A DNA stretch of 32,407 bases from positions 1 to 32,407 of the IMG/VR virus record IMGVR_UViG_3300049596_000436, one strand, 5' to 3'. A program made the translations under genes and the position numbers. Positions 1 through 32,407 of this stretch are shown here, in pieces. The notes under the pieces are model-generated. The model was given only the letters and a program-made list of their open reading frames with translations, was not told the DNA's origin and searched no databases. Position 1 is the stretch's first letter. Each line of letters begins with the position of its first letter. This stretch comes from a virus.

Positions 1-127
1 TATAACACATTTTATTAAGCATTATTTCCTGTAAAAATCTCGGAAATAAAGAAGTCGGTAAATTCTGCAATTGCATAGCCTCGCTACTAATACCCCTGTT
101 ACATACTTCATACGCTAAACTTTGATG
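1..127. repeat. Terminal direct repeat marking circular closure
   Basis: These 127 bases recur exactly at 32281-32407, the other end of the window. The length equals a common maximum assembler k-mer, and a gene is open across the join, so this is best read as the overlap of a circular or circularly permuted contig rather than a biological terminal repeat. The unique genome is then 32,280 bp. Confidence 0.95.
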
Positions 128-403
128 GTTCTTATGAGTACCGTCATAATACATAATTCCGTTATGGAATCTAAATATGTACCCACGATCAGCCTTATAT
201 CTAAGCATCAAGTCGTTTAACATTTGGTGTATTAATATACTATTCTTAATATCATGCTTTATTTCATCTTTCTTTACCTTACTTTCAACGACTACTGTAA
301 TTAATGACTTGTAATAAAACAAAATAAAACTAACGAATAGAAGTATTAAAAGTGTAAATTTCGCTTTTCTCAGTTGCTCTAAAATGTTTTTTATTTCGTT
401 CAT
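1..403 (-). CDS. GAF-like membrane-anchored protein, N-terminal part (gene crosses the circular join)
   Basis: ATG at 403. The frame is open to base 1 and continues at 32280 down to a TAA at 32072, giving 203 residues once the circle is closed. This part codes residues 1-134. Residues 1-14 are polar, about 16-40 form one hydrophobic membrane segment, and a lysine/glutamate-rich linker follows. The soluble domain begins with an FRFHNG motif and a YEVCNRGIS stretch, which resemble GAF-fold proteins I associate with many tailed phages. That assignment rests on motif memory, not a search. The gene lies between the last tail-region gene (415-639) and a holin-like gene, so it is expected to be late and membrane-located. 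No biochemical role is claimed. Confidence 0.75.
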   Translation of the reverse strand, partial: MNEIKNILEQLRKAKFTLLILLFVSFILFYYKSLITVVVESKVKKDEIKHDIKNSILIHQMLNDLMLRYKADRGYIFRFHNGIMYYDGTHKNHQSLAYEVCNRGISSEAMQLQNLPTSLFPRFLQEIMLNKMCY

Positions 404-414
404 TATATTACAAA

Positions 415-639
415 TTAAAAAGGAATGTTAGGAATAGTTACATCAAATTCTATTGGTTGTCCTAAAACATTTTCTAACTCTTCTACATATTGAATAAAGT
501 AAAATAACTCAATAGGTGCATAGTCATAATTAACCCAGTATAATGTATCTCCTTGGGGGTTTGGAAGTCCTTTATATGTTGCACATAATTGACGTGCATT
601 TATTGCTTCTTGTTCTGTTGTATATATATAGCCTAACAT
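415..639 (-). CDS. Small conserved phage protein (74 aa), unknown function
   Basis: ATG at 639, 74 residues. It starts with an aromatic YIYTTEQEAI segment followed by one Cys and several Trp/Tyr residues, and ends in IPNIPF. Short proteins with a similar TEQEA.. start are, from memory, common downstream of tail fibres in Bacteroidetes phages, but no function is known to me. It sits two bases after the adhesin gene (642-1520) and 11 bases before the GAF-like gene, in the same late transcription unit. No signal peptide or membrane segment is visible. Confidence 0.6.
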   Translation of the reverse strand: MLGYIYTTEQEAINARQLCATYKGLPNPQGDTLYWVNYDYAPIELFYFIQYVEELENVLGQPIEFDVTIPNIPF

Positions 640-641
640 AA

Positions 642-1520
642 TTAATAAATAGAATAAAATGAATTAATATTGCTTTCCATTGCTGACACGTTTGAGCTTT
701 CATCTGTTGGGTAAAGAATAACCTCCATTGATTTCATGTGAGCATAACCAGATAATGTATTCCTTTTTAAAGCACCAATAGTTAAATTGTTAATAACTAT
801 ATTACCAACTGATATGTTAAAATTACTAACTAAATTAATTGCATTTCTATTATTTGATGTGGTAGTGCCATTTGACCATTGAGATAGTAATTGTTTGCCT
901 GTTGTTGGCGTGCTAAATGAATTACTTTTAATTGTACAACCTGAGTCTCTCCATGAGAACCCGTGCAAAGTGTTGCTATCACTCCTAAACGGAATAATAA
1001 ATTCACAAGCAGATGGTCCTGATTCTCTCGAGATAGTTAAAGTTTCGTTATATCTTAAAGTGCTATATTCCAATACTTGATAAGTAGAGATAGGTTTGTT
1101 AGTTCCAGAAAAAACAGAGTTTAAAACAGTTAAATGGTCATCAACTCCATCAAATTGCATACATACACTTCCAGATGAAGTAATTAAACTACCAGAATTT
1201 ACAATCATTGGCTGATTTGAAAATGTTATCTGTTCAATATTTACAGAATTTCCGCTTTGATCATACCATTTTGTAATATAACCACTATTAGAGCCACAAT
1301 GACTAAGTAATGCTGTAGTATCTAATTGACCTGAAGAAGTAAAACCAATATCTGTAGACACGTTATCACTTGAGCGTCTTACACTAATTGCCGAACCTGT
1401 GTAAGCACTTCTTAATTTTCTTAACGAATAAGCCATGCTTGCACCGGTATATAAATCTAAAGGCGGTGTGTAAGTCATACCTACAGTACTCGAAATTATT
1501 CCATGAGTTGATATTATCAT
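642..1520 (-). CDS. Tail adhesin with concanavalin/arabinofuranosidase-like jelly-roll domain
   Basis: ATG at 1520, 292 residues. Residues about 28-112 carry the AYSLRKLRSAYTG, ISVRRSSDN, DIGF, ALLSHCGSNSGYITKWYDQSGN series that I recognise from the alpha-L-arabinofuranosidase-catalytic/LamG-like domain often found in phage tail tip and fibre proteins. Here such domains are usually carbohydrate-binding or structural, and I cannot show enzymatic residues. The remainder is beta-rich with Ser/Thr/Asn repeats. It follows the tail-fibre gene (1524-2843) by 3 bases, so a role in receptor or glycan recognition at the virion surface is a reasonable inference. Confidence 0.75.
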   Translation of the reverse strand: MIISTHGIISSTVGMTYTPPLDLYTGASMAYSLRKLRSAYTGSAISVRRSSDNVSTDIGFTSSGQLDTTALLSHCGSNSGYITKWYDQSGNSVNIEQITFSNQPMIVNSGSLITSSGSVCMQFDGVDDHLTVLNSVFSGTNKPISTYQVLEYSTLRYNETLTISRESGPSACEFIIPFRSDSNTLHGFSWRDSGCTIKSNSFSTPTTGKQLLSQWSNGTTTSNNRNAINLVSNFNISVGNIVINNLTIGALKRNTLSGYAHMKSMEVILYPTDESSNVSAMESNINSFYSIY

Positions 1521-1523
1521 AAT

Positions 1524-2843
1524 TTACGCTGTTAAATCACCACTAATATAAAACTCAGTTGCTGAAATTGCTATAATTGTAGCCAACGAATATTGTCCAG
1601 TCAATTTAAGCTTTCCGCTTGGACTTCTTAAAGTAACTCCAGCACCTGCTACGAATGTAACTTGACCAGCTCCATATTGAGATACTAAAATTTGATTCCC
1701 TGCAGTAAATACACCGCTATCAATTGTGTTATTAACAGGGGTTGCAGAATTATATTCAATCAACTTATTATTATCTCCAGCTACTAACGTATAAGATGCT
1801 GTTTTGCGGTCTAACGTAAGATTTTTAGTTGCTGCGTTGTCAATTGCTGTTAATTGAGCATCTGTAACAAATCTTTTATTTGAACTATCTGTAATATTAG
1901 CCGTTGTTGTAGTGTCACTATTTGCAACATTTGAAAGACCTACATCCGATTTAGTTACGTTGTGAGGGTTACTACTAGTTAATTGCGAGTGATCGTATGC
2001 AATCTTACCTCTATCCCCTCTGTAAGCACTTGCAGAAGTTTCGCCTAATGCTAAAGAAGGGCTAATTTCTACGTAAGTACTACCGCCCCAACGATAAGTA
2101 AGGTTGGTATCTAAAGCAATGTATATCTTTCCGCTTTCACCCGTAACAGGAAATGCAGATAAATTCGCATATTCTACAACGTCATCAACAAATGAAGGTA
2201 ACTGAGCAGAAGGAACTTTACCATTAGAATCTAATTCAGCTAAACCATTATTGGCACCTTTTAAATCAGTTGTTAAAAACGTGCCGTAAATATTTGTGCC
2301 ACCTCTTTTAATACTATATATAATACGAATTGGATCTAAATTTACCAATGTAGCGTAAATGTAATTATCTTGACCTGTTATATAAGGTAAAGAATCAGCA
2401 GATTTTGTAAATTCACTCGTGAATGTAGGTGCAACACTATCATTATGCAACATAACCGAAGTTACATTACTATACATTGTAGGCTCAACATATACACCAA
2501 TGTTACCTGTTAATGGATTGTATGATAATCCAGAACCACTTATTGCGTGGAATGTTTTTTTATTAAATTTAAAATTTAAGTCGGCAGATTGTGCAGAGTA
2601 AATAGTTTCTTTTTCAGCTAATTTTGGAACTGTTGGACTATCCGCTGTACCTGCTAAATCACCGGTTAATCTAACCTTTCCTTTAACTAACGTCGTCGCA
2701 TCGGGTGTGCTTGCATTACTTACTGCTGTATCAACATAATTCTGTTGTGCTGTTGATATTGGTTTATTCAAATCGCTTGTATTATCTACATTATTAAGAC
2801 CTAAATCGACTTTACTAATGTTAATATTAATTGTATTTGCCAT
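1524..2843 (-). CDS. Tail fibre protein
   Basis: ATG at 2843, 439 residues. Two related segments, near residue 11 (KVDLGLNNVDNTSDLNKPIS) and near residue 299 (SDVGLSNVANSDTTT), match the repeat typical of phage tail and head fibres. Between them is a SLALGETSASAYRGDRGKIAYDHS segment, also common in phage fibres of Bacteroidetes and Firmicutes. The C-terminal ~100 residues are beta-rich, resembling a trimeric fibre tip. It lies between the connector-type genes (2847-3985) and the adhesin gene. The fibre assignment is firm by repeat type; the receptor is unknown. Confidence 0.8.
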   Translation of the reverse strand: MANTININISKVDLGLNNVDNTSDLNKPISTAQQNYVDTAVSNASTPDATTLVKGKVRLTGDLAGTADSPTVPKLAEKETIYSAQSADLNFKFNKKTFHAISGSGLSYNPLTGNIGVYVEPTMYSNVTSVMLHNDSVAPTFTSEFTKSADSLPYITGQDNYIYATLVNLDPIRIIYSIKRGGTNIYGTFLTTDLKGANNGLAELDSNGKVPSAQLPSFVDDVVEYANLSAFPVTGESGKIYIALDTNLTYRWGGSTYVEISPSLALGETSASAYRGDRGKIAYDHSQLTSSNPHNVTKSDVGLSNVANSDTTTTANITDSSNKRFVTDAQLTAIDNAATKNLTLDRKTASYTLVAGDNNKLIEYNSATPVNNTIDSGVFTAGNQILVSQYGAGQVTFVAGAGVTLRSPSGKLKLTGQYSLATIIAISATEFYISGDLTA

Positions 2844-2846
2844 AAT

Positions 2847-3467
2847 TTAATTATCTAAAGTTATTAATGTTACATCTTCTTTATAATTCGTATTTACATA
2901 CACCTCAAAAATCATATCTTCTAATTCGTAGGTTGATCCACTCGGTGCTGAAACACTAAATGTACCGTTACTATTTACGATTAAAACAGGATCACAACCT
3001 ACACTTCCATTTCCTCCGAAATCATACCCATTCAAAGGTAGTTCACAAATACCGTTAGTGTCTCTAAGTTCAATTGTTACATTCATTACGTGACCAGCAA
3101 CCTCATCTTTACCTCTTTCAACAAACGAAGTAACGTTTCCTTGTGTAACACGTCCTAAAACTTGCCACCTTTGGGATTTCTTCATTATATTAAAGATATC
3201 TCTGCAGATCTGAAGCGTGTCCGATTTAGTTTCTATTAAATTAGAATTGTCCTTGTATACCTTATCTGCTACAATAATGAATAATTGAACGCTAGTGTTA
3301 GAAATATTAATAGAACCGTTGTTATAATCACATACGAGCAATGGATATTCTAATTCACGATTTTGCAAAGCCAAATTAAACTCACCAAAGTAGTAAGAAT
3401 TCAATTGATAGTGTGAATCTTGAATTGCTTTAAGTTCCGCAGAAAGTTGGTTTATACTTGTTATCAT
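2847..3467 (-). CDS. Tail terminator/tail completion-like protein
   Basis: ATG at 3467, overlapping the stop of the upstream gene as ATGA. 206 residues. The N-terminal half (INQLSAELKAIQDSHYQLNSYYFGEF, then EYPLLVCDY) resembles Bacteroidetes siphophage proteins found beside the connector and commonly annotated as tail completion or terminator proteins. The C-terminal ~60 residues (GCDPVLIVNSNGTFSVSAPSGSTYELED) look like an added beta domain. The neighbours, a connector-like gene upstream and the tail fibre downstream, fit a neck role. The exact role is inference. Confidence 0.55.
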   Translation of the reverse strand: MITSINQLSAELKAIQDSHYQLNSYYFGEFNLALQNRELEYPLLVCDYNNGSINISNTSVQLFIIVADKVYKDNSNLIETKSDTLQICRDIFNIMKKSQRWQVLGRVTQGNVTSFVERGKDEVAGHVMNVTIELRDTNGICELPLNGYDFGGNGSVGCDPVLIVNSNGTFSVSAPSGSTYELEDMIFEVYVNTNYKEDVTLITLDN

Positions 3468-3985
3468 GCAAAATTGATATTAGTATCTGAAAAACCTCTA
3501 TCTGGATTGATTTGGTTTAAGTCATCACAAGGATATAAATAATCATAATATGAAGTATATTCAGGATAAACCGTATAATTCAATTTTAAGAACCTAATCA
3601 ACCTTTCACGATAGAAATTATAGTCTTTATTTAAAGAGTTGCTTAAACGGTTTAATTCGTCCTCGTTTACTGTGTTAACACCATCCGAACTTACTCGAGC
3701 TACTCCGATTTGTCTAATCTCTAAAGTTGTCATATCTGTTGCTCTTTTTTCAACTGCAGCAACTAAGCAAGGACTAATATAAGTATCTAATAATAATACC
3801 TCATCAGCATTAAGATCGTCATTATCTACACCTGTTAAAAGTCTATTAAATAATTGACTCCCTAAAATAGACTCTAGTACCGTATCTTGTACCCTAGTAA
3901 TTAAAGTTGAGAGCAATAAATCATCTACATTTGAAGAAATATAAGATAACGCTTTTAGGTTTGTTGTGCTTATTAAATGTGCCAT
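3464..3985 (-). CDS. Head-tail connector-like protein
   Basis: ATG at 3985, three bases after the portal stop; 173 residues. It is predicted mostly helical, starting with LISTTNLKALSYISSNVDDLLLSTLITRVQDTVLESILGS. This recalls gp6-like head-tail adaptor/DUF6712-type proteins, which begin with a helical bundle and a short 'leading to a single site' motif (SQLFNRLL). Location directly after the portal supports a connector in the neck. I see no catalytic motif. Confidence 0.55.
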   Translation of the reverse strand: MAHLISTTNLKALSYISSNVDDLLLSTLITRVQDTVLESILGSQLFNRLLTGVDNDDLNADEVLLLDTYISPCLVAAVEKRATDMTTLEIRQIGVARVSSDGVNTVNEDELNRLSNSLNKDYNFYRERLIRFLKLNYTVYPEYTSYYDYLYPCDDLNQINPDRGFSDTNINFA

Positions 3986-3988
3986 AAC

Positions 3989-5878
3989 TTATCTTTTTTC
4001 AATTATCGTTTGATACCACGTGTGCCTGCACGAAGGTGTATGTACTTTTGTTTCTGGATTAGTATACCAGCCCCCTTTGTATTCCCAAACATTCCTATCT
4101 ATTCCGTTAGCTTTTAACCTTGCTGTAATTTGGTTTATTTCTTCACGTGTGAACACTCTTTTTAAGTCTAGTAGATTTTTACAGAATGGTCTACTTTCAC
4201 CTTTTAACGGTGGTATTCCCTCACGTTCACGGTATTGGTAAACGACCTCGAATGATACTTCTCCAACGTTTGTTTTACCTTTTGGAGTTAACTCAAAGCC
4301 TTTAATCATTCCTAATTTTTCAAGCTCTACTAATTGACGAGATACATACGTTGCACCCTTATCAATAGCTTTTACGATTGATCCGTAACTTTCACCGTTG
4401 TTAATCATTTCAACTATCTTCAACTGGTCTTGTGTTAAGTCGTTAGCAAATGAATATTTTGAAAGTAATTCCTTTTCGGACATTTCAAGTTTAGTAAAGT
4501 CTTTAACCTCTTGTGAAAATACTTCTTTGTAATCTGTACGCCCTAACTCAGAAAACCAACTAATTACAGTCTCATCACTTAATTCTGTTGAGAATGTAGT
4601 TGGTGTGCTTACAATTACGTCACCATTTGGTAAAGGTGCGAGACCAGCCAAAGCCCTTTGCTCGTTAATCGTTAAATTTTTCAATACCGCATTTGCTAAT
4701 AGTGGACTCATTTTATTAAGTGAGTCTGCAACGATTGATTTAGAATCTGGTTCTTGTGATAAACTCAAAGGTTTACTTATAAAGAAAATATCCCCATAAA
4801 AATTATTAAGTGTATAATGAGCGTATTCTAGTGCGTCGGTAATTATCTTTTGCCTTTCCAAAGCGTAATTATTCATAAATAATTGATACGCTGTTTCAAG
4901 TTCTTGAGAACCTCCTAATTGACCAGCCGTTTTAATTGAAAATAAAGTCGGACTTATTACACTATGACCTACCATAATGTCATCTATTATGCTTTCTTGA
5001 GTTAATAAGTAACGTTGGTCTAAGTTATTCCCATTTATTTGAGTAACCGTTGGTGCGTTTTCGCTACCTCTAGAGAAAGTTACTACGATACCTCCTTGCT
5101 TATCTCTGTCGGTTGCGTCTCCCTTTAATTGGTTTATTAGTTTTTTCTTATCGTGTTCGTTATCTGGTGCGCCTGTTGGTATATTAATCATTGTGCCACC
5201 TTTGAAACTATTCACTACCTCAGAATATCTGAAATAGTTCATTTCAATTGATGCCATTATTGATTTAATTGCACCAGAATAGGAAGGAATAGGATAAACC
5301 GATTTAGTTAGTAGACCTGTTTTTTCGTCCAAAATATGCTGTTTACTACGTGAACTAACATATAATAAACATTCTTTATCTTCTAGGCTTAAATCTTCAA
5401 TATTCTTGATCTTTTTAAATCCTGTTTTTTCCTCTGTTTGGTTTCTTTCTTTCCAATTCTCTGAGTAATAAAAGAAACTAGAATCTTCCCCTTTACGTAT
5501 CAATTCACTAGAGACTGGATGAGCATCCCAAAACTTTGAAACAGGATTTTTTCTAAACATAATAGCAAATGAATCTAATAATTCAAAATCTTTTGCTACC
5601 ATCAAAGAAATCTCATCTAAGCTAAAAGGTGCGTTTCCATTTTTTTTGATTAACTCCCATTTAGGCAAATCAGTTGTTTGAGCATCTAATCCACTTGAAG
5701 CAATATATTTCACCTTAGAGTTAACTATACCGCCGTGAATAGAACTATTGTAATAAAGCCCTATTAAAAATTGTGGATAGTCGTTATTATCCCCCCAACT
5801 TATCCAACTTTGACCAGCTTTCTGTTTCTCCACAGGAAGTGGAATTTTAGCCTCACGAAATATGTAGTTATCACTCAT
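3989..5878 (-). CDS. Portal protein with C-terminal winged-helix and Mu-F-like domains
   Basis: ATG at 5878, overlapping the preceding gene by 8 bases; 629 residues. Residues about 1-430 look like a Bacteroidetes phage portal: a SWISWGDNNDYPQFLIGLYY start, the PVSSELIRKG segment, and a stem/crown region with QLGGSQELETAYQLFMNNY, which form the dodecameric DNA channel at one capsid vertex. Residues about 481-535 (LTQDQLKIVEMINNG, then YVSRQLVELEKLGMIKG) have the helix-turn-helix-wing pattern of a winged helix. The last ~75 residues (SRPFC near 562, GGWYTNP near 602, PSCRHTW near 615) resemble the C-terminal motif of Mu gpF-type head morphogenesis proteins. So portal and minor-head functions appear fused, with a DNA-binding-like insert. 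Lies downstream of the capsid gene, an unusual order. Confidence 0.85.
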   Translation of the reverse strand: MSDNYIFREAKIPLPVEKQKAGQSWISWGDNNDYPQFLIGLYYNSSIHGGIVNSKVKYIASSGLDAQTTDLPKWELIKKNGNAPFSLDEISLMVAKDFELLDSFAIMFRKNPVSKFWDAHPVSSELIRKGEDSSFFYYSENWKERNQTEEKTGFKKIKNIEDLSLEDKECLLYVSSRSKQHILDEKTGLLTKSVYPIPSYSGAIKSIMASIEMNYFRYSEVVNSFKGGTMINIPTGAPDNEHDKKKLINQLKGDATDRDKQGGIVVTFSRGSENAPTVTQINGNNLDQRYLLTQESIIDDIMVGHSVISPTLFSIKTAGQLGGSQELETAYQLFMNNYALERQKIITDALEYAHYTLNNFYGDIFFISKPLSLSQEPDSKSIVADSLNKMSPLLANAVLKNLTINEQRALAGLAPLPNGDVIVSTPTTFSTELSDETVISWFSELGRTDYKEVFSQEVKDFTKLEMSEKELLSKYSFANDLTQDQLKIVEMINNGESYGSIVKAIDKGATYVSRQLVELEKLGMIKGFELTPKGKTNVGEVSFEVVYQYREREGIPPLKGESRPFCKNLLDLKRVFTREEINQITARLKANGIDRNVWEYKGGWYTNPETKVHTPSCRHTWYQTIIEKR

Positions 5879-6242
5879 AGATGTTCTTTATTGTTGTTGT
5901 TTGCGTGAATGTAGGAATAGCAACTGAATCAGTTTTAACCCTTGCTTTACCTTGTTCACATAAAAATCCTAGATTATAGTTTTCTTCCCCTGTTATTTCC
6001 ATTTGATAAACGTAATATTGATAATCACCCAAAGGTAAAGTGATACTAGTACCCTCATATAGATTAAATAGATTAAAACGTTTCTTTGTAGTGGATAAAT
6101 CGGTAAGATTGCAGAAATATTCTTTCTTTGATTGTTCATTTACAAACCTAAACAACCATGTCTCAGGGTAGTTATCATTCATTTTCTCGTTAAGAGTCAA
6201 ACAAATGCTATTGTTTTGGTTTTTTTCGACTAGAAAGAACAC
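5871..6242 (-). CDS. Virion-region protein (123 aa), unknown function, GTG start
   Basis: GTG at 6242 is the chosen start, because the conserved-looking core (NNSICLTLNEKM) begins only a few residues later and no in-frame ATG precedes it. It overlaps the 63-aa gene upstream by 35 bases and the portal gene by 8. The sequence is beta-rich, with a D.S..KRFNLF.LYEG..ITLPLGDYQYYVYQM core. I associate this pattern with a small family sited next to head/tail genes in Bacteroidetes phages, and it may be a decoration or minor structural protein. No function is established from sequence alone. Confidence 0.6.
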   Translation of the reverse strand: MFFLVEKNQNNSICLTLNEKMNDNYPETWLFRFVNEQSKKEYFCNLTDLSTTKKRFNLFNLYEGTSITLPLGDYQYYVYQMEITGEENYNLGFLCEQGKARVKTDSVAIPTFTQTTTIKNIYE

Positions 6243-6399
6243 GTTTTTGTGGTTTTGTTTCGTTAAAGTTAGTAATTTCTACAAAAATATTAGGGCAAAA
6301 TTTAAATAAAATATCTTTATTTTCTTCATTTGCCACTAAAAAACCTTTAATTCGGTCAATCCAGACACTTTTTTCTTTAAATTCTTCTTTGTATTCCAT
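6208..6399 (-). CDS. Small protein (63 aa), unknown function
   Basis: ATG at 6399, 14 bases downstream of a strong terminator hairpin (6413-6437), so its expression depends on read-through or processing. The N-terminal half is charged, a hydrophobic ILFKFCPNIFVEI core follows, and the C-terminus is very basic (about 8 Lys/Arg in the last 16 residues). It overlaps the next gene by 35 bases. I recognise the 'FKFCPNIFV' style from small proteins between tail-tube and portal genes in related phages but know no role. Confidence 0.55.
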   Translation of the reverse strand: MEYKEEFKEKSVWIDRIKGFLVANEENKDILFKFCPNIFVEITNFNETKPQKRVLSSRKKPKQ

Positions 6400-6412
6400 G
6401 ATTTTAAGTATT

Positions 6413-6437
6413 AAAAAAGGGTAGCCGAAACTACCCT
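6413..6437 (-). terminator. Intrinsic terminator after the tail-tube gene
   Basis: On the minus strand AGGGTAG (6437-6431), loop TTTCGG, CTACCCT (6424-6418), then a T-run to 6413. The 7-bp stem plus U-tract is a classic intrinsic terminator. It sits 24 bases after the tail-tube stop and just upstream of the 63-aa gene, and its loop is the same as that of the terminator at 31307-31332. Confidence 0.9.
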
Positions 6438-6460
6438 AATTCTATTTAACATAATAATTA

Positions 6461-6985
6461 TTACGATAACAATGTTAAAACGATAGCATCACTTACTTTT
6501 GGAGCGTTTTTCTTCTCACGTCCTGAGAAAGTTAAAGTTACACCGTTCATATCGTCGAACTTCACTCCTGATGTTCGATTGAACAAGAACTTACAACCGT
6601 TGTCGATACCTAAAATTTCGTTTGTACCATCGTTTAATTTAGCAATAATACAAACTCGATCCTTAGAAAGGTCTTCTAATTGTTGAATCATTGTAGCAGT
6701 GTTACCAGCTAGTTTAATGTTACCAGTGATTTCAAAACCAGTAGAGGCATTCTCACGAGAACCAATAGCATTAACAGTAAAATCAGACATTTCAGCGTCT
6801 ACAGTAACCGTATAAAACAATTTAGCTCCTACGTTTGCCATAGCTGAAACGGTTCCATCCGTACGTGTATACGTATAGTTTGCAGCTCCTGTAGTTTCAT
6901 CTCTCAAAGACCCTATGTAAAGTGTCGCAACACCACCGCTAGAGTCACAATTTAAGGCATTAAAGCCCGCACTTAATTCGCACAT
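6461..6985 (-). CDS. Major tail tube-like protein
   Basis: ATG at 6985, 174 residues. It is beta-rich, starts with MCELSAGFNALNCDSSGGVATLYIG, and has a central GFEITGNIKLAGNT segment and a C-terminal VTLTFSGREKKNAPKV strand. The 'C.L..GF...C.SSGGV..LY' opening matches, from memory, tail-tube or major tail proteins of Bacteroidetes siphophages. It would polymerise into the tail tube around the tape measure. Terminators on both sides (7000-7021 and 6413-6437) suggest separate control of a highly expressed product, which fits a major structural protein. It could instead be a second abundant capsid component. Confidence 0.65.
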   Translation of the reverse strand: MCELSAGFNALNCDSSGGVATLYIGSLRDETTGAANYTYTRTDGTVSAMANVGAKLFYTVTVDAEMSDFTVNAIGSRENASTGFEITGNIKLAGNTATMIQQLEDLSKDRVCIIAKLNDGTNEILGIDNGCKFLFNRTSGVKFDDMNGVTLTFSGREKKNAPKVSDAIVLTLLS

Positions 6986-6999
6986 GTTTATAATATTTT

Positions 7000-7021
7000 A
7001 AAAAGGGGCTTTTACACCCCT
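7000..7021 (-). terminator. Intrinsic terminator after the major capsid gene
   Basis: On the minus strand AGGGG (7021-7017), an 8-base loop, CCCCT (7008-7004), then T's to 7000. The stem is short (5 bp) but GC-rich and sits 12 bases after the capsid stop, before the tail-tube gene. It is likely a partial terminator that lowers downstream transcription relative to the capsid gene. Confidence 0.7.
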
Positions 7022-7032
7022 AAGATTAATAA

Positions 7033-8001
7033 TTAAGCTCTTTTAACTCTTACAAAGTATTGAGGGAATACATATTGAACTCCTAATCTAAAAGAAGTAT
7101 CTACCTTCAATTTTTCGTTATAAGCGTCGTATTTAATATCAAAATTCTCATCTTCACGTGCATCAACACCCAAAAACACTAATGCTGTAGGAATTGCAAA
7201 GATTTCGTTTTGACCGTCTAATGCAGGTACAGTGATAACCTCTACGTTAGTTTGTGGTAAAATGAAACGAATAGAACCACCTTCGCTTGTGTATTGAATA
7301 CGATCATAAGCGTTTGCTGTGTTCCATTCAGAAATGATAGCCAAAGCCTCAGTTCTACCTGTGTATAAAGCGATTTCCATTTGATTGTCGAAAATCTCAG
7401 CAGGAATCTTAGTGAAAACCTCGTATGCAGCTGAATAAGCATTTGAAGTAGTCAAAGTAGCAAATGTAGTTGTAGTTTTCAATACCGCTGTATCTGCTTT
7501 CAATGCTTTAACTAACCCGTCAAAATGAACTAACTCAGTATCTAATGAAGTAGTGTCACCTAACCATACTAAACGCTCAGCTTTTTTCTGTAATTGTTTA
7601 GTTAAGTATGCCATAAGGATAGTTTCAAGTGGTGCAGGAAGTTGACCTTCTTGGTTTTTCATTCCTAAAGCATTCAACACTTGAGTCATTTTAGTGTTTA
7701 AAGTCTCATTACAAAACTCAACACCCATATACAAAGGTTTAGTTGTTAATACTTTCTCAGTGAAAACAACAGATCCATCTGGTGAAGGAGTACAAGCTGC
7801 TTTTGCCTGTAACGCTACAGATGAAGATAATAAAGCGATTTCACGTGAACCTTTAACACCTTCTTCTAACATTAATTTTTCTAAGAATCTAGAAGTTGCT
7901 ACTAAATCAGGTGTGATGTTTGGAAGGTTGTTATCTTTCCATGCTGCTAATCCAGATACATCATATCCAAATTTTTCTTTTAATGTTCTTTTAATTGACA
8001 T
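7033..8001 (-). CDS. Major capsid protein (HK97 fold)
   Basis: ATG at 8001, 322 residues, a typical HK97-fold length without a long delta domain. It follows a protease and a scaffold gene, the usual assembly trio. Sequence signs include a helical N-arm (residues 1-45), a long central spine-helix candidate (LETILMAYLTKQLQKKAERLVWLGD), the IPAEIFDN..MEIALYTGRTEALAI P-domain style segment, and a C-terminal DIKYDAYNEKLKVDTSFRLGVQYVFPQYFV strand pair common to phage capsids of this group. It builds the icosahedral shell. Confidence 0.85.
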   Translation of the reverse strand: MSIKRTLKEKFGYDVSGLAAWKDNNLPNITPDLVATSRFLEKLMLEEGVKGSREIALLSSSVALQAKAACTPSPDGSVVFTEKVLTTKPLYMGVEFCNETLNTKMTQVLNALGMKNQEGQLPAPLETILMAYLTKQLQKKAERLVWLGDTTSLDTELVHFDGLVKALKADTAVLKTTTTFATLTTSNAYSAAYEVFTKIPAEIFDNQMEIALYTGRTEALAIISEWNTANAYDRIQYTSEGGSIRFILPQTNVEVITVPALDGQNEIFAIPTALVFLGVDAREDENFDIKYDAYNEKLKVDTSFRLGVQYVFPQYFVRVKRA

Positions 8002-8009
8002 TTTGATTT

Positions 8010-8492
8010 TTATTTTTTAGTTAATATTTCTTTGACAGTTAGTTCTTTTGACATTTCAACTTTTTTACGTTCGTCTTTGAACTTGCTTTCTTTTACTTCT
8101 AACAACTCAGCGAATTTCGCCTCTAACGCTGTAATTCTAGAATCTGTATCTGTAATAACTTGCTGAATGATTGCGTCAAATTCTTGTTTTGACATCATTT
8201 CATTTACAGGCTCCTCTTCAGACATAGGCTCTTCTTCTACGTTAACAGCTTCTAATTTTAATAGAACACCATTCACGTCAATAGATACAACCCATAGTTG
8301 ATCTTCATATTCAACTTGATACTCACCTTCTGGTGCAGGAATTTGTTCACCGTTCTCGTCTAATACGAAAAGTAGCGTACCTTCGGCAAGCTCACCATCA
8401 TACTGTAGAACAATCCCATCAATAGTCTTTACTTCCGAAAAAACTACTTTGTTTTCTTCTTTCTTGAAGAAATCGAAAATTGATTTACTCAT
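8010..8492 (-). CDS. Capsid scaffold-like protein
   Basis: ATG at 8492, 160 residues, nine bases upstream of the capsid gene and directly after the protease gene. The N-terminal ~75 residues are beta-rich (GIVLQYDGELAEGTLLFV). A Glu-rich linker (VEEEPMSEEEPV) follows, then a helical, likely coiled-coil C-terminus (QEFDAIIQQVITDTDSRITALEAKFAELLEVKESK). Acidic linker, coiled coil and position match scaffold proteins that guide procapsid assembly and are then cleaved out. The role is inferred from context and composition. Confidence 0.7.
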   Translation of the reverse strand: MSKSIFDFFKKEENKVVFSEVKTIDGIVLQYDGELAEGTLLFVLDENGEQIPAPEGEYQVEYEDQLWVVSIDVNGVLLKLEAVNVEEEPMSEEEPVNEMMSKQEFDAIIQQVITDTDSRITALEAKFAELLEVKESKFKDERKKVEMSKELTVKEILTKK

Positions 8493-9020
8493 TTATTTTG
8501 TTTTTATTTTAATTTCTTTTTGGTCGAAATATCCTTCAACTGAATACCCACTAAATTCACCCTTTTTAATCTTATTCCATACTGTAGGATTATCAATTTT
8601 GTATGAAGCTATCCAAGTACCATTTTGTAAATTCATTGCTTTAAATTGGCTTGGAATGTGTGCTGGATTAGAAACGATATAACTAGAAATCATATTAACA
8701 CCCTCAATTTTTAAATCAGGGTTATGTTCTTCATTAACGTTGTTGTGGAATCCGTTTGTGTGAAATTTCGTTCTTATTGCTTTTATTGTTTCACCTTTGA
8801 AAAGTACGAATCGGTCTGGGTTACTACGATAAATCGGTGTATTTGCCGAAATCATAACACCCGTAACTATTCTTTTTTCTTCATTAAAGAAGTACTGAAT
8901 CTTTTGCTCTTTGTTGAATGCAAAATAAGGTTTTCCGTGAGCAGGTCTCAATACAAAGGCGTTAAAATCAACACCAGTATTATCAGACTCATCTATAACC
9001 AATTCGTAAAAAGGTAACAT
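8493..9020 (-). CDS. XkdF-like prohead serine protease
   Basis: ATG at 9020, 175 residues, directly abutting the scaffold gene. It matches the XkdF-type phage protease pattern: VTGVMISANTPIYR (residues 52-65), FKGETIKAIRTKF (74-86), NVNEEHNP (94-101) with the candidate catalytic His99, and GEFSGYSVEGYF (154-165) with the candidate catalytic Ser160. These enzymes process scaffold and capsid during maturation. Protease-scaffold-capsid order supports the call. A 36-base gap to the tape-measure gene upstream holds only a weak TATATTTA promoter-like box. Confidence 0.85.
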   Translation of the reverse strand: MLPFYELVIDESDNTGVDFNAFVLRPAHGKPYFAFNKEQKIQYFFNEEKRIVTGVMISANTPIYRSNPDRFVLFKGETIKAIRTKFHTNGFHNNVNEEHNPDLKIEGVNMISSYIVSNPAHIPSQFKAMNLQNGTWIASYKIDNPTVWNKIKKGEFSGYSVEGYFDQKEIKIKTK

Positions 9021-9056
9021 ATAAAAGAACGTTTTTGTAAATATAATAATATTATG

Positions 9057-11231
9057 TTAAATAGTACTTATTGCATTAACTTTTTTTGTCTTATCTTGCA
9101 TTTTCGTAATATCTGAATCTACTACTACAACTTTGTAAGTACTTAGCGCTTGTACAGTTTGTGTTGTGCTTTGTGTCGCTCCTATTCCTAGATTTGCGTT
9201 TTGCCCCCCTCCCGTTGTTGGTGGTGCGACTGAAACTCCACTACCTAGAATAGATTTAACCCTTGCCATATTTGAAATAATTTTTGCCGTACCCGTTGCA
9301 AGTTTAATGTATGGTCCTAGTGGATTAAATGAGTTATCCCCATTCGTTGGACTAAATGAAATAGAAGTCAAACCACTTAAAGCCGTTGCCGTATCAATTG
9401 CAACTTGTGTAATTGCGAACGCTTTTTGAACTCCAGATGCTTGTTTTGAAAGTCCAGCAAGTTCACCAAATATCGAACCGACTGCATTCATTAACTCCAA
9501 TTTACTTTGCTTAGTAGCCTCATCAATTTGTTTTTGACGATCAGCGCTATCTTTTGCAATACCTACTAAATTGGCTTCGTGTTGGGCTTTCAAAATTTCC
9601 CTTTCACCGTTAGTTAATTCAGTGTTTGCCATTTGTTGTGCAAAGTCTAAGTTTTCTAACTCAATTCTTTTTTGTTGTTTAAGGTTAAAATCTTCTTCTG
9701 CTCTAATAATTTCAGCTTCTAGTAATGCTTTTGCGTCGTTGTTAGCTTTCTCTATTTCTGCTTTTGCCTTTTCATCTTTTGCTTTCTTTTGTTCTTCTTC
9801 TAATGCTTTACGTTCGTTTTCTTGTTGAATTAATAATTGGTTTTCAAGTTCTGCAAATTCTTTTTTCTTACCGTATTGCTTTTGCATTTCTTCTAATTCA
9901 CGATCGTGTTTTAACTTTAAAGACATAATATCCCTAGCGTTTGCGTCGTCAATATTAGCAACTGTTAAATCTTCAATTTTTCTTTGTAGTGCAAGTCGTT
10001 CTTGTGCCTCTTGTTCTGCTAGTTGTTTTGCTTTTTCCTTACGTTCATTTACTTTTCTTACTGCCTCATCATTTGCCTCTTTCAATTTGTTTTTAGCATC
10101 TTCATTGTCTTTTTTCCTATCCTCTTTGATTTGTTGGTTATAGTCGAATTGATCGTTACGCAACTTAGTCAAACTAGCATTTAAATCTTTAATCTTCTGT
10201 TGTTGTGCCTTAGCGTCCTCTTCATCTCCAAACAATAAACGACCCGTAGCATTTAAACCAAATTTATCAAAAGTTTCAACAGTCTTTAAGTTTTTTAATT
10301 GTTCTTTATAAACCTCTTTACTCGCTTCTATTTCTTTTTGTGTTTTATCAATTGCGTCTTTAAAACGTGCTTTTCGTTTATTAGATATTTCTTCCTCAGT
10401 AAGTCCTAAACGTCTTAATGTACGTTCATATTCAGCAAAATTATCTGAGGCGTATCTAGCCGCTTCACCTTGTTGTGTTGTGGAGGTTTCAAACTTTTTA
10501 GCACTTGTTAAACTAGCACTCAAAGAACCTTTTAATTTATCAAAATTTGTAATTAAATACCCTAAAGCAAGTATCAAAGCACCTATTCCCGTACTCGCTA
10601 AAGCCAATTTAAACCCCTTTAAAGCACCCGTTGAAGTCCCTATAACTACATTATAAGCCTTTTGTAAAGTAGTCATTGTACCTGTCGCTTGTGCATTTGC
10701 TATTTGACTAGCATTTAAGGATTGAAACGCTGTTACAACTTTGTTTTTTATCGAACCAGCTAACTCAGTGGCATCATTACGCAACTCTTTCATAGCACTA
10801 ATACCTTGTGTTAAAGCAATAGCTCCCTGAACTTTTAACATTTGCTTTTCAATCTCTTCCGATTGTTGACCGAATAAAGCTTGTGCGCCTGTTACTGCTG
10901 AGAAAGCACCTGCAATTCCCTCTGCTGTTCTTTGAAATTTACCTCCAAACTTCTCAGGATCGGCATCATTGATAGCATCCGCAACACCCCTCATTTGCTC
11001 TTTAATTTGACCAGCACGTCTTGCAACTGTTTCAAACTCTTTACTAGCGGGGTCTAGATTCTGTAATTGTACGGTAAGGTTTTTTAATTCCTTTCTAAGG
11101 TTGACAAATGATCCATCTGTTTTCTTTGCATCCTTACCTACATTTTCAATTGCATCCCCTACCTTGTTAACGTCTTGGACTGAATCCCCCGTGTCAACTC
11201 CTACTTTAAATATTATTTCTTCTTGTGCCAT
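9057..11231 (-). CDS. Tail tape-measure protein
   Basis: ATG at 11231, overlapping the upstream stop as TAATG; 724 residues. The N-terminal ~150 residues are coiled and Gly/Ala-rich. A hydrophobic patch near residues 200-227 (LALASTGIGALILALGYLITNF) is the usual tape-measure membrane segment. Residues about 250-580 are a long Lys/Glu/Gln/Ala coiled coil. Near 585-660 is a second small-residue stretch (GSIFGELAGLSKQASGVQKAFA). At roughly 0.15 nm per residue this would set a tail near 110 nm (inference). In standard order it follows the tube and chaperone; here it precedes the protease and head genes. Confidence 0.9.
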   Translation of the reverse strand: MAQEEIIFKVGVDTGDSVQDVNKVGDAIENVGKDAKKTDGSFVNLRKELKNLTVQLQNLDPASKEFETVARRAGQIKEQMRGVADAINDADPEKFGGKFQRTAEGIAGAFSAVTGAQALFGQQSEEIEKQMLKVQGAIALTQGISAMKELRNDATELAGSIKNKVVTAFQSLNASQIANAQATGTMTTLQKAYNVVIGTSTGALKGFKLALASTGIGALILALGYLITNFDKLKGSLSASLTSAKKFETSTTQQGEAARYASDNFAEYERTLRRLGLTEEEISNKRKARFKDAIDKTQKEIEASKEVYKEQLKNLKTVETFDKFGLNATGRLLFGDEEDAKAQQQKIKDLNASLTKLRNDQFDYNQQIKEDRKKDNEDAKNKLKEANDEAVRKVNERKEKAKQLAEQEAQERLALQRKIEDLTVANIDDANARDIMSLKLKHDRELEEMQKQYGKKKEFAELENQLLIQQENERKALEEEQKKAKDEKAKAEIEKANNDAKALLEAEIIRAEEDFNLKQQKRIELENLDFAQQMANTELTNGEREILKAQHEANLVGIAKDSADRQKQIDEATKQSKLELMNAVGSIFGELAGLSKQASGVQKAFAITQVAIDTATALSGLTSISFSPTNGDNSFNPLGPYIKLATGTAKIISNMARVKSILGSGVSVAPPTTGGGQNANLGIGATQSTTQTVQALSTYKVVVVDSDITKMQDKTKKVNAISTI

Positions 11232-12574
11232 TATACCGGTATTTTTACAATATTAAAGTTAAAATCTGTTACCCTTATATCTGCGGAGCCTGTATTTCTT
11301 ACAAACAATTCTACATAGTCATTTGCTACCATTTCAAGAACCGCTTGAGTACTTCCCCCATGTTCAACGTTTGATGTAGCTGTTCTAATTATACCCTCAC
11401 TTTCTGCTATTACAGTTCCGTTTTTTGCCACTCCAATTGATATAGATTGATTTGAAGTTGCACTCCTTACAGTTGCATTAATCGTAACTAAAAAAGAGTT
11501 TGTAAAGGCTCCATTGTAAGTTAATCTATTTGTTGTGTGTGTAAATTTCGAGTTCGTCCCTGTTGTGGTCGTTCCGCTTGCTTTTACCCATACGTTCACG
11601 TTAGAAACCCCAATAGTTGTATCTGTAGCGTTGTTAAGCATATACATGAATCCCTTAGTAGAAGTGTTAGTAATACCTACGCAATTAACAAATAAAGCCT
11701 TGTTATCCGTATATGTTACACCAGCCAAATAAGTACCACCACCTGAAAAGTTAACAGTATCTAAAATGTAACGTTCACTCGATACGGTTGCACTTGCATT
11801 TAGGTTAATTCCTGTTTCACCAGATAAGACTACAAAAGACGAATAAATAACTCTTATCCTTCTTGATACTGTAAGGGTGCTTGGAAAAATTAATGCAGTA
11901 GAACCACTTGTACAATCGAATAAACAGTTACTCGTTGCAATTGTTCCTATTGTACCGTCAAATGTTAGGTTACCACTATTTAAAAAAGCACTATCACTCA
12001 TTACAAAGTTTGTATAGTCCTTAATAGTCCCTACAGTAGCACAATCGGTAAAGTTCACACCAAACCAGTCGAGTGCGGTTGTTGTCGCATCCCCATCCAA
12101 ATCTAAAGCAGTTCCGTGAGTAATCGTTATATTTCTCATTGGCAACGAATAAACCGAAGTAATCAACGCAGTGGATGAGTTTAAACCTGTTGACTTAAGA
12201 ATACAATTCTCAGAGGACGCCCCTAATATTGTTGTGTTTTGACCTGCTACAATTCTATCACCTGTTAAATCTACTAAACCTGTTATATAATAGGTAACAT
12301 CATTTGCTAACGTTATAACACCTCCTACGGCTTCTGGAAAATCTACTTTTGTACCTACAAAAACAAATTCATCCCCTGTCCCACTCGATGCTTGCAAACT
12401 TAAAATACCAGCATCTGAACGTTGGTATAATATACCCGTGTTCGTGTTTTGGTAAAACTCACCAATATAAATATCAGTTGCTAACCAACTACCATCTCTA
12501 TGGTCGTTAGACGTTGGAATAGTAGGCACTCCAGCCCCTTTCTTAATTATTATTCTCCTTGTTTCATCACTCAT
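11231..12574 (-). CDS. Tail spike/receptor-binding protein, beta-helix-like
   Basis: ATG at 12574, overlapping the upstream gene by 8 bases; 447 residues. The N-terminus (IIIKKGAGVPTIPTSNDHRDGSWLATDIYIGEFYQNTNTGILYQR) is a virion-attachment motif I recognise in Bacteroidetes phages. Residues about 85-310 contain short Asn/Gly/Ser/Thr-rich turns spaced like a right-handed parallel beta helix. The last ~130 residues (VTINATVRSATSN, IGVAKNGTVIAES, VANDYVELFVRNTGSADIRV) have the look of a jelly-roll, TNF-like trimer tip. A surface receptor-binding role is well supported; the ligand is unknown. Confidence 0.8.
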   Translation of the reverse strand: MSDETRRIIIKKGAGVPTIPTSNDHRDGSWLATDIYIGEFYQNTNTGILYQRSDAGILSLQASSGTGDEFVFVGTKVDFPEAVGGVITLANDVTYYITGLVDLTGDRIVAGQNTTILGASSENCILKSTGLNSSTALITSVYSLPMRNITITHGTALDLDGDATTTALDWFGVNFTDCATVGTIKDYTNFVMSDSAFLNSGNLTFDGTIGTIATSNCLFDCTSGSTALIFPSTLTVSRRIRVIYSSFVVLSGETGINLNASATVSSERYILDTVNFSGGGTYLAGVTYTDNKALFVNCVGITNTSTKGFMYMLNNATDTTIGVSNVNVWVKASGTTTTGTNSKFTHTTNRLTYNGAFTNSFLVTINATVRSATSNQSISIGVAKNGTVIAESEGIIRTATSNVEHGGSTQAVLEMVANDYVELFVRNTGSADIRVTDFNFNIVKIPV

Positions 12575-13160
12575 TGCTCAATATATTTGAATTTTTACTT
12601 ATTCCATTTACACCTCCTAACATTTTATAAACGTCCTCGTCAGCGTTGTTTTCACCACCTCTTAATATAGCGGCGTTTTTTGATTGTACGTTCATTCTTT
12701 CAATAGTTACATAGTCGTTTAAATACACTTTACGCACAGGAATAGATGACCTACTGCTATTTCTATTTAATCCAATTAATTCGCCTGTGTCACTATTAAT
12801 TGCATATCCAGAATTAAAACTATATTCAGTTGATGTCCATAAATATATGTCTGTGAAATTTACATAACCAGCGTTATAGATAGCTGTCATTTCTTCTGTG
12901 CTTGGTAAATACCAATCATCATAACCGCCTATAACTAAATCTTTACAAATTTTCGCTATAGTATTTGTTGCGCCATTAAAATCTATAATTAAGTCGGTAT
13001 TAAATTCTCCTGTGTAAGTATCTGTAGCTCCTATTGTACCATTTAAAGAATAAATATCTGCAGTGGTTGTATAGGTAACATTAAATGATAAATTGGTTTG
13101 ATATATCATCAATGAGTAATCCTCATTGTACGGTATTATTTGTGTACCTGCACTCGGCAT
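12567..13160 (-). CDS. DUF1566 (C-type lectin-like) tail protein
   Basis: ATG at 13160, 197 residues. Residues about 68-145 carry the DUF1566/Lcl C-terminal signature: ICKDLVIGGYDDWYLPSTEEM, then LWTSTEYSFNSGYAIN, then SIPVRKV. The fold is C-type-lectin-like and used for surface recognition. The last ~45 residues (ERMNVQSKNAAILRGGENN) resemble a short attachment segment. It sits between a large tail protein and the beta-helix spike, so it is probably part of the adsorption apparatus. No reverse transcriptase or template repeat is present, so there is no sign of targeted diversification. Confidence 0.75.
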   Translation of the reverse strand: MPSAGTQIIPYNEDYSLMIYQTNLSFNVTYTTTADIYSLNGTIGATDTYTGEFNTDLIIDFNGATNTIAKICKDLVIGGYDDWYLPSTEEMTAIYNAGYVNFTDIYLWTSTEYSFNSGYAINSDTGELIGLNRNSSRSSIPVRKVYLNDYVTIERMNVQSKNAAILRGGENNADEDVYKMLGGVNGISKNSNILSNE

Positions 13161-15358
13161 TATCCTAAAAATTTAATTAATTCAACTTCGGTTGTGCCAT
13201 AAGCATCTGAATCAAAATCTTTAATAGTGTTTAATCGGTATAAAACACCGTCAATTAGTTTTAGTTTTGCAAAGTCCAATTCGTTAATATCTTTGTAGGT
13301 TAACTTAAGGTATAAAGTTACTAATTTAGAATCAATAGAGGTAATTTCGTTTAAGAATTTCTTATGATATACTTCAAATGTATTCAAGCTAGGTACATTT
13401 TTTATTCCGTCAAACTCAAGTTGTCTAGAGGCAAAATGTAAATCAAATAAAGGCTCAAAGTTTTGATTATCTTTAAATCTTAAGTGATGGACAATGGGAA
13501 ATAAACCTGCTTTTATTGGTATTGTTTTTTCAGAGTTATATATATCTACATTTAAAACTCTTACACCGTTGTAAAAAGCTAACATTCCTTTACCTTTATA
13601 AGGTTTGTTGTCACTAGTTACAATAATAGGATAGCGTAGATTGGTGTTTGGTGGCTTAACAGAGGGGTAAGTAGCAAAAGGTAACTCAAACTTTACCTCA
13701 CCATTTAACCACGTATCTACATTTATATTTTTTTCTCCGTAATTACTTCCTGTAATTGTCTTATACTGCTCATTATAGTAGTCTTTTTCCTCTGAGAATC
13801 TATAAGCGTATACATTACCCTCTACTAATGAGTTAGATTGTATAGTTATATCCTTAGAATCATCTATTAAATCAGTCCAATTATCGTACGCAGATTGATC
13901 CTCGTAGTAGTTTACAAATGAATCAATGTATATTGTAGACTTGTTAGTTGTAGCGTTGTAAATAGGGTCTGACATATAAGCGTAAAAAAGATTTAAAATT
14001 CCCTTTAAAAAGTCTGAACATTTAATGTCAGGAATTGCTGAGGACAAAGAAATAGTCGACCCATCTGTTACTACTGCGTCTTTATCAGCATCTAGATTTA
14101 TCTGTATGTTACTAAACAAATAATCAATAGTTGTCGCTGTCTGAGTTACTTCATTAAATGTAAATTGAAAGGAAACTTTATCCCCTGTGTTTAATTTTAC
14201 CTTAGCGTTTACAGATTTATTTAATGTGACATTTTTATTTTGATCCCAGTTAGTGTTTGCTACGGATATTCCATTTACTAATATATCCATCGAATCATTT
14301 GGGGCTACAAGCCTGCTACCTGTATAGGTAAAATATAAATCAGCAGAAAATGTTATGTTATATAATGCACTTGCATTTATCTCTATTTCTCCCTTAATAG
14401 CATTGATTTGATTCACATCATATACAGGTGTGCCTGTAAAACCGATTAACTTTAAAACGTTGTTAATCTTTCCATACTCATATCTAGTAAATTGTGTACC
14501 TAAAGAATTGGTTGTAGTTACCTTTTTACCAGATATTGTTGTCGTTGCAAAACCACCGTCTAGATCTACCTTATAACTATTTATTTGGTCTGAATTAAAC
14601 TTTATTTGTTCACCACCTCCAAAGCCGTAAATCAGTTTCTGCATATTTTTATTATCAAAGAAAGTGGTGGTATAATCTACTTCGATATTCGTATCTTCCA
14701 AAGCATAGTCTAAACACTTTTTAACCGCTTCTTTAACGTAAATGAAAGGATATAATTGATTGTTTACAAATGCCCCCACTGTGTTGTTAGGCTTAGCATA
14801 ACCGTAGTCAATTAAGGGGTAAACGTAGCCGAATGATTGAGGCTGGTAACCCTTACCATCTGAACCGAAATTCGTTGTATTTACGTCATTCTTTTTGATT
14901 TGAATATACCAAGAATCAACAATATTTTGATATGTCAAAGCGTGATCGTATTCGCTCCAATCCAACTCGTTCAACTTCTTATCTTTAAGCTTAGCAAAGA
15001 TATCTACAGCGTCACTAATTAGGTTGCAATCGAATGTATAGTTACCGTTGTTTATCTTAACCTCATTTAGTTTGAATTTACCTTTGAATATTCTTAAATC
15101 ATTTTTAAAGAACTCACAATCATAACGTAAATTAGGTGTAAATTGAATATTACTACTATCTACTAGCCTAACATCTAAAGCATATGCACCGATGAAGAAA
15201 GCCATATTATTACTCGTGCCTTCAAGTGTTAAAGTCTTTGAGAACGAACGTTTGCGTTTCTCTGGCTCTTTAATATCGGTAATTGAAAGATTTAAAGGTA
15301 CTGCAATATTATCTGAAAGGTCTAACTCGTACCCATTTACTACTAGCCTACTATTCAT
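13160..15358 (-). CDS. Large tail tip/baseplate protein
   Basis: ATG at 15358, overlapping the next gene start (TAATG-type) and the previous gene by 4 bases; 732 residues. It opens with RLVVNGYELDLSDNIAVPLNLSITDIKEPEKRKRSFSKT, a start I associate with a large tail protein of Bacteroidetes phages. Long beta-rich regions follow, with DCNLISDAVDIFAKLKDKKLNELDWSEYDH near residue 105 and a C-terminal YLKLTYKDINELDFAKLKLIDGVLYRLNTIKDF block. It probably lies in the distal tail hub or tip. No lysozyme or peptidase motif is seen. Confidence 0.65.
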   Translation of the reverse strand: MNSRLVVNGYELDLSDNIAVPLNLSITDIKEPEKRKRSFSKTLTLEGTSNNMAFFIGAYALDVRLVDSSNIQFTPNLRYDCEFFKNDLRIFKGKFKLNEVKINNGNYTFDCNLISDAVDIFAKLKDKKLNELDWSEYDHALTYQNIVDSWYIQIKKNDVNTTNFGSDGKGYQPQSFGYVYPLIDYGYAKPNNTVGAFVNNQLYPFIYVKEAVKKCLDYALEDTNIEVDYTTTFFDNKNMQKLIYGFGGGEQIKFNSDQINSYKVDLDGGFATTTISGKKVTTTNSLGTQFTRYEYGKINNVLKLIGFTGTPVYDVNQINAIKGEIEINASALYNITFSADLYFTYTGSRLVAPNDSMDILVNGISVANTNWDQNKNVTLNKSVNAKVKLNTGDKVSFQFTFNEVTQTATTIDYLFSNIQINLDADKDAVVTDGSTISLSSAIPDIKCSDFLKGILNLFYAYMSDPIYNATTNKSTIYIDSFVNYYEDQSAYDNWTDLIDDSKDITIQSNSLVEGNVYAYRFSEEKDYYNEQYKTITGSNYGEKNINVDTWLNGEVKFELPFATYPSVKPPNTNLRYPIIVTSDNKPYKGKGMLAFYNGVRVLNVDIYNSEKTIPIKAGLFPIVHHLRFKDNQNFEPLFDLHFASRQLEFDGIKNVPSLNTFEVYHKKFLNEITSIDSKLVTLYLKLTYKDINELDFAKLKLIDGVLYRLNTIKDFDSDAYGTTEVELIKFLG

Positions 15359-16605
15359 AGCGAAATTGATTTATAATCTGTGAACTCAATATTGATAACT
15401 TCATTAAACAACTCATCGTGTTCTAATTGTTTTACTTGATAACTTGAATCTGTTATTACCACGTTTTCAACTTCCGTGCTTTCATTAAGATAAATCAAAG
15501 GACTTTCATATAATTGTACTAACCAATTTTGTGTTGTCTCATCTAACCAATCAGAAGATAACTCTAATTGCTTTGTGATAGTCTTAAGGTAATCAATCTT
15601 TCCAAACGTGTTATTGTTCACGTTATAAGTAGTACCTACCCATTCACCCTGTCTTTTAGAAAATGATTTACTTTCAATCTTCGCTTTGAATCTGGAGTTA
15701 TATGTGAATCTGAAATTGTCGTAACTTCCAAATTTATTTAACCAAAGTAAATTTGAACCCTTATCAAAACATACATCTGTAAATGTTACTGTATACCTAG
15801 CAGATTTAGTACTTGCACCGAATGCATCACTTAGATAAAACTCAACACTAGCGCAATTATCGTATGTAGATTGTATTATATCTCCTCTATCTAGCAATTC
15901 GTCCATATTAAGCCTATACGCACCTATTTGACCTTGTTGTGACGTTGGTATAGTAATTGTTAAAGAAGTGATTGTACCGCCGCTTGTATTATTAAAAACA
16001 ACTCTTACTGTGTAGTCAGCACCGAATCCTTCAAACCAACTTAATATTGTTGTATCGGATTTCTTTGAACTTGCAGAATATCTTCTGATCGAGCCACTAA
16101 CTATCGACGATCTATCGGTTAAAAAGTAGCTCTCATTATCTCCTATCTTGTATAGGTTATAATCCCAATTTTTAAACTCATTACGATTCAATGAACCTTT
16201 GAAAGCGTAGATACTACTACTCACAACTGCGCTTCCTGTATCTACTACAGGGTCATCGGTTGCGACTAACGTGTATTTCTCGTAAACAGTCACGTACACC
16301 TCTACATAATTGCTAGGATCATACCAACCCTTGTAAGTATCATAAACATTTTGACTTGCTGAGTGATTACTTACATACGCTCTAACTTTGTCGCTTAAAT
16401 TAATCTTTCCATAGAAGTAACCTCCAGACTCTACCTCTGGAAATTCTTCAAACGTGCCGATTATACCACCTGCATATACTTCTACGACAAATGAAACTTT
16501 ATATTTAGGATCACCACTAACGTCATCTAACTGTTTAAATTCAAAGACAATAGGATTATCACTTGGTGTAATGTAACTAGGCGTTTGTGTTATTGTTATT
16601 GCCAT
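15355..16605 (-). CDS. Tail protein (distal tail/tip-associated), 416 aa
   Basis: ATG at 16605, 416 residues. The N-terminal ~150 residues look like an Ig/beta-sandwich domain (ITQTPSYITPSDNPIVFEFKQ, KVSFVVEVYAGG). A central ADYTVRVVFNNTSGGTITSLTITIP segment and a C-terminal TTQNWLVQLYESPLIYLNESTEVENVVITDSSYQVKQ block follow. The last block resembles the same region in tail proteins that pair with the large protein encoded next (13160-15358). The two genes overlap by 4 bases and likely make a complex. The function is inferred from context. Confidence 0.6.
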   Translation of the reverse strand: MAITITQTPSYITPSDNPIVFEFKQLDDVSGDPKYKVSFVVEVYAGGIIGTFEEFPEVESGGYFYGKINLSDKVRAYVSNHSASQNVYDTYKGWYDPSNYVEVYVTVYEKYTLVATDDPVVDTGSAVVSSSIYAFKGSLNRNEFKNWDYNLYKIGDNESYFLTDRSSIVSGSIRRYSASSKKSDTTILSWFEGFGADYTVRVVFNNTSGGTITSLTITIPTSQQGQIGAYRLNMDELLDRGDIIQSTYDNCASVEFYLSDAFGASTKSARYTVTFTDVCFDKGSNLLWLNKFGSYDNFRFTYNSRFKAKIESKSFSKRQGEWVGTTYNVNNNTFGKIDYLKTITKQLELSSDWLDETTQNWLVQLYESPLIYLNESTEVENVVITDSSYQVKQLEHDELFNEVINIEFTDYKSISL

Positions 16606-17174
16606 TATTTAGGTTTTTTAATTACTATTCTTATTGCTTGACCTACTAGGTCTGAAACTCTTTGACTCATCTCATCTACTCTTTGTTCAGTTAATACCTT
16701 ATCAAAGAAGTGAGTGGCCTCAATACCTTTCATACGTACGCTGTTAACTATCATTCCTGCTAATTGTTCACGTGTTAGATCTTTTTCTTTAGGTACAATA
16801 CCTTTATCCCCTATCCATTTGTAAATAGCCTCGTAAAATGATAAATCTCCCTTTGGTGCACGTCCGTGAGTTGGCGCACCTCTATTAACTTTAATACCAT
16901 TTACACCGTAGTTTATATACTTCCAATGTGGTGCGCCAGCTGTTTCGATTAAATCAGGTTTGATATTAACGGGTCTTAACGATTGAGTTAAATCACCAGT
17001 TGCGTATGGTTTGTGACCTTTCGAATTAGGTACTTGTAACTGCTTTCTCCAGTCTGCTATTAGTTCGTTCGTGAGTTCTAATAATAGATTTGTCATAGGA
17101 CTATCGGAAGTATTTTTTAAAATATCTTCAGCCCTACCAAAATCTAAACCTTTTGCAATATCACCTTCGTTCAC
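16605..17174 (-). CDS. HK97 gp10-like tail completion protein, GTG start
   Basis: GTG at 17174 is chosen; it overlaps by 14 bases the end of the frameshifted tail chaperone (stop at 17161), consistent with translational coupling. 189 residues. The layout fits gp10-like proteins: an N-terminal helix (LLLELTNELIADWRKQL), a YATGDLTQSLRP segment, HWKYINYGVNG (a 'W.YI..G' edge), the FYEAIYKWIGDKGI helix, and LAGMIVNSVRMKGIEATHFFDKVL. Gp10-like proteins cap or join the tail. The identity is moderate; a related neck protein is possible. Confidence 0.6.
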   Translation of the reverse strand: MNEGDIAKGLDFGRAEDILKNTSDSPMTNLLLELTNELIADWRKQLQVPNSKGHKPYATGDLTQSLRPVNIKPDLIETAGAPHWKYINYGVNGIKVNRGAPTHGRAPKGDLSFYEAIYKWIGDKGIVPKEKDLTREQLAGMIVNSVRMKGIEATHFFDKVLTEQRVDEMSQRVSDLVGQAIRIVIKKPK

Positions 17175-17400
17175 GTTGGATTGTTTTAATTTCTTCTTGT
17201 TTTGTAAAGTTAATAAATTTAAGTCTATGATTGAAGGTAAATATATTCCATTTAACGATTTGCTCCCACGTTTGATTATATTCTTTACTTAAGTAGTGTA
17301 TTAGTTTTTCCCAAACAAACCTATCACTGCTTTTAGTAGACTTGTCCTCGTCTTTTTGTGGACCATATAATTGCTCATTAATTCGATTGATTGTCGCAAA
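17161..17400 (-). CDS. -1 frameshift extension of the tail assembly chaperone (T-like domain)
   Basis: The -1 frame is open from the nine-T run (17406-17398) to a TGA at 17161. In that frame a TAG lies just upstream of the run, so the segment has no start of its own. After slipping at T_TTT_TTT (17406-17400), 169 residues of the upstream frame join 79 new ones to give a 248-aa product. The new part is protein-like: FATINRINEQLYGP, a hydrophilic linker (KDEDKSTKSSD), then FVWEKLIHYLSKEYNQTWEQ and a basic tail. This is the G/GT arrangement of lambda-type tail chaperones, which bind the tape measure. Stop-to-start overlap with 16605-17174 supports translation. A homopolymer assembly error is the alternative. 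Confidence 0.75.
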   Translation of the reverse strand, partial: FATINRINEQLYGPQKDEDKSTKSSDRFVWEKLIHYLSKEYNQTWEQIVKWNIFTFNHRLKFINFTKQEEIKTIQRERR

Positions 17401-17906
17401 AAAAAACTAACTAAGTTAAGATAGTCGGGAAGTGGCAAGTGGTCCTCAAAGAGTTTCGCCCGTTCTTGATTTGAATACTTCATATTTAAATTTTCATCAA
17501 GTTCACCATAAACAGTACCCTTTTCGATATACATTAAACTAGCAAGCCTACTAGGATCATTTTGTAAATCTGAGTTGCTAATATCAATGTGCCACCCTAT
17601 ACCAATCTTTGAAGGATCGACAAGTACATATTCTTTATTTAAGATTGTAATCTCTTCTTTTGGTTTGGTTAATTGAAAGTCTTTAAACAACCCTATACAG
17701 TGTTCGTGAATCTTTCGTAACTCCGATATGTTAACTTTGTTTAAATCGTTTCTTTTAGCCCCTGTGATTAAACAAATAAACTCAATGATAGTGCCTAGAT
17801 CCATAGCCTTTTGATACTTTTCATTTGTCAAAGCCTTAAGATGTTTAATTCTTAAGTCATTTAATGTTTTCGGTGCTTTAATATTAATATACTTCAAAAT
17901 AGCCAT
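17301..17906 (-). CDS. Tail assembly chaperone, short (unshifted) form
   Basis: ATG at 17906, overlapping the terminase gene by 23 bases; 201 residues, stop at 17301. The core (KEEITILNKEYVLVDPSKIGIGWHIDIS, then SLMYIEKGTVYGE, then ERAKLFEDHLPLPDYLNLVSFFL) resembles tail assembly chaperones (gpG-like) of Bacteroidetes and other siphophages. After the nine-T run the last 31 residues (from RQSIELMSNY on) differ from the -1 frame product and look like out-of-frame tail. The family works with the tape measure, though here that gene is 6 kb further downstream. Confidence 0.75.
   Translation of the reverse strand: MAILKYINIKAPKTLNDLRIKHLKALTNEKYQKAMDLGTIIEFICLITGAKRNDLNKVNISELRKIHEHCIGLFKDFQLTKPKEEITILNKEYVLVDPSKIGIGWHIDISNSDLQNDPSRLASLMYIEKGTVYGELDENLNMKYSNQERAKLFEDHLPLPDYLNLVSFFLRQSIELMSNYMVHKKTRTSLLKAVIGLFGKN
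17398..17406 (-). promoter_or_regulatory. Candidate -1 ribosomal slippery site (nine T's)
   Basis: On the minus strand the upstream frame reads AGT TTT TTT TTG. T_TTT_TTT is a perfect X_XXY_YYZ heptamer, so both tRNAs can re-pair after a -1 slip. A -1 frame stop (TAG) directly precedes the run, and a 79-codon open frame follows. The sequence after the run has no obvious strong stem-loop, so efficiency cannot be judged. Confidence 0.65.
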
Positions 17907-19080
17907 ATTGATTCTTTTTAATTGATTGTACTGCTAGAGCTAACGACATCACACCATCATCGTGTATTCCTTGTGGTGCGCCATATTGCACTCTTCTAGT
18001 TTTTTCGTTGTAAATATAAGTAAAAGCGTTTAATTCATCTACTAGCCAATTCTCGTTTAGTATTCCGATATCCTTATTCTCAAAGTGTACAGCTAAATCT
18101 TCAATCATTATCGGTTTGGTTGCTGTAGTAGTTACATAAGGTTGTACGTTGTTGTATACTTTATTCTGTAACATCTCAAAAAATACATCCCCTTGATTAT
18201 TCACCTCAACAAATATCTCAGCGTTGTATTCTCGAATCTTTGTAGCAACCTCATCAATTATCTTTGACCATTCCTGTTGTCGCCATCTTTGAACGTAAAC
18301 CATTTGATAGTTCTTGTTTAAAATAGTGAGTACAGTGTAATCATCCGCTCTACCTATATCTAAACCACCAAATAGTTTTTGAGTGCGTTTAGCTGGCTTT
18401 ATTACGCAACTATCTACATTCTTGAATAGTCCGCTAGCGTTGTCGATGAACTTTGCTAAATATTCCTGTTCAAAGATATGTTTAGGTAAACTTCTTTTCC
18501 TTTCTTCTAAATCTTCAGCATCAATCATTGGATTGTCGTAACTCGAATAGTGAAAGTACTTATAACGATTATCGTAGTTAGGTTGTAAGGATAATTGATA
18601 AAAGTGGTTCTTACCTTTTGGAGTTGATATAAAGATTACTTTCTTTCCCTTAACTAATACGGTTGCACTTAATACCTCACTCCATAACTCTGGACGTGTG
18701 AAAGCCATCTCATCTACTATCAAATAATCGAATGTATTACCTCGAATATTGTCGGGACGTTCACCAGAAAAGAATTGTATCTGAGAATTAAACCCGCTTA
18801 TCGTTAAGTCACTTCTATTATACTCGAATAGGCCACTTGATTTAGTGACCTTTTCCATTTCATCAAATACTTTCTTTGATTGCTTGTATATAGGTGTAAC
18901 CCACGCAATATTGCAACCTTTGTGATTGATAGCCCAGTATAACATTTGGTTAATACCTAACATTGTTTTACCAAACTGCCTACCTATGTTTAGAATATAA
19001 TATTTGTAACTCTCGTTGATTATAGAGTTATGAATTTCTTTTTGTTTTAAATGGGGTGTATATCCTTTAATCGTTGCCAT
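17884..19080 (-). CDS. terL: Terminase large subunit
   Basis: ATG at 19080, overlapping the small-subunit gene by 14 bases; 398 residues. The ATPase half has Walker A GRQFGKT (33-39) and Walker B YLIVDE (119-124, Asp123-Glu124), and the coupling-motif candidate ISTPKG (151-156). The nuclease half has GLDIGRADDYT (Asp241), FVEVNN (Glu292) and HDDGVMSLALA (Asp374/Asp375), the metal-binding acidic residues of the RNase H-like fold. It powers DNA packaging through the portal and cuts the concatemer. The length and motif order are normal for the family. The packaging strategy (pac or cos) is not decided by these motifs. Confidence 0.95.
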   Translation of the reverse strand: MATIKGYTPHLKQKEIHNSIINESYKYYILNIGRQFGKTMLGINQMLYWAINHKGCNIAWVTPIYKQSKKVFDEMEKVTKSSGLFEYNRSDLTISGFNSQIQFFSGERPDNIRGNTFDYLIVDEMAFTRPELWSEVLSATVLVKGKKVIFISTPKGKNHFYQLSLQPNYDNRYKYFHYSSYDNPMIDAEDLEERKRSLPKHIFEQEYLAKFIDNASGLFKNVDSCVIKPAKRTQKLFGGLDIGRADDYTVLTILNKNYQMVYVQRWRQQEWSKIIDEVATKIREYNAEIFVEVNNQGDVFFEMLQNKVYNNVQPYVTTTATKPIMIEDLAVHFENKDIGILNENWLVDELNAFTYIYNEKTRRVQYGAPQGIHDDGVMSLALAVQSIKKNQYGYFEVY

Positions 19081-19471
19081 TGAAATCGAACTTCACTATG
19101 TTAGTTTGTTCTTGTTGTATCTTTTCAGTAAGTCCGTTTAAACGTTGTGTAATGCTAGTATTATATTGTCCTACCATACCTCCTTCGATTTGATCGCTAC
19201 GTATTTCTTCTTTGATATGTGAACAGATAGGTACATATTCGTTGTAAGAATTATCTCTATTCTCAAAATAATGCTTTATACTTCCTATCTCATTATAGCA
19301 AAATACTCTAAAACTTTCCATTGTCAAAGGTACTCTTAAAGGCACGGGTACTATTTTTCCTAATTTATCTAATTGGTATTGATATCTTGGATTTTCGTGT
19401 ACTTTCTTTTTGTACTTTTCGAATAGTTCCCATAGTTTTTCGGGTGTCTCTATATACTTATGCTTTGGCAT
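19067..19471 (-). CDS. terS: Terminase small subunit
   Basis: ATG at 19471, 134 residues, overlapping terL by 14 bases. It opens with YIETPEKLWELFEKYKKKVHENP, and has a VPLTMESFRVFCYNEIG segment with the P.T..SF..F pattern of small terminases in Bacteroidetes phages (DNA recognition helix region), an HIKEEIRSDQIEGGMVGQYNTSITQRLNGL block, and a Gln/Asn-rich tail. It should recognise the packaging site and assemble as a ring that feeds TerL. Position just before terL supports the call. Confidence 0.8.
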   Translation of the reverse strand: MPKHKYIETPEKLWELFEKYKKKVHENPRYQYQLDKLGKIVPVPLRVPLTMESFRVFCYNEIGSIKHYFENRDNSYNEYVPICSHIKEEIRSDQIEGGMVGQYNTSITQRLNGLTEKIQQEQTNIVKFDFNGND

Positions 19472-19475
19472 TGCT

Positions 19476-19745
19476 TTACGCTTTTTTCTTTCTTACTTTC
19501 TTTACTACTTCTTGAGTCTCATATGCTAGTTTAGTAGCCTCTGAGAATAGATTACTCCAATTCTTAAGAATCTTCAATCCTGTTTCAAGACAACCAGCAC
19601 AACCTTTTGTTAGTGGCTTCTTTGTTATCTCTGCATACACTTCTGAAAGCAATAAGAATTGTTCGTTAGTATATTTGATTTGTGGCTTATCGATTAAGTC
19701 TTTTACCTTTAAAAAAGACTCGTATGCTTCTTTACTTATTATCAT
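19476..19745 (-). CDS. Small conserved protein (89 aa), unknown function
   Basis: ATG at 19745, overlapping the membrane protein gene by 14 bases and ending five bases before terS. Predicted mainly helical, with a GCAGC motif (Cys pair) near residue 51 and a basic C-terminus (KKVRKKKA). The 'Y.EI..KPLTKGC.GC...GLKIL.NW' pattern is one I recall from small genes beside terminases in Bacteroidetes phages. It may assist packaging, but this is guesswork from location. Confidence 0.55.
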   Translation of the reverse strand: MIISKEAYESFLKVKDLIDKPQIKYTNEQFLLLSEVYAEITKKPLTKGCAGCLETGLKILKNWSNLFSEATKLAYETQEVVKKVRKKKA

Positions 19746-19962
19746 AAAACTTTATTATTAAAAAGACTGCCAATGGTGTTAGGTAGTCATTGGTGAATAA
19801 ACTTATTATCGCTGAGATCCAAAAACTAAAACATGGAAAACAGTCTAATACTTTAATTGGTTTACTTATTCTAGTCCCTGTCCATTTTCTTACATAGTAA
19901 CCAAAGTTTAATTCTTGATGAACTATGAAGGCAACGAAAAGACTAATTATAATGTTTGTCAT
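19732..19962 (-). CDS. Small inner-membrane protein (76 aa)
   Basis: ATG at 19962. Two hydrophobic stretches: residues 3-15 (NIIISLFVAFIVH) and about 45-72 (FSFWISAIISLF, then LAVFLIIKF), with a conserved-looking LDCFPCFSFW motif (CxxC) between them. First gene after the promoter and leader hairpin at 19978-20050, so it may head the late operon. Role unknown. Confidence 0.55.
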   Translation of the reverse strand: MTNIIISLFVAFIVHQELNFGYYVRKWTGTRISKPIKVLDCFPCFSFWISAIISLFTNDYLTPLAVFLIIKFYDNK

Positions 19963-19977
19963 ATAGTTTAAATTAGA

Positions 19978-20013
19978 AAGGGAGCAACATCACGTTTGAC
20001 CGACTACTCCCTT
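19978..20013 (-). promoter_or_regulatory. Leader hairpin before the late operon
   Basis: AAGGGAG (20013-20007) pairs with CTCCCTT (19984-19978) around a 22-base loop on the minus strand. It lies about 5 bases downstream of the expected start site of the promoter at 20024-20050 and 15 bases before the first late gene start. A weak T-rich stretch follows, so it may be a partial terminator or an RNA-stability or control element. Confidence 0.45.
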
Positions 20014-20023
20014 GTGCGCTTTA

Positions 20024-20050
20024 CAAATATAGTAATTTATTTTAGAATGG
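20024..20050 (-). promoter_or_regulatory. Promoter for the late operon (Bacteroidetes -7 box)
   Basis: TATATTTG reads from 20031 to 20024 on the minus strand, matching the TAnnTTTG -7 consensus. The upstream spacer is AT-rich (CTAAAATAA) but has no clear TTG at -33. It overlaps the 3' end of the DUF3127 gene and is the last such box before the long late gene run. Confidence 0.55.
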
Positions 20051-20389
20051 TAATGAATCAGATTGATTTACTTCTTGTAGTTCTTCTTTTACCACAGGCT
20101 TCATTGTTTCATCTTGGTAATTCATTTTCCACACTTCCAAAGTATTGAAATATTTTGTTTCCCCTTGTGGATTTACCCATTCTCTACCTCTTAGATTATA
20201 TGCAAGTACTATTTTATCGCCAGCTTTAAAAATATTCGCTAGATCACAATTATCTTGTGAAAGTTGAAATAATACGTCTTGTGGATATTTATCCTCTGTG
20301 GTTAATACAAATTCTCTTTTTTTATATTTCTCACTTACTACTTGTGTTGGTCTGATTTCTTTAATCGTTCCTTTTACTTCTGTACTCAT
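20042..20389 (-). CDS. DUF3127 single-stranded DNA-binding-like protein
   Basis: ATG at 20389, 115 residues. Contains VKGTIKEIRPTQVVSEKYKKREFVLTTEDKYPQDVLFQ, then GDKIVLAYNLRGREWVNPQGETKYFNTLEVWKM, a DUF3127 pattern in which an OB-like fold binds single-stranded DNA. The C-terminus SDSLPF matches the acidic-Leu-Pro-Phe tip of bacterial SSB, which recruits partner proteins. It is in the replication/recombination region, two small genes after MazG, and likely coats phage ssDNA. SSB-like function is inferred from the fold family and tail. Confidence 0.75.
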   Translation of the reverse strand: MSTEVKGTIKEIRPTQVVSEKYKKREFVLTTEDKYPQDVLFQLSQDNCDLANIFKAGDKIVLAYNLRGREWVNPQGETKYFNTLEVWKMNYQDETMKPVVKEELQEVNQSDSLPF

Positions 20390-20394
20390 TGTTT

Positions 20395-20541
20395 TTAGTT
20401 TAAATTTATTCTACTTATATCCAGCTCCTCTTGAGCGTCTTTTATTATTTCTAGTGCTTCTAATATCTCTATATCTTCCGCTACTAATTCAGAATTCAGA
20501 TCTCCAAACTCGTCCTCTTCTATGGTTAATATTATTTTCAT
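20395..20541 (-). CDS. Small acidic protein (48 aa), unknown function
   Basis: ATG at 20541, TAA at 20395, ending six bases before the DUF3127 start. Translation gives MKIILTIEEDEFGDLNSE and then a helical ELVAEDIEILEALEIIKDAQ stretch. About one third of residues are Glu or Asp. Frame use and spacing fit a real co-transcribed gene. No family is recognised. Confidence 0.45.
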   Translation of the reverse strand: MKIILTIEEDEFGDLNSELVAEDIEILEALEIIKDAQEELDISRINLN

Positions 20542-20557
20542 TCTTTAGATTTAATTA

Positions 20558-20644
20558 AATAAGGGTAGGTGGTAGAATGCAGTCATTAACTTTCATTTGT
20601 ACACAACGCCACCTGTTTAAAACTCACTGCCTCGCTCCCTTATT
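20558..20644 (-). ncRNA. Structured leader with nested pseudoknot, upstream of the DUF3127 gene pair
   Basis: On the minus strand six arms run in this order: AATAAGGG (20644-20637), GCAGT (20630-20626), AGGTGG (20614-20609), ACTGC (20583-20579), CCACCT (20572-20567), CCCTTATT (20565-20558). The outer 8-bp stem encloses two stems of 5 and 6 bp that are interleaved, i.e. a pseudoknot or two exclusive folds. It fills the gap between the genes at 20651 and 20541 and would be a 5' leader. Function unknown. Confidence 0.4.
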
Positions 20645-20650
20645 ACTTAT

Positions 20651-20845
20651 TTAACTACCACAATAAATGCAGTCCTCCAAATCATCATCTACATATTGCT
20701 CTATTGTAACACCAGCCAATTTAGCAAGTTCTTTTTTTAATTCATAAATTTCTGCTTGTACCTCACAATCTTCTAGTAAGTTGCCTGTAAGTTCTGCTCT
20801 TAACTTATCAATTAAGTCTTTTAATTCTTTTTCTCTAGTTTCCAT
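20651..20845 (-). CDS. Small coiled-coil protein (64 aa) with C-terminal Cys pair
   Basis: ATG at 20845. The first ~45 residues are a charged helix (KELKDLIDKLRAEL..EIYELKKELAKLAG). The end is acidic, with a CIYC motif in the last six residues (DLEDCIYCGS), which could bind metal. It sits between two noncoding hairpin regions. Function unknown. Confidence 0.45.
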   Translation of the reverse strand: METREKELKDLIDKLRAELTGNLLEDCEVQAEIYELKKELAKLAGVTIEQYVDDDLEDCIYCGS

Positions 20846-20886
20846 CTTCGTTTTCGTTGTTTTTTGATTTGTTTATTTCTAATCTA

Positions 20887-20945
20887 AAGTGACACCTTGA
20901 GTGTCTTAACTTCGCTCTCTTAATCCTTAATTCTCTTTTTGAGAA
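20887..20945 (-). promoter_or_regulatory. Hairpin-bearing spacer between MazG-like gene and the 64-aa gene
   Basis: The 101-base gap (20846-20946) contains a TTCTC/GAGAA hairpin (20945-20931, 5-base loop) immediately after the MazG stop and a GACAC/GTGTC hairpin (20905-20891, 5-base loop) with an extra AAGT/ACTT pair outside it. No long U-run follows, so neither is a convincing terminator. Confidence 0.3.
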
Positions 20946-20946
20946 C

Positions 20947-21315
20947 TTAGTACTTTTTTCCGTGAAGGCGCTCTCTTTTCTCATTGTATAGCATTTTTAA
21001 TTCTACGTGTTTTTGAAGATCTATGGAATAACCAGCTGCAGTGTCTAATATCCTAATCAAAGCATCTGCTAACTCATCTTCCATTGTATCTTTTATTTCA
21101 CGTTTAAAGCACGTTTCAAAGTCGTACGTTTCATTTGTCATTAACTCGTTGTATGCCTCCATATCGCAGAAATCTCCGCATCTATGTGCCTCTATACATT
21201 CACCTAGCTCAGATACGATTAACATTAAATCATTACCAAAGTTGTGCGGTTTATCCCAAAAACCTTTGTCGATTGCGTTCCTGTGGACACGTCTTTGTAG
21301 CTCTCTTATTTCCAT
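20947..21315 (-). CDS. MazG-like nucleotide pyrophosphohydrolase
   Basis: ATG at 21315, 122 residues. All-alpha NTP pyrophosphatase motifs: an NAIDKGFW opening (residues 13-20), LMLIVSELGECIEAHR (30-45) with the Glu pair that binds Mg, and the KDTMEDELADALIRILD block (74-90) with the second acidic set. A C-terminal HGKKY tail is typical of phage versions. It hydrolyses nucleoside triphosphates, and phage copies are thought to clear damaged or signalling nucleotides. It lies among replication genes and overlaps the RlpA-like gene by 10 bases. Confidence 0.8.
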   Translation of the reverse strand: MEIRELQRRVHRNAIDKGFWDKPHNFGNDLMLIVSELGECIEAHRCGDFCDMEAYNELMTNETYDFETCFKREIKDTMEDELADALIRILDTAAGYSIDLQKHVELKMLYNEKRERLHGKKY

Positions 21316-21635
21316 CTTATTATATTTACTTTGATTTTTATTCTGCCTGTTTTTAGATCAGCAATTTTCTTGAATGCTTTCTCACTTAAATCTATCACAT
21401 TTTCTGGCATTGCGCCTGTGTCGTTGATCTTAACTATTACACTCTTTCCGTTGTCTTTGTTTGTCACCTTAATTAAAGCTCCCAAAGGTAGTTTGTTTGA
21501 AGCTGCAGTTAATTTATTCTTATCGAATATTTCGCCACTCTTAGTATAGTTTCCGTGAAAGCTACCACCGTAGTAGGTAGCTTCGTAGAATGAAGACAAA
21601 CACCATATGCACATTATCCCAATTATTGTTTTCAT
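21306..21635 (-). CDS. Small RlpA-like exported protein (double-psi beta-barrel)
   Basis: ATG at 21635 overlaps the upstream stop as ATGA and gives 109 residues; an ATG six bases upstream is a possible alternative. Residues 1-18 are a Sec signal peptide (MKTIIGIMCIWCLSSFYEA). The mature part has ATYYGGSF, GEIFD, LTAASNKLPLGALIKVTN and VKINDTG, the RlpA double-psi beta-barrel signature. The usual TAAHR..LP is TAASN..LP here, so the conserved His is a Ser, and NDRGP is NDTGA. A peptidoglycan role is likely but full lytic activity is uncertain. It sits in the middle of replication genes, away from the lysis cassette. Confidence 0.7.
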   Translation of the reverse strand: MKTIIGIMCIWCLSSFYEATYYGGSFHGNYTKSGEIFDKNKLTAASNKLPLGALIKVTNKDNGKSVIVKINDTGAMPENVIDLSEKAFKKIADLKTGRIKIKVNIIRWK

Positions 21636-21862
21636 AACCATTCATTATTAATATTTCCTAGCGCCCATTGTTGACCAGCCTGCAAAACCTTGTTTGCCTT
21701 TAACCATTCTAAAGCTCTGTATTTACTTTCAAACCTTTCCTCTAATTGATCTATACATTCGCTATTTTCAAATAGCATTACGTAAACTGGTTTGTCGGTA
21801 TAATTATCTCCAAGGGCTTCTATGTAATTACGTCTCCTTAACATTTCTTTATCTGACTCCAT
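21632..21862 (-). CDS. Small protein (76 aa), unknown function
   Basis: ATG at 21862. Sequence is mixed alpha/beta: MESDKEMLRRRNYIEALGD, then KPVYVMLFENSE and a helical DQLEERFESKYRALEWLKANK segment. Overlaps its upstream neighbour by 14 bases and its downstream one by 4. No family is recognised. Confidence 0.5.
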   Translation of the reverse strand: MESDKEMLRRRNYIEALGDNYTDKPVYVMLFENSECIDQLEERFESKYRALEWLKANKVLQAGQQWALGNINNEWL

Positions 21863-22082
21863 GTTCTTTCAAATTATTAATTAAACATTCTAACTCTGTG
21901 TTACGCTTGTTGTATTGCGTTTTAAATACAACGTCATCTAGTACAGATTCTAACATTGATATTACTCCTTTGGTTGGAATAGTTTTAGATTCTTCTGCTT
22001 TTAGCATATTAATATATCTAGTTATTAGGCTTGTCACATCCATATCCTTGGTAGTTGTACCATTCATATTCGTATCTTTCAT
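21849..22082 (-). CDS. Small protein (77 aa), unknown function
   Basis: ATG at 22082, 14 bases after the ERF gene stop region and in the same unit. Starts with Met-rich polar residues (MKDTNMNGTTTKDMDVTS) and continues helical (LITRYINMLKAEESK, LESVLDDVVFKTQYNKRNTELECLINNLKEHG). Possibly all-helical. No function inferred. Confidence 0.5.
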   Translation of the reverse strand: MKDTNMNGTTTKDMDVTSLITRYINMLKAEESKTIPTKGVISMLESVLDDVVFKTQYNKRNTELECLINNLKEHGVR

Positions 22083-22096
22083 AATCTAAATCGTAA

Positions 22097-22612
22097 TTAG
22101 TTTCCATTTAATACTTCGTTTAATTCTAACTCTTGAGCTGGTGTAAGTGTGAAAGTTTCTTTTAACTTCGCTACTATCTCAACCTCACCATTTATAATTC
22201 TTTCAAGTGCTTGGCTAAAACCTTTATCGTTTAGTGTTGGCTTTGCTTTTGGTTGTGGTTTACTTGCCATATTACCGTCGTCGTCGTCCGCTTGTAAACT
22301 TAAAAGACTTTGTAAAGTGTATCTTCTATAGTAAGTAATTGCACTACCCATTTGTTGTGGATTAGTCAAAGTTGGTAACTCCATAATAGATTCTACATTT
22401 TCACCTGTTTCAACATCTACAATTCTAGTAATTACTTTTCCATTTAAAACAGGCTGTAATAATAGTAAACCATTTTCTAGTAAGATAGGTTCGACCGTTT
22501 CAATTAAACTGTTTACATCAGCGTATGAATTCTTAAAGTGTGGGTTCTTTGCGTTCTTGTGAACTTTACCTATGCTTTTTTTTGCATTAAGTAATTTAGA
22601 ATAAATTTTCAT
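22097..22612 (-). CDS. erf: ERF-family single-strand annealing protein
   Basis: ATG at 22612, 171 residues. The ERF core is clear: NPHFKNSYADVNSLIETVEPILLENGLLLLQP (residues 22-54), then NPQQMGSAITYYRRYTLQSLLSLQADDDDGN (84-114). The C-terminus is variable with a Lys/Pro linker. ERF proteins anneal ssDNA for phage recombination and concatemer formation. It is driven by its own promoter element (22637-22669) and precedes small genes and MazG. A C-terminal partner-binding region is not evident. Confidence 0.85.
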   Translation of the reverse strand: MKIYSKLLNAKKSIGKVHKNAKNPHFKNSYADVNSLIETVEPILLENGLLLLQPVLNGKVITRIVDVETGENVESIMELPTLTNPQQMGSAITYYRRYTLQSLLSLQADDDDGNMASKPQPKAKPTLNDKGFSQALERIINGEVEIVAKLKETFTLTPAQELELNEVLNGN

Positions 22613-22636
22613 CTTTCTTTATTTTTAAATTATACA

Positions 22637-22669
22637 CAAATATAATACTTATTTTTTAATTATAAGTTA
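22637..22669 (-). promoter_or_regulatory. Dyad-class promoter element upstream of the ERF gene
   Basis: On the minus strand: TAACTT, 19-base spacer, TATATTTG, with an AT-rich TTAAAAA core. The TAACTT arm is matched by AAGTAT 13 bases later, a rough dyad. It overlaps the last codons of the NinG-like gene and has no TTG at -33. Same type as 24930-24960, 28383-28413 and 31046-31076. Confidence 0.6.
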
Positions 22670-23212
22670 TCTTTTTAATAAAATTTTATATTCTTCAATC
22701 ATTTCTTTCAACTCAGGAATTGAGTATTGTCTGTTTTGGTGGGCTTTTAATTCTAAATCTTCAAAATCGGAATTTCCGATTTTCTTAATTAAATACTTTC
22801 TATATTCTAAAAGTGATCCACCGTTATATTGGTTACATTTTATGCATTGTGACGAAATATTTCTTAAGTCAAATCTAACACTTGGATAATTACCTACTGA
22901 AAAAAAATGCCCAGCATCAATTTTACCTTGTACTTCTTTGTTACAACTTATGCAGAAATTACCATCTCTTTGCCTAACGTAACGATTAACTAATTGTTGA
23001 AGTATTTTAGTCCAATCGGACTTTGTCATTAACCCCTCTTTCAATTCCTTTTTTCTAACATTCCATTCCTTCGCTTTCTTCTTTTCGCTTTTTTCCTCTG
23101 CATACAATTGAGCGCAGTGGTGGTTACATACGACTTGTGTAGTTTTAAAAGGATAAAAAAGAGTTTCACAATACTTACACTTCTTTTGTTTTATGTTTCT
23201 ATTTGTGTTCAT
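22667..23212 (-). CDS. NinG-like recombination nuclease
   Basis: ATG at 23212 is chosen over a GTG three bases upstream; 181 residues. N-terminal CKYC and a second C..HCA group form a zinc-binding region (residues 13-36). A helical KKAKEWNVRKKELKEGLMTKSDW linker follows, then the NinG core: RDGNFCISCNKE, DAGHFFSVGNYPSVRFDLRNISSQCIKCNQYNGG (residues about 115-150), with the H/N pattern of an HNH-related fold. NinG acts in phage recombination. It overlaps the small gene upstream by 14 bases. Confidence 0.8.
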   Translation of the reverse strand: MNTNRNIKQKKCKYCETLFYPFKTTQVVCNHHCAQLYAEEKSEKKKAKEWNVRKKELKEGLMTKSDWTKILQQLVNRYVRQRDGNFCISCNKEVQGKIDAGHFFSVGNYPSVRFDLRNISSQCIKCNQYNGGSLLEYRKYLIKKIGNSDFEDLELKAHQNRQYSIPELKEMIEEYKILLKR

Positions 23213-23360
23213 CACAAGGTAAATTATTAATCAATAAAATCATAATATCTCTTTCTTCTTTGGTTATTATTCTAGTTGGTATTGCTGTAATTGTTTCTTC
23301 AAATTTATGAATGCTTACAACCATACTTTCTTTTAATTGCTTTTTAAATTTTTTGTTCAT
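23199..23360 (-). CDS. Small basic protein (53 aa), unknown function
   Basis: ATG at 23360, TAG at 23199. Overlaps the upstream gene end by 17 bases and the NinG-like start by 14, a coupling pattern seen through this phage. Starts KKFKKQLKESMVVSIHKF and ends LLINNLPCDEHK. No family recognised, but the tight overlaps on both sides support it as real. Confidence 0.45.
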   Translation of the reverse strand: MNKKFKKQLKESMVVSIHKFEETITAIPTRIITKEERDIMILLINNLPCDEHK

Positions 23361-23547
23361 CAATATCAATATTATGTTCTAGTAAAATGTTATCTATAAA
23401 CCTTAAAAGATAACTTAAATCTTCGTGTTCTAAATCCTTAATACTTTCAATTTTAAGATGCTTTTTTACTTCAATCTTACTTGTACCTTTTGGAAGTTCA
23501 AAGAGTTCATCTAAGCGGTTAAAAAGTAGGTGTATCTTCTTAATCAT
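23344..23547 (-). CDS. Small charged protein (67 aa), unknown function
   Basis: ATG at 23547, overlapping the methyltransferase stop by 4 bases. Mainly Lys/Glu/Asp helix: RLDELFELPKGTSKIEVKKHLKIESIKDLEHEDLSYLLRFIDNILLEHNID. Predicted helical with no membrane segment. No function seen. Confidence 0.5.
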   Translation of the reverse strand: MIKKIHLLFNRLDELFELPKGTSKIEVKKHLKIESIKDLEHEDLSYLLRFIDNILLEHNIDIDEQKI

Positions 23548-24422
23548 TTAATAAAACTAAAAATATGCTCAATTACAGGAAGTGTCCAACCATCACCTAA
23601 TAAACTGCCTGATTTCCTATCATCTAAAATATCACAATAATCATCTTTAAAACCTTGTAAACGACACATTTCTATTTTATTTGGCAATCTTACTTCATTG
23701 TTTTCTGTTATTAAAATAACCATTCCAGAAGGTCTTTTTAATAACATTTTTTGCCAATTATTAAAGTCTTTTACTGTGTGCCTTCCAACTTTTTCAATCA
23801 ATCCTTCTGTTAAGCAATTTGATTTATTTCTTTTAGTTGTACCACTTGTTAATATATCTTTAAACATTAAACTTCTATCTTTCGGTTGTGGTATATCAGT
23901 TACTAAATCTCCAAACATTCCATCTTGTTTAGTTCTAATATTACTCCAATAGTATCTATCTCTTAACTGTGCTGTAACTAACTTTGAATTGATACGTACA
24001 GGATAAACTCCTAATGCTCTACTCATAATGCCTACGTCTAATTTACTTGCACTACCTACATTTTCTTGAAGGAACAAGACATTTGTATTAAGTGATTTTA
24101 CGTGGTTAAGTATATCGACAAATACAAAGAATAGACTTGACTTCTTTCCATTTATTCCTGCACGTTTACCAGCTGCACTTAAGTCTTGACAAGGGGAACC
24201 ACTTAATACTAAATCAATACTTTTCCAATCAATATCCCATTCCTTCCATTTAGTTACATCACCAACCTGTATAGTGTCGGGGAAATGATGTTGTGTTAAT
24301 TCTATTGCATAAGGCTTTATTTCGCTTGAATAGTATTTATTCACTTTTATCCCGACATTTTCGAGTGCTTGTCGACCAGTGTTCATTCCATTAAAAAGGC
24401 TTACTACATTCATCTTAATCAT
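23544..24422 (-). CDS. DNA cytosine-5 methyltransferase
   Basis: ATG at 24422 overlaps the upstream stop by 8 bases; the internal ATG at 24413 is an alternative that matches the usual start. 292 residues. Motif I is SLFNGMNTG (residues 8-16), catalytic motif IV SGSPCQDLS (74-82, Cys78), motif VI QENV (119-122), motif VIII QLRDR (152-156), motif X GDGWTLPVIEHI (276-287). All catalytic parts are present. No restriction enzyme is seen nearby, so it is an orphan, most likely protecting phage DNA from host restriction or tuning replication. Confidence 0.9.
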   Translation of the reverse strand: MIKMNVVSLFNGMNTGRQALENVGIKVNKYYSSEIKPYAIELTQHHFPDTIQVGDVTKWKEWDIDWKSIDLVLSGSPCQDLSAAGKRAGINGKKSSLFFVFVDILNHVKSLNTNVLFLQENVGSASKLDVGIMSRALGVYPVRINSKLVTAQLRDRYYWSNIRTKQDGMFGDLVTDIPQPKDRSLMFKDILTSGTTKRNKSNCLTEGLIEKVGRHTVKDFNNWQKMLLKRPSGMVILITENNEVRLPNKIEMCRLQGFKDDYCDILDDRKSGSLLGDGWTLPVIEHIFSFIK

Positions 24423-24696
24423 TTTTAATTAATTCTCTCACTTCTTTTTCCAACTTGTTTTTTCTGGTCTTATACCTTAATCCTCTTAAATCTTCATTGT
24501 CCATTTGTAATTTTTGTCTCATACGTCTTATACTTTCAAAGTGGGTTAAATGACCGTTGTATAATTGACTAATAAAATCACTACAATTATCAAATTTAGC
24601 CCAGTATCTTGCTGTTAATTTTAAATCACAGTCTCTTGTCTCAGGAAAGTTTCTCAGTAAATAAGTCACATTCTCTTTAATTTCACTTGTTATCAT
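24415..24696 (-). CDS. Conserved phage protein (93 aa), unknown function
   Basis: ATG at 24696, 93 residues. It contains LLRNFPETRDCDLKLTARYWAKF, then YNGHLTHFESIRRMRQKLQ and RGLRYKTRKNKLEKEVREL. The 'ets RD.D..L...YW' and 'ESIRRMRQKLQ' pattern occurs, as I recall, in a widely spread phage hypothetical family beside replication genes. Basic, helical C-terminus. Overlaps the methyltransferase by 8 bases. Confidence 0.6.
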   Translation of the reverse strand: MITSEIKENVTYLLRNFPETRDCDLKLTARYWAKFDNCSDFISQLYNGHLTHFESIRRMRQKLQMDNEDLRGLRYKTRKNKLEKEVRELIKND

Positions 24697-24698
24697 AA

Positions 24699-24908
24699 TT
24701 ATTTAAATTTTTCGTTATAATACATTTCACCTGTGTATGTGTAACCGTACGTTACTATTGATTCTGGATTGCTTTTAGTTTTCTGCTTATCTCCGTGAGC
24801 TTCTATTATCTCTTGCTTTTCCATTTCTTTGGCTTGTTCAAATAATTCATCTGAAGGTTCTAAACATTCAATTAACATTTTACTTCTTAACCACTCTACT
24901 GCTGTCAT
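24699..24908 (-). CDS. Small protein (69 aa), unknown function
   Basis: ATG at 24908. Begins with an amphipathic helix (TAVEWLRSKMLIECLEPSDELFEQAKEMEKQEI), then a short Tyr-rich tail (YGYTYTGEMYYNEKF). It is the first gene after the dyad promoter element at 24930-24960. I recall a similar 'AVEWL' small protein in other Bacteroidetes phages but no role. Confidence 0.5.
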   Translation of the reverse strand: MTAVEWLRSKMLIECLEPSDELFEQAKEMEKQEIIEAHGDKQKTKSNPESIVTYGYTYTGEMYYNEKFK

Positions 24909-24929
24909 AACTTTTCGTTTTTGTTTCTA

Positions 24930-24960
24930 CAAATATAACTTTTATTTTTAATATAAGTTA
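24930..24960 (-). promoter_or_regulatory. Dyad-class promoter element (clearest copy)
   Basis: On the minus strand TAACTTATATTAAAAA leads to AAGTTA, then TATATTTG: TAACTT (24960-24955), 13 bases, AAGTTA (24941-24936), an inverted repeat overlapping the -7 box. The 31-bp unit precedes the 69-aa gene by 21 bases. The -33 TTG of the consensus is replaced by the TAACTT arm. Confidence 0.65.
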
Positions 24961-24962
24961 CT

Positions 24963-25328
24963 TTATAATTCTTTTATTAAAATATCTAATTTATTTTTCA
25001 ATTCCCTATTCTCATTTTCCAAAGATAAGATATAAGTTTCATTATCGATATTTGACGTTTTAGTAACTTCTAGTGAATTATATTCTCTTTTTAGTATATA
25101 ATATCGTTCATTAACCTTATCGTTCATCTGAGAGACTGTTTTAAAGTTTTGTTCTAAATTCCTAAAATCTTTTAAAACATCTGTAAGTTCATAAATACTT
25201 TCATTCATCGAGTCAATTAAATCTTTTCGATCTTTGTGCTTTAGCTCTATATCCTGCACAGAGTTTTGAATCTTAATGATATTTTTCAATAGCCTTTGTT
25301 GGCTCAATATTAAATCTAGTTCTTTCAT
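24963..25328 (-). CDS. Coiled-coil protein (121 aa), unknown function
   Basis: ATG at 25328 chosen; a TTG codon at 25343 would add five residues but has no support. Nearly all helical with Leu/Lys/Asp repeats (LLKNIIKIQNSVQDIELKHKDRK, LTDVLKDFRNLEQ, LSLENENRELKNKLDILIKEL), likely a parallel coiled coil. It directly follows the helicase stop (25331), so a role in the replisome is possible but not shown. Confidence 0.5.
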   Translation of the reverse strand: MKELDLILSQQRLLKNIIKIQNSVQDIELKHKDRKDLIDSMNESIYELTDVLKDFRNLEQNFKTVSQMNDKVNERYYILKREYNSLEVTKTSNIDNETYILSLENENRELKNKLDILIKEL

Positions 25329-25330
25329 AA

Positions 25331-26305
25331 TTAAAAAGGACAATCTTTGTCTTCTAGTGGTTTAAATTCATTTACTTCCCTACCTATATTCATAAGATTA
25401 GCTGGTTTTATCGGTTCTTCTTTTGGTATAAAAGCATCTGTTTGCACGTCTTTAGGTCTTTTAATAACGTCTTTACCACCACATTTAAACCCATAACCAT
25501 AATTATAATCAAACATAATAGGCTGTTCATTTAGGGTTTGTCTTCCACCTGTATCAGTATCTTTTATTTTTTTTACTTCTACTAATGTTGTAAACCTTAA
25601 GTTTTCGTGTCCATTAAAACGGTGGATAATTATAAAATCATCTGCTTTATTTGAAAATGGTTTACCTCCTTCAATATCATCCTTAAAAGGAAACATTATA
25701 TGACCCTCCCACGTGTGATTTTTTGGATATACAGATTGTTTACGACCTGCAGTAGTTGACGGATGAGCATTTATGTAAATAGTTTTTCCAGTACGTTTAC
25801 AAAACATTTTCAATTCGTTTAATACATCGTAATTGCCTGCATAAGTCATTGAGGATTTTAAAGCGTTAAAAGGATCTATTAAGTAAACATCTGTATTAGT
25901 TTCATTAAATACGTTTAAAAGCTCTTCTGGTGTGTACCTTTTAGTATTGTCTACAAACTTAAAATGATGCTCTAGTTTAATTAAACCTCTTTTGATTTCT
26001 AATTCACTCATTTGCTCTAGTGGTTTTGCTAAATACATTTTAAGCATATCTCTGAGCACTTTATAAGGTGGATTTTCATCCATGAACAAAGTGAAAGTTA
26101 AATTATGATTTGTTGCTAGTGCTAAAAAATACCACTCCATAAAATAAGTTTTACCTACGTTATCATGTCCTAAAGCAAAATTTAATTGTCCTTGCTTATG
26201 AACAAAAAACTCATCAAAATAAATACCTAATTCAAGCCCTTTAGGTATCAAACCATTTTTATAATCTAAAATAGTTTGTGTTGAATGTCCGTCTTTAAGT
26301 ATCAT
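25331..26305 (-). CDS. Replicative helicase-like RecA-fold ATPase
   Basis: ATG at 26305, overlapping the initiator stop as ATGA; 324 residues. Walker A GHDNVGKT (46-53), Walker B DVYLIDPF (139-146), and a conserved His in INAHPST (His181, sensor-like) define a RecA/DnaB/RepA-type P-loop ATPase. No N-terminal DnaB primase-binding domain is seen. The C-terminus ends DKDCPF, which resembles the SSB C-terminal tip. Together with the initiator it is the core of phage replication, unwinding DNA at the origin. Confidence 0.8.
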   Translation of the reverse strand: MILKDGHSTQTILDYKNGLIPKGLELGIYFDEFFVHKQGQLNFALGHDNVGKTYFMEWYFLALATNHNLTFTLFMDENPPYKVLRDMLKMYLAKPLEQMSELEIKRGLIKLEHHFKFVDNTKRYTPEELLNVFNETNTDVYLIDPFNALKSSMTYAGNYDVLNELKMFCKRTGKTIYINAHPSTTAGRKQSVYPKNHTWEGHIMFPFKDDIEGGKPFSNKADDFIIIHRFNGHENLRFTTLVEVKKIKDTDTGGRQTLNEQPIMFDYNYGYGFKCGGKDVIKRPKDVQTDAFIPKEEPIKPANLMNIGREVNEFKPLEDKDCPF

Positions 26306-27063
26306 ACTTTTCCTGTTTGTTGGTAAACGTGTAATACTAATTTATCAGTAATCTCTATTCCTTCTGGAGTTACAAATAAAACTTCTTTTTTACTTTCTTT
26401 TTGTGAAATAGTTTCATTCTTATACCAATCACTTTCAAAACCACCCCAACTTTTTTCAACACACTTTTCTAAAATCAAATTGATATCATTACCATTTAAT
26501 TCAACTTGTTTTATAAATTTATCAAATGCAGTTTTTGAATTAGTTAATTTTTTATTCTTCCTTACTTTTATCCATTCATCTACTAACTCAGAATTAAAAC
26601 CAAAAGATATAAGAGCGGAGCGAAAATTAAATGTAATATTTTTCTTTTCTTCTCTTTTCTCTTCTATTCTATTCTCTTCTGTATTACTTTCGTTATTCTG
26701 TTGTAATACGAACGTATTACTTTCGTTATTCGATTGATTTACTTCTGAATTACGTTTTGCCCATCTTTTAGCAACCGCATCTTTTGCTTTTTCACTTTTA
26801 TTTAAAGCATTTTCAAACTGTTCATCTAAAAAATAGATCTTTATAAAACCATCAACTTCTTTAATTACCTTTTTAGATAATAGGTTTTTATAATTATGTT
26901 CATCACACTCAATAATTGCATCTTCAATAGATAATTTTGTTTCGTTTATCCAATATAAACAACATAATTCCATAAAAGAAGATTTAGCTTCTGGTGTACA
27001 TCTTTGAATTTTTCCCATTTTCCACTCTGAAATAGAAAATTTAAACCATTGTAACTTTTCCAT
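26302..27063 (-). CDS. Replication initiator-like protein (contains iteron cluster)
   Basis: ATG at 27063, 253 residues. The N-terminal domain (MEKLQWFKFSISEWKMGKIQRCTPEAKSSFMELCCLYW) resembles DUF1376/replisome-organiser proteins (winged helix). A low-complexity middle has two NNESNT copies and an EENRIEEKREEKK run. The C-terminal domain (FRSALISFGFNSELVDEWIKVRKNKKLTNSKTAFDKFIKQ) is helical. Such proteins bind the origin and load the helicase, which is encoded directly downstream. The repeats lie inside the gene, as in the lambda O gene, and I interpret them as the origin. Confidence 0.7.
   Translation of the reverse strand: MEKLQWFKFSISEWKMGKIQRCTPEAKSSFMELCCLYWINETKLSIEDAIIECDEHNYKNLLSKKVIKEVDGFIKIYFLDEQFENALNKSEKAKDAVAKRWAKRNSEVNQSNNESNTFVLQQNNESNTEENRIEEKREEKKNITFNFRSALISFGFNSELVDEWIKVRKNKKLTNSKTAFDKFIKQVELNGNDINLILEKCVEKSWGGFESDWYKNETISQKESKKEVLFVTPEGIEITDKLVLHVYQQTGKV
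26639..26680. other. Homopyrimidine (plus) / homopurine (minus) tract beside the iterons
   Basis: Forty-two bases of almost pure T/C on the plus strand (A only at 26666 and 26671), coding a Glu/Lys/Arg-rich run on the minus strand. It abuts the iteron cluster at 26681. Purine/pyrimidine asymmetry near iterons is common in phage origins and can promote unwinding or triplex formation. Confidence 0.45.
26681..26731. repeat. Iteron cluster and palindrome: candidate replication origin
   Basis: The 18-base GTATTACTTTCGTTATTC is repeated exactly at 26681-26698 and 26714-26731 (33 bases apart). Between them is a perfect palindrome GTAATACG-AA-CGTATTAC (26703-26720). So GTATTAC or its complement appears three times in 51 bases. 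It is inside the replication initiator gene, next to a homopyrimidine tract, as expected for a lambda-type origin. Confidence 0.6.
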
Positions 27064-27065
27064 AA

Positions 27066-27260
27066 CTAATCTAATAAAGCAATTTGTTTACGAAGTTCTT
27101 TGCTTAATTTGATAGCAGTTGACTTATCTAATGTCACATGAATATTATTTATGTAATCATCATCTTCTATTATTCTTACATATACACGCTCTTTACCTGC
27201 CTGTACTTCGATTACTTTTCTGAAAAAATTGCAATCATGAAATTTTAAACTTACACTCAT
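27066..27260 (-). CDS. Small protein (64 aa), unknown function, first gene of the replication unit
   Basis: ATG at 27260, ending two bases before the initiator gene start. Beta strands then a Lys/Leu helix: SVSLKFHDCNFFRKVIEV, YVRIIEDDDYINNIHVTLDKSTAIKLSKELRKQIALLD. No obvious family. It is the first gene after the structured leader at 27304-27395, and may be regulated by it. Confidence 0.5.
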   Translation of the reverse strand: MSVSLKFHDCNFFRKVIEVQAGKERVYVRIIEDDDYINNIHVTLDKSTAIKLSKELRKQIALLD

Positions 27261-27303
27261 AATTTTTTAAAGGTTTTAAGATAACCAGTAACTTTTAGTT
27301 AAT

Positions 27304-27358
27304 AAAAAAACCCTAACAATTTTCACGGCTCCTACCTCGTTACTCATCATTAGGGTTT
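27304..27358 (-). terminator. Terminator stem S2 within the leader RNA
   Basis: The AAACCCTAA/TTAGGGTTT stem is followed by a run of seven T's (27310-27304). The 31-base loop is large and contains the 3' arm of S1, so S1 pairing (pseudoknot) can compete with or modulate it. It would stop transcription before the 64-aa gene at 27260. Confidence 0.55.
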
Positions 27359-27395
27359 CAAATTTCTTTAAGTTCTATATTGTAGGAGCGAACTA
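27304..27395 (-). ncRNA. Structured noncoding RNA / attenuator with interleaved stems
   Basis: Expected start is about 27395 from the promoter at 27401-27429. S1: GCTCCTAC (27389-27382) with GTAGGAGC (27335-27328), 8 bp. S2: AAACCCTAAT (27358-27349) with GTTAGGGTTT (27317-27308), 10 bp counting one G-U, followed by T's to 27304. The order S1, S2, S1', S2' is a pseudoknot or mutually exclusive pair. S2 plus U-tract is a terminator. No ORF lies within it. It precedes the replication genes, so it may be a small RNA or a leader attenuating them. Confidence 0.6.
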
Positions 27396-27400
27396 TTTTA

Positions 27401-27429
27401 CAAATATAACCTTATTTTTTAATATACAA
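27401..27429 (-). promoter_or_regulatory. Canonical Bacteroidetes promoter for the leader RNA
   Basis: TTG (27429-27427), 18 bases, TATATTTG (27408-27401). This fits TTG-N17-23-TAnnTTTG. It overlaps the stop codon of the NUMOD4 gene and agrees with the copy at 31371-31399 at about 26 of 30 positions. The start site should lie about 5-8 bases on, right before stem S1. Confidence 0.7.
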
Positions 27430-27688
27430 TCAAATTATCCACGTGATTGTTAAAAATATTTTTATCTTTTCTTACTACCTTTTTAAATTCAGGTGTAATA
27501 AAATTTCTTACAACCTCACTTGCTATATAGATTGTTTTAAAACGACTTGCATTCTCTAATGTTAGTCTAACACGTGCGGAGTGTTTACCTTTCAAGAATG
27601 GCTTTAAAAAAGTGCCTCTTTCATCGTTTCTAATTCGTCCGAAATTAGAGATTGAATACTGACCTTCTAAATGTTTCCAAGTTTCCAT
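27419..27688 (-). CDS. NUMOD4-like protein, degenerate HNH endonuclease
   Basis: ATG at 27688, 89 residues. Residues 1-35 (WKHLEGQYSISNFGRIRNDERGTFLKP) match the NUMOD4 DNA-binding motif of HNH homing endonucleases. The C-terminus VVRKDKNIFNNHVDNLIVY aligns with the usual V.HKDGN..NN...NL HNH end, but the catalytic His of the HxD pair is Arg. This suggests a nuclease that lost activity, kept as a DNA-binding protein or decaying. Its stop overlaps the promoter at 27401. Confidence 0.7.
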   Translation of the reverse strand: METWKHLEGQYSISNFGRIRNDERGTFLKPFLKGKHSARVRLTLENASRFKTIYIASEVVRNFITPEFKKVVRKDKNIFNNHVDNLIVY

Positions 27689-27689
27689 A

Positions 27690-27908
27690 TTATTTAAATT
27701 TAATATATGTACAAGTGCATCTTTCTCTTTGATCCCCTTTAATCTTCCAATCGTAAGATTTATTATTTGTATTGTTATAATAAGTTAATGAGTCAATCCA
27801 TACACCATTGTTTAATTTTTGAATTTCTATTTTACATTCTGTTTCTTTCACCAATTTATTACAACTAAATAAAGTAGCTAATCCTAATACTAAAATTAAT
27901 TTTTTCAT
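27690..27908 (-). CDS. Small lipoprotein (72 aa)
   Basis: ATG at 27908. MKKLILVLGLATLFSCNK has a positive N-tip, hydrophobic core, and a lipobox ending in LFSC, so Cys16 should be lipidated and the mature protein anchored at the outer membrane or inner leaflet. The rest is polar with three further Cys (ECKI and CTC near the end). It follows the secreted protein gene by one base. Phage lipoproteins (for example T5 Llp) often block receptors, so superinfection exclusion is a plausible but untested role. Confidence 0.65.
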   Translation of the reverse strand: MKKLILVLGLATLFSCNKLVKETECKIEIQKLNNGVWIDSLTYYNNTNNKSYDWKIKGDQRERCTCTYIKFK

Positions 27909-27909
27909 C

Positions 27910-28359
27910 TTATTTATTTAAAAAGTTAAATGCTGAAGTACTTCCTGTCATATTGAATTGGTAAATTTCAGAAGTGCAATAAGTCTCATTAACTCTAAGT
28001 TTTACACTAGTTGAATTAAGGAAATCTTTAAAAAACGGCTCATTCTCTAAATTCATAGTAAAGAAAACAGCTTTATTATCATTTGTTGTATTGCCCCACA
28101 AAGAGTGTCTTTTCCATTGGTTATTTACTAAAAAAGATATATCTACTAGTGGGGAATCTTCGCAATAATAACCCCCAGCTACGTAAAAAGCAATCTCTGA
28201 AGCATCTCCTTCAAGTTTTAAAAAAGCCCCGTTATTTGTCGCTGTATAGCAAATTTTGTAGGGTTCATCTAAACCATTATTAACTGTTTTTTTCGTCCAT
28301 TGTGCGTTTACTAATCCTACTGTTAAGATTGTCGCAACTGTTAAAATCATTTTTTTCAT
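27910..28359 (-). CDS. Secreted protein (149 aa), unknown function
   Basis: ATG at 28359. Signal peptide MKKMILTVATILTVGLVNA then a Q start, with a clear cleavage site. The mature part is beta-rich with three Cys (CYTATNN, YYCEDS, NETYCTSE), aromatic and Asn-rich (LLEGDASEIAFYVAGGYYCEDSPLVDISFLVNN style). First gene after the dyad promoter element at 28383-28413, so probably expressed early. Probably periplasmic. Could act with the lipoprotein encoded next; no family recognised. Confidence 0.6.
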   Translation of the reverse strand: MKKMILTVATILTVGLVNAQWTKKTVNNGLDEPYKICYTATNNGAFLKLEGDASEIAFYVAGGYYCEDSPLVDISFLVNNQWKRHSLWGNTTNDNKAVFFTMNLENEPFFKDFLNSTSVKLRVNETYCTSEIYQFNMTGSTSAFNFLNK

Positions 28360-28382
28360 TTTCTTAAATTTTAAATTGTTTT

Positions 28383-28413
28383 CAAATATAACACATATTT
28401 TTAATATAGGTTA
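28383..28413 (-). promoter_or_regulatory. Dyad-class promoter element before the exported pair
   Basis: Minus strand TAACCT, 13 bases, GTGTTA overlapping TATATTTG; core TATATTAAAAA. It differs from the 24930 copy by few bases and lies 24 bases upstream of the secreted protein start. No TTG at -33. Confidence 0.6.
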
Positions 28414-28430
28414 CTTTTTATAGAAATATT

Positions 28431-28625
28431 TTACATTTTTTTCCAATTGTCCAGAATATCGTTAATACATTCTCTTAATTTAGCGTTGTCCTCACGTAGT
28501 TCTTCTAGTAAATCTAGGACTAAAATGCGGTCATACTCAGGGATCTCACAATGTTGTATTATTTCTATTGCTTCATCTATAGCGGGACACGTGTAAGGTA
28601 TTGGTGCTTTATCTATTTTTCTCAT
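28431..28625 (-). CDS. Small acidic helical protein (64 aa), unknown function
   Basis: ATG at 28625 chosen (MRKIDKAPIP), because an upstream extension would run through the neighbouring gene's coding sequence. It overlaps that gene by 17 bases. Contains YTCPAIDEAIEIIQHCEIPEYDR and a helical LDLLEELREDNAKLREC. The TCP.ID pattern recurs, as I recall, in small phage proteins of Bacteroidetes. No role known. Confidence 0.5.
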   Translation of the reverse strand: MRKIDKAPIPYTCPAIDEAIEIIQHCEIPEYDRILVLDLLEELREDNAKLRECINDILDNWKKM

Positions 28626-28878
28626 TTTTAAATTTTGAAAGTTTATCATCAAAAAACAAAAGAATTTCTTCTTCAGTTTCAAAGTTGAATATATCAAATT
28701 TGGAAGTCTCAAAATTATACCAAACCGTCCCTTTTTGCTTTCTGGTATTTTCTAGAATACATTCGTCGCAATTGATCATGTGGTTAAGGTATTTTTTAAC
28801 TTGATACTTTCTTTTACTAGGTGTAAATTCTGAAAGTGTTTTTTCAATTTGACATGTGAAACATTTACGACTTTCCAT
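28609..28878 (-). CDS. Zinc-finger-like small protein (89 aa)
   Basis: ATG at 28878. N-terminal CFTCQIEKTLSEFTPSKRKYQVKKYLNHMINCDEC gives two CxxC pairs (KCFTCQ near residue 6, NCDEC near 37), a likely zinc ribbon. The C-terminus is acidic/aromatic. May bind nucleic acid; not tested. Overlaps the upstream small gene by 14 bases. Confidence 0.55.
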   Translation of the reverse strand: MESRKCFTCQIEKTLSEFTPSKRKYQVKKYLNHMINCDECILENTRKQKGTVWYNFETSKFDIFNFETEEEILLFFDDKLSKFKNEKNR

Positions 28879-29029
28879 TTATACTAATGTTTTTATGTTG
28901 TTTTAAAATTTCGTTGATTATATCTCGAATGTCTCTAATTAAGTGTTCATCTACTGACTTAATTAAATAAGTTTCGTTATAACCTCTTTTTTTTAGTTCT
29001 CGCATAATTTTCTTTGTCGTTATTTTCAT
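28865..29029 (-). CDS. Small basic protein (54 aa), unknown function
   Basis: ATG at 29029 overlaps the upstream stop as ATGA; TAA at 28865. Lys/Arg-rich start (KITTKKIMRELKKRGYNETYLIKSVDE) then helical DIRDIINEILKQHK. The linked overlaps on both sides support coding. No family recognised. Confidence 0.45.
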   Translation of the reverse strand: MKITTKKIMRELKKRGYNETYLIKSVDEHLIRDIRDIINEILKQHKNISINGKS

Positions 29030-29454
29030 CCTAAAAAACCTCCTATTTCTTCTCCTTTTCTTAATTGACTTAATAACTTTTCAATGTAAAGAGATGCATC
29101 CATTAGCTCCTCCTGTAGGTGTATTAAAAAATTATCGGTATTGTTATCTTGTAAGGTAGTACCATATTTTCCAATCCCTAGTTTAGATCTTTGTTGGTAT
29201 TTATTTATTAAACTCTCTACGATTGCATCTTTTTTCTCCATTTCGAAGTGATCATTTTCAGTGTTAAACCAAAGTTTATTTCCAAAGTTATCTACGATTG
29301 AAAAGGTCGACATCGACCAACTAGTATCATATACTTTATATAGCGCTCCAACGATTAATGCATTTCGTCCGCTATTAGGGTGTCCCGCTGTGTAAACATA
29401 TTGCTTAATACACTTAACCTCATCCCCTACTTTTACTGTCATTTTATCTTTCAT
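29026..29454 (-). CDS. Conserved phage protein (142 aa), unknown function
   Basis: ATG at 29454, overlapping the upstream gene as ATGA. The N-terminal half (VKVGDEVKCIKQYVYTAGH, ALYKVYDTSWSMSTFSIVDNFGNKLWF) is a small beta domain. The C-terminal half has YQQRSKLGIGKYGTTLQDNN and a helix LIHLQEELMDASLYIEKLL, a pattern I recall from many phage genomes without known function. Possibly a regulatory or nucleotide-related domain; uncertain. Confidence 0.55.
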   Translation of the reverse strand: MKDKMTVKVGDEVKCIKQYVYTAGHPNSGRNALIVGALYKVYDTSWSMSTFSIVDNFGNKLWFNTENDHFEMEKKDAIVESLINKYQQRSKLGIGKYGTTLQDNNTDNFLIHLQEELMDASLYIEKLLSQLRKGEEIGGFLG

Positions 29455-29705
29455 AATACACTTTTAATATTTATTTTATCAACTAATTTTCTCATTCGAT
29501 CCGTGTTATATTGGAATGATTTTATTTGCTGGTCGGTTAATTTATCCGTACTATTCTCAGCTAAATCCGTAATCACTTCATAGAACTTTTCAAATAGTTC
29601 TTTGTTGTTCTTTTTGAAAAGGTTGTTATCTTCTAAGTCCTCTAATTTCTCAAGGGTTACTTGAGATAATAGGATAATTTGATACATTAAATCTAGTTGT
29701 TTCAT
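29451..29705 (-). CDS. Small helical protein (84 aa), unknown function
   Basis: ATG at 29705. All-helical, charged: KQLDLMYQIILLSQVTLEKLEDLEDN, LFEKFYEVITDLAENSTDKLTDQQIKSFQYN. The start resembles that of the 121-aa coiled-coil protein at 24963-25328 (KELDLILSQQRLL), suggesting duplication. No function. Confidence 0.45.
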   Translation of the reverse strand: MKQLDLMYQIILLSQVTLEKLEDLEDNNLFKKNNKELFEKFYEVITDLAENSTDKLTDQQIKSFQYNTDRMRKLVDKINIKSVL

Positions 29706-29929
29706 AATTTATAAGTGTTAAAATAATCATTAAATGCTTGTGGAATATCCGACCTATTTACGTGCCAACGATCGTTGTGACCTTGGAAATACGCTTGTTT
29801 CATCTGCTCCTCAAACAACTCCTCTAAGTTCTTAAGGTCGTTTTCAAAACGTTCTAGATCTTCTTTGTCAAAATATTGCTTAACATCTTTAAACATATTT
29901 TTAACCATAAATACTGTACTTTCAATCAT
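29702..29929 (-). CDS. Small helical protein (75 aa), unknown function
   Basis: ATG at 29929. Begins STVFMVKNMFKDVKQYFDKEDLERFENDLKNLEELFEEQMKQAYFQGHND, likely two amphipathic helices, then a polar tail. No membrane segment or known motif. Confidence 0.45.
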   Translation of the reverse strand: MIESTVFMVKNMFKDVKQYFDKEDLERFENDLKNLEELFEEQMKQAYFQGHNDRWHVNRSDIPQAFNDYFNTYKL

Positions 29930-29931
29930 AA

Positions 29932-30231
29932 TTATCTCATATTAAACATTACTTTTTCACTTTCACTAAGCTCATCATAAGTTGGAGCTATATAACCATT
30001 GATTAAAAAATCCTCTGTGTGATAGGCTTCATTTCTGTAACCAATTTTACCACGTGAAACGGGCTTTTGAATTTCGTTGAATAGTAGATGTAGACTTGAA
30101 ACTGAAACCTTTTCTAATTTTATAATTTGGTACAGCGTTTTACCTCTTGAGATCAGATTATAGATTCTATTTTGCACGTCAATCGGTAGGTTAGCAAAGT
30201 GCTTAGTGTGATATTTTTTCTTAGTTTTCAT
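29932..30231 (-). CDS. Putative helix-turn-helix protein (99 aa)
   Basis: ATG at 30231. Residues about 13-52 (NLPIDVQNRIYNLISRGKTLYQIIKLEKVSVSSLHLLFNEI) fit a helix-turn-helix with a ligand-free basic start (KTKKKYHTKH). It may be a small regulator acting on the phage promoters, but this is only a pattern match. Overlaps the membrane protein gene by 11 bases. Confidence 0.45.
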   Translation of the reverse strand: MKTKKKYHTKHFANLPIDVQNRIYNLISRGKTLYQIIKLEKVSVSSLHLLFNEIQKPVSRGKIGYRNEAYHTEDFLINGYIAPTYDELSESEKVMFNMR

Positions 30232-30406
30232 AAATTCCTTTTTCTACATTAAAGTTATCGTAGTTGATCGTTTCGTAATTACGTACTTTTAAACGTCTCT
30301 CAGCTCGTTTCTTTCTCTTCTCAGACATTTCCTCCATTCTTGATAAAACCGCCTTTACAACGAATAAAAACGCTATCATTATTCCTAAATATATTAAACT
30401 TCCCAT
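30221..30406 (-). CDS. Small membrane protein (61 aa)
   Basis: ATG at 30406. One transmembrane helix near the N-terminus (LIYLGIMIAFLFVVKAVL), then a highly basic segment (SEKRKKRAERRLKVRNYE) that should face the cytoplasm. Early region, function unknown. Confidence 0.5.
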   Translation of the reverse strand: MGSLIYLGIMIAFLFVVKAVLSRMEEMSEKRKKRAERRLKVRNYETINYDNFNVEKGIYEN

Positions 30407-30693
30407 TACTGTAATTTTTTATAAGTTACTTTGTTTGATTGTTTCAAAGGATAGATTCCTTCACTTATTAGAGTATCAAATAATAAATCTAACTCTTTGT
30501 TTATTTCTCTAGAATTGAGCTTTAAACAGTTCTTGTAACAAATACCGATTGCTTCTTGAATTTCATTTAGTTTAAATCTATTAGCTTTAAGTCGTTTAAT
30601 CGCTATTATCTTCATTTGCGTCCATTCTAGAGTGTTTGGAATATCCACCGAGAAATACTCTCGGTAGACTTCAAATAGTTCTTTATTTCTCAT
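30406..30693 (-). CDS. Small protein (95 aa), possible DNA-binding helices
   Basis: ATG at 30693. Contains WTQMKIIAIKRLKANRFKLNEIQEAIGICYKNCLKLN, a helix pair of HTH type (basic, with LNEIQEAIG). The ends are polar and basic. No family recognised; possible regulator. Confidence 0.45.
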   Translation of the reverse strand: MRNKELFEVYREYFSVDIPNTLEWTQMKIIAIKRLKANRFKLNEIQEAIGICYKNCLKLNSREINKELDLLFDTLISEGIYPLKQSNKVTYKKLQ

Positions 30694-30838
30694 TTAGCTT
30701 ATCTATTGCGTTATTAATATCATTTAAACGTTTCTGACGTTCTTTCTTAGCTTCAGGGTACATTTGAGAGTCCCACTCGTTTAAACATCTTTGTAAAATG
30801 TTTAATTCGTTTTCTAAAATTTCAATTGCGTAATTCAT
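30683..30838 (-). CDS. Small helical protein (51 aa), unknown function
   Basis: ATG at 30838 overlaps the upstream stop by one base (TAATG); TAA at 30683 overlaps the next gene by 11 bases. Sequence is helical: MNYAIEILENELNILQRC, SQMYPEAKKERQKRLNDINNA. The overlaps support coding; no family. Confidence 0.45.
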   Translation of the reverse strand: MNYAIEILENELNILQRCLNEWDSQMYPEAKKERQKRLNDINNAIDKLNEK

Positions 30839-31023
30839 TACTTAAAAATTAAAATAGATTCAACACTTTTTAACGTTTTTTTACCACCGATAGGCATATA
30901 AGGCTTATCTTCATTTGGTAAGTAACCAAATTTATCACCTTGACAAGCAACATAAATGTTTGCGTTACCTCCTAATCCGTAACCTGTTGCTGTGTTTTCT
31001 AATTTAATGTAGGTTGTTTTCAT
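30838..31023 (-). CDS. Small protein (61 aa), unknown function
   Basis: ATG at 31023, first gene after the dyad promoter element at 31046-31076. Gly-rich start (TYIKLENTATGYGLGGNANIYVACQGDKFGYLP) and a short basic end. Beta-rich; no known family. Confidence 0.45.
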   Translation of the reverse strand: MKTTYIKLENTATGYGLGGNANIYVACQGDKFGYLPNEDKPYMPIGGKKTLKSVESILIFK

Positions 31024-31045
31024 AACTTTAAATTTTAATTATAGA

Positions 31046-31076
31046 CAAATATAACTCTTTTTTTTAATATAAGTTA
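31046..31076 (-). promoter_or_regulatory. Dyad-class promoter element at the head of the early gene cluster
   Basis: Minus strand TAACTTATATTAAAAA, then GAGTTA overlapping TATATTTG; arms TAACTT and GAGTTA are 13 bases apart, a near inverted repeat. It precedes the 61-aa gene by 22 bases and probably drives the cluster from 31.0 to 28.4 kb. Confidence 0.6.
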
Positions 31077-31104
31077 TATTTTATAAAAATAATTTAAAGT
31101 TTTT

Positions 31105-31299
31105 TTACTTGTTGAGTAGGTAAAACTCCAGAAGTCTGTCATAATAAGCTAAATACCTACGATTTCCAGATTGAGATTTTAAATAAGAAATATTAAGATC
31201 AATGAATTTTTGAGGGTCTGAGATCCGGCCGTGTGTAAGATTAAGGTTTTTAAATTCCTTAATTTCTTTTATTTTACTTTCTAGGTCGATTAATTTCAT
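31105..31299 (-). CDS. Small protein (64 aa), unknown function
   Basis: ATG at 31299 chosen; a TTG six bases upstream is possible but less likely. It sits 8 bases after the U-run of a terminator (31307-31332), so expression needs read-through from upstream. Helical and basic: KLIDLESKIKEIKEFKNL, FIDLNISYLKSQSGNRRYLAYYDRLLEFYLLN. No family. Confidence 0.45.
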   Translation of the reverse strand: MKLIDLESKIKEIKEFKNLNLTHGRISDPQKFIDLNISYLKSQSGNRRYLAYYDRLLEFYLLNK

Positions 31300-31305
31300 A
31301 GGCAA

Positions 31306-31367
31306 TAAAAAAAAGGCTACCGAAATAGCCTTGATCTGTTTAATTTAAAAATTATGAAAAAGAATGA
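31306..31367 (-). ncRNA. Candidate small RNA between canonical promoter and terminator
   Basis: The promoter at 31371-31399 places a start near 31366, and the terminator ends near 31307, leaving about 60 bases with no credible ORF. AGAT (31337-31334) can pair with ATCT near the 5' end, next to the terminator stem. It repeats the promoter-RNA-terminator-ORF layout found at 27304-27429. It may alternatively be just a leader for the 64-aa gene. Confidence 0.45.
31307..31332 (-). terminator. Intrinsic terminator downstream of the endolysin gene
   Basis: Minus strand AAGGCTA (31332-31326), loop TTTCGG, TAGCCTT (31319-31313), then T's (31314-31307). A strong 7-bp stem with an eight-T run. It ends the late lysis operon (endolysin stop at 31380). 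The loop is identical to that of the terminator at 6413-6437. Confidence 0.9.
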
Positions 31368-31370
31368 GAT

Positions 31371-31399
31371 CAAATATAACTATATTTTTGGATATACAA
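31371..31399 (-). promoter_or_regulatory. Canonical Bacteroidetes promoter inside the 3' end of the endolysin gene
   Basis: TTG (31399-31397), 18 bases, TATATTTG (31378-31371). Nearly the same 30 bases as the copy at 27401-27429. It overlaps the last codons of the endolysin and would start an RNA about five bases later. Confidence 0.65.
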
Positions 31400-31859
31400 T
31401 ATTGTCTACTCGAATAATATCACCAGAATCAACTTTTTTCTTTAATTGTTGCCAAGTGTAACCGAAAGTTTTTTGAAAATGTGGATAGTCTTTAAACTTT
31501 TTCCAGTCACCGCCCCATTCGTAGTCTTTGCTTTTAAAGTACATTACAACCGTTTTAAAGTATGGCGAATTAATATCCCAGTCAATAGACTCAAAAGTTC
31601 CGTTATTGTCCTTGTCTCGCAAAATAACGACATCAAAAGCACAACCATAGTTATGAATTGATTCACCGCCACGAGCATTGGTTACTTTCGGACGTTGATT
31701 AAACAAAGCGTCTTGTTCTTTATTACTTCTATATACGTGCGAAAAGCGTAATCTAACACCTTTAGGTAAAAGATTATTACATTCTACATAATATTGCTCT
31801 AATTCCTTTCTTATGTTAGGATGAGCAAGTTTAATTCTACTTAACGTCAATTGATCCAT
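31380..31859 (-). CDS. M15-family peptidoglycan endopeptidase (endolysin)
   Basis: ATG at 31859, overlapping the holin-like gene by 23 bases; 159 residues. VanY/M15C motifs: VRLRFSHVYRSNKEQDALFNQ, SIHNYGCAFDVV (residues 67-78) with zinc ligands His69 and Asp76, EWGGDW (114-119) with candidate catalytic Glu114, and DYPHFQ (124-129) with third ligand His127. Residues 82-93 (DKDNNGTFESID) fit a calcium-binding EF-hand-like loop, as in the calcium-activated T5 endolysin. It cuts cell-wall peptides to release virions. No signal peptide, so a holin should give access. Confidence 0.85.
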   Translation of the reverse strand: MDQLTLSRIKLAHPNIRKELEQYYVECNNLLPKGVRLRFSHVYRSNKEQDALFNQRPKVTNARGGESIHNYGCAFDVVILRDKDNNGTFESIDWDINSPYFKTVVMYFKSKDYEWGGDWKKFKDYPHFQKTFGYTWQQLKKKVDSGDIIRVDNIVYPKI

Positions 31860-32061
31860 CTTCTACTTTTTGTGCGTTATAAACTGCAACTGCTCCCAAC
31901 TTAACAGAAAGCACTTCTAAAGCTATCTTTAATACAGGTCTACGATCTACTAAACCACTTTCAGCAACTGCTAACGATACAGCACCCAAAACAGATGCAA
32001 TTTTTAAACCTAATTTATTCTTTTTAGGCGTTTTTTCTTGTATTCTTTCTATTATATTCAT
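31837..32061 (-). CDS. Holin-like small membrane protein
   Basis: ATG at 32061, 74 residues. Basic N-tip (IERIQEKTPKKNK), then two hydrophobic stretches: LGLKIASVLGAVSLAVAESG and, after a charged LVDRRPV turn, LKIALEVLSVKLGAVAVYN. This is the size and pattern of a small two-segment holin. It directly precedes and overlaps the endolysin gene. No direct evidence for pore formation. Confidence 0.6.
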   Translation of the reverse strand: MNIIERIQEKTPKKNKLGLKIASVLGAVSLAVAESGLVDRRPVLKIALEVLSVKLGAVAVYNAQKVEDGSIDVK

Positions 32062-32071
32062 AACTATTTAT

Positions 32072-32407
32072 TTATTGATTGAGTATATTACCGATTTCGT
32101 CAGTTTGATTCTTGAATTCATGGTAATTAAAATCCTTGTTTAGACTATCTTTAACAAAGTCAAGCCCTATGTAAGCAGTAAATTTACCATCTTTAAAAAC
32201 AGGACAAGCTACCAAACTTTTTATTCCTTGTTCATGTAGTGCAATTCGAGTCGCATTTTCTTTTATATCATTAATGTCGCTATAACACATTTTATTAAGC
32301 ATTATTTCCTGTAAAAATCTCGGAAATAAAGAAGTCGGTAAATTCTGCAATTGCATAGCCTCGCTACTAATACCCCTGTTACATACTTCATACGCTAAAC
32401 TTTGATG
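32072..32407 (-). CDS. GAF-like membrane protein, C-terminal part (continues from 403 to 1)
   Basis: This is residues 93-203 of the gene starting at 403; TAA at 32072. Frames agree exactly when base 32407 is placed on base 127. Motifs in this part: FPRFLQEIMLNKMCYSDINDIKE, EQGIKSLVACPVFKDGKFTAYIGLDF, the latter typical of GAF-domain cores. It ends 10 bases before the holin-like gene start. An ATG at 32356 exists but is an internal methionine. Confidence 0.75.
   Translation of the reverse strand, partial: HQSLAYEVCNRGISSEAMQLQNLPTSLFPRFLQEIMLNKMCYSDINDIKENATRIALHEQGIKSLVACPVFKDGKFTAYIGLDFVKDSLNKDFNYHEFKNQTDEIGNILNQ
32281..32407. repeat. Second copy of the terminal direct repeat
   Basis: Identical to bases 1-127, see the entry there. 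It should be trimmed to obtain the 32,280-bp circle. Confidence 0.95.

Follow-up and report, generated by a model that had tools for sequence, protein, structure and literature searches.

A conserved promoter, leader and terminator unit before a DUF6965 gene, and a predicted kissing-loop RNA family, in a flavobacterial-type phage

Gene setting and the two units

The stretch analysed here in its entirety, hereafter the window, is the 32,407-base IMG/VR virus record IMGVR_UViG_3300049596_000436, with a G+C content of about 27-36%. Nearly all of its genes are carried on the minus strand, where the endolysin comes first, then a set of small genes, then a replication initiator with a primase/helicase (27063-25331), and last the rest of the genome. 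The phage that hosts both units described below is flavobacterial-type. Unit 2 lies between the endolysin gene and a short open reading frame of the DUF6965 family, and its features are as follows.

31380..31859, minus strand: M15/VanY-type endolysin, 159 aa (PF13539, E 1.5e-15; PHROG endolysins), the gene upstream of unit 2
31371..31399, minus strand: unit 2 promoter, TTG-N18-TATATTTG, which covers the final codons and the stop of the endolysin; transcription would start near 31366
31333..31366, minus strand: predicted unit 2 leader RNA, unpaired, U-rich and conserved, with the core CAUUCUUUU plus UUUUUAAAUUAAACA (alignment A1, n=9; model R1)
31307..31332, minus strand: unit 2 intrinsic terminator, AAGGCUA-UUUCGG-UAGCCUU and then 8 U, read from the sequence and from a stem that covaries in relatives
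31105..31299, minus strand: DUF6965 ORF, 64 aa (Pfam PF22292, E 3.5e-08), its ATG 7 nt past the U-tract of unit 2

Unit 1 is situated further along the same strand, at the head of the replication genes, and was brought to attention as the supposed twin of unit 2.

Unit 2 in the window and in related phages

The promoter of unit 2 (31371-31399, minus strand) has the sequence TTGTATATCCAAAAATATAGTTATATTTG. The primary sigma factor of F. johnsoniae recognizes a -7 consensus of TAHHTTTG, with AT-rich boxes near -18 and -28 and no clear -33 motif (PMC6847099). The element TATATTTG, shared by the two units and the relatives that were read, fits this consensus, and the AT-rich boxes around -18 and -28 recur in the phage; the promoters differ from the Bacteroidota type (TTTG or TAHHTTTG) in the -33 TTG, which units 1 and 2 carry in the window but relatives do not retain. 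A very similar intergenic promoter occurs in Flavobacterium phage FCL-2 and its relatives. From the fit of the -7 element and the FCL-2 promoter together, recognition by the host polymerase alone is a sound inference. The first-pass annotation had proposed as much, namely expression without phage factors, and this part of its claim stands, albeit for the phage promoters as a group rather than for a pair marked by the TTG.

By themselves, such patterns are unexceptional. The motif TANNTTTG is counted 55 times in the window against 52 expected from shuffles, and terminator-like sites number 6 against an expected 3.7, so that unit 2 becomes credible through its conservation. Relatives of the DUF6965 protein that are 81-92% identical (L305-L314) have unit 2 directly 5' of the ORF, even as the gene upstream varies and its end differs from the endolysin in five of them (L306, L310-L312 and L314). 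The element TATATTTGA is kept in every one of these relatives with upstream sequence read, and the leader carries CATTCTTTT, or a near variant of it, together with TTTTTAAATTAAACA (alignment A1, n=9). The terminator has the stable stem, U-tract and compensatory changes expected of an intrinsic terminator: its stem is either AAGGCUA/UAGCCUU, a variant thereof or the unrelated AGCCUAG/CUAGGCU, with 100% of cells paired and two-sided changes at 6/7 pairs, and this is the sole helix that RNAalifold recovers from the unit 2 relatives. Sequence thus shows directly a promoter, a conserved leader and a paired terminator, arranged in this order and kept among relatives. All of these relatives belong to one related phage group, so that the depth of conservation is limited, and in L316-L328, whose DUF6965 proteins are more remote at about 44% identity, unit 2 is absent. 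The promoter also lies over coding sequence; codon-level conservation at the 3' end of the endolysin, considered as a possible trace of the -33 box, amounts to 7/10 of the last codons identical, compared with a background of 58%.

The covariance model built on unit 2 (R1) scores 81 bits at the unit 2 locus, and its second-best match in the window scores 41 bits. That second match, at 6480-6409 on the minus strand, is a strong intrinsic terminator in its own right (GGGUAG-UUUCGG-CUACCC plus a U-tract) at the boundary between the gene 6985-6461 and the ORF 6399-6208. Rfam 15 returned no match at its gathering scores anywhere in the window, units 1 and 2 included, but weak sub-threshold scores only.

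We consider it fairly likely that the lysis gene and DUF6965 are separated by a conserved transcription unit, unit 2, yielding mostly a terminated short RNA, with read-through feeding DUF6965. Host RNA polymerase carrying the main Bacteroidota sigma factor would initiate near 31366 to give an untranslated product of ~60 nt with a conserved, unpaired, U-rich segment. Most polymerases would halt at the terminator, which would close the lysis transcript as well, and a minority would read through to express DUF6965, whose start codon lies 7 nt past the U-tract. We infer transcription itself, the size of the RNA and the use of read-through as the route to DUF6965. Upstream of its start codon, DUF6965 has a C (-3) and a U (-6) where adenines are favourable in F. 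johnsoniae, and weak read-through expression is accordingly the simplest reading. If termination were weak, unit 2 would be an ordinary gene leader, and the conservation of the leader could also act at the level of the DNA, as the initial transcribed region, rather than of RNA.

The arrangement could also be nothing other than an ordinary gene boundary, at which the promoter of DUF6965 happens to precede the terminator of the lysis operon and the leader is transcribed to no further effect. The terminator does fit the end of a lysis operon, pairing is confined to it and the leader is short, yet relatives with varied upstream genes and two terminator stems retain both this inverted arrangement and the leader sequence, and we regard this account as possible but rather doubtful. 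Regulated attenuation, in which a protein or a translation-linked signal on the leader opens the terminator ahead of DUF6965, would suit a terminator that abuts the start codon of a gene with no other promoter; no second promoter-like TATATTTG was found in the interval between terminator and ATG. However, a conserved antiterminator pairing was not found, and the stems are swapped while the leader is unchanged. Because the stem is exchanged under a constant leader, alternative pairing between leader and terminator is unlikely, and an autonomous terminated RNA or a fixed low-level leader is favoured instead. The conserved, mutually exclusive pairing of leader and terminator that marks an RNA-pairing attenuator or riboswitch is likewise lacking at unit 2, where the terminator helix alone was recovered, nor was a leader peptide ORF found in the window. 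Attenuation of this kind is thus unlikely.

A further candidate was a phage-borne, trans-acting small RNA that pairs with start-codon regions, as do FopS/GibS of Bacteroides thetaiotaomicron (RF04319). Unit 2 resembles these in its length of about 65-70 nt, its host-type promoter, its intrinsic terminator and its U-rich 5' part with UUUUUCAU, a motif common to unit 2 and the published FopS seed (PMC11697453). The Rfam FopS model gives a weak score at unit 2, and the mean pairing with phage gene starts exceeds that of dinucleotide shuffles, none of 300 reaching it. That score, 17.9 bits, is nevertheless far under the gathering threshold of 56; the eight relatives scanned gave no FopS match; and segments drawn at random from the antisense strand of this phage pair with its gene starts at least as well. 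Membership of FopS/GibS was rejected on the latter two grounds. Neither the likeness to FopS nor pairing with start codons withstood its controls, and we hold a trans-acting role of the FopS/GibS type for unit 2 to be highly improbable. Taken by itself, unit 2 amounts to a conserved unit of promoter, leader and terminator, a find of modest weight.

Unit 1 and its predicted kissing-loop RNA

The supposed twin of unit 2 led to a family of RNAs that covary strongly and match nothing in Rfam 15, present in uncultured flavobacterial-type phages and in isolated phages of Polaribacter and Tenacibaculum. Its features in the window are as follows.

27688-27419, minus strand: NUMOD4/HNH-like short ORF, immediately upstream of unit 1
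27401..27429, minus strand: unit 1 promoter, TTGTATATTAAAAAATAAGGTTATATTTG
27299..27396, minus strand: predicted unit 1 RNA, about 95 nt, from covariation over 45 relatives
27394-27390/27375-27371, minus strand: P1 (AGUUC/GAACU), the 5' hairpin, from covariation and RNAalifold
27389-27382, minus strand: H1, the P1 loop, GCUCCUAC, complementary to H1' GUAGGAGC
27357-27346/27320-27309, minus strand: P2, the terminator hairpin, from covariation and RNAalifold
27340-27338/27327-27325, minus strand: P3, a small hairpin nested in P2, from covariation and RNAalifold
27335-27328, minus strand: H1', the P3 loop, predicted to pair with H1 over about 8 nt
27310-27304, minus strand: U-tract, read from the sequence
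27066..27260, minus strand: 64-aa ORF downstream of unit 1, with no family match (cluster C3) and unrelated to DUF6965
26302..27063, minus strand: replication initiation (O-like/primosomal) protein (phrog_6451, E 1.1e-22), the first large gene past unit 1

The hairpins P1, P2 and P3 are recovered by RNAalifold without guidance. The unit 1 model (R2) scores 90 bits in the window, where the loop of P1 is complementary to that of the hairpin nested in the terminator, the feature that defines the family. A pattern made of nothing but the promoter plus P1 matched 100 viral stretches; genome contigs of bacteria and archaea, 257 Gb in all, gave 37 matches. The P1 loop has a perfectly complementary segment of at least 8 nt downstream in 62/72 distinct viral matches and in 0/37 of the bacterial and archaeal control matches. 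This comparison is the unbiased test of the kissing loop, because the 45 aligned members were preselected by script for complementarity. Among those 45, 16 distinct H1 sequences occur, each complementary to its own partner loop, with 4 chance cross-matches in 1750 comparisons; P3 likewise comes in 15 arm pairs that seldom pair once swapped. Unit 1 is, as predicted from these patterns, a separate family of kissing-loop RNAs with no Rfam match, usually heading replication genes. An RNA of this design was not found among known phage RNAs in the open-licence PubMed Central literature, and an earlier description elsewhere is possible.

The majority of unit 1 copies are followed by a small ORF, a replication initiator and a helicase, and a few head other genes. 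Those usual neighbours would suit a structure that acts as DNA, for example as a folded origin of replication beside the initiator gene. Against this, the host-type promoter and the U-tract are fixed in one orientation, and some copies do head other genes. Moreover, the closing pair of P1 alternates between A-U and G-U on the transcribed strand, which is an A-C mismatch on the other strand; the G-U option points to function as an RNA of the transcribed strand. Action as DNA is therefore very unlikely. A recombination site was also considered: attC sites reported in Polaribacter phage P12002L flank a methyltransferase cassette (PMC9892861). The unit 1 element of P12002L directly precedes the replication gene, in contrast to those cassette-flanking sites, which speaks against attC as an explanation of unit 1.

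The RNA is kept where the flank before it changes, as in L048, which has a different gene in place of the NUMOD4/HNH-like ORF. Five contigs (L226, L209, L232, L244 and L267) carry two unit 1 RNAs each, and in L226 and L209 the kissing-loop sequences differ between the two copies. Divergent variants of the same design stand directly 5' of the replication gene in the Polaribacter phages P12002L and P12002S and in Tenacibaculum phage Gundel_1, and further ones accompany unit 2 in its own phages (L344 from G001, L358 from G005). Across 117 further viral loci (about 2.0 Mb, both strands counted), the scan for divergent variants gave 0 matches. Unit 1 was not found in the stretches checked of Riemerella phage RAP44, Flavobacterium phage morran9-1 and Leeuwenhoekiella phage Arctus_1. 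Models R1 and R2 matched 0/249 Flavobacterium genomes, a weak negative given that the controls included no known positive genome.

The 5' UTR past unit 1 (27303-27261, minus strand; AAGTTACTGGTTATCTTAAAACCTTT..ATG) resembles the one found in relatives whose RNAs differ and in phage morran9-1, where the unit 1 RNA was not seen (loci L003, L006, L052 and L335). This segment is possibly a separate translational element.

Relation of the units to each other and to known systems

The first-pass annotation had treated units 1 and 2 as a matched pair. Much of its description is borne out: recounted as 30-mers, the promoters at 31371-31399 and 27401-27429 match at 26/30 positions; among seven aligned minus-strand TATATTTG sites, these two alone have TTG 18 nt upstream; both overlap the end of the upstream ORF (endolysin stop at 31380, HNH/NUMOD4-like ORF stop at 27419); and after each come non-coding sequence, a U-tract terminator (31332-31307; 27357-27304) and an ORF of 64 aa (31299-31105; 27260-27066). 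Its suggestion of untranslated terminated RNAs or attenuated leaders also agrees with what both loci, each with a host-type promoter and each conserved, look like. The pairing itself does not hold. A TTG at -33 was to mark a factor-independent pair, yet it is present in 20/59 unit 1 promoters (spacers of 16-20 nt allowed) and absent from the unit 2 relatives L311, L312 and L314. A match of 26/30 is also ordinary here: the sites at 31053 and 24937 match at 28/30, and that at 28390 matches each at 26/30. A special two-member promoter class was rejected from this pairwise comparison of the seven TATATTTG sites together with the relatives. The RNAs are unrelated in both sequence and structure. The two 64-aa proteins have no similarity, so that a common origin of their ORFs was rejected and the equal length is coincidence. 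Comparison in related phages, which had been put forward as a check, finds both units conserved, one as a predicted kissing-loop RNA and the other with a terminator hairpin alone, and model R2 has no match at unit 2 (31307-31378), which places unit 2 outside the kissing-loop family. Units 1 and 2 share their promoter type only.

Among known systems, a locus of Flavobacterium phage FCL-2 (record position 11923; L330 1201-1320) has a very similar promoter, a short leader and a strong terminator followed by a CDS, but lacks the kissing loop of unit 1 and has no match to model R2. The P4 CI RNA, in the leader of the alpha operon, is a terminated leader RNA of a phage replication operon. Unit 1, as a short structured RNA that would arise from a terminated leader before replication genes, resembles leaders of this type in its predicted layout; it differs in the predicted internal kissing loop between the 5' hairpin and the terminator. 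If transcribed as predicted, unit 1 would offer a well-defined RNA element open to experiment in phages that have seen little work on gene regulation, and for which isolates exist. Speculatively, regulation in flavobacterial phages may include a layer of short terminated RNAs placed at the boundaries of modules. The kissing-loop RNAs at the replication genes would then form a new class, whose loops, variable yet self-matched, set how much or how specifically those genes are expressed (e.g. for copy control or the exclusion of related phages), and unit 2 would be a partner RNA of the same early programme; we offer this as a tentative and doubtful proposal.

A possible third leader unit was also noted in the window.

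19978..20053, minus strand: TATATTTG promoter plus hairpin AAGGGAG...CUCCCUU, preceding the ORF 19962-19732

The inner part of its hairpin is conserved (GUAGUCGG..CAA..CG), and the unit as a whole is conserved in G001, G002, G003, G005 and G262, with 95-98% identity in three of these and about 80% in two. Separately, the minus-strand promoters at 31046-31053, 28383-28390 and 24930-24937 have a longer motif in common (AACTTATATTAAAAA...GTTATATTTG), in which TTATATT is repeated ~two helical turns apart, possibly as the site of a regulator.
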